Shown here in pieces: positions 1 to 64,000 of a stretch of DNA of 64,000 bases. Within the stretch, counting starts at the first letter, position 1. The number at the start of each line of letters is the position of its first letter. This DNA is from Lota lota. Its lineage: Eukaryota > Chordata > Actinopteri > Gadiformes > Lotidae. The translations under genes and the position numbers were made by a program. A model generated the notes under the pieces. That model made no database searches. It was given only the letters and a program-made list of their open reading frames with translations, and was not told the origin of the DNA. The stretch covers positions 108,517 to 172,516 of the forward strand of contig JACYXH010000122.1 of NCBI GenBank assembly GCA_026745465.1, in the 5' to 3' direction.

Positions 1-1037
1 AGCTTCTTCATCTCCATGTTCATTGTCTCCTCCAGCTGATCCAGGGATCTCCTCAAGGTCCCTATGTATGACGGAGGATGAACCTCCACCGTTGTCCAGT
101 CCCTGGTGGGTGGAGGATTCTTCAGGGATCTGAAGGTTTAGAGGAAGTGGAGGTGGTCTTCAGTGTGTGAGAGCTGCTTCACCTCTAAGCTTCTATTGGT
201 CAGATCTTCTATATCCTGCTCCAGCTCTTTGATGAGGTCTTCAACTTGTTTCTCTGTGGATTTCAATCGCTCTTTAACCGTTTGGTTGAAATCATCCTGC
301 CACTTTTCAATGTAGCGCATCAGAGCAGTGAAGACCTGCATACCATCAGCTATCTCTCTGTCTGCGTCTGCTTTGCTGCGGTCCGCTGTGTCTGCAATCT
401 CCTGAATCTTTAGTTTTCTCTCCTGGATCATCTGCCGAACTTCAGACTCTATCTTCACCAGCTGGGCCGTCTTCACTTCATATTCCTCCTTTAGAGGTAC
501 AACAGGATGGGACTTGTGGTCCGTCACTGTGCAGAACTGACACACACACACCTGTTCAGTCTGGCAGAAGAGCTCCAGAAGTCGGTCGTGTTTCTTACAC
601 ATCCTGTCTTCCAGACGGTCCATAGCCTCGACCAGCCGATGTTTCTTCAGGACTGCGACTCTCTGATGTGGCTCCAGGTGGGTTTGGCAGTAAGAGATAA
701 AACACACTAGGCAGGACTTCACAGCCTTCAGCTGGGTCCCAGTACAGATGTCACAGGGAACTTCTGCTGGTTCAACACAAGGCTGCTCTTTGACTCGTAC
801 AGAACTTCTAAACTGATCAATCATCTCTGAAAAGAGATTATTGACCTGTAAATCAGGTCTTGTCTGGAACAGCTTGTTGCAAACAGGACATTTATACTGG
901 ACTTGGTCATCCCAGAAGTTTGTAATACAGGTTCTGCAGAAGTAGTGTCCACATGGTGTGGAGACTGGGCTGTTGAACACATCCAGACAGATGGAACATG
1001 AAAAGTTCTCTTCAGACCAGGAAGTAGCAGAGGCCAT
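1..1037 (-). pseudogene. TRIM copy 1, RING/B-box/coiled-coil, nonsense codon, runs off the window
   Basis: The start at 1037 (MASATSW) is followed by a C3HC4 RING with key residues CSIC, CGHYFC, CRTC and CPVC, a B-box 1-like Cys cluster (CDIC...CLVC), a B-box 2 (CKKH...CVCQFC...DHKSH) and a coiled coil. The reading frame stops at 138-140, where the sister copies read Gln in HLHFLQTF; here CAG is TAA, two substitutions. In-frame homology continues past the stop to base 1 (NPPPTRDWTTVEV and MEMKKL), so the B30.2 end lies outside the window. An acceptor CTAG lies just before GA-ATG and a GTGAGT donor at 1142-1147 marks a 108-nt 5' UTR intron, as in copy 4. RING TRIMs are usually E3 ubiquitin ligases; this copy could make only a truncated protein. 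A pseudogene is likeliest. Confidence 0.8.
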
Positions 1038-1147
1038 TCCTAGACACAGACGACAAGGTTTATGTATTGAGCAATTCCATTATTTTTCTAACTCTATAAA
1101 GGCAAGAGTGGTTTTAACTTCTGTCAAAGTTGTGTTGTTTTACTCAC

Positions 1148-1400
1148 CTTTTTGTGATTTCTCTCTGTCAGAATTATTTTTCCAAAATGCGTAAATGTTT
1201 TCTCATGAAAGAGAGAACTGCTTCCACGTCGGGTGGCTTTGGATTCTATGAAGCTTACGTTTTGTTTCCTGAACAGCACGTCCTCTACTCTCCTCCCTTA
1301 ACTCCTGGCACCTCCCCTAACTCCTGGCTCCTCCCCTAACTCCTGGCTCCGCCTCCACAAACTCACAGTTTACTGACGTTTCGTCTTTCACACTCTGATT
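1148..1400 (-). promoter_or_regulatory. 5' UTR exon and upstream flank of TRIM copy 1
   Basis: On the minus strand a 5' UTR exon ends at 1148 before a GTGAGT donor. Upstream lie a GAAAGAGAGAACTGC block, GTTCAGGAAAC and a short tandem repeat built on AACTCCTGGCTCCTCCCCT (about 1297-1355). The same order occurs upstream of TRIM copy 4 (42448-42660), so this is a conserved promoter-side block. I see no TATA box. The GAAA-rich block resembles an interferon-response element only loosely. Confidence 0.45.
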
Positions 1401-2960
1401 CACTGTGTAGGCTACTTCAAATGCGTTGATGTGTGTTCAAATATGTTCAATCTTTAAAAGACAAAACACTGATCGAGAGTGTTTTGTCTGTCTCGTGAGA
1501 CATGAGACATTGTGGTGATTTAATGGTGATTTGCTGTTAACTGTAACTGTGATTAAGAGATATACAAAAACAATTGACTCAACCTTTCCTGAGCCTGGTA
1601 TTTTTCCCTACAGTCTTCATAAAAACAACCCTCTCCCTGTATACCCAGGTTATGTTTGCTATTATGGTTTGTTATTCAATATTGAGTAAACACTGATAGT
1701 TATAAAAGGCTCATCTCCCAGACTCTAACCTCATAAAACAGCTGCATCATGTGACTCAGAGGGCAGACGAACCAGACCAACAAGTTCACTATTCAGAGAC
1801 AGTCACTGCCAGCGCAGAGACAGCAAACCAAACGTAACATAGGCCGTGGCAGTTCACAATGTCACATTATCATTGGTGGTGGATTATGGGTAGCTTTAAC
1901 GTGCCAGGGACAAACAGTGTGAAAATCTAAAGTGAACGCCAACTGGTATCCGTGGTTTAGTTCTAGTTGTTATTTAGGGTTATCAAGGTGTGCATTGAGC
2001 ATCAGAGAATTATGTTCCATTAATCCATTGCAGTCATACATAATTTCAGTCCATCGATTTCCTTCTATTCCTTCAAGCCAATTGAATGGGTGGAGTCTGC
2101 TTTCCCTCCTGGCTACGTAGCCAAGCAGGTGACCAGTCACCGTAGACTCACCTTATGGCGACGCTTCAGCTGAATCAATCACCGGAGTTATTACAGAACT
2201 AGCTAATTAAAGAGCTTTCTACCTGTGTTGTCTTGACAGCCATATGAAACTCATAACAACAATAACTGGACCTTCTCTTTGTTACTCTTTCACCGCAGCC
2301 ATTAGTTTGGTTCAAAATGATGAGAAATGCTCAAGTGTCTAAAGAAACTCATCCAAACCCCATCCACCCACGACCTTATCAAGCAGAATCATTTTGATTC
2401 CTTTCTAGACAAAAGAAAAGGCAAAAAGGGAGAGAATAACAATCACATTTTGGACAATAGGATTGCTGACTCAAAGTTACTTGCAGTCAAGTTGTAAGGG
2501 AAAATCAAACAGGCTGTTGGAGCTGGTCCCAACCCACTATCAGAATTTAAAAAATGCATTCTGGCTGACGTGTAGCTTCCATTGAGGGGCTTGATTGCAG
2601 ATCAGGTTTTCACCGTCTCTGGGGTGGAGCCAGAACATTTGATTGACGTAACCTGATGACCCAGAACTGCCAGTAACAGTTAGCGCATGCAATAGCATGT
2701 GTTTAACAGAGGGCGATTTGAGTCCATATTTACATACGTTTTAAAAAATGTTATGCATTTAAGTTGAGATTTAGACCAGGAAGACTTCACATAAACGTTC
2801 ATCCAAACAAACAACATAAAATGAGAAAATAGTTTTTGGCAATGATGGCTGTGTGATGTCATCATATTAGGTTCTTAATGACCCTGTTATACACACACAA
2901 ACACAGGAAACACACACACACTAACAGGGGTCACCAAACCAACAAGTGGGCATGAAACCA

Positions 2961-2964
<4 letters not shown>
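1401..2964. other. No recognisable gene
   Basis: AT-rich intergenic sequence. Open frames are short and show no domain, and I see no RNA gene or clear tandem repeat. Confidence 0.5.

Positions 2965-3039
<75 letters not shown>
2965..3039. repeat. (CT)n microsatellite
   Basis: An uninterrupted CT dinucleotide run of about 75 bp. It produces Arg-Glu alternating spurious frames on the minus strand. Confidence 0.95.
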
Positions 3040-3041
<2 letters not shown>

Positions 3042-3049
3042 CAGAGGAT

Positions 3050-3145
3050 CGTGCGGTCAGCCCAGCGCAGGAAGAGCCAGAACAAAATAATTGTACTGCT
3101 GTATACTTGTAAATGACATGTGACAATAAAGAATCTTGAATCTAG
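3050..3145 (+). repeat. Possible LINE 3' tail
   Basis: The segment ends in GACAATAAAGAATCTTGAATC, a kind of ending common at the 3' end of fish non-LTR retrotransposons (AATAAA followed by a short repeated tail). No coding part is left. Confidence 0.35.
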
Positions 3146-3359
3146 AATTGCAATCTGAGACGGCACTGCATCACTGTATGGAACATATCCAGTGGGTTCA
3201 GAGGTCAAATCAAAGTGCAGAGCGTCTGAATTACCAAGAGGGGAGCTATAATGGTTCTGTTGGACCGGTCCTGTTCGGAACAAGAGGAGTACCATACGCT
3301 GTTGCATGGATTCTTGGTAAAGAAAAGAAACCCTTCAGATTCTGAAACCCTAAACCCTC

Positions 3360-3591
3360 TGAATACTGAATGACACCACAATACAATGTTTGTAAACTTT
3401 ACTGATTTTAATAAAAGGGAAAAAGGTGTGTTTGTGTGTGTTGCTGAACAGTAATGTAGAAATGTTTTATGGATCCATTTTCATAAGATAATAATCCAGA
3501 CTATATTTCTTTAAGTTTCTGCTTCTGAATAATGAATGACATCACATTACAATGTTTGCACACTTGACTGATTTTAATAAAGAAAGACTGT

Positions 3592-3622
<31 letters not shown>

Positions 3623-3630
3623 GGGGGGAA
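3360..3630. repeat. Tandem duplication of about 170 bp, ending in (TG)n and poly-G
   Basis: The block around ACAATGTTTG...ACTGATTTTAATAAA occurs near 3370-3415 and again near 3540-3583. The second copy ends in a TG run (about 3589-3606) followed by 23 consecutive G (3606-3628). Confidence 0.75.
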
Positions 3631-3949
3631 GAGGAGAAGGAGGAGGAGTAACACACAGGAGGATCCTGTGTGGACTCCTCTCCTCCCAGGGATGCTAGGA
3701 GGCCAGGAGGTGCAGGGGGAACACACATGAATAATTAAGGCTTTATTGTTCATTAGTTTGTCACAAAGATAACGGTGATAGCAACTTTAGCTAACTCGCC
3801 GAGCAGGTCTCACTTGTGACACCAATGTAATAACCAGTCAATATTAACATATTATTGTAATAATATATATATAGTAGTACCCAATATTTATTTGGTACAA
3901 ATCTGGTTACTGTAGGGCCGTGACCAACGCCAAAATAAGAAGACACAAA

Positions 3950-3954
<5 letters not shown>

Positions 3955-4002
<48 letters not shown>
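3955..4002. repeat. (CA)n microsatellite
   Basis: A nearly pure CA dinucleotide run. Confidence 0.95.
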
Positions 4003-4003
<1 letters not shown>

Positions 4004-4461
4004 GATTGACAGGTACAACACTGTAATACATGTGCACGGAACAACTGAAATAACGGAAAACGATCAGCAAACCCATAACAGACTGACTCTGAGGCCCAGG
4101 GTCGCTACATTATGTACACAGTCTTTTACTTTTGCCCTTTCATTCCCTTTTTTTCTTCTTTTTTTTGCTCCAAATCAAATAGCTTAGCTTGCGTTTTATC
4201 TCCTAGTTGGTTGGCCTGGTTCCAGGCTTAAAACTGTGTTTGAGGATTTTCTGAAACGTCTGTGGACTGAACGAATGCGAGATTCCCTTCTGTAATCTGA
4301 GCCGCCCCAAAAGAGGGCTATTGCTGTCGAGCTCTGTAAGTAGGAATCGACAGACTACCTTGTCATTCTGAGGGAGCGGGGTGCATGCCGACGGCTGACC
4401 TTGTCGATAATAGTTTAGTATTGGTACATTGAAAGTGTTGAATATATTGCTGCTGGTTAAC

Positions 4462-6227
4462 ATGGAGCTATGCGGTGCACTCTGCTTGCTGTGGGCCATC
4501 CTGGGAGTACTAGCTGGTAGGTGGTTGTGTTTTGCACCACACTGAACCGCGCCTCACTCCTCACACACGCGCTTTACGTAATCGTCTGAATAGGATTTCA
4601 TACTCAAACATGTACGCTACGAGCTTATATCGGTACGTCTGTGATCGTAGAGATACGCTATTCAAGGTTTGACATTGAATGTAACAATATAGACAGAGTC
4701 TATATATATAGTTGTTATATTAGGGGTGTTGGCAAGCAGGCAAAGAGGCCTACTTGCTCGACTGACAGCTGTGTTCCACACCGTGGACACTAGAGCCGGG
4801 CATCAGGGGCCCCACCCGCATGCCCGTTCTACACGGCAGAGAACTGCTTCATGTGTTTCTTTTGTCTGCGTCTCATTTTCCGCTGAAAAGATGGACTGTT
4901 GACGTCATTTGTCTGAGAGGCAAAATCCCAAAACAAAAATGTTGTCCGTATAGGTCAACTGTTTTTAGTTGCATACTTCATGGGTAATCCATCAAGGTGT
5001 AGTTAGTTAGAAGTTGGCTATTGGACAGATGTATTTTATTTTGTTTGATATTTAAAGTATGGTCAGACTGTTAAGAGTCCAATTGATTAGTTGGGTATGG
5101 TGACCCTGGTTAGAGTCCAGTTTATCCTTGTTGTTGTTTTTGTGGTATATTTGCACTCCAAAGTCTGCAAATAAAACCCAATTTAAAGATCATCGCCCTG
5201 TGTCCTGGTTGTTTGAGGAGCCCAGTAAAGCCACCTAGGTGGAGTGTGGCAGGGAACATTGCAACGGTGAATAAACATAACGTCAATACAACTTTGATAG
5301 CCTACATTAACTCGTCCTTGAACACGATTTCTGCTTGAGTCCAATTCCCCGGCGATGGTGGTGAAGACACAAACCCCCGTGTTCCCACGCTACTCCAACG
5401 CGTCATCAAACTAGGCGTTGTGTTGTTGTTCAGATGAAGACACCCCTTGTGGCAGAAGATACACATACCATTAAGGGGTGAGGTAACATTCTAGTAGAAG
5501 AACAAAAATGTCCTTCAGTAACTAAAACTGCACTATAACATTTCTACTGCAGCTATTTACTGCATTGACAATATCTGAACTGCAAAGTTTCTCAAGAATT
5601 AAACCAGCCTATCCACAAGTAAATCCATCCAGGGAATCTTTCAACCCACGTTTCAATCACCAACTGTGATCCTATGCTACATGTTATTCCCTCTCTCTTT
5701 CAACCCACGTTTCAATCACCAACTGTGATCCTATGCTACATGTCATTCCCTCTCTCTTTCAACCCACTTTCCATATCTATCGTTTCTGATGTGTCCATTA
5801 AATAAAATATGAGAGGGTCTGCTTGATATTTAAGGCTGTTTCCTTCTCATAATGTTTTGTTTTTGATACATTCAACTAAAAGACTGAAATGTTATAAAAT
5901 GTTTCACGTAACAATCGTTTTTGGTTTTTGCTGTAGCTCAAGAAGAAACTAAATATTTGGAAGTGGATCAAAAGCTCACCTTGGAGACAGACGTTTCCGC
6001 TGTTCCGAAACCAATCAGGAGCATCGCATGGAAACACGGCTCCAGCTTGGTGGTGGATTGGACTTCACCGAACCACCTGATGTACTTTGGGTCATTCAGA
6101 GGACGCACAACGTTGGATACACAAACCCTGCGGTTGGACATCGATCGTGTGACCTTGGCTGATAGCGGAACGTTCTCTTTGGAGACGGACTGTGGAACAT
6201 ACGGGACTTATAACGTTAAGGTCATCA
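4462..6227 (+). CDS. Immunoglobulin-superfamily receptor fragment, CD2/SLAM-like V domain
   Basis: Exon 1 (4462-4516) encodes a signal peptide, MELCGALCLLWAILGVLA, in good start context (AACATGG), and ends at a GTAGGT donor in phase 1. Exon 2 (5937-6227, 291 nt, phase 1 at both ends, acceptor TTTTTGCTGTAG, donor GTAAGT) encodes about 97 residues of Ig V type: IAWKHG in strand C and LADSGTFSLET in strand F. The intradomain cysteines are absent; the strand B position reads LTLETDV and the strand F position is Ser/Leu. A V domain without the disulfide is typical of the first domain of CD2, CD48, CD58 and SLAM proteins, so a cell-surface adhesion or signalling receptor is the best guess. I found no second Ig domain or transmembrane exon, so the gene may be partial; a tiny phase-compatible terminal exon may lie at 9756-9790. 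Exon structure is seen; the family is inferred. Confidence 0.7.
4517..5936 (+). other. Intron 1 of the Ig-like gene
   Basis: A 1.4-kb stretch bounded by GTAGGT and GCTGTAG. It contains a tandem duplication of about 60 bp at 5638-5768 (units starting TTTCAACCCACGTTTCAATC; two copies and part of a third). Nothing else is recognisable. Confidence 0.6.
5638..5768. repeat. 60-bp tandem duplication
   Basis: Two nearly identical units around CACCAACTGTGATCCTATGC, followed by the start of a third. Confidence 0.85.
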
Positions 6228-6984
6228 GTAAGTATGTGTGTATGCTAGCGTTTGTGTGTGTGTTGTGCCTGTGTGTGTGCGTATGTATGTGTGTGTGTCG
6301 GTTGGTGTGAGGCAAAACGTTTATCCCATTTCAATGAACAAATGCAACAAAGTCAATAGAATAGAATAGGACTTTAATGTCCTATAGGATATTGGGACGA
6401 AATGTAACCAAACCTGCTTGCAGTTCGCATTTATATGAAAAGTACTTTTAATATTTTCTTCTTTTACATGTTTGTTAAAAGAATAACCTTTTTGTACGCG
6501 TTGCGTTTGGCCAGGGGGTATAACACGCCGTCCTGAGGGCAGAGCTTTAACCTCTCCATGGTGTCCCTCACTAAGCCCCTATCTCTCCTGTGAACTGCAG
6601 ACAGAGTTAGAAACGATAGACGGCACAACATTAAGCACAAATGTAACGAGAGAGAGAGATTGTATAGAGGTTGAATAAAACAAGTGTGTGGTCTTAGCAT
6701 TAGTCTGACATGGTGAGATGTGACACTGTACTTCAGGGGTCAGGGGTGCAGATACACAACGATAGGAAGACCTCATCTCTGTTCTGTTTTGTTGATTTAA
6801 TTTGATTATTTGAAGGATCCCCATTAACTGATGCCATGGCAATCAACTTATCTTCCTGGGGTCCACACCTGACTAATGTACATACATAAGACACTACATG
6901 AAAAAACTTAAATTGCACTAATATACATTAATTTACGTCAATATTAAGTAATATAAAAAAATCCAACGCTTGCACTGATATGAA

Positions 6985-6986
6985 TT

Positions 6987-7023
<37 letters not shown>

Positions 7024-7080
7024 CATATATACATTCATATATATATATATAAATTACATATATATACAATCATATTCAAA
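6985..7080. repeat. (AT)n microsatellite region
   Basis: TA dinucleotide runs with short interruptions. Confidence 0.9.
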
Positions 7081-7199
7081 GCCAGTCAACACTGATCATA
7101 CAATTAGGTATAATAATAGTAAAAAAAAAAGAGTAAATATAAAGACCATAGCTGACATGACATGACATGACATGGCTGACTGAGCAATCTCCCGAGCCC

Positions 7200-7345
7200 C
7201 GCGTCCGCTTCGCCTCCTCCTCTTCCCTCGCAGGTGTTTCTTATGGCGTTGAGTGCCCCGCTCAGCGCTAATGGTAGTAGCGGTGGTGGTAAACCCCTTC
7301 TACCAGCGCTCCCCTGAGCCGCCTGGGGCGCTGCGCTGGAGCCAG
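7200..7345. repeat. GC-rich segment related to 31655-31780
   Basis: Both segments contain CAGCGCTCCCCTG, a CTGGG block and CGCTGCGCTGGAGCC in the same order and orientation. The function is unknown; the 31.7-kb copy has an open frame, this one does not. Confidence 0.5.
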
Positions 7346-9755
7346 GTTGCCACAATAGCAACGGATAAGCGTAGAATATTTTGAACACGACACGTTTTAC
7401 GAATTACAATACTACATGTTTTATTAAATTAGTGTTTACCTCGGCTTTCTTCCTGATCATGGTCCAGAGCATCGATTTTCCACATGGCTAAAGGAGACGC
7501 TACGTGAGTTTTTGTGGTCAAATGTATATCTACACCCTATGTACATGATCTAGATCAACCCCGATCCCATTAGTTTAAATAGTACCTGTTGGCGATGTTC
7601 AGTTCATCCCGGGGCCTCGGTTTAACCCTTTGGTTGTGGAGTATTTCACATTCAGTTCTCGCTCAGATTATTCCTTAATGGAAGTTTGCAACATCCAGAG
7701 CCAAACAGGGCTTTCTATCACAGCTGAATGCGTATAAGAGCATGTCCATTAAATTGTATTTTCCAATGTATATTTCTACTGAAAACAAAATGGACTCCAC
7801 AACATCAAGTCCTTTACAAAAGGCTGACTTTTCAGACCACTGTCCGGCTCAAGTTGATATCTGTGAGAGTGCGGTCATTTCCGCTGTCACGGTAAAATAA
7901 TGACATCATCTTGTTCTTTTGTTTCTCCTCATCTTGTTGAAAGCAACAAGACAATCCAGGCAAAGGTCAGTTGCTGTGGTTACCAAGTAAAAGCTAAGTG
8001 CTGAAAGCATGAATGATGATTGTGATTCATAAACTGTAGACAAAATGTACATATTGTTGAAATATTATTCTACTGTTGCCAACATTTATTTTCCCTTTGA
8101 ATTTATAATTTCGTTAAAGAGAGCACAGCAGTGGTGACCGGGTTAAAAGTTAGTTTCAAAATCAACATTTAATTTGACGATTTGACCGTATGATATATAT
8201 TTCCAATACTAAACCAACTTTCCTAGCTTTTGTCTTTAAGTACAGCTTTTGGTTTATTTCATTTAGTTTTCTTCTAGTATTCCATGCCTACTGTAAGCCT
8301 TGTGCCTAAATTGTAGGCATGAGGTATGGTTTTAACTCTGCCACCAGTTATTTGTCCACATCATGCCAGGATTTGCGACTTTAAAATCTGATCACAATGT
8401 GACCAACCATCCTATCAGATATTCAGCAGCTTTTGAAACAAAAATGGTTCACTAATTCACGTTGCTAGCAACAGTAACACACCAAATATGTTATCTCTTA
8501 GGGCGGCATTCTGCCTGCTGGTGAGTCTCAGGGATCTTCATGACAGTTTAAATAGTGACGAATTATAAAGAATGCAATAGTTTGTTTCCAGATGACGTCT
8601 CACCAGTGAAGCGAACATGAGAATGAGGGCAGGAAGTGTTCACTGGAGGAAGATTGATGTTTCTTGGCGGTTGATCACGCCTAATGGTTTAATGATATGA
8701 TGCTATCTAGCTAGGTTAATTAGGCTAACGTTTACCGTTGGTACAACACATCCTTAGTATAGTGACTTGGAAGCATTTTGACTTCAACTTGTTTTACCCA
8801 ATTTATGAACCCAGCCGCACACAAAAAGAGTAATATGCCCCGAGGCTTTTGAACGCTTTAATTTGATCTCTGGTGTAATACGATGTCTCCAGTTCAAGAT
8901 CATTTACAATGTCTACTGACTTGATGGCATGTTAACTGTTATTATTGTGTGACATTATTATTTTTATACAATACGGATCAATTCGATTCCATTATTGGAT
9001 TCAGTTTAATCGAATGTGTGCTCAGTCCAGGAGCTTGGGGAAATAAAGGATTTCCAGCGACTTGATTTAAATATCTTTAACCCAGGACAAGAAAGATGTG
9101 TTGGTACGACACATTTACAAGCGCTTGATACTGATTGTTTCCACACTGTTTTAGCAACGATACCTGGGAGAATGTCCTCAGTAACCAATAAGAAACAAAA
9201 AACACTAAATGCTGAAAGTATGAATGAAAATCTAGATTTTGAACCGTAGAACACATATTGTTTTAATATTATTCTACTGTTTCCAAAATATATTGTTTTC
9301 GCTTCACCTAGGATCAAATTACAAAAAGGACCGAGCATGATGTCATCTTTAGGAGAGCATAGCAAAAGAGAGGTGACATTTAGCACCACTAGCTTCTTAT
9401 AGCACTACTAACTATGAAATGAATCAATAAATCAACAGCTAATAGTACAGGTGAGGCAAAAACAAACTTTCTCAAACGACACAAGTGAGCCAACCTGCAC
9501 CATGGTTGATAGGTCATCTGGTTAAAAAACATAGAAACATTAGACAATGTTGTCACTATATGTCTGTATTGACCCATTTGTAAGTGTGCAAGAAGAAAAT
9601 GGAAATAGAATAACTAAATAGGGTCATATCAAATACTTTGTTTATAAACAAGTTGTTGACTGACCCAAATATGGAAATAAAGTAATAACGTGAATACATA
9701 TTTAAAGTCCAGTGGCTTTTAGTGTTAATTGCATGTGTTTGTGTGTCTTTCACAG

Positions 9756-9790
9756 ACCCTGGTGTTTCGGAGACGGGGAGCAAAGATTGA
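9756..9790 (+). CDS. Candidate terminal exon of the Ig-like gene
   Basis: After TCTTTCACAG, 35 nt remain open in the phase left by the Ig exon and encode PGVSETGSKD then TGA. The phase match is the only support. The distance (3.5 kb) and the missing membrane segment argue against it. Confidence 0.2.
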
Positions 9791-9831
9791 AAGTAGTCAC
9801 ACAGTGACCACTAGATTGTTGCTGTCTACAG

Positions 9832-9870
9832 TCAGAGGCGTCCTAATAGCATCTATTAGGACGCCTCTGA
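9832..9870. repeat. Perfect 18-bp inverted repeat
   Basis: Arms 9832-9849 and 9853-9870 (TCAGAGGCGTCCTAATAG and its exact reverse complement) are separated by three bases, CAT. It could form a cruciform or hairpin. No tRNA or miRNA context is apparent. Confidence 0.9.
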
Positions 9871-9935
9871 ATGTCCAACACGTTGATGGGACTGCAGATG
9901 ACCACACCACGTTTCTCTCAACAAGAACAACATGA

Positions 9936-11099
9936 TTCCTCACAGAATCATCTGTAAATTAGCCACCAAAGATCGGACATATGGATGTCTGCAGTCATAG
10001 CTGAAAGTGGAGAGGGATTTCCTGTTTTCCACACAGTTTGGGTGAATTTGCCATTGTTACAACATATTTCAGCATGTATATAGCTTAGTGTTTTTATTTT
10101 GTTTTGTTCTGTGCCACACTAAATCAACTGGAGCTATAGCTCTCTCCATCTTCTGTGGCGCTAACACCACTAACGCAGCCTGTGCTATTCACTAGTTCAC
10201 ATCAATGAACAGTGCCCCGCTGCTTGCTCTCCAAGTCTAGTGTTATTTGAATAACCACGCAGTTGTGAAGGACAGTTGGGACACAGTGACAAATCAAGGA
10301 CCAACTTGCAGAGAAGATGGGACAGGAATTGAAATGTGTCCGCCTTGACAACTTGAAGTCATTTTGTACCAAGAGTCAAAGTAACTACAAGAGTAACTAA
10401 CTATTCTCAAACAATGTATAGAGAGCCATAGCATCTTAATGTTAAAATGTTTGTGAATACTTAAGTCATTTTGTATTTGGTTTGATCCCAGTACAGCCGC
10501 AAACCAGACTTCAATGATAGAGTTGCACACTGTTTCATCATGTTTCTTAATATTTGTTTGTTGGAATTTGTAATTCCTCATACTTTTATTTTATAAATAC
10601 CATTTAATAACATGAACGTAGTAAATATTTTTGGTAACACACAAGTGTGTATGTGTGTGTGTGCGTGCGTGTGTGTACATACATGACAATTGTTGGAGCA
10701 AATGAATAACTGGTGAGTGGCTGGAATAAAAGCGAAGACAAATGGATATCCGTAGATGATTTATTTCATACGCTGCAGCACATAAAAGACACCGTTTCAA
10801 AGGCAACTCCACGCCGAGCAGAGAAGCCCTTTTTGTAGAGAGAGGTAAACATTCACTAACGGGTACAAGGTACAGTCAAGGTTGGACACATGATCGGGGA
10901 GAGGAGCTTTTCTCAGGAGTCTCATGAGAACAGAGCACAACGCAGGATGGGGGAAACCGGCAGCTTCACAGAGGTAGACAGTTGCAAAGACATAAGCCAC
11001 TATGGAGTGCACACAACTACTTGATCACCTCAACTAGTTAGTTAAGCGGGCTGACCTCGGAATAGGGCCTGGAGTCATTTTCCATCACACGATGCAATG
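9936..11099. other. No recognisable gene
   Basis: Short frames only, with a brief TG-rich patch at 10645-10680. No domain, RNA gene or transposon end is recognised. Confidence 0.45.
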
Positions 11100-11435
11100 A
11101 AATGTTATGTTGTCATTCATAATTAGTATAGACTAATAAAAATGTAATAAATTAATTACTTTCTACTTGCTATAAACATTTACAAATTGATATTGATAAA
11201 TGTACAAAAACATTCTGTCAATCAGACATTGATCAATGTAGAATATAGAATCGAATCTTGTATATGGGGTATATTTTATAACAGGCAGGGTTATTTTCTT
11301 AATGAATTTATCCTTGTTAAAATACAGCAGTACAACATTCATGCAGTTCTCTCAGATCTCACATAGTAGAGATTCTAAATCATGAAACATTAGTTATTTT
11401 TGGTTGTTTGATATTTTTCTTATCAAACAAAGGTC
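11100..11435 (-). other. 3' flank of TRIM copy 2, shared with copy 3 and the 24-kb remnant
   Basis: The sequence runs parallel to 24030-24325 and 33480-33819 (shared blocks ATTGATCAAT, GCAGTTCTCTCAGATC, AGTACAACATT). These flanks mark the boundaries of the duplicated TRIM block and probably hold the 3' UTR. Confidence 0.6.
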
Positions 11436-13061
11436 CTAATCTGTTTGATTGACAGGTGAGATGATCAGGGGGGCAGAGTTTATACCTTTATAATTACAGA
11501 GACCTGGACTGAGGAATGGATAGAGAGGCTCAGTAAAGGTGCAGCCAGTAGCAGAGTAGATATGAACCCTGGCTTCCACATCATAGAAGGAGACCAGACC
11601 CTCATCATAATCAACAAACACCCCCACCTTCTGGAGCTCAGCTCTCAGAGGGAGACGGACATAAGGGTTACCTCTAAATACCAACCGTTCCTTGTTGAAT
11701 AAAATAGTCCAGTAACCATTCTTAGGGATGGGTTTGATCGCACTGCTTCTGTTGATGGACTCTCTGACCACTCCTAAACACCATTCAGTCTTGTCTTTAA
11801 CCTGGACCTCAAAGTAAAATCTCCCTGAGGAGAAGCTCTGCCTCGTGAGAACAAATAATTTCTCTGTAAAACTGTTAGGGTTGTCTGGGAGTATCTTCCT
11901 GACACCTCCATGATGTACTTGTTTCCCATCCTCAGACAGGATGAGACTGGAATGAGCTGTATCAGGATCCAGAGTCACATCTACTTCATACTGCTGGACC
12001 ATCTTTAGTTCAGCAGCATCACACAGCTTCTTCATCTCCATGTTCAGTGTCTCCTCCAGCTGATCCAGGGATCCCCTCAAGGTCCCTACGTATGACGGAG
12101 GACGGACCTCCACCGTTGTCCAGTCCCTGGTGGGTGGAGGATTCTTCAGGGATCTGAAGGTCTGGAGGAAGTGGAGGTGGTCTTCAGTCTGTGAGAGCTG
12201 CTTCACCTCTGTGCTTCTATTGGTCAGATCTTCTATTTCCTGCTCCAGCTCTTTGAAGAGGTCTTCAGCCTCTTTCTCTGTGGATTTCAGTCTCTCTTTA
12301 ACCGTTTGGTTGAACTCATCCTGCCACTTTTCAATGTAGCGCATCAGAGCAGTGAAGACCTGCACACCATCAGCTATCTCTCTGTCTGCGTCTTTGTTGC
12401 TCAATTCTACGGTGTCTTTGATCTCCTTAATCTTTAGTTTTCTCTCCTGGATCTTCTGCTGAATTTCAGACTCTATCTTCCCCAGCTGGGCCGTCTTCAC
12501 TTCATATTCCTCCTTTAGAGACACAACAGGATGGGACTTGTGGTCTGTCTCTGTGCAGAACTGACACACACACACCTGTTCAGTCTGGCAGAAGAGCTCC
12601 AGAAGTCGGTCGTGTTTCTTACACATCCTGTCTTCCAGACGGTCCATAGGCTCGACCAGCCGATGTCTCTTCAGGCCTGCGACTCTCTGATGTGGCTCCA
12701 GGTGGGTTTGGCAGTAAGAGGTAAAACACACTAGGCAGGACTTCACAGCCTTCAGCTGGGTCCCAGTACAGACATCACAGGGAACTTCTGCTGGTTCAAC
12801 ACACGGCTGCTCTGTGACTCGTACAGACCTTCTAAACTGATCAATCATCTCTGAAAAGAGAGTATTGACCTGTAAATCAGGTCTTGTCTGGAACAGTTTG
12901 TTACAAACAGGACATTTGTACTGGACTTGGCCATCCCAGAACCTTGTAATACAGGTTCTGCAGAAGTTGTGTCCACATGGTGTGGTGACTGGGCTGTTGA
13001 ACACATCCAGGCAGATGGGACATGAAAAGTTATCCTCAGACCAGGAAGAATTGGACGCCAT
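11436..13061 (-). CDS. TRIM copy 2: intact RING, B-box, coiled-coil, PRY-SPRY protein (fish TRIM family)
   Basis: A single coding exon of 541 residues, the only undamaged full-length copy here. The RING (residues 14-53) has all C3HC4 ligands: C14, C17, C29, H31, C34, C37, C50, C53. B-box 1-like cysteines lie at about 95-125 and B-box 2 (CKKH...DHKSH) at about 146-186, followed by a Glu/Lys-rich coiled coil to about 300. The PRY-SPRY (about 355-541) begins EVDVTLDPDTAHSSLILSED and has WTILFN and VGVFVDYDEGLVSFYDV. The family acts as E3 ubiquitin ligases, with B30.2 binding the target; fish members (finTRIM and TRIM16/25-like) are mostly antiviral or immune. ATG lies two bases after an acceptor (TTTCTAG), so a 5' UTR exon is spliced on (intron 13064-13837). 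The exact orthologue is not known to me. Confidence 0.93.
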   Translation of the reverse strand: MASNSSWSEDNFSCPICLDVFNSPVTTPCGHNFCRTCITRFWDGQVQYKCPVCNKLFQTRPDLQVNTLFSEMIDQFRRSVRVTEQPCVEPAEVPCDVCTGTQLKAVKSCLVCFTSYCQTHLEPHQRVAGLKRHRLVEPMDRLEDRMCKKHDRLLELFCQTEQVCVCQFCTETDHKSHPVVSLKEEYEVKTAQLGKIESEIQQKIQERKLKIKEIKDTVELSNKDADREIADGVQVFTALMRYIEKWQDEFNQTVKERLKSTEKEAEDLFKELEQEIEDLTNRSTEVKQLSQTEDHLHFLQTFRSLKNPPPTRDWTTVEVRPPSYVGTLRGSLDQLEETLNMEMKKLCDAAELKMVQQYEVDVTLDPDTAHSSLILSEDGKQVHHGGVRKILPDNPNSFTEKLFVLTRQSFSSGRFYFEVQVKDKTEWCLGVVRESINRSSAIKPIPKNGYWTILFNKERLVFRGNPYVRLPLRAELQKVGVFVDYDEGLVSFYDVEARVHIYSATGCTFTEPLYPFLSPGLCNYKGINSAPLIISPVNQTD

Positions 13062-13131
13062 TCCTAGAAATAAAAATTATGAAAATTAAATTACCGTTTT
13101 TAACTATACGTTATATACATGTAATAATGTG

Positions 13132-13500
13132 TTAAGAATAAGACAAGTTAAGAACAAGACATCTTTCTTCACCAGCAACACCGTACACAGGTTTTGAATA
13201 TATAACTATTATAGACTCTATAATATAGAGAGAATTGAAATGTGATACAAACAAAAAGAAATCAATAAACAAGAGAAAAGAAAAGACAGTGGCATAGAGC
13301 AACAGGGATGGGGTCTGCATGCAGCTGGGCCTCAAAAAGGCCTGAAGCCTTATCTGAACAGTTCTTCTGGAGGAAGATCTGCTTTTTGTCCTTTCCTGGT
13401 AATCATTCTGGATGAACGATCACCAGGAAGTAAATCTATTTCCTTTGTTCCTCAAATACCGATTGTAGCGCCGGGTACGTCGGAGCTCATCGATACTTAG
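13132..13500. repeat. Segmental-duplication block in the 5' UTR intron of TRIM copy 2
   Basis: The sequence from AAGACAAGTTAAGAACAAG to CGGAGCTCATCGATACTTAG recurs at 24825-25190 and 35452-35815. The three copies are collinear, which shows that whole TRIM units were duplicated. Confidence 0.85.
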
Positions 13501-13837
13501 ATTAGATTACACAGAACGCCCTGATGCTTTAACACCAAACTAACTTTGTTAAAGTCCCGTGTTGGCCTCGCCTGGTCGGGTTCAACCAAAGCGCACAGAG
13601 CGCGGCCCCACGTGTGGCGCCGCGCTCCAAACAGGACGCCGAGCACCGAGCACGCGCTGGTGGAATCCGACGAGGCGACACAATAGAGCACGTGAAGGTT
13701 GGTTTCGCTAAGCATCAACATCACGTGTTCACACGGAGCGCAGGAGACCCGTGTGGGGCTAACGCTACAGTACAACATGGCCCCCTGCGGACAGGACGGT
13801 AACAATGAGGATTAGAGGTTCAATGTGTTGGACCCAC

Positions 13838-13995
13838 CTTGGAATGTTTCTGTCCCGGCTCTCTGCTTTAAAACGTCTTGTTCTTCGTCTCCGGAGAGAC
13901 TAACGCGTCCATGTTGTCTCTTCGTCATGTCTTCCCTTCGTCGGTTGGATTTGCGTAAACTTCCGTTTCCTGAACAAGAGAGAGGGGTCTTTATA
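13838..13995 (-). promoter_or_regulatory. TATA box, 5' UTR exon and splice donor of TRIM copy 2
   Basis: On the minus strand TATAAAG (13990-13995) is followed about 30 nt later by GTTCAGGAAACGGAAGT (13959-13975), where transcription would start, and then by an exon ending at AAG/GTGGGT (donor 13832-13837). The same arrangement occurs at 36252-36401 for copy 3. The GGAAACGGAAG core resembles an ETS or IRF-type element, but it sits at the predicted start site rather than upstream of TATA. Confidence 0.6.
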
Positions 13996-14100
13996 CAGAG
14001 CTCCAGGCTCGGGCCCGCCCCCTCGGTAGCCTTCTGACACGCTCACAGACACAGCCGCGCGCAGACACAGCCGCGGCGCGCACACACACACACACACACA

Positions 14101-14240
14101 CACAGCGCTGCTTGCGCCTCTACTTCCTACTCTGACTGAATCAGCTGTCTGCTGCTCTCATAGCTCTGCTGCGCGTGTGTGCACTGTGTGCGTGCACGCC
14201 GGGGCGCGTTCCTGCAGCGAGCGTAGCGGCAATAAACACA
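14101..14240 (+). repeat. Dispersed repeat of about 140 bp, copy a
   Basis: It begins GCGCTGCTTGCGCCTCTAC, contains GACTGAATC and GCTGCTCTCATAGCTCTGCT, and ends GCGGCAATAAACAC. It directly follows a (CA)n run (14081-14102). Other copies lie at 15761-15897, 26551-26597, 42905-43043 (inverted) and 62501-62565. I do not recognise the family. Confidence 0.75.
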
Positions 14241-14699
14241 TCTGTTGTATTTCATGTAGGCTACGCCGTCAAGGCTTCGCCTTCTGGGCTTGTGCCTTGG
14301 GCCGCTGAGTGTGTCTTTGGCTCCGTGCTTTTATATGCTTTACTGCGGAGCCCTAACTGCGGACCAATAGAAACGGGCAGGGATTACGCACACACCTACT
14401 CGAGCTGCAGAGAAGGAATCTCCGTCGGCAGGCCGACTCGCTGCTGCATGTTCACTGCTCCACTAAACGCTGCTGCATTTGTTCTACACGCTGAAACGCG
14501 TCAATCACATGCAGTTCACCTTTAGATTCAGTCAAACGCTTCTACATCCTGTTTAGTGATGCGGGTTTTGTCATGACGGGATGTGCAAAGCGTGTTTATA
14601 ATGTCTCCAGAGTTCAAATCTATAAAAGCTATGAGAATTGGAGACACACTTGTTGTCACTACACTGCGTCTTGCATTTCAACACCATTAAGTTGGTGTT

Positions 14700-15060
14700 C
14701 AGCGTTGGGTGGAGGTGTGTGAAGTGTGGAGGACAGGTGCAGCGATACACAGCCTTTCATCTTTTAGTTTCTTGCACATTGCACATGTTGATCAACTTAA
14801 TACTGTGAACATTTGCTCATTCTATGGTCAGATTTTGCACATTCCTGCACAACTGTACAGCTACATTTTTAAAACATACTCTGTATATTCTGTCTTTTTT
14901 ATATAGTCAGTTTATATTTTATATATTATTTCTAATTACAAATAATTCTACTTTCATATTTATGTTTTGTTGTTGTTATTGCTTGCACCAAATACCAAGA
15001 CAAATTCCTTGTACGTGTTATACTTTGTTGGCAATAAAGCAAATTCTGATTCTGATTAAG
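14700..15060 (+). mobile_element. Non-LTR retrotransposon 3' end (L2/CR1-like)
   Basis: Non-coding 3' region containing TTGCACATTCCTGCACAACTG and TTCCTTGTACGTGTTATAC, ending GGCAATAAAGC and a short tandem tail of TTCTGA units. Such endings are typical of fish L2/Rex-type LINEs. No ORF remains. It is repeated at 25390-25747 within the same duplicated block. Confidence 0.65.
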
Positions 15061-15195
15061 TATTGATTATTTGAATGACTTCAACAGACATCCAATATTG
15101 TTCCTGGTCTGTTTCCTGGTTTGATCCACGGTGTTTATGAAAGTGTTTTACAGGTTCGACTTTTGATCATTTTAATTTCTTGTTTCATTACATTG

Positions 15196-15197
<2 letters not shown>

Positions 15198-15231
<34 letters not shown>
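15198..15231. repeat. (TG)n microsatellite
   Basis: A pure TG run. A second run lies at 15418-15449; both have counterparts at 25884-25935 and 26137-26195 in the duplicate block, where they are longer. Confidence 0.95.
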
Positions 15232-15233
<2 letters not shown>

Positions 15234-15249
15234 AATCAATGCTAATTTG

Positions 15250-15414
15250 TTGAATAAGTAACTTGTCTTCCAAGGCAAGGGCATCAACCAATAGAAACAG
15301 AGTGAAACATTAAGTCACTGCAGAAGTCAGAGTGTCCATGATGACTCGAACAACACAATGTCAGACGCTGTGGGGGAAATGTTAGTGGTTTCCTCTTGAC
15401 AAGATAAGACCACC

Positions 15415-15452
<38 letters not shown>

Positions 15453-15760
15453 AGGAACCATAATGAGTTCTAAGAAGGCAGAACCACTTCGCTAGCCGTG
15501 GGGGTGGTCGGAATGTTCCATCACCAGAGAGCCTTTTCCACAGTGATGGTAACTGTCATCCATCGTATTGCTTCTAGTTATATACGAGGACACATCGACT
15601 CATACAAAGGGCTCAAATACGAGTGTTCATGCAAACCAGACGCTAATCTGTGTTTAAAGTTGGGAGCCACAGGTTGTTATGAAACATCCGTGGTTAGGGG
15701 AGGACAGGAAGTCTGGTTCAGGAAACTAAAGTAAAAAATAATGTTTTACACACACACACG
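15250..15760. repeat. Duplicated non-coding block (with 25945-26490)
   Basis: Collinear high identity to 25945-26490 (for example TGTTATGAAACATCCGTGG in both). The open frame 15498-15734 is matched in the duplicate but shows no domain, so I do not call it a gene. Confidence 0.75.
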
Positions 15761-15897
15761 CAGCGCTGCTTGCGCCTCTACTTCCTACTCTGACTGAATC
15801 CGCTGTCTGCTGCTCTCATAGCTCTGCTGCTCGTGTGTGCACTGTGCGCGTGCACGCCGGGGCGCGTTCCTGCAGCGAGCGTAGCGGCAATAAACAG
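15761..15897 (+). repeat. Dispersed repeat of about 140 bp, copy b
   Basis: Same family as 14101-14240, again preceded by a short CA run and ending GCGGCAATAAAC. Confidence 0.75.
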
Positions 15898-16454
15898 ATA
15901 GAATGCAGCACGGGGTGTTGTGAGAGAGATGGATGGGGAAGAACTGACGGTGGAGGGTGGAGGGTAAAGGAAGTGACGTCGATGATGGATGCACTGAGGG
16001 AGGTTAAGAAAGTGTGTGGAGGTGTGATGATGGGGATGCAGAGTGAAAGGGGGGACAGGAGCTTCAAGATCACGATGAGAGACGAGGTGGGCGGATCGAG
16101 ATTAACGGACTGGCATTCGAGTGAAAGGGAGCAATGGTGCACGCCAGAGACATTGTTAACGATGAGTTGGTGGTTTCCTTTTATTAACTTGTATGGTATT
16201 GGTGTGTATTATGTTCTTTTTTTACACTATTTTACTAAGACTATTGTTGTTTGATTTTCCGTTTGATAAAGCACAGTTCGGTGGGACTTTGTCTGCTGCA
16301 GCCAGGCCTAATCTAAATGTGACTAGGAAGCCTGTTGAGGTGATACATGTAGCTATAGCTGTGCCTGGTGCCTAAGAACACCGCCATCAAGCAATACACT
16401 GTCCTTGTTTTATAAATTGACTTCATCAGGTACGTTTCCCCCCCTCTCTCACAG

Positions 16455-16610
16455 CGTCCCTCCAGCCCTGCCACTACCCCAGCTGGGAGAAGCCCTCCAT
16501 CCAGTCCGACGCTCCCTTCCAGTCCGAGATATATCAGGCCCATCTCCCCTTTCTCTCTGCCCCCATCCAGCCCTGCTGTGTCATCTGCCAGGACCGGCTC
16601 TTCCCATCTG
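16455..16610 (+). CDS. Exon-like segment of unknown gene
   Basis: A 156-nt segment between an acceptor (CCCTCTCTCACAG) and a GTTAGT donor, open in the frame that makes it phase 1 at both ends. It encodes 51 complete codons including CHYPSWEKPSIQSD and PCCVICQDRLFPSG, with a CxxC pair. Codon use and splice signals look real, but I do not recognise the protein and no neighbouring exon is apparent. It could be a stranded exon of a duplicated gene. Confidence 0.35.
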
Positions 16611-16719
16611 GTTAGTGCAACTGTAGTAACCTCTATACTGGTCTTACAAACTGTAGCGTGTAGCGGATAGACGTTTTATTGTATTTTTCATTTCTTTTAT
16701 GTAGGTTGCGTCAAATAGG

Positions 16720-16797
16720 AGTCTTGTTCCTCCTAGTCCCGTGCCTGCTCCTCCTGGTCCCGTCCCTGCTCCTCCTGGTCCAGTCCCTACCCCCCCT
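16720..16797. repeat. Short minisatellite
   Basis: About four units of roughly 21 bp based on CTGCTCCTCCTGGTCCCGTCC. Confidence 0.75.
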
Positions 16798-17086
16798 TGT
16801 ACTGCTTCATTTCTGGGTCCGGCTCTAGATCACTTCTGGCTGCCGGGAAAAATGAAACAAACAATTCCCTAGCAAGACAAGCGCTGAACTGGTCCTTATC
16901 TTATCAAAATCATAGAACAAAGATGAATTTAAAGGTTCTGGTTTCAAATTAAAGTTTACAACATTGCAAGGAACCAGGGCAATGCACATATTAAATGGCT
17001 TACAAAGCATTCTTAGTAAAGCTCAGGCACTTTCTTTGTCTTTGCCAATATTGATTTATAATTCTCAGGGATGAACAGGTGTACGT

Positions 17087-17159
17087 GCCCAGTTAGCTCA
17101 GTCGGTAGAGCATGAGACTCTTAATCTCAGGGTCGTGGGTTCGAGCCCCACATTTGGCG
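17087..17159 (+). tRNA. tRNA-Lys (CTT)
   Basis: A 73-nt cloverleaf with A box TAGCTCAGTCGGTAGAG, anticodon loop ACTCTTAAT (CTT) and B box GGGTTCGAGCCCC. The acceptor stem GCCCAGT/ATTTGGC has one C-T mismatch, so it may be slightly degenerate. Confidence 0.85.
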
Positions 17160-17571
17160 TTCTAGTCTTCGGACACAGTCTAAGCGTTCTGTATGTAATT
17201 GTGCAGCGTTGCATACATTGTGAGTGTTAAAGCACACCTTCACTCTTAAGGTGTTAATTTGAGTATTCCAGATGGCTTTATGGGTCTTCTTTCAAATTGT
17301 ACATGAGTGTTTCTTGAATAAAAGTCTTTCATGAACAAGTATTTGGTAATATTCATAAAAGACTGAAGAAGGTCAAGTCTGGCCTAAACTATGTCCAGTA
17401 AACAGGAGATCCTGTGTTGAAATGCTAGCAGTTCAGGGTGTGGTGTAACATACTCCCACAATAGCATTGGCATAAGATGACAATCTTGTTTCTCTTTTCA
17501 CACAGTCACAGAATAGTGCAGCCTTTGTTTGCTGTTCTCTCAAGAATTCGGTGAAGCTTTACCACCAAAGT

Positions 17572-17644
17572 GGTGCTGTGGCTTAGTTGGTGAAGTGCCT
17601 GTCTAGTTAACAGGAGATCCAGGGTTCAAATCCCAGCAGTACCT
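17572..17644 (+). tRNA. tRNA-Thr-like (AGT), degenerate
   Basis: Acceptor GGTGCTG/CAGTACC pairs, and stem CCTGT/ACAGG holds anticodon AGT. The variable region and B box GGTTCAAATCC are present. The D-loop differs from usual tRNA-Thr and the anticodon loop is CTAGTTA, so it may be a pseudogene. Confidence 0.6.
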
Positions 17645-18284
17645 GCAATTCTGCATCGTTATTAACAGGTGTACATTTTAATACAAGCTTCACTTGCAGC
17701 ACCAAAAAAAGTCTTGTCGAACTGGTAACTTTGCTAATGGTTGTAAACCTGCAAAGTATCAATGCAATTGATTTCCTCCGACATCAACTGTACGTCCGCT
17801 AGGTCAAAGCAATGTGTTGTCCGCTCTTGGGTGAGTAGGGCAATGCAGCAATGGGCTTAAACAGCTTGCTTTCACTTTATGCCATTACATGACTGTGTTT
17901 TTGACAGCTTTACAAGGCCCCTTGGAGACTGGCAAAAATTGCCATGGGTGACTCTTTTCAAGTCATCCTTTTCAGCAAACATCATGTCTCAGTTGTACTT
18001 CACTGACTACGATGTTGCCTCTGTGAAATAGTAAGTAGCTGTGGCCCAATATAATCTTACGTTTTGAAGGTTAGGGTTCCACAAGGACATGTGTGAAACT
18101 TTGCCACATTGAATGCAATGTTTCCATTGCAGTTCATGGTCCTTAACTTAAAATATTGGAACAAAGATGAATTTAAAGTTTCTGGTTTCAAATCAAAGTT
18201 TGTAACTGTGTTGAACATTTGGGTAGTTAATTACTGATGTGAGAAAGCCTGCAGAGATGCCTTCCGAAAGTACACAGTGCCAAT

Positions 18285-18356
18285 AGGTTCCACCGAGATT
18301 TGAACTCGGATCGCTGGATTCAGAGTCCAGAGTGCTAACCATTACACCATGGAACC
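18285..18356 (-). tRNA. tRNA-Gln (CTG)
   Basis: Read on the minus strand, 72 nt starting GGTTCCATGGTGTAATGG, with anticodon loop ACTCTGA (CTG), a B box-like GAGTTCAAATCTC and a perfect acceptor stem GGTTCCA/TGGAACC. Confidence 0.92.
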
Positions 18357-18493
18357 ATTTCCAGCACAAGTGTCTCAATAGAGAGTCCATAACAACTATA
18401 TTCCAAGCCTGGAGGACTGTGATTTTTAGCGACTACTCTGAAACTTGGTTGAATTCATGGTGTCTATTATCATTCAGTTATTGGCTGCCGAAA

Positions 18494-18538
18494 GCATTGG
18501 TGGATTAGATGTTAGCATTGCTGCCTTCCAAGTAGTCG
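18494..18538 (+). pseudogene. tRNA-Gly remnant
   Basis: A 5' part of a Gly-TCC gene: GCATTGGTGGATTAGATG and then CTGCCTTCCAAG. The 3' half is missing. Confidence 0.5.
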
Positions 18539-18710
18539 TTCTTAAAACGACATATAAGTGAAACTGAACAATTTAACAGTGGTTCAGAGGGTTGAGAATG
18601 AACAAGACCCTTAATGTCTAGAGTTGTTCTAGGAAGCTCACCAGCAATCTAGTTTCCACCTTGATTTGAGGTCGGTTCAGACGATTCAGAGTAGAGAACA
18701 TCTCAGGCCA

Positions 18711-18782
18711 GCATTGGTGGTATAGTGGTGAGCATAGCTGCCTTCCAAGCAGTTGACCTGGGTTCGATTCCCGGCCAATGCA
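18711..18782 (+). tRNA. tRNA-Gly (TCC)
   Basis: 72 nt with a perfect acceptor stem GCATTGG/CCAATGC, anticodon loop CTTCCAA (TCC) and B box GGTTCGATTCC. Confidence 0.93.
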
Positions 18783-19140
18783 TCGCTATCTATTTTGCAA
18801 TGCCACAGTGAGTTAGGACTTTCGAGATCATTGTGTGGATTTATTTGCCCTAAATGTTGTGTTGATGAGTGTTATTCAATGAAAATTAGTAATCGCTATC
18901 TTACTTGCAAGCTATGGTCTATAGTCTGACAGTCTAAATTACTAAAGAAAATTACAAATTAAGCAAGGAACCTACTCGATGCTGTGGTGGACGATGCCCT
19001 CCTTTTGGATTTCCCTACAGGCACCTAACAGGACAGTACAGTCCATCATAGTTCCTCCTACGTCGTTGGAAAGGAAGCGGAGAGGAGGGAGTATATAGTT
19101 GTAATTTTGGACTATACTGGACTCCTGTGGCTCCATAGTA

Positions 19141-19213
19141 GCCTCGTTGGCGCAGTTGGCAGCGCGTCAGTCTCATAATCTGACGGTCGTGAGTTCGACC
19201 CTCACACGGGGCA
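19141..19213 (+). tRNA. tRNA-Met (CAT), elongator
   Basis: 73 nt, GCCTCGT/ACGGGGC acceptor, anticodon loop CTCATAA (CAT), B box GAGTTCGACCCTC. The acceptor starts GC with an elongator-type body, not initiator. Confidence 0.92.
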
Positions 19214-20291
19214 CAGAGTTTTAGAAACGACACTGAATCACGCTTTGTAAAATCATCAACTAAATCGGATGCCAGAACCCTGTTTGAAGAAGCTGGATTT
19301 CTAGGATAACTCGATATGTTAACGGTGTGTTATGAGAGAATCTAGTAGCTTCTAGCAGAAAAGACTTTATTTACATGCAATACGAAAGTCCTACATATAT
19401 TTAAATGAGCGTGTTATTCAATGAAAATTAGAAGCTTTTGGGTTTCGTTTCCTGGAAAGATTGTCGTACATTTTCACAGGGAGGGCTTCCTCTAGGCCAC
19501 AGAGCCCGCCGGGTTTCTACAGTAGCCCTGAACGGACAAACGGCTGTAGAAAGGACGCCTTTTTTAACTAACATCATAAATCGCTATCTTATTTGCAATC
19601 TATGGCCTATAGTCTGACAGTCGAAATTACTAAAGAAAATTACAATTCAAGCAAGGAACCTTATCCTTTCATATATTGGTACGCGATGCTGTGGTGGACG
19701 ATTTTCTCATTTTGGATTTCCCTACTGGCACCTAACAGGACAGTACAGTCCATCGTAGTTCCTCTTACGTTGTTGGAAAGGGAGCGGAGAGGAGGGAGTA
19801 TAAAGTTGGTTGCATTCTGCAACCCCAACACTAGGTGGCACTAAATCCCACACACTGCACAAACCATTTTCAATAAGAGTGATATTTTTAAAATGTATCT
19901 ATAAAATGTAACCTTATAACATCGAGTTTTACTGTACTTAAAATCTATTTCAGCCCCAATTTTGTGGTTGGGGCTGGAAATGTGGTACAACTGGAAATGT
20001 ACCACTGTGAATCATTGCGTACATTTCGGTAAACTTGTCATGGAAATCAAAGACTGCTTCTACTAACAAGCTTTGACAAAACCTCGATATGAGTAAGCAC
20101 ATTGCCATCTACAGCTGTAAATGTGTGTCCGACAAATTCAATTCTGGGAGCCAAAAATCTTGAGAAAGCAAGCATTGATAACAAGGAGCCGTGGGGTTCC
20201 AGTATTCTTTGACCTGAGTAAATACTTTGAGTCCTGCAGGTGTATATGTGTGTTGGATAAATTTTGTGAGCCAACATTCAGCACTGAACAA

Positions 20292-20362
20292 GCATTGGTG
20301 GTTCAGTGGTAGAATTCTCGCCTGCCACGCGGGAGGCCCGGGTTCGATTCCCGGCCAATGCA
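20292..20362 (+). tRNA. tRNA-Gly (GCC)
   Basis: 71 nt, acceptor GCATTGG/CCAATGC, anticodon GCC in CTGCCAC, B box GGTTCGATTCC. It is the first gene of a Gly(+)/Leu(-)/Asp(-) unit that recurs at 23056 and 29828. Confidence 0.93.
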
Positions 20363-20530
20363 AGGCACACTTAAGCTGAGTTCTGAACCGGAACTTAAAC
20401 ACTGTGTGTGTGAAGTGACCTCTTTCTAAACATCTAGCTGATGGGGGTGAACTAAACTTCAATGGGCTTTAGATATCCAAAGGTATTTTCAGCAGTGATT
20501 TCGCTTGACCTTAGCTGTTCTCAACACTTC

Positions 20531-20613
20531 TGTCAGAAGTGGGATTTGAACCCAAGCCTCCAGAGGAGACTGCGACCTTAACGCAGCGCCTTAGACCGCT
20601 CGGCCATCCTGAC
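20531..20613 (-). tRNA. tRNA-Leu (AAG)
   Basis: 83 nt with a long variable arm; starts GTCAGGATGGCCGAGCGG on the minus strand. The anticodon loop TTAAGGT gives AAG, whereas the sister gene at 31255 has TTCAGGT (CAG). The acceptor stem pairs with one G-T. Confidence 0.88.
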
Positions 20614-20755
20614 ACAGAAAAGAACTCGTCCAAGAGTGGATCGTTGTGTGAATTTCGTTGCTTTTGTCATGTACATCGAAGATCGCTTCTTGCTCACAGA
20701 AACTGACTGCCCCTAAAGGAACACAACGTTGATGACTGTGGGTTAATGTCAAGTA

Positions 20756-20806
20756 CTCCTCGTCGGGGAATTGAACCCCGGTATCCTCCGTGACAGGCTG
20801 GGATAC
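20756..20806 (-). pseudogene. tRNA-Asp 3' part, cut by a LINE
   Basis: The 3' 51 nt of tRNA-Asp (B box, variable loop, anticodon GTC) ends at GGATAC and is followed directly by a T-rich run, the poly-A end of a minus-strand LINE. An identical break occurs at 30257-30307. Confidence 0.85.
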
Positions 20807-22136
20807 TTTTTTTTAAATCTTTTTAATGTTTTTTTCAATTCACAAATTGACAAAGTCATCTATACAATATATATAAATCAAGACATCCCCAATCAAAATT
20901 CAAAAACAAAGTCTACTAATGCAGAATCAAAAAAACACTCATAACATTATACAATATTAAATACAAAAACATATTTACACACACAAAGGATACTTGCTCA
21001 CCCTGAGGGGAAAGCACAATCGAGCAAACAGGATACAAATTCCTACGTGCCGTTGTGCTTCCCCCCACAGGGAGGCAAGGCCCCGCCCCACGACCAGAGT
21101 GAACGACCCAAAGGCCCCCCAATAGCGACGGCAACACGTGCGCGGGTGCGCACGCCCGTCCCGCAGAGGCCGGGGCCCAGGGCCCCCCCCCCCCCATCGC
21201 CAAACAGACAAGCGCACGAGCCCAACCGCGCCCCCCACCCCCGAACCCGTGCCAGCAGCAGCAGACGCACCGCCACAGTGGCGCCCCTGTGATAATGCAT
21301 CCGCTTCTACCAACCCGGGCCCGGGACCGAGGAACGCGGCAGCGCCCGCACGACCATCCGTCCAGCGGCAAAGCGGACACCGAGCACCGCACACCGACGG
21401 ACCGAGCACACACCCACACCCACCCACACACACCACCGCCACTCCCAAAAGACCCCACGGCCATCCACCCCAACCGGGAAGCAGGACATAGCCCCCCTGC
21501 AACACAGAGAGAGCACAGCAACACACCCCTTAAATCCCTTAAATCCAAAATAAAAGTCCCTCACCATTGAAACAAAATACCTCCACCCTCCCTTTCACGA
21601 ATGAAAGTAGTCCCACTGATGAAGTATTCTTTTGCCCCCTCCCCGCTATAATTGCAAATCAAACCCACATCCCTCTTCATTATGGATTTAAATAATTGTG
21701 TGACATTCACCTTTCGTCCCACAAAGTGCGCATAGTTCCTTCTCAACAGGACCGCGAGTCTGGCATGACTTGAAACAAAATTGCACAAATAAAAGTGCAC
21801 ACCTTTCCCACATACACCAAACAAAAACACCATCCTCCACTCTACCTCCACATCAAACTCCTCACTCCAGTTTCCCCTAATCAGTGCTTTTAGAAACTCA
21901 AAGAAATCAACCAGTTCCACACAATCCAAAAATTGTGTGAAAAACTCTCATGACCACTGCTACAGACATCACACATCACATTAACTTCGTTATTTATTTT
22001 ATTCAGTACATTGTTGGTGTAAATTCTGTTGTGTTTGATTAGAAAATCGTTATTCTCACACTCAATGCTGTTGTATTTAACGTTACAATTTGCCCAAATA
22101 TTTTCCACTTCCCAGTTCACAAACACCCTCTTCCTC
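20807..22136 (-). mobile_element. 5'-truncated LINE, copy 1
   Basis: A T-rich start (poly-A on the minus strand), then an AT-rich and a GC-rich 3' region, then coding remnants. Frames at 21890-22126 and 21561-21929 form the C-terminal end of a LINE ORF2, with HNRIYTNNVLNKI and a Cys/His motif CDVCSSGHESFSH, and then CVELVDFFEFLKALIRG. One frameshift separates them near 21925. It ends inside a tRNA-Leu piece at 22137. The GC-rich part yields long but meaningless frames. The family is not determined; an L1/Tx1-like non-LTR element is plausible. Confidence 0.75.
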
Positions 22137-22176
22137 TTGAACGCAGCGGCTTAGACCGCTCGGCCGTCCTGACACG
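22137..22176 (-). pseudogene. tRNA-Leu 5' part
   Basis: The 5' half of a Leu-CAG gene (anticodon stem to acceptor: GTCAGGACGGCCGAGCGG on the minus strand). The 3' half is replaced by the LINE at 20807-22136. Confidence 0.75.
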
Positions 22177-22324
22177 TAATATAAATTGTCCAAGAGAGGA
22201 TCGTTGCGTGAATAGTGTTACGTTTGTCATGTATTTAAAAGATCGCTTCTTGCTCACAGACACCGACTGCTCCTAAAATAACTTAACTTTGATTGTATTG
22301 GTGACTGCGGGTTAATGTCAAACA

Positions 22325-22396
22325 CTCCCCGTCGGGGAATTGAACCCCGGTCTCCCGCATGACAGGCGGGGATACTGCCCACTATACTAAAGAGGA
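22325..22396 (-). tRNA. tRNA-Asp (GTC), slightly degenerate
   Basis: 72 nt on the minus strand, anticodon loop CTGTCAT (GTC), B box GGGTTCAATTCCC. The acceptor stem TCCTCTT/GACGGGGA has a mismatch at position 6 and the D-arm is changed, so activity is uncertain. Confidence 0.7.
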
Positions 22397-22689
22397 CCTG
22401 TTGGAATGAGAACACCTCGACATTAGTAAGCGCATTGACGTTTACAGGTGTACATTTTAGATTCAACACTGGACAACACTTGCGATTCCGGTCAATTTAC
22501 TTTGAATTGAGGCTAGATAAACGTTGCTGTAGTTCTCCAACTCGCATTAAGATGCATGAATGAAAGCAAACTAAAAAGAGAAGTCCCTCCCTGTCCGAGC
22601 CGGTGTAATGCGAGATGAACCGTGTGATATTTCTATCAGGGTTCTCCCCGAACAATGTGGGCTGGAGTGGCGCAGTGGCACCATCCTCC

Positions 22690-22946
22690 TTTCCTTTTTT
22701 TCTTTTTCTTAATCTTTTTTCTTTTTTTTCAATGCACAAATTTACAAAGTCATATATACAATATATACCAATCAAGACATCCCCAATCAAAATTCACAAA
22801 CAACATCTACTACTGTAGAATTGAAAGAAAACACTACACTATACTAACATTATACAATATTGAATACAAAAACATATTTACACACAAAAAGGATACTTGC
22901 TCACCCTGAGAGGAAAGCACAATCGAGCAAACGGGACACAACTTTC
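22690..22946 (-). mobile_element. LINE 3' fragment, copy 2
   Basis: The same 3' end as 20807 and 30308: a T-rich run, CAAATTTACAAAGTCAT, CATCCCCAATCAAAATTCA, GGATACTTGCTCACCCTGAG. It is cut off at the GC-rich part. Only 3' UTR remains. Confidence 0.75.
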
Positions 22947-23055
22947 TACGAGCCGTGGGGTTCCAGTATTCCTTGACCTGAGTAAATGCTTTGAGTCCAG
23001 CAGGTGTAAATGTGTGTTGGACAAATTGTGTGAGCTAAAATGCTTCAACAATCAG

Positions 23056-23126
23056 GTATTTGTGGTTCAGTGGTAGACTTCTCGCCTGCCACGTGGGAAG
23101 TCCGGGTTCGATTCCCGGCCAATGCA
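23056..23126 (+). pseudogene. tRNA-Gly (GCC) with damaged acceptor stem
   Basis: The anticodon GCC and the B box are kept, but acceptor GTATTTG pairs poorly with CCAATGC (two mismatches). Confidence 0.65.
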
Positions 23127-23292
23127 AGTAACAGTTTAAATCAGTTCTGAACGGCAACTTAAACATTGTGAGTGATGTCACCTCTTTCTGAACATCTAGC
23201 TGATGAGGGCGAACTGACCTTTGATGTGCTTTTGATATCTAAAGGTAATTTCCATAGTTATTTCACTTGTCCTTAGCTGTCCTCAAAACTTC

Positions 23293-23352
23293 TGTCAGAA
23301 GAGGGATTTGAACCCACGCCTCCAGAGGAGACTGCGACCTGAATGCAGCGCC
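23293..23352 (-). pseudogene. tRNA-Leu 3' part (CAG), cut by a second LINE
   Basis: The 3' 60 nt of Leu-CAG, broken inside the D-arm and followed by ATTTTTATTTTATTTATC, the 3' end of the LINE family also seen at 36645. Confidence 0.75.
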
Positions 23353-23455
23353 ATTTTTATTTTATTTATCATTGATATAAATAATAGCATGCATCAATCA
23401 CATACACACCCAAAATAATCCTGCTCGTCATACACAACATAAAGTACAATACATA
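23353..23455 (-). mobile_element. LINE 3' fragment, second family
   Basis: It shares CACACCCAAAATAATCCTGC and the following ACACAACATAA with 36720-36775, the 3' end of the larger LINE there. Only about 100 bp remain. Confidence 0.6.
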
Positions 23456-23935
23456 TTGAGAATGTAGATATTCTACTGAATAAATATTGTGGAGAATGTT
23501 CCTTTTCCACAGAATATGTCCCATTCTACTTTTGTAAAGAGAGACCGAGGGGGAGAGATAAAGAAGGGAAGGGGGGGAAAGAGGGAGAGAGGTGAAAAGA
23601 GAAGAGACACTGGGAGGGAAGGAGAGAGAGGGAGAGAGGAAGGAAAGAGAATGAGTGAGAGAGCGAGGAAGAGTAAGGAGAATGTAACTATTCTACTGAA
23701 TACATATTGTACTGAGAATGTACCTATTCTACTGAATACATATTGTAGAAAATGTACCTATTCTACTGAATACATATTGTACTGAGAATGTACCTATTCT
23801 ACTGAATACATATTGCACTGAGAATGTACCTATTCTACTGAATACATATTGTAGAGAATGTACCTATTCTACTGAATACATTTTGTAGAGAATGTACCTA
23901 TTCCACAGAAAATGACCCCATTCTACCTATTGTAC
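23456..23935. repeat. Minisatellite (TACCTATTCTACTGAATACATATTG-type), with a GA-rich insert
   Basis: Units of about 32-36 bp containing CTATTCTACTGAATACATA, with GTACTGAGAATG or GTAGAGAATG spacers. A GA-rich tract at 23540-23685 splits the array. A related array lies at 33095-33365, also just downstream of a TRIM 3' end. Confidence 0.85.
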
Positions 23936-24325
23936 GTTTTTATTGAAATAAGAAAGTGTACAAACATTTGATTGTTGTCATTCATATTTCAGAAGTATAA
24001 ACTAATACACTCGTTTTGTTTAAGAAACTAAAGATTTTTAACATGCACCTGCAAATGTTTCGAAATTTCATATTGTTAAATGTATAATAAACATTCAGCA
24101 GTAATCCGATATTGATCAATATAGTATATGTAATCGAATCACGTGTCATGGGTTATATTTTACAATAGTCAGGGTTCTTTTCCAAATGAATTCCTTCTTG
24201 TCAAATGAAAGCAGTACAACATTAATGCAGTTCTCTCAGATCTCACGTAGTAGATATTATAATTCATGAAACAACATTAGTGGTTTTGGTCGTTTGATTA
24301 TTTTATTATCAAACAAAAGGTCCTA

Positions 24326-24520
24326 GTCTGTTTGATTGACAGGTGAGATGGTCAGGGGGGCAGAGTTTTTACCTTCATAATTATAGAGACATGGACCGAG
24401 GAATGGATAGAGAAGCTCACTAAAGGTGCAGCCAGTAGCAGAGTAGATATGAACCCTGGCTTCCACATCATAGATGTCATCATTTCTCTCTGGATTGCTG
24501 TCTCTCTTTAACCATTCCTA
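24326..24520 (-). pseudogene. TRIM remnant with the gene body deleted
   Basis: The end of a TRIM SPRY (matching copy 2 from its 3' end to FYDVEARVHIYSATG) is joined through about 40 unrelated bases to the bases just before a TRIM start codon (ACCATTCCTAG). About 1.4 kb of coding sequence is gone, while the 5' intron block and 3' flank remain. Confidence 0.8.
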
Positions 24521-24824
24521 GAAGAAAATTATGAAAATCAAATTACAATTTTAACTATATGTTATATGTTGTATACATGTAATAATGTGTTAATTTTCCT
24601 AAATGTGTTGTTATTTCAAGCAAAGCTCTTGAGCCAACAGGTCGGTAAAACAGCACTGAACATAAAACACACTGGTCACTATTGACTCTCACACCGCTAC
24701 CACCGTGAATGAAGGAGCCAACTGCACTCACACACAGGGAAGATTCTAACGCCACTACTACTCTGATCCATACTGCTTATCCAGCCGCTACTTTAACGCT
24801 ACTCTTATCGCTTCTTTTAGAAGA

Positions 24825-25190
24825 AGACAAGTTAAGAACAAGACATCTTTCTTCAACTGCAACACCGTACACAGGTTTTGAATATATAACTATTATTGAC
24901 TCTATACTATTGAGAGAATTGAAATGTGGATACAAACAAAATGAAATCAATAAACAAGAGAAAAGAAAATACAGTGGCATAGAGCAACAGGGATGGGGTC
25001 TGCATGCAGCTGGGCCTCAAAAAGGCCTGAAGCCTTATCTGAACAGTTCTTCTGAAGGAAGATGTGCTTTTTTTCCTTTCCTGGTAAACATTCTGGATGA
25101 ACGATCACCAGGAAGTAAATGTATTTCCTTTGTTCCTCAAATACCGCTTGCAGCGCCGGGTACGTCGGAGCTCATCGATACTTAGATTAG
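24825..25190. repeat. Segmental-duplication block (with 13132 and 35452)
   Basis: Same order of sequence as in the 5' UTR introns of TRIM copies 2 and 3. The long plus-strand frame here (24709-25185) is not conserved and is not called. Confidence 0.8.
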
Positions 25191-25389
25191 ATTACACTTT
25201 ACATACTACGGTGTGTAATAGTATCATGGGGCCACCCCCAGGGGCCCCGGTTAACTCCCGGATTCGGGAGCCATCCCTACTCACGCATGCGTCCTCCTCG
25301 TGAAGAACGCACTAATGCTTTAACACCAAACTAACTTTGTTAAAGTCCTGTGTTGGCCTCGCCATTTCAACACCATTAAGTTGGTGTTC

Positions 25390-25747
25390 AGCGTTGGGTG
25401 GAGGTGTGTGAAGTGTGGAGGACAGGTGCAGCGATGCACAGCCTTTCATCTTTTAGTTTCTCACACATTGCACATTTTGTTCAACTTAATATTGTGAACA
25501 TTTGCACATTCCTTGGTCATATTTTGCACATTCCTGCACAACTGTACAGCTACATTTTTAAAACACACTCTGTATATTCTGTATTTTTTATATAGTCTGT
25601 TTATATTTTATATATTATTTCTAATTGTAAATGTTTCTATTTTCATATTTGTGTTTTGTTATTGTTATTGCTTGCACCAAATACCAAGACAAATTCCTTG
25701 TACGTGTTATACTTCGTTGACAATAAAGCAAATTCTGATTCTGATTA
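25390..25747 (+). mobile_element. Non-LTR retrotransposon 3' end, duplicate of 14700-15060
   Basis: The same non-coding tail ending CAATAAAGC and TTCTGATTCTGATT. Confidence 0.65.
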
Positions 25748-25883
25748 AGTATTGATTATTTGAATGACTTCAACAGACATCCATTATTGTTCCTGGTCTG
25801 TTTCCTGGTTTGATCCATGGTGTTTATGAAAGTGTTTTACAGGTTAGCCTTTTGATCATTGTAATTTCTTGTTTCATTACACT

Positions 25884-25935
<52 letters not shown>
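25884..25935. repeat. (TG)n microsatellite
   Basis: Longer than its counterpart at 15198-15231. A second long run lies at 26137-26195 and a CA run at 26494-26553. Confidence 0.95.
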
Positions 25936-25937
<2 letters not shown>

Positions 25938-26132
25938 TTAAATAAATACAAAATCAACGCTAATTTGTTGAAAAAGTAACTTGTCTTCCAAGGCCCGGGC
26001 ATCAACCAGTAGAAACAGAGTGAAGCATTAAGTCACTGTAACAGTCAGAGTGGCCATGATGAGTCAAACAACACAATGTTAGACGCTGTGGGGGAAATGT
26101 TAGTGGTTTCCTCTTGACAAGATAAGATCAGA

Positions 26133-26186
<54 letters not shown>

Positions 26187-26522
26187 TGTGTGTGTTACAT
26201 GAACCATAATGAGTTCTAAGACGGCAGAACCACTTCGCTAGCCGTGGGGGTGGTTGGAATGTTCCATCACCAGAGAGGCTTTTCCACAGTGATGGTAACT
26301 GTCATCCATTGTATTGATTCTAGTTATATACGAGGACACATCGACTCACACAAAGTGCTCAAATACGAGTGTTCATGCAAAGCACACGCTAATCTGTGTT
26401 TAAAGTTGGGAGCCACAGGTTGTTATGAAACATCCGTGGTTAGGGGAGGACAGGAAGTCTGGTTCAGGAATTTAAAGTAAAAAATAATGGTTTGCACACA
26501 CACACACACACACACACATACA

Positions 26523-26550
<28 letters not shown>

Positions 26551-26554
<4 letters not shown>

Positions 26555-26597
26555 GTGCTGCTTGCGCCTCTACTTCCTACTCTGACTGAATCCGCTG
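26551..26597 (+). repeat. Dispersed 140-bp repeat, copy c, interrupted by copia
   Basis: It matches the first 45 bp of the 14101 repeat, to TGAATCCGCTG; the copia LTR then begins. The rest of the repeat does not reappear on the far side. Confidence 0.7.
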
Positions 26598-26803
26598 TGT
26601 TGGGTTTGACATCTTCAGGACAGGAATACCGGTTTATTTGACGGAGGAATAAACACACATAGTCATCGTTCGTGTTTTAACCAGAACGGGGGAGGAAAGA
26701 ACTTTCTTTTATTTCGCACATGCGCAGTTGAACATTACTAATAGGGCATGACTGTATCAGTGTAAGAACACAACACTATAACAAGTCAGTGTATATGCCA
26801 ACA
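26598..26803 (-). mobile_element. Copia LTR (3' LTR)
   Basis: 206 bp with matching termini TGTTGG...CCAACA. It contains AATAAA-type signals on the minus strand and is preceded internally (26804-26820) by a purine-rich tract ending AAGTGGGGG, the expected polypurine tract. The partner 5' LTR is not visible. Confidence 0.75.
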
Positions 26804-29470
26804 CCCCCACTTGCTCTAGTACTGTACAAGTCGTATTCAACCTAACTTTATATGTAACATCCTTAGAACTTAGTTATACATCTCACAAATGTCAGTTTAT
26901 ATTCTAAACATATAACCCGGTAATTTTTCATTTTTACATTACTCAAATAACATGTATTTTACACTTGTGAGTGAGTCACTATCACTTGCAGCGATTGTCC
27001 AGTTCCTTCCTGACTGTTTCATGCCGTACAGTTACATATATATAAAAAAAAACGTATTTGACCGTATAGACCCACCTGCCCCCCCCACTGCATTTTTACC
27101 CTCTGGCAGTGTGGTCAATGTGAATGTATCATTTTCCCTGAGGGAATCCATCTCCTCCTTCATAGCAGTAGCCCAAATCTCTGATTTTGGTGAAATCATT
27201 GCTTCTTTGAAGGTTTGTGGTGCATTGCACATTACTCTGTAGCAGTAGTCAACACTATGTGGAATCTGGTCATCACACTTCACTTTACACTCATAGTATT
27301 TTAAGTACTGGGGTTTCTTCCTCGCTCTGTCTGGATAGCGTGGACTCTGACTATCTGAAGTCTCGATTTGCACATCTTGTGTTTCTGCAAAATTTTGATC
27401 TGCCATCTTGGCTTTTGGCATGAGGGATTCAAATCTCTTCCCATGAAGATCATCACTCATTTCCAAATATGTCTGAGTTTCGCGTTCGACTATACCTTTT
27501 GTTAAGAACTTGACTAATCTTTTTTTATAGAACTTTTCCAGTATCTGGGTAGTACACTAGGTATGCTGGACTATTTTTATCATACCCGACAAAAATACCC
27601 TTTTCACATCTTGAGTCTAACGTTTTCATGTTCTGTCTGTATGCATAGCAAACAGATCCAATTTCTTTCATCTTTGAAAGATCAGGCTTTCTCCCAGTAA
27701 ATATGTAGTATGGAGTCTGTCCTACACGCTTATGTAACACGAATTACTGCAGCAGTCATTACAGCATATGTCCACAAGTTCTTTGGTAGGTTGCTCTCAA
27801 GTAGCATGCATCTTGCCATTTCAAACAGTGTTCTCCAATTTCTCTCAGCAGTCCCATTTTGATGGGGTGAGTAAGGGGCTGAAGTTTCAAGTCTTCTGGC
27901 ATTCTTACTGAGCAGTGACTGGAACTCTTTTGCTGTGAACTCTGTGCCATTATCTGACCTGACACACTTTATTTTCCCATAAGGGGCCACATCAGCAATA
28001 AACTTCTCAGTAGCTTTTACAGTATCACTCTTTGCTTTTAGGAAATACACAACAACGACCCCTGAATAATCATCCGTAAATGCTAGAGTGTATCTGAACC
28101 CATCTTTCGCCTCTGGCTCAATAGGGCCAGTCAAATCAGTGTGCACAAGCTCAAGAGCCACTTTTGCCTTTTCATCAGGCTCTCTGTTTCTGCTCTGAAC
28201 AAATTTTCCCTGTGTGCAGATTTCACAGTTGAAGGTAGATTTGTCAATCTTACCTGTGATTTTCATTCCCTCTGTCACATTTTCTAACGTTGACACATCC
28301 TCAAAATTACAGTGGCCAAGAATTCTGTGCCATGTGTGAATATCATAGCACCCATATGACATCCATCATCATTTTCATCACTTACAGTGTTAAGATAGTA
28401 CAGTCTATCGTACTCCTTGATGTCAAAAGTGGTACCGTTCTTGTGGATGAGCTTGTTACACCCCTGTCGAAAGTTGACTGAAGCTCCGTTAGCTGTCGCT
28501 GCTTTAACAGAGAAAATGTCCTGTGGAAACGACGGCACGTACAGCGCCTTCGTCAGCGTTGTTTTCCCCCGACGACCCGTGTTGTCTCTCAGGTAAACCT
28601 CCGCTGCACCTCTACTCTCCGCGACACCATTCATTCTTGTTCCGTCAGCCAGCTCCATGGAATGTGTTTCCGGTTTGAAGGTCTCGTCAAACTCCTTAAA
28701 CTTCTCGATGTCTGTGACTATATGTGGCGTTGCTCCCGTATCAACCATCAGCCCTTTCTGTTTCAGTCCACGAACCTGATAGTCACTTATTCTGAATGCA
28801 AATGTGTGGCCTTCAGCATCTGTTGCTTGTTTCACATTGTCTCTTATTTTTTGTCTGCAATTTGCGTCAGTATGAGTGGAGCTCTTGCAAAAACTACACC
28901 ACTGTCTCCGTTCTCTGCGCTCTCCAGTAACGGTACATTCCCGGGCCTTGTGCCCTTTCTGGCCACAGTTGAAGCAGGTTATCTCGGTCCCTTTATATCT
29001 TCCTCTTGGCCAGCTAACTTTAATGTTACTTGCCTTCATCACGTTGTCGTCAGTGGAAATGGCGCTAAACTTCTCGGTGCTTTCATAGATCCTCAACTTG
29101 GTTTTGAACTTGCCAAAAGTTGTCGGCTCGTCACTCTGCGTTATGTGGATGGCAAATGGCTTAAATGATTCGGGCAAACCTTTCAGAATCATTGCAATCA
29201 ACAGCCCGTCACTTAAAGTCTCTTTAGCATTCCTCAGTGCTGTAATAGCCGTCTCAGACCGGAGAATATAGTCCGTAACACTTTCGTCAGAGGCTTTCCG
29301 AAGAGAAGTTAGCTCAGTGTAGAGGCTAATCACACGTGGCTTCCCTTTACCTGCATAATGTTCCCTCAATATCTTCAACGCTTTTCTCCCATCATCTGCT
29401 GCTTCTCTCATCATCAGGGAAAGACATGGCTGAGTATTTGCAAGGCATTCTGGCAGGGTTTTGGTTTAAA
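26804..29470 (-). mobile_element. Degenerate Ty1/copia retrotransposon interior
   Basis: Read on the minus strand: Gag (from about 29450, N-terminus missing) with zinc knuckle CFNCGQKGHKAREC, then protease LMVDTGATPHIV, both in the frame 28284-29414. After a frameshift comes the integrase (27730-28362) with an HHCC-type zinc region, HTDLTGP, RSDNGTEF and PYSPHQNGTAERN, continued at 27525-27740. The start of reverse transcriptase (27032-27466) has EEMDSLRENDTF. A further RT piece, LYGMKQSGRNW, follows at about 26980-27030; the catalytic YVDD region and RNase H are deleted. The element is dead: frameshifts, an internal deletion and a lost 5' end. Confidence 0.88.
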
Positions 29471-29539
29471 TTTCAACCAGCAATAATCACTTCTTAGTTG
29501 TCCTTCACAGATTATGATATTGCTTTTGCGAAAGAATAT

Positions 29540-29606
29540 CTTGGCGTGGCATTGAACCACGGTCTCTCACGTGACAGGCAGGTATGCTGACCACCATACT
29601 AACAAG
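29540..29606 (-). pseudogene. tRNA-Asp remnant
   Basis: Anticodon region GTGACAGGC and the 5' part are kept, but the B box reads GGCATTGAACCACG (plus strand) with several mismatches. Confidence 0.55.
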
Positions 29607-29827
29607 CTTTGACAATACCTCAATATGAGTAAGCACATTGCTGTCTACAGCTGTAAATGTGTGTCCAACAAATTCAATTCTGGGAGCCAAAATTCTCGAG
29701 AAAGCAAGCATTGATAACGAGGAGCCGTGGGGTTCCAGTATTCTTTGAAGTGAGTAAATACTTTGAGTCCTGAAGGTGTATATGTGTGTTGGAAAAATTG
29801 TGTGAGCCAAAATGCAGCACCAATTAA

Positions 29828-29898
29828 GCATTTGTGGTTCAGTGGTAGAATTCTCGCCTGCCACGCGGGAGGCCCGGGTTCGATTCCCGGCCAATGCA
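29828..29898 (+). tRNA. tRNA-Gly (GCC)
   Basis: 71 nt; the body is identical to 20292-20362 except for one acceptor change (GCATTTG), which leaves one mismatch. Confidence 0.75.
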
Positions 29899-30062
29899 AG
29901 GCACACTTTGATCAGTTCTGAACTGGAACTTGAACACTGTGTGTGAGGTGACCTCTTTCTAAACATCTAGCTGATGAGAGCGAACTAAACTTTGATGGGC
30001 TTTTGATATCTAAGATCATTTCGATAGTGTTTTCGCATGTCCTTAGTCGTTCTCAAAAATTA

Positions 30063-30114
30063 TGTCAGAAGTGGGAACTTAACGCAGCGCCTTAGACCGC
30101 TCGGCCATCCTGAC
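30063..30114 (-). pseudogene. tRNA-Leu with internal deletion
   Basis: Both acceptor strands are present, but about 30 nt are missing from the T-arm to the anticodon stem. Confidence 0.75.
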
Positions 30115-30256
30115 ACTGAAGAGAAATTGTCCAGGATTGGATTGTTGCGTGAATTTCGTTGCTTTTGTCATCTTCATCGAAGATCGCTTCTTGCTCAAAG
30201 AAATTGACTGCTCCTAAAGGAACACAACGTTGGTGACTGTGGGTTAATGCCAAGTA

Positions 30257-30307
30257 CTCATCGTCGGGGAATTGAACCCCGGTCTCCCGCGTGACAGGCT
30301 GGGATAC
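30257..30307 (-). pseudogene. tRNA-Asp 3' part, cut by a LINE
   Basis: The same 51-nt remnant and break point (GGATAC then a T-rich run) as 20756-20806, with the shared change GGCTGGG for GGCGGGG. Confidence 0.85.
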
Positions 30308-30783
30308 TTTTTGATTAAATCTTTTTGATTTTTTTTTTCATTCACAAATTTACAAAGTAATTTGTACAATATATACAGATCAAGACATCCCCAATCAAAA
30401 TTCAAAAACAAAGTCTATTAATGCAGAATTGAAAATAAAACACTCATAACATTATACAATATTGAATATAACACCATATTTACACACAGAAAGGATACTT
30501 GCTCACCCTGAGAGGAAACCACAATCGAGCAAACAGGATACAAATTCCTACGTGCCGCCGTGCCCCCCCTCCCACAGGGAGGCAAGGCCCCGCCCCACGA
30601 CCGGAGCGAACGACCCAAAGGCCCCCCGAGAGCGACGGCAACACGCCCGGGCGCCAGGGCCCCCCCCCACCGCCAAACAGACAAGCGCACGAGCCCAGCC
30701 GCGCCCCCCACCCCCGAACCCGTGCCAGCAGAAGCAGACGCACCGCCACAGTGGCGCCCCTGTGGCGGTGCGTCTGCTTCTAC
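30308..30783 (-). mobile_element. LINE 3' fragment, copy 3
   Basis: Collinear with the first 500 bp of 20807-22136, including the GC-rich 3' region, and truncated just after GCTTCTACCA. It ends in a 22-bp perfect inverted repeat (30730-30781). Confidence 0.75.
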
Positions 30784-30846
30784 CAAACAAGGTTCCTCCG
30801 TGTTTTGAGGTCGGGTCAGACGATTCAGAGGACGAGTCTCCCGCAA

Positions 30847-30918
30847 GCATTGGTGGTATAGTGGTGAGCATAGCTGCCTTCCAAGCAGTTGACCCGGGTT
30901 CGATTCATGGCCAATGCA
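30847..30918 (+). tRNA. tRNA-Gly (TCC), damaged T-stem
   Basis: Acceptor and anticodon arms match 18711-18782, but the T-arm reads CCGGGTTCGATTCATGG, which breaks the stem. Probably a pseudogene. Confidence 0.6.
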
Positions 30919-31167
30919 TAGCTATCTTTTTATCAATGCCAAAGTAATTTAGGACTTTCGAGATCATTGTCTGGATTTATTTGTGGTAACTGTTGTTCTC
31001 TAGACTACATTTAAGTGAAACTGAAACATTGAACAGTGGTTCAGACCATAGAGAATGAAGAAGACCCTTAATGTCTAGAGTTGTCCTAGGAAGCTCACCA
31101 GCAAACTAGGTTCCTCCATGTTTTGAGGTCAGGTCGGACAATCCACAGTATGTAATTTCTCACTCCT

Positions 31168-31236
31168 GCATTGGTGTTACAGTGGTAAACATAGCTGCCT
31201 TCCAAGCATTTGACCCGGGTTCGATTCCTGACCTCA
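31168..31236 (+). pseudogene. tRNA-Gly (TCC) remnant
   Basis: GCATTGGTGTTACAGTGG, CTGCCTTCCAAGCA and GGTTCGATTCC remain, but the 3' acceptor strand is lost. Confidence 0.6.
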
Positions 31237-31254
31237 TCCTGTTCTCAAAATGTG

Positions 31255-31337
31255 TGTCAGAAGTGGGATTTGAACCCACGCCTCCAGAGGAGACTGCGAC
31301 CTGAACGCAGCGCCTTAGACCGCTCGGCCATCCTGAC
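31255..31337 (-). tRNA. tRNA-Leu (CAG)
   Basis: 83 nt; anticodon loop TTCAGGT (CAG), long variable arm, B box GGTTCAAATCC, and an acceptor stem that pairs. Confidence 0.93.
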
Positions 31338-31494
31338 ATATAATTGAGAATGTTAAAGAGTGGATCGTTGCGTGAATTTTGTTACGTTTGTCATGTATTT
31401 CAAATTCAAAGATCGCTTCTTGCTCACAGACACCGCCTGCTCCTAAAATAACTTAAGTTTGATTGTATCAGTGACTGTGGGTTAATGTCAAACA

Positions 31495-31566
31495 CTCCCC
31501 GTCGGGGAATTGAACCCCGGTCTCCCGCGTGACAGGCGGGGATCCTGACCACTCTACTAACGAGGA
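31495..31566 (-). tRNA. tRNA-Asp (GTC)
   Basis: 72 nt; acceptor TCCTCGT/ACGGGGA, anticodon stem CCCGC/GCGGG around CTGTCAC, B box GGGTTCAATTCCC. It closes the tRNA cluster. Confidence 0.9.
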
Positions 31567-31654
31567 CCTGTTGGAATGCGAACACCTTGACATTAGTAAG
31601 CGCGTTGACGTCTACAGGTGTTCATTTTATATTCAACACTTGACAACACTTGCC

Positions 31655-31780
31655 ATGGCGCTGAGTGGGGCCAGCGCTAACGCGCTCCCGGGGGCCAGCT
31701 GGGGGAGAGCGGCGGTCTGCTCCGTCTACCAGCGCTCCCCTGGGCCGTCTGGGCCGCTGCGCTGGAGCCGGGCTGACACA
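31655..31780 (+). repeat. GC-rich segment related to 7200-7345
   Basis: It is open for about 40 codons (ATGGCGCTGAGTGGGG...), but no domain is recognised and the relative at 7.2 kb is not open. Confidence 0.4.
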
Positions 31781-31858
31781 ATGTCTTGAAACACATCTCT
31801 AGTGGGACTGCTGATGTCTTCTGTGTCTCTCTCCATTTCTGTCTGACCAAAGACATCC

Positions 31859-31973
<115 letters not shown>

Positions 31974-32063
31974 ACTTTAATTCATCGTTTGGATGGAAGA
32001 CGCAGGCCTAATGCTGTTGACACAGAGACATCGATGACAGTCAGCTTCACTGTAGGAAAGAGA

Positions 32064-32124
<61 letters not shown>

Positions 32125-32125
<1 letters not shown>

Positions 32126-32400
32126 CAGACAGAGATAGAGACAGAGATTATTCAGTACAATACAGATTGAGAGAGAGAGAGATTATTCAGTGCAATACAG
32201 ATTGAGAGAGAGGGAGAGAGATTATTTAATACAACACAGATTGAGAGAGAGATTATTCAGTACAATACAGATTGAGAGAGAGAGATTATTCAGTACAATA
32301 CAGATTGAGAGAGATTATTCAGTACAATACAGATTGAGAGAGAGAGAGATTATTGAGTATAATACAGATTGAGAATATAGCTATTCTACTGAATACATAT
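32125..32400. repeat. GA-rich minisatellite
   Basis: Units of 31-45 bp containing GATTATTCAGTACAATACAG followed by ATTGAGAGAGA. Confidence 0.85.
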
Positions 32401-32639
32401 TGTAGAGAATGCTCATTTTCCAAAGAATGTCTCATTCTACTTTTGTAAATTTGAATTTAAATCAAAAAGGTTTAGAAACATTTTATTATGTTATCAAAAT
32501 GAACACTTCACATTGTCAATATTTTCTACTTCCTGTAGTCGTTTGCAATTTGATATCATTAAACTTATAAAAAAACAGAAACAAGAGGAGAGGGGACAGA
32601 GAGATGGAGAGAGATATGAACTTTAACTGAACATTTAGA

Positions 32640-33094
32640 TTGGAAGACACAGAGATAATGCTATTGACACAGAGACATCGATGACAGTCAGCTTCACTGT
32701 AGGAGAGAGGGAGGGAGAGAGAAGGAGGGAGAGGGAACAACGAACTGGCGCCGGCTGCTAGGAAGCGCGGTGGAGAAATAGGGAGCGTAGATTGGCGATT
32801 GCTGGCAGTGTGTGTAAACAGAAGCACGTGGAGAAGTGGCAGCCGGCGGCCGCTAGGTGGCGGCAGTGGACGGAGTGACACACAGGCCCAATGATGTTGA
32901 CACAGAGACATCGATGACAGTCAGCTTCACTGTAGGAGAGAGGGAGGGAGAGGGAGGGAGGGGGGAAGAGGGAAGGTGGGAGAGAGAGAGAGGGAAAGGG
33001 AGGTGAAAAGAGGTAAAGAGAGTAGAGACACTGAGAGGGACGGAGGGAGTGAGAGGAGGGGAAGAGAATGAGGGAAGGAGGTGGAGAGAGCGAA
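32640..33094. repeat. Repeated block and purine-rich tract
   Basis: CATCGATGACAGTCAGCTTC followed by TGTAGGA and a GA-rich run occurs at about 32026, 32678 and 32910. The remainder is GGAG-rich. No gene is seen. Confidence 0.7.
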
Positions 33095-33365
33095 GGAGAA
33101 TGTACCTATTCTACTGAATACATATTGTACTGAGAATGTAGCTATTCTACTGAATACATATTGTAGAGAATGTAGCTATTCTACTGAATACATATTGTAG
33201 ATAATGTAGCTATTCTACTGAATACATATTGTACTGAGAATGTAGCTATTCTACTGAATACCTATTGTACTGAGAATGTACCTATTCTACTGAGTAATTA
33301 TTGCAGAGAATGTACCTATTCTACTGAGTAATTATTGCACAGAATGTAACTATTCCACAGAAAAT
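33095..33365. repeat. Minisatellite, related to 23456-23935
   Basis: About eight units containing CTATTCTACTGAATACATA. Confidence 0.85.
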
Positions 33366-33819
33366 GACCCAATTCTACCTTTTGTACATTTTTATTGAAA
33401 TAAAAAGGTGTACAAACATTTGATGTCATTCATATTTCAGGAGTATAAACTAATATACTCGTTTTGTTTAAGAAACTAGAGATTTTTAACATGCACCTGC
33501 AAATGTTTACAATTTCATATTGTTAAATGTACAAAAAACATTCAGCAGTAATCAGATATTGATCAATATAGGAACCAGCCACCACCACACACACTCGGGA
33601 AGAGTCTTCACACTCCCACAATAGTATATGTAATCGAATCATGTATCATGGGTCATATTTTACAATAGTCAGGGTTCTTTTCCGAATGAATTCCTTCTTG
33701 TCAAATTAAAGCAGTACAACATTAATGCAGTTCTCTCAGATCAACATAGTAGAGATTCCCATGCAGGAAACAACATTAGTGGTTTTGGTTGATTTATGAT
33801 TTTACTATCAAAAAAGGTC

Positions 33820-35218
33820 CTAGTCTGTTTGATTGACAGATGAGATGATCAGGGGGCTAGAGTTTATACCTGCATACTTATAGAGACCTGGGCAGAGGAA
33901 TGGATAGAGAGGCTCAGTAAAGGTGCAGCCAGTAGCAGAGTAGATATGAACCCTGGCTTCCACATCATAGAAGGAGACCAGACCCTCATCATAATCAACA
34001 AACACCCCCACCTTCTGGAGCTTAGCTCTCAGAGGGAGACGGACAGCAGGGTTATCTTTAAAGACCAACCCATCGTTATCTAAGTAAAGAGTCCAGGATG
34101 AGACGGGGATGAGCTGTATCAGGATCCAAAGTCAAATCTACTTCATACTGCTGGACCCTCTTCAGTTCAGCATCATCACGCAGCTTCTTCATCTCCATGT
34201 TCAGTGTCTCCTCCAGCTGATCCAGGGATCTCCTCAAGGTCCCTACGTATGACGGAGGACGGACCTCCACCGTTGTCCAGTCCCTGGTGGGTGGAGGATT
34301 CTTCAGGCATCTGAAGGTCTGGAGGAAGTGGAGGTGGTCTTCAGTGTGTGAGAGCTGATTCACCTCTGAGCTTCTATTGGTCAGATCTCCTATTTCCTGC
34401 TCCAGCTCTTTGATGAGGTCTTCAGCTTGTTTCTCTGTGGATTTCAGTCTCTCTTTAACCGTTTGGTTGAACTCATCCTGCCACTTTTCAATAGAGCGCT
34501 TCAGAGCAGTGAGGACCTGCACACCATCAGCTATCTCTCTGTCTGCGTCTTTGTTGCTCAATTCTACTGTGTCTTTGATCTCCATAATCTTTAGTTTTCT
34601 CTCCTGGATCATCTGCTGAACTTCCGACTCCATCTTCCCCAGCTGGGCCGTCTTCACTTCATATTCCTCCTTTAGAGGTACAACAGGATGGGACTTGTGG
34701 TCTGTCTCTGTGCAGAACTGACACACACACACCTGTTCAGTCTGGCAGAAGAGCTCCAGAAGTCGGTCATGTTTCTTACACATCCTGTCTTCCAGACGGT
34801 CCATAGGCTCGACCAGCAGATGTTTCTTCAGGACTGCGACTCTCTGATGTGGCTCCAGGTGGGTTTGGCAGAAAGAGGTAAAACACACTAGGCAGGACTT
34901 CACAGCCTTCAGCTGGGTCCCAGTACAGACATCACAGGGAACTTCTGCTGGTTCAACACAAGGCTGCTCTTTGACTCGTACATACCTTCTAAACTGATCA
35001 ACCATCTCTGATATGTAGGTATTGACCTGTACATCAGGTCTTGTCTGGAACAGCTTGTTACAAACAGGACATTTGTACTGGACTTGGCCATCCCAGTGTG
35101 TTGTTATACAGGTTCTGCAGAAGTTGTGTCCACATAGTGTGGTGACTGGGCTGTTGAACACATCCAGACAGATGGGACATGAAAAGATATCCTCAGACCA
35201 GGAAGAATTGGACGCCAT
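33820..35218 (-). pseudogene. TRIM copy 3, SPRY frameshifted by a deletion
   Basis: The first 380 codons (34076-35218) encode a RING with intact C3HC4, B-boxes, coiled coil and the first PRY strand (LTLDPDTAHPRLIL). A deletion then removes 227 nt relative to copy 2 (equivalent to 11713-11939) and shifts the frame, ending after LDSLLR. The last 82 codons of SPRY survive out of frame at 33820-34068. The break carries a 3-bp microhomology (CAG). A truncated RING/B-box/coiled-coil protein could still be made; a pseudogene is likelier. The 5' UTR intron (35221-36251) and the promoter match copy 2. Confidence 0.88.
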
Positions 35219-35451
35219 TCCTAGAAGAAAAAAAATATGAAAATGTAATTACTATTTTAACTATACCTTATATGTTGTATACATGTAATAATGTATTAAT
35301 ATTCATAAGTGTGTTGTTATTTCAAGCTACCACCGTGAATAAAGGAGCCAACTGCACTCACACACAGGGAAGATTCTAACGCCACTACTACTCTGATCCA
35401 TACTGCTTATCCAGCCGCTACTTTAACGCTACTCTTATCGCTTCTTTTAGA

Positions 35452-35815
35452 AGAAGACAAGTTAAGAACAAGACATCTTTCTTCAACAGCAACACCTTAC
35501 ACAGGTTTTGAATACATAACTAATATAGACTCTATACTATTGAGATAATTGAAATGTGATACAAACAAAAAGAAATCAATAAACAAGAGAAAAGAAAAGA
35601 CAGTGGCATAGAGCAACATGGATGGGGTCTGCATGCAGCTGGGCCTCAAAAAGGCCTGAAGCCTTATCTGAACAGTTCTTCTGGAGGAAGATCTGCTTTT
35701 TTTCCTTTCCTGGTAATCATTGTGGATGAACGATCACCAGGAAGTTAATCTATTTCTTTTGTTCCTCAAATACCGCGTGCAGCGCCGGGTACGTCGGAGC
35801 TCATCGATACTTAGA
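35452..35815. repeat. Segmental-duplication block in the 5' UTR intron of TRIM copy 3
   Basis: Collinear with 13132-13500 and 24825-25190. Confidence 0.8.
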
Positions 35816-36251
35816 ATAGATTACACTTTATATACTACGGTGTGTAATAGTATCCCGGGGGCCACCCCCAGGGGCCCCGGTTAACACCCGGTTTCGGGAC
35901 CCATCCCTACTCACGCATGCGCCCTCCTCGTGAAGAACGCCCTGATGCTTTAACACCAAACTAACTTTGTTAAAGTCCCGTGTTGGCCTCGCCTGGTCGG
36001 GTTCAACCAAAGCGCACAGAGCGCGGCCCCGCGTGCCTGCGCCGCGCTCCAAACAGGACGCCGAGCACGCGCTGGTGGAATCCGACGAGGCGACACAATA
36101 GAGCACGTGAAGGTTGGTTTCGCTAAGCATCAACATCACGTGTTCACACGGAGCGCAGGAGACCCGTGTGGGGCTAACGCTACAGTACAACATGGCGCCC
36201 TGCAGACAGGACGGCAACAATGAGGATTAGAGGTCAATGTGTTGGACCCAC

Positions 36252-36401
36252 CTTGGAATGTTTTTCTCCCGGCTCTCCGCTTTAAAACGTCTCGTTCTTC
36301 GTCTCCGGAGAGGCTAACGTATCCACGTCGTCTCTTCGTCATGTCGTCGGTTGGATTTCCGTAAACTTCCGTTTCCTGAACAAGAGAGAGGGGTCTTTAT
36401 A
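36252..36401 (-). promoter_or_regulatory. TATA box, 5' UTR exon and donor of TRIM copy 3
   Basis: TATAAA at 36396-36401 (minus strand), GTTCAGGAAACGGAAGT at 36365-36381 and the donor AAG/GTGGGT at 36246-36251, in the same spacing as copy 2. Confidence 0.6.
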
Positions 36402-36644
36402 CAGATCTCCAGGCTCGGGCCCGCCCCCTCAGTACGACACTTCCGGTCTGAGATTGGAGTACTCCGGAAGAGACGATACGAACGTTCCATACACAGCCTC
36501 ACCGTTTCCTCTACTCTCACCGTGCGTGTGCGTTACGCCGCCGTCGTCGTTCGTTCCGATCTCGTTCACCGCTTGTCTGTCCGTCTCGATGCTTCTCTCC
36601 GTTCCTTCACTCCGTTTGTCCGTCGTCGTTTTCTCCGTTCTTTG

Positions 36645-38345
36645 TCTTTTTTTTTATTATCAAAAATATCAATTTATATTTACATTATCATTCTGGTATA
36701 AATAATAACATGCAAAAATCCCATACACACCCAAAATAATCCTGCTCACCATACACATCATACACAACATAACTTATAAGCTATAAAAACAAACATCCTC
36801 CACAAAACAAAACAACATAAACATTAAAATTAAAACTAAACATAAATACACATAATGAAACATTCTTTAAAAATGCATTTGCATTTTCCTATCATCTGTC
36901 TCACTAATAAAGCTGGAACCATCAATAAACAATTCTTTAAAAGTGTCTCTTCCTAGGTGGTTTTATTAACATTTCCACCTCTTTCCTAATCTTTGCTTCG
37001 AACAAAACCCATTCATCCACTTTCTTTCCTTCATAATATGCCATGTTCCTCCTTATCCACACTGCATATCTTGCATAGCTCAACATGTAATTCAACAAAT
37101 TACTATTTACATTTTCCTCTTTTTCACACAGTCCAAATAACATGTTTTCTTTCCACTTCATCCCCTCTATTACATCCAGTTTCCAGTGAGTTTGTACCAT
37201 GATTTATATTTTGTTATAGAACTTCTGTAAGAACTTACACTCAATGAATAAATGCATGAAGTTTTCTGGTTCTGTTTCACACATGTCACATTCCCTTTTA
37301 ATCCCCTTATTTATTTGGTGCAATACAACTCTTGTGAATATTATATTGTGTCTTCATTTGTAATCAAAGTTTTCACATTCCAGACTATTGTATTTTACTT
37401 TCAAATTATTCCATATGCTTTTTACATTAATGCCCACAAATACCCTTTCCCACACCTTCTCAGAAGCAGGCGTTTTAAATTATTTATCCACCAGAGTATT
37501 ATAAAAGTATTTTGTTTTTAATTCACACATTTCAATATGTTTCCCATTCTTTTCCACATATAATTCAGGAAATGTTACTTTCCTGTCAACCACCACATTA
37601 TTTTATATTTTCCATACCCATTAAATTGGTATACTTTCTTTTATTTTGTCAAACATATTTACAATACTTGTTGTGCTTATGTCCTCATCATACTCCTGGA
37701 CGGTATCAATGCTGTTCTGGTTTCTAAGGAAACCAGGTATGAATTAATATATGTAGTGTTTGATCTGCCTGAGCCCTGCATGGAAGAATTTCTTCTCCCA
37801 TAGCACTTTGTCGTTTTTCATTATTTTTGGATTTAACCATAGCGGCTGATTTATTATTTGACTTATTTGACTACATTCATTATTGATTTTGCTTCTGTAT
37901 TTGGCCCATGCCTCAAACACCTCTTTCTATATTCTAGGTACGTTATCATACATTGTATTCTTCATTATCATTAATAATCCATTTTCTTCAGACCCACAAT
38001 ACAAAAAATGATTCCACCCATAATCCACTGTATCATATAAATACTTTTCCACAGTTTTTATTCTTATTGCTCTTTTCTTTGTTTCTAAATCCACAAGTTT
38101 TAATCCCCCTTCTTCATGTCTTCCTATCAGAGTTTTTTGTGCTATCTGTGCAGGTTTTCCATCCCAAATAAAACTTGTTACACTCTTCTTTATTTCCTTT
38201 AATACCCATTCTGGCATATCTATGCCATTAAGGGTTAGGGTTAGGGTTACCTAACCCATATACAAATTTAGAATACAATAAGGAATTGACCACAATAATA
38301 ATACTTTTCCGCACTTACAAAAGGTTAATCTCATTGGAAATGCAG
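36645..38345 (-). mobile_element. 5'-truncated LINE, second family
   Basis: T-rich start (poly-A on the minus strand), then broken frames. 37927-38217 has PEWVLKEIKKSVTSFIWDG and HEEGGLKLVD, the region after the reverse transcriptase of L1-like ORF2. 36937-37200 is the C-terminal end (ENMLFGLCEKEENVN, AVWIRRNMAYYEGKKVDEW). Many stops lie between them. Non-LTR and dead. Confidence 0.75.
38231..38257. repeat. Telomere-like hexamers in head-to-head arrangement
   Basis: AGGGTTAGGGTTAGGGTTA followed by CCTAACCC, inside the LINE frame. GGGTTAGG at 38238-38245 and CCTAACCC at 38250-38257 form an inverted repeat. Confidence 0.8.
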
Positions 38346-38735
38346 GCATTCGCTAAAATATTGTCCCACAATACAATTTGTGGTTGTATATGTTGCGGGC
38401 TCCTGTCCCCTAGCTTTTCTAAAGATTTGGGCAATGGGGAATATTGCATTCAGAAGTTATGACTTTTGCACACATATACGCACATGCGTTTCCCAGCTGT
38501 TTACACCAACAACGAAAAAAGAAGTGACATTGTCACTTTTGACTAAGCTTGTCAGTGGATGCATAAACAACTTATACCATCGTCAGTAAGTGAATCACCA
38601 TCGTTTTTTTTAACACAAAACACCACGTTTACGCTCAGAAACACACTGTGGTCACCAAGGTGATTCTCCAGAACGATAGTTATGTTATAATAACTCCAGT
38701 GCTATGATTGTAGGCGTAGCCGTCTAGTTTCCCAC

Positions 38736-38845
38736 CTGCTGTACCCTCCAGTTACTGAAAGAAAAGGGAGGGCGAGCGCTGCCGTGCGCCGCGTTTATAT
38801 ACACGGGGCCGTGGGGAATGTGGGCGGGGCCCACCTTGATTGGTG
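38736..38845 (-). promoter_or_regulatory. Promoter-like CCAAT/GC/TATA array with splice donor
   Basis: On the minus strand, in order: CCAAT (38839-38843), CCCCGCCC (38822-38829), TATATAAA (38794-38801), then after about 30 nt a possible start site and a donor CAG/GTGGGA (exon edge at 38736). I cannot see which gene it serves. Confidence 0.45.
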
Positions 38846-40236
38846 CATTGTTGAAATGTTCAGTGCACGTGAGTGCGCGCACGGGACAAGCTCGTAAGGC
38901 GAAGCCTAGACGGCGTAGCCTACATGAAATAGAACTAGAGTTAAATTAACATAACTCGTTTGCGTTGGTTCAGGAAGCTCACTGAACCCTCTAGTGGCCA
39001 CAGACGAAAATGCATGCAGGGATTTAAATATCCTAGTAATGAATCCTTCTTTATTGTCATGCCTTGCCCTATAACAACAAACACAAAGGGTAAACTGGTC
39101 GTGTGACTGTGATTATCTTCATAAAACAGGTTCTGGTCTAATTCTGTGGTACGGTGGCCTGCATGGGCCATCTCGCACGTGCACCCAGGCAAAGAAGGAG
39201 AGGTTCCTTCTTCTTCAGCTCAGCACCAGCGCCTCAAACACAGACCTCTGTGTGTTTCAACATGTATGCTCAGGGTCCTATTAGACGCCACGGGGTAGGT
39301 GGTGTATCAACCAGCCTGCAGGGCTCATCTCTGGAGACACGCCAATAGCTGGGATCTGTTTACTGTCGGCTCCTTTCTACAATTCTCTCCATATCCCGTC
39401 ACTCATTGGACATTTAAGTCGGGATATGGAAATGCACTTGCTGGTATCCTGATTACTAATGTTGGTGTAGACAAAGCCTCTGTTGTGCTTTTTATTTAGT
39501 GAACCCCCAACTTTAAAGTTGAGACTGATCCTATGCTGAACACAAGAGAACATTCAGTTGGATCCACTGAGTTGTTTATTACCATTATGCTTTAATAACC
39601 AATACAACAGAAAAATAGTCCCTTACATGTACACAATAAACACAAGGACTAAAACAATAGAAGCAGCATACATTACAAATCATAAACAGGTGTGCATATA
39701 TGTTTAATAACTGAACATGTTCTGCTGCTGTGTTGTTCCCAACAGAACACAAGGAATCAATATTCAGTTTAAAGTCATTCACTACATGATCAATAGCTTT
39801 TCATAGACCGCTTGCATTATGAAGATAATATTAAATCTGCTTTAAATCAGGTTCCATGTTAGGCTTATCAAAATATAAACTGATATCAGAGCCCTTTAGT
39901 ATGAAACTGTAAATGTCTGAAAATACACAAAATATTGTTTTGACATTATAAATATAGTCTTTGTAAAACCTGCTTAGTTAACCCTATGGAAGATCTTAAG
40001 TCTCTTCCTTTCATGGTTTATCAAGATCAACTTTTCAGAAGCCCAATAAAATGTAGCATTTGGAGTATAGTCGAGTACATTTTTAAATCAACAAAACAGT
40101 GTGTGTGTATGTGTGTGTATCTATATATATATAAATAAATGTATGTTTTTTTTTATATATGCATGAGTGTGTGTGTGTGTGTGTTTATATATATGCATGC
40201 ATGTGTGTGTGTTTTATGTTTACTGTGTGTGTGTGT
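38846..40236. other. Intergenic and probable 3' UTR of TRIM copy 4
   Basis: 38885-38930 repeats, inverted, the GGCTACGCCGTC...GGCTTCGCC segment near 14255. A minus-strand AATAAA at 39575-39580 is a possible poly-A signal for copy 4. AT and TG microsatellites lie at 40100-40235. No other gene. Confidence 0.5.
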
Positions 40237-42347
40237 CTACAACCGACTCAGAGACACTGAGTCACCATCCCCCCATACCCTAAACCCAGGGAGTAGGTCC
40301 TCCTGGGTGAAGGTGGACTGGAAGGTGTGGATGTGTGTCAGTGTGTCTGAGGACCCTCCTACATCTGGGGACACTCTGTAGAAGGACAGAGTGCCAGCAG
40401 GCCGGTCCAGATACACTCCTACTCTGTTAGAGCCAGCGGGGGGGAGATCTATGTCTGTTTCTATACCGTTGTACCGGGCATAGTAATGAGCATCATGACA
40501 ATCAAGACTCCAGGACTTGTTGTTCTCTCCAAGCCTGCTGTTATCACCCCCTCCTCTCCTTGTGATTCCTCTGTAAGTCACTCCTATCTCAACACGTCCT
40601 TCCCACTCTACCTCCCAGTAACAGCAGCCAGTCAGAGCCTCTCTACACAACACCTGGTACCAGTAGTCAAATCTCCCTGGTTGATCAGGATACGACTGGT
40701 CCTCTCCAACCAGCGTCACCTTTCTGTTGTCCTCAGACAGATAGAGTTGTCTGTGGGCTGTGTTTGGGTCCAGTGTGAGTTCACAGGCATCTGACGGGAG
40801 AACAAGACATGATTAGGCTGCTAAGCCACACAGAAATGTCATTTAAATAATGTTGAAGTGATGTATATTAGTATTATTATAAACAGCATTCCACTTATAG
40901 TAATAATGATTATATTACATCCATAATAATTGTATAACACTATCATGTTTTGACTATAAAAAATACATAGTATAGTTACTTGATTATGTGTAATATAATA
41001 ATGATAGTAATGAATATTAAAAACATTATAATAATAATATATTGATACAAACACATTCGTAATAATTATTTACAAATGTTATAGGATAACATAAAAGGCA
41101 TAACAACAACGATTACAATAATAGTAAAAATAGAATACACACACAATAACTATGGTACAATCATTAGATTATTAATAATATAATGAATATTATTCAATTG
41201 TGTGTAGTAATAATATACAACTAATTATTATTAATAATCAATTATAAAATTAAAATAATACATCTTAGATTTTACACTCACACTTCTTTACACCTGGTTT
41301 CAGGTCAGGCAGCTTCTTCATCTCCATGTTCAGTGTCTCCTCCAGCTGATCCAGGGATCTCCTCAAGGTCCCTACGTGTGACGGAGGACGGACCTCCACC
41401 GTTGTCCAGTCCCTGGTGGGTGGAGGATTCTTCAGGGATCTGAAGGTCTGGAGGAAGAGGAGGTGGTCTTCAGTCTGTGAGAGCTGCTTCACCTCTGAAC
41501 TTCTATTGGTCAGATCTTCTATTTCCTGCTCCAGCTCTTTGATGAGGTCTTCAGCCTCTTTCTCTGTGGATTTCAGTTTCTCTTTAACCGTTTGGTTGAA
41601 CTCATCCCGGCACTTTTCCATGCAGTTCATCAGAGCAGTGAAGACCTGCACACCATCAGCTATCTCTCTGTCTGCGTCTTTCTTGCTAATTTCTACTGTG
41701 TCTTTGATCTCCTTAATCTTTAGTTTTCTCTCCTGGATCATATGCGGAACTTCAGACTCTATCTTCCCCAGCTGGGCCGTCTTCACTTCACATTCCTCTT
41801 TTAGAGGTACAACAGGATGGGACTTGTGGTCTGTCTCTTTGCAGAACTGACACACACACACCTGTTCAGTCTGGCAGAAGAGCTCCAGAAGTCGGTCGTG
41901 TTTCTTACACATCCTGTCTTCCAGACGGTCCATAGGCTCGACCAGCAGATGTTTCTTCAGGACTGCGACTCTCTGATGTGGCTCCAGGTGGGTTTGGCAG
42001 TAAGACATAAAACACACTAGGCAGGACTTCACAGCCTTCAGCTGGGTCCCAGTACAGACGTCACAGGGAAATTCTCCTGGTTCAACACAAGGCTGCTCTT
42101 TGACTCGCACAGAACTTCTAAACTGATCAATCATCTCTGAAAAGAGAGTATTGACCTGTAAATCAGGTCTTGTCTGGAACAGAGTGTTGCAAACAGGACA
42201 TTTGTACTGGACTTGGTCATCCCAGAACGTTGTAATACAGGTTCTACAGAAGTTGTGTCCACATGGTGTGGTGACTGGGCTGCTGAACACATCCAGACAG
42301 ATGGGACATGAAAGGTTCTCTTCAGACCAGGAAGTAGCAGAGGCCAT
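40237..42347 (-). CDS. TRIM copy 4: RING/B-box/coiled-coil joined to an NLR-type B30.2 exon
   Basis: Two coding exons, 41282-42347 and 40237-40790, with an AT-rich 491-nt intron (donor T/GTGAGT, acceptor CCCGTCAG, phase 1), giving about 539 residues. Exon 1 has an intact RING (CPIC, CGHNFC, CRTC, CPVC), B-boxes and coiled coil nearly identical to copy 2. At MEMKKL the sequence departs to PDLKPGVKK and splices to a B30.2 starting ACELTLDPNTAHRQLYLSED, with YWEVEWEG and VGVYLDRPAGTLSFY. That B30.2 type is the one seen in many fish NLR and TRIM proteins and differs from that of copy 2. The start follows a CTAG acceptor; the 5' UTR intron is 42350-42447. Probably a functional E3 ligase with a different target range. 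Confidence 0.9.
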
Positions 42348-42447
42348 TCCTAGACACAGACGACAAGGTTAATGTATTGAGCATTTCCATAATTTTTCTA
42401 ATTCCAAAAAGGGAAGAGAGGTTCTAAAGTTGTGTTGTTTTACTCAC

Positions 42448-42660
42448 CTATTTGTGGTTGCTGTCTGTCAGACTATTTGTCCCAAAATGTGTTTTATATT
42501 TCTCCTGAAAGAGAGAACTGCTTCCTCGTCGGGTTTCTATGAACGTTAAGTTTTGTTTCCTGAACAACACGTCCTCTCCTCTCCTCCCCTAACTCCTGGC
42601 CCCGAACCTAACTCCTGGCTCCTCCCCTAACTCCAGGCTCCGCCCCCACCGTTCAACTTC
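42448..42660 (-). promoter_or_regulatory. 5' UTR exon and upstream flank of TRIM copy 4
   Basis: The donor GTGAGT at 42442-42447 closes a 5' UTR exon. GAAAGAGAGAACTGC, GTTTCCTGAACA and the CTCCTCCCCTAACTCC tandem repeat match the flank of copy 1. Confidence 0.45.
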
Positions 42661-42904
42661 CCACTCTGACTGTGGGCGTTCCCGCACCGTGAAAGCTCCT
42701 TCAAATGCGTTGATGTGTGTTCTCCTCTTCTCTGTGGAGTTAGAAGAGAGCCGGTGCAAACCGAGAGACACTGTGGTGATGGAGTGGTTATTTGCGACTG
42801 TAACTGGGATTCATTGACGTTGATTGACCCTTGTTTCCGGGGATTCCCTGCATACTATTTATCCAGCCCCGATCCAATGTTCAACAAGAAAATAAATTAA
42901 AGAT

Positions 42905-43043
42905 GTGTTTATTGCCGCTACGCTCGCTGCAGGAACTCGCCCCGGCGTGCACGCGCACAGTGCACACACGAGCAGCAGAGCTATGAGAGCAGCAGACAGC
43001 GGATTCAGTCAGAGTAGCAGCAAGTAGAGGCGCAAGCAGCGCT
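42905..43043 (-). repeat. Dispersed 140-bp repeat, copy d (inverted)
   Basis: The reverse complement of 14101-14240, again next to a TG/CA run (43051-43070). Confidence 0.75.
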
Positions 43044-43059
43044 ATGTTTGTGCGTGTGT

Positions 43060-43260
43060 GTGTGTGTGTGGGGGGGGGGGGGGTTGTAGTAGGTTATGTT
43101 TCTATAATTAGACAGGGTTATTTTCTTCCTTCATTTCTCTTCACTGAGTCATCTGGTTGGGTTATCATGTTTCTTCCTCTTGTAACACCCTTTACAGGCA
43201 GGTATTCAGAAAGGCAGACACACACACACAAACTATATTAATAAGCAATGTTAGAGACTG
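43060..43260. repeat. Unit repeated at 50690 and 52210
   Basis: ACAGGGTTATTTTCTTCC, TCATCTGGTTGGGTT and ACCCTTTACAGGCAGGTATTC followed by (CA)n. The three units, with their CTC-rich neighbours, are diverged tandem or segmental copies. Confidence 0.7.
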
Positions 43261-43448
43261 TTTTAACGAGCAGTAGCCTATAAATATACAAGAATACTGC
43301 AATGGGCTTTAAAATTACTAAAATAAAGTTGTTTTTACCTCTCTTGTCATATTTTGTGCAGAAATTTGATTTGAGTTTGATACAGATCAGCATATTTACC
43401 ATATGATTGTTGTTGTTGGGCTGGATTCTTCTTGTATTTGATTCTCAC

Positions 43449-43449
43449 T

Positions 43450-43510
<61 letters not shown>
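43449..43510. repeat. (CA)n microsatellite
   Basis: A CA run with one AAAA interruption. Confidence 0.9.
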
Positions 43511-43512
<2 letters not shown>

Positions 43513-43794
43513 TATAGCAAAGTGTGTGAACTGGTAAAACTTTGAGTGATGTGGTTATTGTTTGTGTGTTACAATGCACATGTACTGTATTGTCTGCCAT
43601 TGAGGTGTGAGCTGCACTCACAACCAAGGTTCAACCAGGAGTCCTACTGAACATGGATAGAACATTGGTAGAAGGGTTTCTCCTTTTCCTCATCAGTGCA
43701 ATTATTAGTTTGGCCGGCTTCTGTCATGGTCAACCCGTGGTTGATACGTGATCAACTAAAGTTGCACGTATTTAATTTAAAATATTAGCTTGTC

Positions 43795-44040
43795 TCCCTC
43801 TTCCTCTTCCACCTCGTACACATAAACCTCCTCCTCCTCCTCCTCATCCCCCCTAATCCTCCAATTCCTCCCCCCTTCTCCTCCTCTACCTCCTCCTCCT
43901 ACTCCCTTCTCTTCCTCCTCCCTTCTCTTCCTCCTCCCCCATTTTGCTCCTGCACCTCCTCTTCCTCATCCACCTCCTCCCCCTTCTGCTCCTACACCTC
44001 CTCTTCCTCCTCCTTTCCCTCCTGTTCATCCTCCTCCTTT
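43795..44040. repeat. Pyrimidine-rich CTC/CTT tract
   Basis: Almost pure C/T on the plus strand, built of CCTCCT units; able in principle to form triplex DNA. Confidence 0.85.
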
Positions 44041-44739
44041 TTCAGAAATAGTCTTTGTTGTTGACACATGAGCTTCAAGTTTTTACTGTTCTACTACTAC
44101 TACTATTCATGCATCATTTCAGTTTTAGTGTGTAAACATTTGAGAAAAACGGTAACAAAGAGGTTGAGTTGGTGTTCAATAGAGTTTAACCTTAAAGCTT
44201 CTCCACACTGGAGCAGCAGTCTGAGCAAAAGTTTAATCAGACTCTAAAGTGCCACCCGGTGGACAAAGATGGGACGAGAATCAATTGGGGAACTGAAAGC
44301 AAACGCACTTTAGATTTACTTTATTTCGTTTATCTACACAACAGTGAAGGTAAAACAAAGCCCAAGATTTAAAATGAAATACAGCAGATTTTCAATGTGA
44401 TTAAGAAGCAATATTAGGTAACAGAGGAAAACACTTTCAAATGCACTGTTTAGTTACGTATGTCTACATCTTTGTAGAAAAATAAGAAGTAGGGAGAAGA
44501 GAGAGATTTGATAAAATATATATATATGTATACTTTGACATCATATTGAACAAGAAATAAAAACATGTAATCTCCATGAATAGGGAGCAGAGCAGCCCTG
44601 CTATCAGGTCAGGATGCTGCTAGAGCTACAGCTACACACAAGGTAAGCAGCAATGTGGGAAGAAAATGGATCTAAATACAAATGAAGCTACTGTATGTTA
44701 ATTTATTTCTGTGGATATAGTTATTTATGTATTTTTATT
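44041..44739. other. No recognisable gene
   Basis: Intergenic. A minus-strand AATAAA near 44322 could serve TRIM copy 5. Short AT repeat near 44515. Confidence 0.45.
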
Positions 44740-45183
44740 TTAGGAATACACGTTATTTTTCAAACAGATTTTCTGTCTGCTTCTAATTTTGTTATTCACA
44801 TACATAATAAAATACACTAGAATGCAGGAAAGGAAGTCTGTGAAACTGATTTTATTTTCACCTCGATCATCATTCAGTTCTCTGAATTTCCTCAACCTGT
44901 AGATATCTTGGTCAGAGAAGACCCCTTTTCTTTTAACTCCCGTCTTGGTTTTTACTGACTTGACAAACACTTCTTTGTTTTCAAAATGGTATTTGATTTT
45001 CACTTCTTCCATGTTTTTGACAGACTGTACACTACCAAGGCCCACAACCTCAACCACGGAGAACACACACGCTTCAACCGAACACGAAAACATCTGGGAA
45101 ATGTAACACCACGCATGAGTTTGGTAAACTCTGTCATTGTGACCAAACAGAAATGCTGCCCAGCGATCGCTGGCTGGCTTCAA
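44740..45183 (-). CDS. Open frame of unknown nature, 147 codons
   Basis: The frame has a mixed composition, unlike the low-complexity frames around it: NMEEVKIKYHFENKEVFVK, KRKGVFSDQDIYRLRKF. No domain is recognised. It lies 210 bp past the stop of the TRIM copy 5 SPRY and could be part of its 3' UTR or a decayed exon. Confidence 0.25.
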   Translation of the reverse strand: MKPASDRWAAFLFGHNDRVYQTHAWCYISQMFSCSVEACVFSVVEVVGLGSVQSVKNMEEVKIKYHFENKEVFVKSVKTKTGVKRKGVFSDQDIYRLRKFRELNDDRGENKISFTDFLSCILVYFIMYVNNKIRSRQKICLKNNVYS

Positions 45184-45298
45184 AGATCACAAAACCCTCC
45201 CTAGACCCACTGTATTTACAAACAGACAATAAAATACCTGACATGTCTATAGGTTATCACCACACAAAAGATACAACAGTTTGAAAGTCAGTCACTCC

Positions 45299-45302
<4 letters not shown>

Positions 45303-45390
<88 letters not shown>
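45303..45390. repeat. (GA)n microsatellite
   Basis: 88 bp of pure GA, ending 2 bp before the stop codon of the TRIM copy 5 SPRY exon. Confidence 0.95.
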
Positions 45391-45391
<1 letters not shown>

Positions 45392-45393
<2 letters not shown>

Positions 45394-48030
45394 ATAACCG
45401 ACACAGAGACACCATGGAACCAGAATCATATAACATAAAGGCAGGGTAGAGGTCCTGAGTGAATGTGGACTGGAAGGTGTGGATGTGTGTCAGTGTGTCT
45501 GAGGACCCTCCTACATCTAGGGACACTTCGTAGAAGGACAGAATGCCAGCAGGCCGGTCCAGATACACTCCTACTCTTTGAGAGACAGGGAGGGGTGGGG
45601 GAGGTAATCCTGTTTTACTACCGTTGTACCAGGCAGAGTAAACATCATCATCATCATCATCATCATCACAACAATGAAGACACCAGGACTTGTTGTTCCT
45701 ACCAAGCTCACCGTCATCACTCCTTCCTCTCCTTGTGATTCCTCTGTATGTCACTCCTATATCCACATCTCCTTCCCACTCTACCTCCCAGTAACAGCGG
45801 CCAGTCAGAGCCTCTCTACACAACACCTGTCTATGGTAGTTAAATCTCTCTGGGTGATCAGGATACCACTGATTGCATCCAAGCTGTGTCACCTCTCTGT
45901 TGTCCTCAGACAGAGAGAGATGTCTGTGGGCTGTGTTTGGGTCCAGTGTGAGTTCACAGGCATCTGAAGGGAGAACAAGACATGATTAGGCTGCTAAGCC
46001 ACACAGAAATGTCATTTAAATAATGTGGAAGTGATGTATATTAGCATTATTATAAACAGCATTCCGCTTATAGTAATAATGGCTATATTACATCCATAAT
46101 AATTGTATAACACTATCATGTTTTGACTATAAAAAATACATTGTATAGTTACGTGATTATGTGTAATATAATAATGATAGTAATGAAAATTAAAAAAATT
46201 ATAATAATAATAATATATTAATGCAAACACATTCGTAATAATTATTTACAAACGTTATAGCATAACAAAAATGGCATAATAACAACAACGATTACAATAA
46301 TAGTAAAAATAGAATACACACACAATAACTATGGTACAATCATTACGTTATTAATAATGATGGTACCATCATTATTATTCAATTGTGTGTAGTATTAATA
46401 TACTGTACTAATAATTAGTACTAATCAATTATAAAATTAAAATAATACATGTTAGATTTTACACTCACACTTCTTTACACCTGGTTTCAGGTCAGGCAGC
46501 TTCTTCATCTCCATGTTCAGTATCTCCTCCAGCTGATCCAGGGATCTCCTCAAGGTCTCTACGTATGACGGAGGACGGACCTCCACCATCGTCCAGTCCC
46601 TGGTGGGTGGAGGATTCTTCAGGCATCTGAAGGTCTGGAGGAAGTGGAGGTGGTCTTCAGTGTGTGAGAGCTGCTTCACCTCTGAGCTTCTATTGGTCAG
46701 ATCTATTATTTCCTGCTCCAGCTCTTTGATGAGGTCTGGTCAGAAATCAACAACAATTCCTTTACTCCAGGCCAGGGAGAATCTTGGATAACCCCGTATT
46801 CTGGGTGGTTAGAGGAGGTTGTCTCACACAGTGATTAGTAGAGGACAAACGAGGAGAGCAGTGTTAGGAGCACGTTGTACATCTCCACACACAAGAGGAA
46901 GTAAGAGTTGCAAGTAATCAGATGGAAGTAACTTGGGGTTCCTGAGAGAAGGACGGATCACCAAAACTTATTTTTCGAAGATGTAAATTTAGAATTTTGT
47001 CAGAGATCCACACACTTCACTGGGGAGATATATATTTCAGCAGAACTACTTTCCCACCCAGAGTTCCTTTAGAACATTTCTCTACATCTTCAAGAAGTTC
47101 ATGTCTACCAGGAGATCGACAGTATGTAGGTGTTGACCTTTGGGTCCTGGTCCATCAGAAATGTGAGGGAGAGAAGTGGTAGCAGGGCTTGCAGTTGTAT
47201 TGAAGCTGCTTCACCATGAGCTTCTATTGGTCAGATCCCTCTTTCTCTGTGGATTTCAGTTTCTCATTAACCGTTTGGTTGAAATCATCCCGGCACTTTT
47301 CCATGCAGTTCATCAGAGTAGTGAAGACCTGCCCACCATCAGCTATCTCTCTGTCTGCATCTTTCTTGCTCAATTGTACTGTGTCTTTGATCTCCTTAAT
47401 CTTTAGTTTTCTCTCCTGGATCATCTGCGGAACTTCAGTCTCTATCTTGCCCAGCTGGGCCGTCTTCACTTCATATTCCTCCTTTAGAGGTACAACATGA
47501 TGGGACCTGTGGTCACCCTCTGTGCAGAACTGACACACACACACCTGTTCAGTCTGGCAGAAGAGCTCCAGTAGTTGATTGTGTTTCTTACACATCCTGT
47601 CTTCCAGACGGTCCATAGGCTCGACCAGCCGATGTTTCTTCAGGCCTGCGACTCTCTGATGTGGCTCCAGGTGGGTTTGGCAGTAAGAGGTAAAACACAC
47701 TAGGCAGGACTCCACAGCCTTCAGCTGGGTCCCAGTACAGATGTCACAGGGAACTTCTGCTGGTTCAACACAAGGCTGCTCTTTGACTCGTACAGAACTT
47801 CTAAACTGATCAATCATCTCTGAAAAGAGAGTATTGACCACTAAATCAGGTCTTGTCTGGAACAGCTTGTTGCAAACAGGACATTTGTACAGGACTTGGT
47901 CATCCCAGAACCTTGTAATACAGGTTCTGCAGAAGTTGTGTCCACATGGTGTGGTGACTGGGCTGTTGAACACATCCAGACAGATGGAACAGGAAAAGTC
48001 TTCTTCATAACAGGAAGTAGCAGAGGCCAT
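45392..48030 (-). pseudogene. TRIM copy 5, same architecture as copy 4, broken in the coiled coil
   Basis: 47224-48030 encodes a RING (CSIC, CGHNFC, CRTC, CPVC), B-boxes and half of the coiled coil, then ends KSTEKEGSDQ-stop. About 500 bp of unrelated sequence (46740-47235) follow. Homology resumes at 46739 with KELEQEI to KKLPDLKPGVKK (exon edge 46469, donor GTGAGT). After an intron much like that of copy 4 comes the B30.2 exon 45392-45963 (ACELTLDPNTAHRHLSLSED). That exon is open and holds a run of eight Asp from a (CAT)n repeat at about 45645-45668. The insert also repeats, near 47205, the bases for DLTNRSS, so the break is a rearrangement, not a clean insertion. The 5' UTR intron is 48033-48243. 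Confidence 0.85.
46740..47235. other. Foreign segment inside TRIM copy 5
   Basis: No similarity to the other copies except the last 35 bp (GAGCTTCTATTGGTCAGATC), which duplicate the coiled-coil region. No transposon ends are seen. Confidence 0.6.
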
Positions 48031-48243
48031 TCCTAGAAGAAATTTGTTTATTAGTATTTCTATACCTACTTCTCACATATTAAAAAGATAAATAACGGTT
48101 TTAACTCGTTCTAATGTAAGTGTTTTATATATTTTATTTATTGTGTTGTTATAAGCGGAAATCTTCATCCAACCGGAGGTACAACATGAAGCCCTGCAGA
48201 CAGGACAGCTTCATGAGGATTATAGTCAATATGTTGGACTTAC

Positions 48244-48330
48244 CTGATAATGTTTCTGTATTTAGTTTATAAAGTGTTGTTCTTTGTCTCCAGAAAGAGA
48301 GAAGTGCTTCCATGTTGTGTTACTTTGGTC
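48244..48330 (-). promoter_or_regulatory. 5' UTR exon of TRIM copy 5
   Basis: A donor CAG/GTAAGT at 48238-48243 on the minus strand. The upstream block with GGAAGCACTTCTCTC mirrors the flank of copies 1 and 4. Confidence 0.4.
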
Positions 48331-48754
48331 ACTCTGCATTTCAATTAAAGTAATAATTAATTCTCAAAGTCAATGTCTATCAATTGTTGTGTCCAAAAAC
48401 CACGTTAGCATAGGGTGAGCAGTCTCTGACTCCTGCCCAGCTGAAACAGCTGAGTGTTACAACGCTACACTTTCAGAGGTCGGAGATAGGAGTTAACATG
48501 GAAGCACTTATTCTGTTAGTCCCTGAAAGCTATCTACAGCATCAAATACAACGTTATCCTAATGAAACAAAACCACCCTCGTCTACAACATGGGAAGATA
48601 TTTATATATATTACATTTTTTAATCATTATAATGTAAATAAAGTAGCCTATAGTATAGTAATAATAATAAGATGCCTACCGTTAAAGTTACCCAGGGACA
48701 CTTCAGATTTAGGACCAATCCTAAAACAGAAGAATGAAAAACTATTATTTCAAC

Positions 48755-49655
48755 GATAACCAGGTGCTTGACTCCCAGCTGAAAGGTTCTGGGTTCGATC
48801 CCCAATGTCCGCAGTCCCACCTGTAGGCAGCAAGATTCCCCCTAACCCCTACCTGCTCCTTAATGACCTGTCTATGTACTGTCTAACCCCTACCTGCTCC
48901 TTAATGACCTGTCTCTGTACTGTCTAACCCCTACCTGCTCCTTAATGACCTGTCTCTGTACTGTCTAACCCCTACCTGCTCCTTAATGACCTTTCCCTGT
49001 ACTGTCTAACCCCTACCTGCTCCTTAATGACCTGTCTCTGTACTGTCTAACCCCTACCTGCTCCTTAATGACCTGTCTCTGTACTGTCTAACCCTACCTG
49101 CTCCTTAATGACCTGTCTCTGTACTGTCTAACCCCTACCTGCTCCTTAATGACCTGTCTCTGTACTGTCTAACCCCTACCTGCTCTTTAATGACCTGTCT
49201 CTGTACTGTCTAACCCCTACCTGCTCCTTTATGACCTGTCTCTGTACTGTCTAGCCCCTACCTGCTCCTTAATGACCTATCTCTGTACTGTCTAACCCCT
49301 ACCTGCTCCTTAATGACCTGTCTCTGTACTGTCTAACCCCTACCTGCTCCTTAATGACCTGTCTCTGTACTGTCTAACCCCTACCTGCTCCTTAATGACC
49401 TGTCTCTGTGCTGTCTAACCCCTACCTGCTCCTAATGACCTGTCTCTGTGCTGTCTAACCCCTACCTGCTCCTTAATGACCTGTCTCTGTGCTGTCTAAC
49501 CCCTACCTGCTCCTTAATGACCTGTCTCTGTACTGTCTAACCCCTACCTGCTCCTTAATGACCTGTCTCTGTACTGTCTAACCCCTACATGCTCCTAAAT
49601 TATCTGTATCTGAATTCACTGTCAGTCACTTTGGATAAAGAATCGGCTAAATAAT
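48755..49655 (+). mobile_element. tRNA-derived SINE swollen by an internal minisatellite
   Basis: The left end has a tRNA-like B box, GGTTCTGGGTTCGATCCCC. The right end has CAGTCACTTTGGATAAAGA then CGGCTAAAT, the conserved tail of many fish SINEs (V-SINE-like). In between lie about 19 tandem units of 41 bp (48836-49612). The 5' part of the tRNA head (A box) is not clear. Confidence 0.7.
48836..49612. repeat. 41-bp minisatellite, about 19 units
   Basis: Unit AACCCCTACCTGCTCCTTAA followed by TGACCTGTCTCTGTACTGTCT, with only a few single-base variants, so expansion is recent. No spacer structure, hence not a CRISPR. Confidence 0.95.
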
Positions 49656-49766
49656 GATATAGTAATTTTGACTAATAGTAATGCATATGTATATTTACAA
49701 ACGTTTTTAACCGTGTGTATTTACAGAAAATGAACCATTAACCTATTGATAAGTTTCAAAGTTATG

Positions 49767-49769
<3 letters not shown>

Positions 49770-49814
<45 letters not shown>
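49770..49814. repeat. (AT)n microsatellite
   Basis: A TA dinucleotide run. Confidence 0.95.
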
Positions 49815-49818
<4 letters not shown>

Positions 49819-50640
49819 TAATGATATATCGCGGATCAGAGTTGAGTACAGTACCTTAGTAATGAAGTGAGCCACACCAAACTGTCTGACTCTTAAGAAG
49901 GAAATGATGTTGTGAACCAACCAGTTGGACCAGTTCCCCTCCCAGTTTGCACTCCTCTCAGACTAACCTCTCATAGGCTGCCTTTCCATAACCTCACTCA
50001 GTGATGAAGAATAATAACTTCATTAAAATATGAACTATAGACAGAAAGCTTTGATGTGTAGAAGCTCGGACAGAGAAAAACAAAGAGACACTTGATAGTT
50101 CAAACAGCATGTAGAGACATGTCACTGATGCAGCTCCTTCTTTACAGTAGGACCAACAGGAACACAATCAATGAAGACACAAATACACTTTATCTCATTT
50201 GTTTGAATGAGTTTCCTGAAACTATAGCTCATATTCTCAAACCTCTACACACAAAGCACAGCAACAGCTAACCTTTTGCCAAAATGACACAAATCTCCTT
50301 CAAAATGCATTCATGCATTCTTGTTACGTGTTACATAATCATTAAATAGTGTAAACATTTGAGATTCTTTCTCATTTTTTGACATTTTAGTTTTCTTTTC
50401 TTTACTGGGTTGCCAAATTGTCTGCAATTTAACAGTAAATATAAAAACTGTTACTATGACAAAAACAGTCAATATATTATTATGTAAATAGTGACGTTTG
50501 CTAGGTAATTCTAACTCAGTACAGCACAAGAAATGGTGTGATTTACTGTAGTTCCTGTGTAATTAATATTTGTTCAGCAAACTGCAAAAAAATCATAGTT
50601 TGTAGGCTTGCTGAAAAAATATAAATCTGTCCTCATCTCA
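49815..50640. other. No recognisable gene
   Basis: AT-rich. The segment TGCAATTTAACAGTAAAT near 50425 recurs near 50970 and, diverged, near 52530, part of the local segmental repeats. Confidence 0.5.
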
Positions 50641-50654
50641 CCTCTGAATTCCGC

Positions 50655-50844
50655 CTCTACCTCCTCCTCCTCCTCCTCCTCCTCCTCCTCCTCCTCCTCT
50701 ACCTTTGATAGAGAGGATTATCTTCTCCCTTCATTTATCTTAAATGAGTCATCTTGTTGGGTTGCATTCTTATGTGTTTTTTCCTTCTTATCTTGTATCT
50801 ACCCTTTACATGCAGGTATTCAGAAAGGCGTGAAGGCAAGGTGG

Positions 50845-50909
<65 letters not shown>

Positions 50910-50910
50910 T
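50655..50910. repeat. (CTC)n, repeated unit and (CA)n, second copy
   Basis: (CTC)n at 50659-50700, then GATTATCTTCTCCCTTCATT, CATCTTGTTGGGTTGC and ACCCTTTACATGCAGGTATTC, ending in (CA)n at 50850-50907. Confidence 0.8.
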
Positions 50911-51509
50911 TAATGTGATATAAGAGAACGTTTAAAAAAAGATAGAAAATAGGCAGTAGTCACACAATGGGCTGCAATTTAACAGTAAATGTAAAGACTG
51001 TTGCCATGATACTAAACAGTAAATATATCTTATATATAGAAATCGTGTATTTGCTAGGTAAACCTACTTCTAACTCAGCACAGCACAGCAAGGTGTGTGA
51101 ACTGTCATCACTTGTTGTTGTAATTTAGTTTGATACAGAACAGCATATTTACAGTATGGTGCTGTCAATGAGGTCCACTTGGGCTGTACTCACAACCCAG
51201 GTCCCATCACAAGTCATGCTGAACATTGTTGGAAGGGTTTCTCATGTTTATTATCAGTACAATTATGAGTTCTGCCAAAATAGATCAAAACTCTTATTGT
51301 AAGAAAATGCTTTCAGTAGATTGTTAGTCTGGACAATGGATGTCATGAACGGTTATCTTTTATCAAATCAATGAACAGAATCAGAAAGGTAACAAAGAAA
51401 ATCTTTATTAGTTACTGTTAAATAATTCAGCAGACTGTAAAAACAAAAATCTGTTCTTAGGCTTGTTGTAAAAAGGAAATCAGTCTGGATCTCGCCTCTG
51501 ATTTTCTCA

Positions 51510-51995
51510 ACTTCCATCTCTACCTCCTCCTCTACCTCCTCCTCTACCGTCTCCTCCTCTACAGTCTCCTCCTCTACCTTCTCCTCTACCTCCTTCTCTA
51601 CCTGCTCCTCTACCCTCTCCTCTACCACCTCCTCATCTACCTTCTCCTCCAGTACCTCCTCCTCCTCCTCTACCTCCTCCTCCTCTACCTCCTCCTCTAC
51701 CTCCTCCTCTACCACCTCCTTTACCTCCTCTTCCTCTTCCTCCTCCTCCTCCTCCTCCTCTACCTCCTCCTTTACCTCCTCTTCCACTACCTCCTCCTCC
51801 TCCTCTACCTCCTCCTCCTCTACCTTCTCCTCTACCTCCTTCTCTACCTGCTCCTCTACCTGCTCCTCTACCTCCTCCTCTACCTCCTCATCTACCACCT
51901 CCTCATCTACCACCTCCTCATCTACCTCCTCCTCCTCCTCTACCTCTTCCTCCTCCTGCTCCTCTACCTCCTCCTCCCCCACCTCCTCCTCATTT
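51510..51995. repeat. Long pyrimidine tract (CTC/TAC)n
   Basis: Nearly 490 bp of C/T with TAC units. The minus strand is open as a Glu/Val repeat (51368-51982), which I take as a by-product of the repeat. Confidence 0.85.
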
Positions 51996-52204
51996 ACAGT
52001 CGGAAGTCATGTGAATACTTGTTGACATAGAAGTGTACAAATGCAATTGCCATTCATTAATCAGTAGCATACATACAAATGGACGGTATATTTTATTATG
52101 TTACCCAAATGGGAAATGTTCTACATGACTGCAACTGTTAATGATTTTATAGCATTAAAGGTTATATGAACTAGTAAGTGAAAACAATCAATGAACATTT
52201 AGTA

Positions 52205-52374
52205 TCTATAATGTAAAAATGTATCATGGGTTTGATAGGCAGGGTTATTTTCTCCCTTCATTTCTCTTCAACGGGTCATCTTGTTGGGATGCATTCTTAT
52301 GTGTTTGTTCCTTCTTATCTTGCATCTACCCTTTACAGGCATGTATTCAGAAAGGTACAAAGGCAAGGTGGCAT

Positions 52375-52436
<62 letters not shown>

Positions 52437-52460
52437 ACATTCACATACACACAGACGTTA
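52205..52460. repeat. Repeated unit and (CA)n, third copy
   Basis: GGCAGGGTTATTTTCTCCC, TCATCTTGTTGGGATGC and ACCCTTTACAGGCATGTATTC, ending in (CA)n at 52375-52440. Confidence 0.8.
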
Positions 52461-52879
52461 TTAAAGTGATATAAGATAAGGTTTTTAAAAGAAGTAAAAA
52501 AAGAAAATGCAGTAGTCCCACAATAGGCTGCAATTTAACACCACATATAAAGACTGTTGCCATGATACTAAACAGTAAATATATCATATATAAATAGTGT
52601 ATTAGCTAGGTAAACCTGATTCTAACTCATTTTTATTATCCGTACAATTATCGGTTTTGCCAATATAGATAAAAACTCTGTAAGAACTCTACTGTAAGAA
52701 CATGCTTACAGTAGACTGTGTCATTCTGGACAATAGATGTAATGATTGGTTATCATATATCAAATCAGAACAGAATCACAAAGGTAAGATGAAGAAAATC
52801 TTTATTAGTTACTGTTAAATAATTCAGCAGACTGCAAAAACAAAAATCAATTTTTAGACTTTTTGAAGAAATCAATCAG

Positions 52880-53105
52880 AATCTAGCCTCTGGTCTCCTC
52901 CTCCTCCTCCTCTGCCTCCATCTCCTCCATCTCTCCCTCCTCCTCTATCTCTACCTCCTCTATCTCTACCTACTCTATTTCTACCTCCTCCTCCTATATG
53001 GCTACCTTTGCCTCCTCCTTCTCCTCCTATATCGACACCTCCTTATTTACCTCTCCCTAATCCTCCTCCTCTACCTCTACCTCGTTCTTCTCCTCCTCTC
53101 CTCCT
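52880..53105. repeat. Pyrimidine-rich CTC tract
   Basis: Interrupted CTCCTC and CTACCTC units, as at 43795 and 51510. Confidence 0.8.
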
Positions 53106-53128
53106 TGACAGGTTGTGGTAGACTGTGC

Positions 53129-53157
53129 ACACACCATTAACGGGGTTAATGGTGTGT
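53129..53157. repeat. 13-bp perfect inverted repeat
   Basis: Arms ACACACCATTAAC and GTTAATGGTGTGT with a GGG spacer. Confidence 0.85.
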
Positions 53158-53159
53158 TT

Positions 53160-54770
53160 GCATCACTTCCTGTAGGTCTAGGACGCTCATGTTGATAATT
53201 GTAGTAATCTTTTTTAAGTCTTTTTAGTCTTCCTTTTACTTTATTGACACATTAACACTTTAAAGCGGGATTAAATGATTATCTTGTGCAACAACATTTT
53301 TTTATAAAGTTAACCGTTGGAATGGATTTATTGGCGGAAGCAAAGTGGACATAAAGTCCCTGTTTTCCCACAAAAACATGTTGGCCTGGTCCGTCCCAAA
53401 GAAGAAATATGTCATCTGTGGGTCACTCGAAAATCTAAGTTTTTATTAAAAGAACATCATCAGTTACATAAAATAACATATCATGACTTTCATTTAACAC
53501 ACATAACATAGCAGCCTAGATGAGTAATGTTACACAACGCAAAACAATGATTCAAACAACATGCAAGCTGCGAGGTTTCAGGGTTAGCAGCATCTATATG
53601 AATCACTATGGCAACGATAGAAAAAGTTGCAAACATCCTCTATATTCACTGACTGACTATTACAACATTAAAATGAATATTCATCACTAGAAATGTTATC
53701 AAAGCACATTTTAATGCCGTAACTATCTTAAAATGTTGCTTTTTTCCACTGAGAATATAATGATTGTCATCCATTTTGTTTTGGCAGAACCTTGACATAC
53801 GTATTGCTGTTTCTTCAAACAGTCAATAGGGGGCTAAAACGGTCATTTGTGTCGTTTTCAAAGACCTTTACAAACAACCTATTCTGACGTTTAGGTTGGA
53901 GATCACGTTTCATCGTTGATATTGTCAAAAAGGTTATGTGGATAGGTTGATGGTCATTGAACAGCTTATCCAAGAGAGCCATGAATCAGAACTGTGTATG
54001 TTACTCTGTTAACTAAAGCTAGCCTGCTAACATTTCTGATAACTACAGCGGGGCAAACTATGGCATCTATTTATACATTCTGATTATTGGTCTTCTGGTC
54101 AGTGATGGCACTGTCAGGATGACACTAGCAAACGAACATTAAATATGTTACATTTATATGCAAAATAAAGACAAACCAGCACATTCACATCAGGAAAAGG
54201 TGAAGTGTCAGTATCAATACATAAATATAACCCCCACTTCAATTCCATTAAAACAACCTACTCAATCAGAATTTAAGATACAACTCTACTGTGTGGATAT
54301 AATTTGTAAATCAGCTAAGCCAGACAGAGATATAAAAGCCAATAGATACTTGATTTAGTCTGTTGAAACCATCTTGAACTCGCAATCTCCTCATTTCAGA
54401 TCAAAGGATTTATGCATGACACAACTACATCTGCTCATAAAGAAGTTCACTGATTATAAACTAAAGTAAATGTATTCTATATGCTATTCTAGCACAACAT
54501 GTGGCCTGTCACAATGCCCATAATGACGGAATGCAGAACTAGCTAGCTACCTCAGACCCACTCTGAGCTACAGCATTCAGAAACTTCACTACTCAGGTCT
54601 TCTTCAGAATCAGCAGCTATGTTCCCCAGTTAGGCCAATTAGGTGCGGCGAATTTGATTCTCTCTTGTGGAAGTATAGAAGCGCAACTTGTTCACTCCTT
54701 CTGTCTGACCTGTGGAAATATAAATATAAGAAATTTAATCAAAGTGGCTGAAAAGACCTACAGCTCATTT
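53160..54770. other. No recognisable gene
   Basis: Intergenic sequence downstream of the lectin gene. The small plus-strand frames at 53317-53511 and 54158-54358 have no domain. Confidence 0.5.
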
Positions 54771-54772
54771 CA

Positions 54773-54778
54773 TTTATT
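54773..54778 (-). terminator. Candidate poly-A signal of the lectin gene
   Basis: AATAAA on the minus strand, 120 nt past the stop codon at 54898. Confidence 0.4.
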
Positions 54779-54897
54779 CATACTCCTAGGTTGAGCGTAG
54801 TATATATGAGGACTTTTATTTTCCCTAACAGGAAGCTCAAACCTCTTACTGTTTCAAGCTGGTGCATGCCTTTAGAGAAGGTTAAGCATATTTGGCT

Positions 54898-56343
54898 TTA
54901 TAAGGACCTGGTAATGGCTCTATAGGCTGGACACCAACCTGTAAAACAGATGAAGTTAAGATGTTCTTCACAAGAGCGTGGCCTCCATGTGGAAGGTTCC
55001 ACACTGGACACGCCCCCACAGGGGCTGGAATGTTGTGAGCCTTCGTCCCATTGGCTGAAGTCCATCGGCTCACCGGACATCCAAAACCAGGAGCTTCCTA
55101 AAAGTGACCTACCAACATTGAAAGAGATTAAAGAGTTACATGAGTGGAAGGAAGAATAATGTGGCCAAATATTTAGCTTTTGTTATTTTAATGGTATTTC
55201 TGATAAGACAAAGTGATGGACGGACAGGTGATCAGAAGGACAGACTTGACTGCCTGATAGACACCAAGGTCTGGCCAGCACCTGCGCAGGCCCACCCAGA
55301 GGTGGCTGGTTAGTGGGAAGGGGGCGCGAGCCACCAGCTCATCAATCATCTCCTGGTCTTCTGGGCCCATGAGGCTCAGCAGGTCCCAGTGAGAGTCTCT
55401 GCAGTAGAGCAGGGCGTCTGTCCAGCACAGCCGTGTCCCCATCAGAGTGAGGTTCCTCCCCAACTTCTGAATGCTGACGGAGGGTGCAGCAAGCTCTGTG
55501 GTAATAATTGACAGTGTGTTGTTGAGGGAGTTTTACTTTCAGCAATGTAAGTCCAGTAGAGCTATGAAGTAGAGCCTCTATAATCCCATTCAAAATAGCC
55601 TAGCCTTCTATTAATATTTACTATGTACCTATACACCGTATATACAGTCTTCTGCATTGCCAATGCCACTATCAGTATGTAGTTGTTAAACGTTCTGTCC
55701 ACTAGAGGGCATTCTACCAATTTACATTTATTTAAATATTTTATTAAATATATTTAAGTAAATATTAACATTAGCCACAAAATTTTACATTGAATGTGAT
55801 TGTTCGTTTCACACAACAATAAAATAATAACAAGTCATTGAGTTGAATGGGAGTGAACACATACAAAGTGATTTCCCTTTTGCGAAAGGCAACATACAAT
55901 TGATTCACACCAAGGTCTAATTTGTTTCGGCTCTAGCCAGGGAATAAATATGCTAAACCAATCATGTTTTGGTGATTTTGTCAGTCACCATTGAAACTGT
56001 ACAAGTTGGAGGAGGTAACAAACTATTAATGTTTTTCCACACAGTGTTCTTACTGCATCCATAGTGGTAAACTACAATCATAGACCTATAATTATCACTA
56101 TCTGTTATATGTATTGATCATTCATCTCGATAGCAGTGGGCGCTACAAGCGAATGTTTAATTCCACCTCGGTACGTGAATTTAGGTTGCTTTTGATAACA
56201 TGAAGGTGTGCCGTTGTATCGCAACTGTTTCGTTTTGGATATCAACTTTCTACGAAAGAGTGACAACTCTATTTTAGTTATCGAGCAGGGAAACCATTGT
56301 CTCCAAAACATGGATGTATTCAAGAATGCACACCCACTTATTA

Positions 56344-56384
<41 letters not shown>

Positions 56385-57835
56385 ATCCACAAACAGCTAT
56401 TCACTACACTATTTTACACTTGGGTTAAAGTCAAACTCCAGTGTGATTGAATCCTCTAAATACATAGGGTCTTTTGGTGAAAGGACTGAGCATAAGCTCG
56501 TCTTTACTAAGCTATACAGGTTGAGGGTTGAATTCGTCTCTACCTGTTGAGCTATAAGGAACAGCAGCATTTGACTTTTGACCAATGATGGTTGACCAAC
56601 AGTGGTACTGGTACACCCATCCCCCTATGATGATCATGTAATGATGGACTGGGTTCCTACCTCCATAGACTTTGACCTCACACAACGTCAAAGCATCTGT
56701 TACACCAGAATTCTTGTAGAAGTTGATGAACCTTCCTTCCATTCCCCAACACTTGACAGTCTGAGTCAAGTAGCATGGGTTATCGTTGATGATGGCACAC
56801 CTGAGGAAAAGAGACAGAGAGAGAAGATACAGTAGTCTGGTGAAAGTATCAGAGACCAGATTCCAGTAGCTGGTGTGTGTCCAGGTGTACTTGAGCAAAG
56901 CACTGGTTGTGTTCCCTTATTTTATGGGAGTATAATATTCTGTTATTTAGTGATTTTCAATTTTATCCAAAGACACTTAAAAGTAGATCGAGGTCATCAG
57001 GGATCAAACCCAGAACATTTTGGCTGGGAGTCGAACAGTATTGAGTGGAAGTAAGGTAGGTGACACCAGTGATTCACCTTGGATTGTTGTTGCCGTTGTT
57101 CTCCAGTGAATTCCCGATGAGTATTTCCAGGCCGTTAAAGGTACTTTAGGTACTCCCTAAAGGCATTCCTATTAGTGACCTGGATCTCTGACACCCTGTA
57201 CACACCAGGCAGCTCCAGCCTCCACCATGATATGATTTCCTCTCGCTGGGTATGGGTGCAGCTGTTGTGATACCAGTCAGGGTCGGTGTTCCCATCGATG
57301 GCGCGTTCAGCCTTCCCCATGTCCGAGTGGGTTGTAGACTGAACAGCCGTGCCGCTCAACGCCAGGTTAATGCGGGATGCAGCTTAATGGAGAAAGAAAC
57401 CACAGACTAGTTTGTAAAGTTGCACTCCAGTTTTCAAAACATTGTAATACTTGCATATTTGGATAACTTGTCATCTAATATAGTGACAAGTGGACCTAAA
57501 TAGTGCACATAGAAATACCTGAAAATCCAGGTGACTTCCACAGGAGGACCACAACACCTGGTGATGAGAAAAGATGATTTTTTTTATAAAATAATATTTA
57601 AGCTATTATCAGCTTATATTTACAAGCATATATTCTCAATCAATGAAATGTTCAAACTATTCATAGTAGGAATCTTACACACGCCCACAATTACAACAAC
57701 ATAGCACAATCAACTGTCAAAAGTTATGGCACGGAAATGTTTATTAATTCAATGCAATAAATAATAATGATAAATAAGGTAGTACTGTGTGGAATACCTA
57801 CCAATGAAACTGCAGATGAGACGACTGGACCCCAT
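54898..57835 (-). pseudogene. Secreted F-type lectin plus C-type lectin gene, one-base frameshift
   Basis: Six exons with matching phases: 57802-57835, 57519-57557, 57078-57382, 56661-56800, 55282-55495, 54898-55093. Exons 1-2 make a signal peptide (MGSSRLICSFI, GVVVLLWKSPGFS). Exons 3-4 are a fucolectin domain: INLALSGTAVQSTTHSD, CTHTQREEI, SWWRLELPGVY, LEILIGNSLENNGNNNP, CAIINDNPCY, LTLCEVKVYG. Exons 5-6 are a C-type lectin domain: LCWTDALLYCRDSHWDLLSL, LWVGLR, SSWFWMSGEP, then CGG...CEEHLNFIC. Exon 3 is 305 nt, one more than its phases need, and the frame breaks at TACCTTTAACGG, giving a stop after REYLKYL. With that base discounted about 308 residues would be encoded. Such lectins bind sugars outside the cell in innate defence. 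It may be a pseudogene, or the base may be a sequencing error. Confidence 0.8.
56347..56384. repeat. Poly-C run of 38 bases
   Basis: An uninterrupted C run inside intron 4 of the lectin gene. Confidence 0.9.
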
Positions 57836-58930
57836 GGTTCTGGAGAAACAATATGCCCAGACAATAGATAACACTAGCTACTAGGTATACATTCCTTCAT
57901 ATGAAGGGGCAAGGTGGCAAGTATAAGTGCATAAGCACTTATACTAATGTACTGTTCATACGTAAACAGTAAGTGCACATACACTACTACAGTAGTAGTA
58001 ATACTACTAGTAGTAATACTAGTAGTAATACTTAATACTACACTATTATGACACTTAGCACATAAGTAAGACTATACGTTTGTGGCAAGGTATACATTCA
58101 TACGTACATGACACATACAACATTCTATTACAAGTGGGAACCAATATATCCTTTGAGATGGAGCTATAAGTAATTTACATATTACATTAATCTTAGGAGC
58201 CCAAAAATGAGGAGTCTACCATTACAGAGTAATACAATAAAATAATTTTCTTTCTCTGACTTGAAGATGGTACTCACCGGCAGAGTCTGTAGGTCCGTCT
58301 GCTACGAATGAAGCGTCTGAATCTAGGATCAGCACCATATACACTTGGATTTGCATTAAGTAATCCAAAGGATCTTGTTTGCAAATACTACTGCTCAAGA
58401 CCTCACTGTGGGAGTGATTAGGGGAGGTTCTATGCGGCAAAGAAACAGTGAGAGACATGAGGTGAATTTAACAAAAACATGGCTCTCTTTATTACAACAA
58501 ACTTGTCTTGGTTTGAGGTACAGGGTAAAACCGGTAAGCAAGGCTGGATGAGCTCGATGGACTAGCCAGCGCTACAGTAACATCTGATCAGTCTGGTTCT
58601 TATTCTGTGGCCCATTGGTGTTGGTTATTCTGATGTTTCTCAGCTGCTTTCCCCAGGTGGTGGAGCTAGCCTGAATGCTGCCAGGACGTCTGGATGTGTC
58701 CCAGTCGTCACAACCACCTTATCCAGGAGGCCTCAAGACCTTGTCCATTAGGATCAGAAAGTCCTAAAAGGAAGAACCAAATGAATGTTTATGTGCACGC
58801 TGACAGAAAACTAACCTGCATTGTAATTTATTGTGCCATGGCATTCTTTTTTGTAGAAAGCCGCTTGCTCCAGCATTTCCATTTGCATTAAAAAAACTGA
58901 CATGAGTTGAGTGTTCCTGAGTATTTTAAA
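57836..58930. other. Upstream of the lectin gene, no other gene seen
   Basis: TACTAGTAGTAATAC-type short repeats at 57990-58040. The frame 58222-58458 shows no domain. Confidence 0.5.
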
Positions 58931-58934
58931 TTAA

Positions 58935-59235
58935 AGTATCAAAGCCGAGCACTTAAGGTCGATGTTTATGACCTTATAAAATCAGATGCATAAACAAGCA
59001 GAGGGTTGGATAATAAAAAGCAGCAGGGTTATTTAAATCCCTGTAGGCAAACAGTCTGTGAATATACAAATACGAAGGACTCTGATGGAGGATGAAGGGA
59101 GACGAAGCGTGTGATAGCGAGAGGGGGATGAAGAGAGAGAGGTAAATATATGGATATATTTGCATTTGTGGAGGCATCTTAAAACAGTATGCACTGTGGT
59201 ACTAGTACCAATAGTGTGTGATACTAGTTTTAGTA
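58935..59235 (+). repeat. Dispersed repeat family R, copy 1
   Basis: Contains GCCGAGCACTTA, ATTTAAATCCCTGTAGGCAA and a GA-rich patch, then TATATTTGCATTTG. Further copies lie at 59560, 60730, 61555 and, partial, 61975. The other copies continue into TGTCACGGCTTGTGCAGGGA and CAAAAGGAAGCTTTACTTCA. I do not recognise the family. Confidence 0.7.
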
Positions 59236-59559
59236 CCAAAGGGTTTCTATCCATCTCTCTATGTTCCACTCTGCATTCAGGACGAAGGGACACCGGTGGC
59301 GAGGTGTGTCTGGATGTGTGGAGCTCTGTCTGGCCAGTGGTTGATGTCCGCGTCCGAGAGCTGGTTAAGCTCCTCGGACACTTATCTTCAACGTCACGGT
59401 GTGTGGAGCATTTCATACACAACATCGCTCATTAAAACGCTCAGACTCAGACACAACGATGGTGCTAGCTTAAATCTCATTCCCACCCATCTCTTTAACA
59501 TTACAAACATATGTTTCATCTCCAAATAGAAAACTTTGCAAAAAAGACATGATTAGAGT

Positions 59560-59910
59560 ATTCCTGAGTATTTGTTATTCAACTAACAAAGCCGAGCACT
59601 TAGGGTGGATGTTTATGACCTTACAGGTCAACAGATGCATGAACAGAAGCAGAAGGATAGACAACAATAAACTGCAGTGATATTTAAATCCCTGTAGGCA
59701 AACAGTCTGTGAATATACAAATAGGAAGGACTCTGAGAGAGGAGGAACAGAGAGAGAGAGAGAGGGGGCTGAAGAGAGAGGAAAATATATGTGTATATTT
59801 GCATATAGTCTGTCACGGCTTGTGCAGGGAGGTAAACAAATGCAGTCATCAGACTCAGATGGGTAGGAGCAAAAGGAAGCTTTACTTCATTTAAACAGAC
59901 AGACAGAAAC
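59560..59910 (+). repeat. Dispersed repeat family R, copy 2
   Basis: The same blocks in the same order, ending AAAAGGAAGCTTTACTTCAT and CAGACAGACAGAAAC. Confidence 0.75.
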
Positions 59911-59944
59911 AAACATACAACAAACAATGAGCCAACAAATCATA

Positions 59945-60515
59945 AACCAATCAGGCTCAGGGCTAGACACCCAAGTCTCAGGGCTAGCTCAGGCTAGGGA
60001 GCAGGGCTAGTCACCCAAGTCGTAGGGCTAGCTCAGGCTAGGGGGCAGGTTTAGACACCCAAGTCTCAGGGCTAGCTCAGGCTAGGGAGCAGGGCTAGAC
60101 ACCCAAGTCTCAGGGCTAGCTCAGGCTAGGGAGCAGGGCTAGACACCCAAGTCTCAGGGCTAGCTCAGGCTAGGGAACAGGGCTAGACACCCAAGTCTCA
60201 GTGCTAGCTCAGGCTAGGGAGAAGGGCAAGGCAAGTCAGGAACAGGGCTAGCTCAGACTAGGGAACAGGGCTAGGAAGGCTAGGAACAGGGCTAGCTCAG
60301 GCTAGGGAACAGAGCTAGCTCAGGCTAGGGAGCAGGGCTAGGAAGGCCAGGAACAGGGCTAGCTCAGGCTAGGGAACAGGGCTAGCTCAGGCTAGGGAAC
60401 AGGCCTATGAAGGCCAGGAACAGGGCTAGCTCAGGCTAGGGAACAGGGCTAGCTCAGGCTAGGGAACAGGGCTAGGACGGCCAGGAACAGGGCTAGGCAG
60501 GTCTGGAACAGAGCC
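59945..60515. repeat. GGGCTAGCTCAGGCTAGG minisatellite
   Basis: Irregular units of about 20-45 bp built from GGGCTAGCTCAGGCTAGGGA, with CACCCAAGTCTCA spacers in the first half and AAGGCCAGGAACA in the second. Confidence 0.9.
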
Positions 60516-60729
60516 TGTATGACCGCCAAGGTTTCTGGGTAGTGTAGTTATGTTTGCTACAAATTCATACTGAACACATTGTGTGTACATTATGCATTTT
60601 GAATAAAATAAATGGCAACATTCAGTTCCAACAATGCATTATATCCTCATAAAACTATAAATTCTGATATTGGGTAAATGAACTTCAGGAAACACATCTG
60701 GGAACACATCTGTAAAACAGACATGATGT

Positions 60730-60913
60730 GAGTATTCCTGAGAATTTGATATTTAACTGAAAAAGCTGAGCACTTAGGGTGGATGTTTATGACTTTTCAG
60801 GTCAACAGATGCATGAACAAAAGCAGGAGGTTTGACAACCAAAAACTGCAGAGCTATTTAAATCCCTATAGGCAAACAGTCTATGAATATACAAATACAA
60901 AGGATAGAGCAGG

Positions 60914-60949
<36 letters not shown>

Positions 60950-61080
60950 GTGGGGATGATGAGAGAGAGGTAAATATATTAATATGTTTGCTTTTGGTCA
61001 AGGCAACTTAAAACACTGAGTGTGTCATGGCTTGTGCAAGGAGGTGAACCCAAATGCAGACATCAAAATCCTCCCCCAAG
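60730..61080 (+). repeat. Dispersed repeat family R, copy 3
   Basis: GAGCACTTAGGGTGGATG, ATTTAAATCCCTATAGGCAA, a GA-rich run (60915-60945) and GTGTCATGGCTTGTGCAAGG. Confidence 0.75.
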
Positions 61081-61554
61081 GCATACTGGGGAAGGGGAAA
61101 CTAAAATAGATGTTATGTGTGTGTGTGTGTTTGTGTGTGTTTAACGTGGGAAAATTACAGCTCAGACATTTGAATAATGACAGCATTACATTTTTTGTAT
61201 GGTTTCTTGGTGTTGATGTGTGTCTGTGCGGGTGTATGTGTGTCCAGTGATGTGTGTGTGATGATTTGAAGATCACTGACAATAATCATTGGATATAATC
61301 AGTAAAAGACAGTCAGTAAAAATGCATTTAATGTGAATATGGTAAAAATGAGTGCATATGATGATTTTGGTACAATAAATGTAGGCTACTGATAACAAAA
61401 CAAACACACTGCATCCATTTGAACAAACAACAAATATTTATGATATGATGTGTGCGTAAGGAAGTTAATATTACAATGATTTGTCCTCCTTCTGAATGAA
61501 AGGTTGCTGTTTGTAAGTAAGTCAAGTCTCAAGACTCTTATGGTTAGAACGTTT

Positions 61555-61860
61555 TTTTTTTATTCAGGACCGATACTGATTATGTAAATCCCTGTAGGCA
61601 AACATGTTGGGAAACTACAAATACGAAGGACTCTGATAGAGGAGGAAGGGAGACAAAGCGAGCGATAGCGAGAGGGGAGGGAGGTTAATATATGGATATA
61701 TATTTGCATTTGGTCGAGGCATCTGAAAACACTGAGTGTGTCACGGCTTGTGCAGGGAGGTGAACCCAAATGCAGACATCAGACTCAGAGGGGTGGGTGC
61801 AAAAGGAAGCTTTACTTCATGTACACAGACAGAAACAAACCTCCAACAAACAAGGAGCCG
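61555..61860 (+). repeat. Dispersed repeat family R, copy 4
   Basis: AATCCCTGTAGGCAAAC, GTGTCACGGCTTGTGCAGGG, AAAAGGAAGCTTTACTTCAT. Confidence 0.75.
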
Positions 61861-61885
61861 ACAAACTGGGGCAGAAACTAGGGAA

Positions 61886-61981
61886 CGTGTGTGTGTGTGC
61901 GTGCGTGTGTGTGTGTGTGTGTGTGTGTGCGTATGTGTGTGTGTGTGTGTGTGTGTATGTGTGTGCGTGTGTGTGTGTGTG
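61886..61981. repeat. (TG)n microsatellite
   Basis: A TG run with GC and AT interruptions. It is followed by a partial copy of family R (61985-62060). Confidence 0.95.
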
Positions 61982-62225
61982 TCAATATATTTATATATTT
62001 GCATTTGGTCGAGGCATCTTAAAACACAGAGTGTGTCAAAGCTTGAGCAGGGAGGTGAACTGTTGGATGTGAGCTAATGTTGGATGACTCTAACAACCTC
62101 CCCCATGACAGAGGGACCTTGACCCCATGACCCTAGACTCTGGCTCTATGATGCTAGGCTATCCTCTGAACCCTGAGACTTAGGCCCAATCCCAGTTCCC
62201 TCCTTACCCCTACCACGTAGTACAC

Positions 62226-62227
62226 AG

Positions 62228-62289
<62 letters not shown>

Positions 62290-62302
62290 ACACACACACA
62301 CA
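62226..62302. repeat. (CA)n microsatellite
   Basis: A CA run with a few interruptions. Confidence 0.95.
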
Positions 62303-62500
62303 TAATAAAATCTAGTTGGATTTGTAACTAAATAAAATACCTAGGGGTGGGTTAACCTACGTTTGAAAATAAATTCACATTTTTGCGTTTCATAATATTA
62401 TGTTTATGTGGGTCGCAAATGCAGCTTATTAATCATGTCTATATTGATGCAACACACACACACCCACAAGCACACACACATACACACACACACACCAAAC

Positions 62501-62565
62501 TTCCTACTCTGACTGAATCCGCTGTCTGCTGCTCTCATAGCTCTGCTGCTCGTGTGTGCACTGTG
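62501..62565 (+). repeat. Dispersed 140-bp repeat, copy e (partial)
   Basis: CTTCCTACTCTGACTGAATC to GTGTGTGCACTGTGC, again right after a (CA)n run. Confidence 0.7.
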
Positions 62566-62566
62566 C

Positions 62567-64000
62567 TGGTTTGGTGTTGGTATGGTTTTGGGGTGGGGTT
62601 AAGGTGGTGTTGGTGTTGGGGTGGTGTTAGGGTGCTGTTTGGGATGGGGTGGTGTTGGGGTGGTGTGGGGGTGTTGTTGGTGTTGGGGTGAGGGTGATGT
62701 TGAAGTGGTTTTGGTGTTGGGGTGGTGTTTTGGTGGAGTTAGGGTGTTGTTGGGGTGATGTTGGTGTTAGGGTGTGGGTGGTGTTGAAGTGGTGTTGATG
62801 TTGGGGTGGTGTTGGGTGGCGTTGGGGTGGTGTTAGTGTTGGGGTGGTGAGGTGTTGGGGTAGTTTTGGGGTGGTGTTGGTGTTGGGGTGGTGTTTATGT
62901 TGGGATGGTGATGGGGTTGGGGTGGTGTTGGGGTGATGTATGTGTTTGTGTGGTGTGGTGTAGGGGTGGTGTTGGTGTTGGGGTGGTGTTGGTGTTTGTG
63001 TTGGGGTGGTGTTGGTGTTGGGTTGGTGTTGGGGTGGTGTTGGTGTTTGTGTTTGGTTGGGGTTTGGGGTGTGTTGGTGTTAAGGTGGTGTTGGTGTTGG
63101 GGTGGTGTTGGGGTGGTGTTGGTGTTGGGGTGGTGTTACGTTGGGGCAGTGTTGGGGTGGTGTTGGTGTTAGGGTGGTGTTGGGGTGGTGTTGGTGTTGG
63201 GGTGGTGGTATGGTGGTGTTGGGGAGGTGTTGGGGTGGTGTTACGTTGGGGTAGTGTTGGGGTGGTGTTGGTGTTAGGGTGGTGTTCGGGTGGTGTTGGT
63301 GTGGTGTTACGTTGGGGTAGTGTTGGGGTGGTGTTGGTGTTAGGGTGGTGTTGGGGTGGAGGTGAGGTGGTGTTGGTGTTAGGGTGGTGTCGTTGTTGGG
63401 GTGGTGTGGTGTTGGGGTGGTGTTGGTGTTTGTGTTGGGGTGGTGTTGGTGTTGGGTTGGTGTTGGGTTGGTGTTGGTGTTTATGTTTGGTTGGGGTTTG
63501 GGGTGTGTTGGTGTTAAGGTGGTGTTGGTGTTGGTGTTGGGTTGGTGTTGGGGTGGAGTAGGGTGGTGTTGGGGTGGTGTTGGGGTGGTGTTACGTTGGG
63601 GTAGTGTTGGGATGGTGTTGGTGTTAGGGTGGTGTCGGGGTGGTGTTGGTGTTGGGGTGGTGGTATGGTGGTGTTGGGGTGGTGTTGGTGTTGGGGTGGT
63701 GTTGGGGTGGTGTTGGGGTTTGGGGTCTGTTGGTGTTAGGGTGGTGTTGGGGTGGAGTTGAGGTGGTGTTGGTTTTAGGGTGGTGTCGGTGTTGGGGTGG
63801 TGTGGTGTTGGGGTGGTGTTGGGGTTGGTGGTGTTGGGGTTGGGGTGGTGTTGGGGTGGAGTTTGGTTGGTGTTGTGGTTGGGGTGGTGTTGGGGTGGGG
63901 TTGGGGTTGGGGTGGTTTTGGGGTGGTGTTGGTGTTGGGGTGGACTTGGGGTGGTGTTGGTGTTGGGGTGGTGTTACGTTGGGGTAGTGTTGGGGTGGTG
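62567..64000. repeat. G/T-rich minisatellite, runs off the window
   Basis: More than 1.4 kb of GTTGGGGTGGTGTTGGTGTT-like units, almost free of C on the plus strand. Higher-order units such as GTTACGTTGGGGTAGTG recur. Long frames through it encode only Gly, Val, Trp, Cys and Leu and are not genes. Confidence 0.95.

Follow-up and report, generated by a model that had tools for sequence, protein, structure and literature searches.

One ligase exon pool appears to serve two classes of B30.2 domain in a large TRIM family of Lota lota

Results

TRIM copies in the window

The window analysed in this work is a stretch of 64,000 nucleotides that forms part of contig C122 of Lota lota; the genome searched amounted to 575 Mb. 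As described in the initial annotation, the window carries five copies of a TRIM front (the RING, B-box and coiled-coil, or RBCC, part), all of them on the minus strand, and we found besides the relic of a further copy. The copies come in two forms. Copy 2 is fused: its RBCC part (12024..13061), about 95% identical to that of copy 4, continues within the same exon, as had been proposed, into a B30.2 domain of the pyrin/butyrophilin/TRIM21 type (11436..12023). Copy 1 (1..1037), whose complete B30.2 lies beyond the window (L069), and copy 3 (33820..35218), whose B30.2 is without bases 91-340 of the 591 compared, are also fused, and the relic of a sixth copy (24323..25114, minus strand) is likewise of the fused type, what is left of it being a copy-2-type 5' flank, 31 bases of the coiled coil and 152 bases from the end of a fused-type B30.2.

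Copy 4 is split. Its RBCC exon has an acceptor AG at 42351-42350, an ATG at 42347 and its final base at 41282; the segment from the acceptor to the end of the motif MEMKKL (41310..42354), which holds the RING, B-boxes and coiled coil, is followed by a linker, PDLKPGVKK(Y), that makes up the remainder of the exon (41282..41309). A 491-bp intron (40791..41281) reads GTGAGT...CCCGTCAG, with the donor from 41281 and the acceptor AG at 40792-40791, and the B30.2 exon, of the NLR/TRIM16/stonustoxin type, occupies 40790 to 40237 including the stop codon at 40239-40237. The predicted splice 41282/40790 keeps the frame (KK-Y-ACELTLDPNTAH), and in the unspliced sequence the frame would end 360 amino acids past the ATG (367 from stop to stop). 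Both copy 2 and the predicted spliced product of copy 4 showed the Pfam domains RING, zf-B_box, TRIM_CC, PRY and SPRY, in this order and above the curated cut-offs, and thus the composition of an RBCC-type TRIM protein with B30.2. The predicted model of the copy 4 B30.2 (mean pLDDT 76.5, pTM 0.79) consists of strands, without helices.

Copy 5 has the form of copy 4, in agreement with the initial annotation: its intron and B30.2 exon (45392..46467) are 92% identical to the intron of copy 4 and 72% identical to its B30.2 at the amino acid level, respectively. The front of copy 5 (46468..48030) is broken in codon 265 by 500 bp (47237-46738) that include a partial repeat of coding positions 820-870 and add an in-frame stop, and copy 5 is therefore unlikely to be an intact gene.

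Copies 2 and 4 are alike in a single segment

The reported near-identity of copies 2 and 4 from the RING to MEMKKL was confirmed. The two copies share a single block, which begins 7 bases before the ATG and ends at base 1038 (the last MEMKKL codon), with 94.8% identity over 1045 bp. In the region compared, which extended upstream of the ATG for 3 kb and downstream of it for 5 kb, no further blastn match at 1e-4 was found. Since the likeness is confined to this island, the 5' flanks as well as the B30.2 domains differ between the two copies. The B30.2 of copy 4 had been called unrelated-looking; it is indeed very different from that of copy 2, but at 31-32% identity in a local protein alignment the two are distant homologues rather than unrelated sequences. 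Among solved structures, the closest to the copy 4 B30.2 were stonustoxin and TRIM16, and those closest to the copy 2 B30.2 were pyrin, the butyrophilins and TRIM21; the B30.2 of TRIM39 was absent from the best 60 of the 93 structure matches of copy 2.

The front itself was closest to TRIM25 (residues 10-306, 1.1e-36), and among the RING-only PDB entries TRIM25 (3e-19) preceded TRIM39 (3.9e-11). One B-box (zf-B_box, 144-182) scored above its cut-off and a second, weak ANCHR-like B-box (95-133) under its own. The front therefore has the two B-boxes and the TRIM16/TRIM25-like character of the finTRIMs. The other finTRIM trait, a B30.2 closest to those of NLRs, was found in copy 4 only, whose B30.2 is 80% identical in amino acids to that of the FISNA-linked gene L090; the copy 2 B30.2 is about 27% identical to the latter and thus lacks this trait. 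The exon plan of zebrafish finTRIMs (an RBB exon followed by exons of 96, 234, 154, 60 and about 545 bp) is not that of copy 4, which has a single exon of 1066 coding bases, linker included, and a B30.2 exon of 554.

The downstream half of copy 4 resembles an NLR-linked gene

A FISNA search of the genome gave 404 candidates, 150 of which were scored. None of the scored matches lay on C122, and the B30.2 of copy 4 is preceded by an RBCC exon instead of the FISNA-NACHT exon of an NLR-B30.2 gene. L090, which lies 4-5 kb downstream of a FISNA match on the same strand, was the only FISNA-linked gene read through its linker exon. Its 3' end comprises a small exon of about 47 bases (if its acceptor was read rightly) ending in LKPALKK, a GTAAGT donor, an intron and a B30.2 exon. 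This exon together with the end of the intron is 90.7% identical to copy 4 over 593 bp of DNA (80% in protein), and the linker and donor of copy 4 match the end of the small exon at 90% over 30 bases. The description of copy 4 as passing through a linker and an intron, which is of the GT-AG type, into a separate B30.2 exon of the NLR kind was therefore accurate. Its explanation by exon shuffling held in part: copy 4 matches the NLR-linked gene in its B30.2 exon, in the end of its intron, in its donor and in the end of its linker, yet the point at which copies 2 and 4 part is within an exon rather than an intron, and this is therefore not classical intron-mediated exon shuffling.

Other split genes show the same resemblance. 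L021, L023, L068 and a mosaic gene described below are 87-88% identical to L090 over 109 bases reaching into the intron, and L011 matches it in a mid-intron stretch and in the B30.2 exon (about 92%). A genome-wide count that allowed up to 3 mismatches gave 387 occurrences of the NLR small exon with its donor, against 0 in the reversed control, and FISNA, small exon and PRY follow one another in order on one strand of C533, C335, C526, C456 and C357, as read from listed coordinates only. Four FISNA-linked B30.2 exons were read, three of them assigned by a FISNA match 6.2-7.2 kb upstream on the same strand. A single clade of NLR-type B30.2 was disfavoured by the AU test, both for the four FISNA-linked sequences (p 0.027) and for a set of seven (p 0.011) in which L006, L007 and L008 were taken as NLR-type by the likeness of their introns to that of L090, judged by eye. 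One FISNA-linked exon, L093, a putative NLR exon by its distance to a FISNA match, is 98.2% identical over 549 bp to L066, a TRIM cassette by its intron, with 290 identical bases in a row (4 of 500 permutations); this was the only FISNA-linked/TRIM pair that passed the tract test.

Both forms occur throughout the genome

Among 114 scored relatives of the copy 4 front (1878 candidates), 51 were split, 58 fused, 3 had a 481-aa frame (two of these, L032 and L033, are the mosaic gene described below) and 2 were unclear, the form being scored by linker coverage and open-frame length and the tally made by eye. Split and fused relatives did not differ in rank (Mann-Whitney p 0.91). With the copy 2 front as query, mostly long-frame genes came out on top, yet at least 9 of the 117 matches were known split genes. 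The fused junction was present 628 times at up to 3 mismatches and the type A split junction, which represents one linker type only, 27 times (each 0 in the reversed control); within 2 mismatches the copy 4 junction recurs at 27 places, copies 4 and 5 among them. The GTRAGT donor was found in all 27 split loci (26 by pattern, L021 by reading) and AG in 25 of the 26 acceptors located; in the stretch examined for L017 no acceptor was found. The introns of the split TRIMs compared fall into three types that are alike only near their ends.

Two split loci depart from this layout. L065 has CAA in place of the CAG acceptor and probably cannot be spliced normally to its B30.2 exon, and at C742:200775-206394 (L066 and L067) the intron of a split TRIM is apparently broken by about 4.8 kb, the two halves overlapping by 5 query bases.

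The RBCC exon is mixed between forms

Fronts outside the window were chosen by their own resemblance, or that of their junction, to copy 4 (114 scored of 1878 candidates, and 40 of 2077 in another search), and this sampling bias towards copy-4-like fronts and junctions is the main weakness of the analysis that follows. The 79 front records, which include a part of the 51 split matches, reduced to 59 distinct fronts after identical ones were merged; copy 5, L049, L054, L058 and L067 had been dropped beforehand for an aligned front of less than 951 bases.

The 59 fronts (32 fused, 27 split, with the mosaic L033 scored as fused here and in the full tree) differ by about 6% on average, and their diversity was 0.051 within the fused form, 0.061 within the split form and 0.061 between the two, with an Fst of 0.07 and zero fixed differences. 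Differentiation did not rise towards the junction (Fst 0.02-0.12 per 100-column window, and 0.02 in the last 39 columns). When near-copies (less than 1% apart) and the mosaic were excluded, the between-form Fst-like value of the remaining 40 fronts (20 of each form) was 0.015. On the full front tree, form changed 12 times, 6 of these changes being forced by supported branches, against 19.8-19.9 for shuffled labels (0-1 of 500 as low); form is thus clustered on this tree, which implies that near-copies keep their form. On the tree free of near-copies there were 11 changes, again with 6 forced, against 13.6-13.8 for shuffled labels (36-50 of 500 as low), so that clustering by form was no longer clear.

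Recombination left direct traces. The fused L079 and the split L041, which differ by 3.7% overall, are identical along a tract of 494 gap-free columns (a length reached in 0 of 500 permutations, in which the variable sites were shuffled), the fused L020 and copy 4, 4.5% apart overall, share an identical stretch of 316 bases (1 of 500), and none of 300 permutations was as low as the fronts in a PHI-like test. Front and downstream cassette also combine in several ways: copy 4 and L011 have fronts that are 99.5% alike (that of L011 with one in-frame stop), yet their linker, intron and B30.2 (83% in amino acids) differ; L051 and L057 carry an identical B30.2 on fronts 5.2% apart; and the fused L074 has a front within 0.5% of several fused genes and a B30.2 that is 11% different. 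In the mosaic L032/L033, on C326 and C327, which is probably one locus found twice, a fused B30.2 breaks off within the SPRY and is followed in frame by a coiled-coil end, a split linker and an NLR-type B30.2 exon.

In the loci read, then, the junctions are near-invariant within each form, and the RBCC exon has been mixed between forms by recombination. Trees and distances of the front and of the B30.2 differ, as the initial annotation expected of separate trees for the two parts. From copies 4 and 5 it had also dated the swap of B30.2 domains before a local duplication. This date we reject, as both forms are found genome-wide and fronts have been exchanged between them, so that front identity is of no use for dating the swap; it appears that the sequence of the ligase exon hardly reveals which B30.2 class comes next. 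Mixing is nonetheless incomplete, as indicated by the clustering of forms on the full tree and by a correlation between front and B30.2 distances in either form, with Mantel r values of 0.43 and 0.64 that none of 2000 permutations reached. Even the most similar fronts of opposite form are 3.2% apart, and no very recent whole-exon exchange between forms was seen among the fronts analysed.

The 5' flanks were considered as markers of form and rejected, since each type occurs with both. In a hand count of the 42 rows with real upstream sequence, which leaves out L082, the copy-4-type flank preceded 23 split genes (copy 4 included) and 10 fused ones (one being the mosaic), and the copy-2-type flank 3 fused genes (copy 2 included) and 2 split ones; L020, L061, L068 and copy 5 fitted neither type. 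The two split genes with a copy-2-type flank are L053, where the assignment comes from 79 bp adjoining the ATG, and L047, which has a 295-bp flank segment that was also found next to the relic, to copies 2 and 3 and to L034. The GC-rich part of the copy 4 flank (42901-43066) is repeated on the opposite strand, at about 94% identity, at 14081-14243 and 15748-15896.

The B30.2 domains of both forms diversify

Pairwise dN/dS with codon bootstrap, calculated after identical rows, those with internal stops and L033 had been dropped, exceeded one in the B30.2 of both forms: 1.54 (1.14-2.14; 22 of 25 rows) in split genes and 1.38 (1.01-1.88; 27 of 30 rows) in fused genes, intervals that are approximate because the pairs are not independent. 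In the fronts (20 split, 18 fused), the RING-B-box part gave 0.58 in split and 0.50 in fused genes, and the coiled coil 1.17 (0.78-1.93) and 0.71, respectively. This pattern fits a conserved ligase part joined to a diversifying recognition part, although in split genes the coiled coil, too, is near one. The hypervariable sites were not significantly concentrated in the predicted loops of the copy 4 B30.2 model (14 of 21, p 0.15).

Discussion

The interpretation that we consider probable is that a single pool of E3 exons is maintained by gene conversion and crossing-over, and that two C-terminal modules, one of them common with NLRs, diversify downstream of it. To the same degree, we think it likely that the split and fused genes represent alternative architectures within a single, very large TRIM family of fish, with the RBCC exon common to both. 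Hundreds of dispersed copies would undergo gene conversion and unequal crossing-over with one another wherever their sequences are similar, which means along the RBCC exon, and these processes would halt where the sequences are unlike, at the acceptor and at MEMKKL. With exchange restricted to this exon, the E3 module would stay common while the recognition module remains distinct and diversifies. The RING-coiled-coil part presumably acts as a dimeric E3 ligase and the B30.2 would choose the target, and the split form may draw on a B30.2 store common with NLR sensors.

How the two forms arose is a further question, and the initial annotation took copy 2 as the original and copy 4 as the swapped gene. 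A general version of this model starts from a single-exon TRIM whose own B30.2 was lost and replaced by the final cassette of an NLR gene (linker end, donor, intron and B30.2 exon), the split genes being its descendants by duplication. The match of the linker end and donor to the NLR small exon, itself found 387 times, is consistent with such a capture, as are the two of three intron types of split TRIMs that match the NLR intron and the excess of fused junctions over type A split junctions (628 against 27, each at up to 3 mismatches), although both counts are affected by the degree of conservation of the pattern searched and the 27 cover one linker type. On the other hand, under simple descent the split genes should group together on the front tree, where 12 changes were needed, and the front is of the TRIM25-like class whose fish members carry NLR-like B30.2 domains (PMC2657112), so that the direction may be the reverse. 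We regard the capture as possible, with the balance tilted against it.

In the opposite scenario, the split gene is the older, finTRIM-like one, which lost its inner introns and kept the one before the B30.2, and the fused gene is a derived chimera with a B30.2 of the btr/TRIM21 type. The match of the front to TRIM25, with one B-box match and a weak second, and the affinities of the two B30.2 domains (stonustoxin/TRIM16 for copy 4, pyrin/butyrophilin/TRIM21 for copy 2) point in this direction, as does the length of the first five exons of zebrafish finTRIMs, 1099-1138 coding bases followed by a B30.2 exon of about 545 (PMC2657112), against 1066 and 554 here. The far greater number of fused junctions and the resemblance of the linker to an NLR exon end argue against it, and we hold this origin to be unlikely, a little more so than the capture. 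Even so, the claim that copy 2 is the original was not borne out: with a front closest to TRIM25 and NLR-like B30.2 domains on zebrafish finTRIMs (PMC2657112), the TRIM21/pyrin-like B30.2 of copy 2 may be the odd partner of this front. By the zebrafish yardstick, copy 4 would have the usual finTRIM-like arrangement and copy 2 would be the mixed gene, which would reverse the initial annotation.

Two simpler accounts fare worse. Recent shared ancestry alone, with one TRIM family quickly amplified and fronts that seem mixed because all are young, would require no gene conversion and would agree with an average front difference of about 6%; it is very improbable in view of the long identical tracts in otherwise differing fronts (0-1 of 500 permutations; PHI-like 0 of 300), the 99.5%-identical fronts with different cassettes of copy 4 and L011, and the identical B30.2 on the fronts of L051 and L057, 5.2% apart. 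That assembly or haplotigs fused pieces of different genes is hardly credible, even though the family is repetitive and some contigs look haplotig-like (C326/C327, C457/C458/C459), given junctions that recur 27 times (copy 4, up to 2 mismatches) and 628 times (fused, up to 3) and the intact donors (27 of 27) and acceptors (25 of 26 found) of the split loci.

Returning to the shared exon pool, several of its components have precedents. Shuffling of B30.2 exons between finTRIMs and NLRs was published for zebrafish in 2009 (van der Aa, PMC2657112); according to that report, the finTRIMs of zebrafish are relatives of TRIM16 and TRIM25 with a B30.2 common with NLRs, the btr genes are a TRIM39-like set, and medaka finTRIMs are mostly single-exon genes (47 of 55) in which the zebrafish exon plan is mostly absent. 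The genes described here share with finTRIMs the RING, two B-boxes and coiled coil, an NLR-closest B30.2 and membership in a large, positively selected family. In contrast, that report describes front and B30.2 trees that are highly congruent and separate ftr from btr, whereas in L. lota both B30.2 classes share a single pool of fronts, with a junction within the RBCC exon. A closer parallel is the differential gene conversion of zebrafish NLR-B30.2 genes (Howe 2016, PMC4852459), where one part of the gene is likewise homogenised across groups and the other stays distinct; there the B30.2 is the common part and the NACHT part differs, whereas here the E3 effector is common and the B30.2 differs. 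Fish TRIMs with new C-termini, namely ftr06 with a chromodomain, ftr52 with a cyclophilin domain, and btr31, also illustrate (Boudinot 2011, PMC3137616) how some TRIM domains are replaced while others are kept, but they are single genes and not a genome-wide two-form system with exchange between the forms.

In the open-access literature, we recognised by title or abstract opening no earlier report in which an RBCC exon is homogenised between genes with B30.2 domains of two classes. As far as this search shows, what is new here is a TRIM family that mirrors the NLR case, with one E3 exon pool for two B30.2 classes; new too is that the pool looks to be bounded at the acceptor and at a point inside the exon, with a split junction that resembles an NLR exon end. 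The family thereby offers a natural experiment in which the E3 effector half is near-constant and is joined to either of two unlike classes of recognition half, dN/dS exceeding one in both and one class being common with NLRs, and it makes the trading of recognition domains across pathways by fish immune families testable. It also carries a warning, as RBCC identity is unfit for dating or classifying these TRIM genes.

More tentatively, and on balance doubtfully, the family could be a combinatorial immune system in which an E3 exon under continual homogenisation is passed around between two libraries of B30.2 domains and between two types of 5' flank, one library being common with NLR sensors. 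If this were so, one recognition surface would serve both TRIM ubiquitination and NLR alarm, and new specificities would spread between the two classes.

The window holds other open frames besides those of the TRIM copies. Long low-complexity stretches, open in several frames, are present at 51368-52030 and 62627-63973, and the open frames at 27032-29465 on the minus strand resemble, by their motifs, what we take to be a gag-pol element of the Ty1/copia type.
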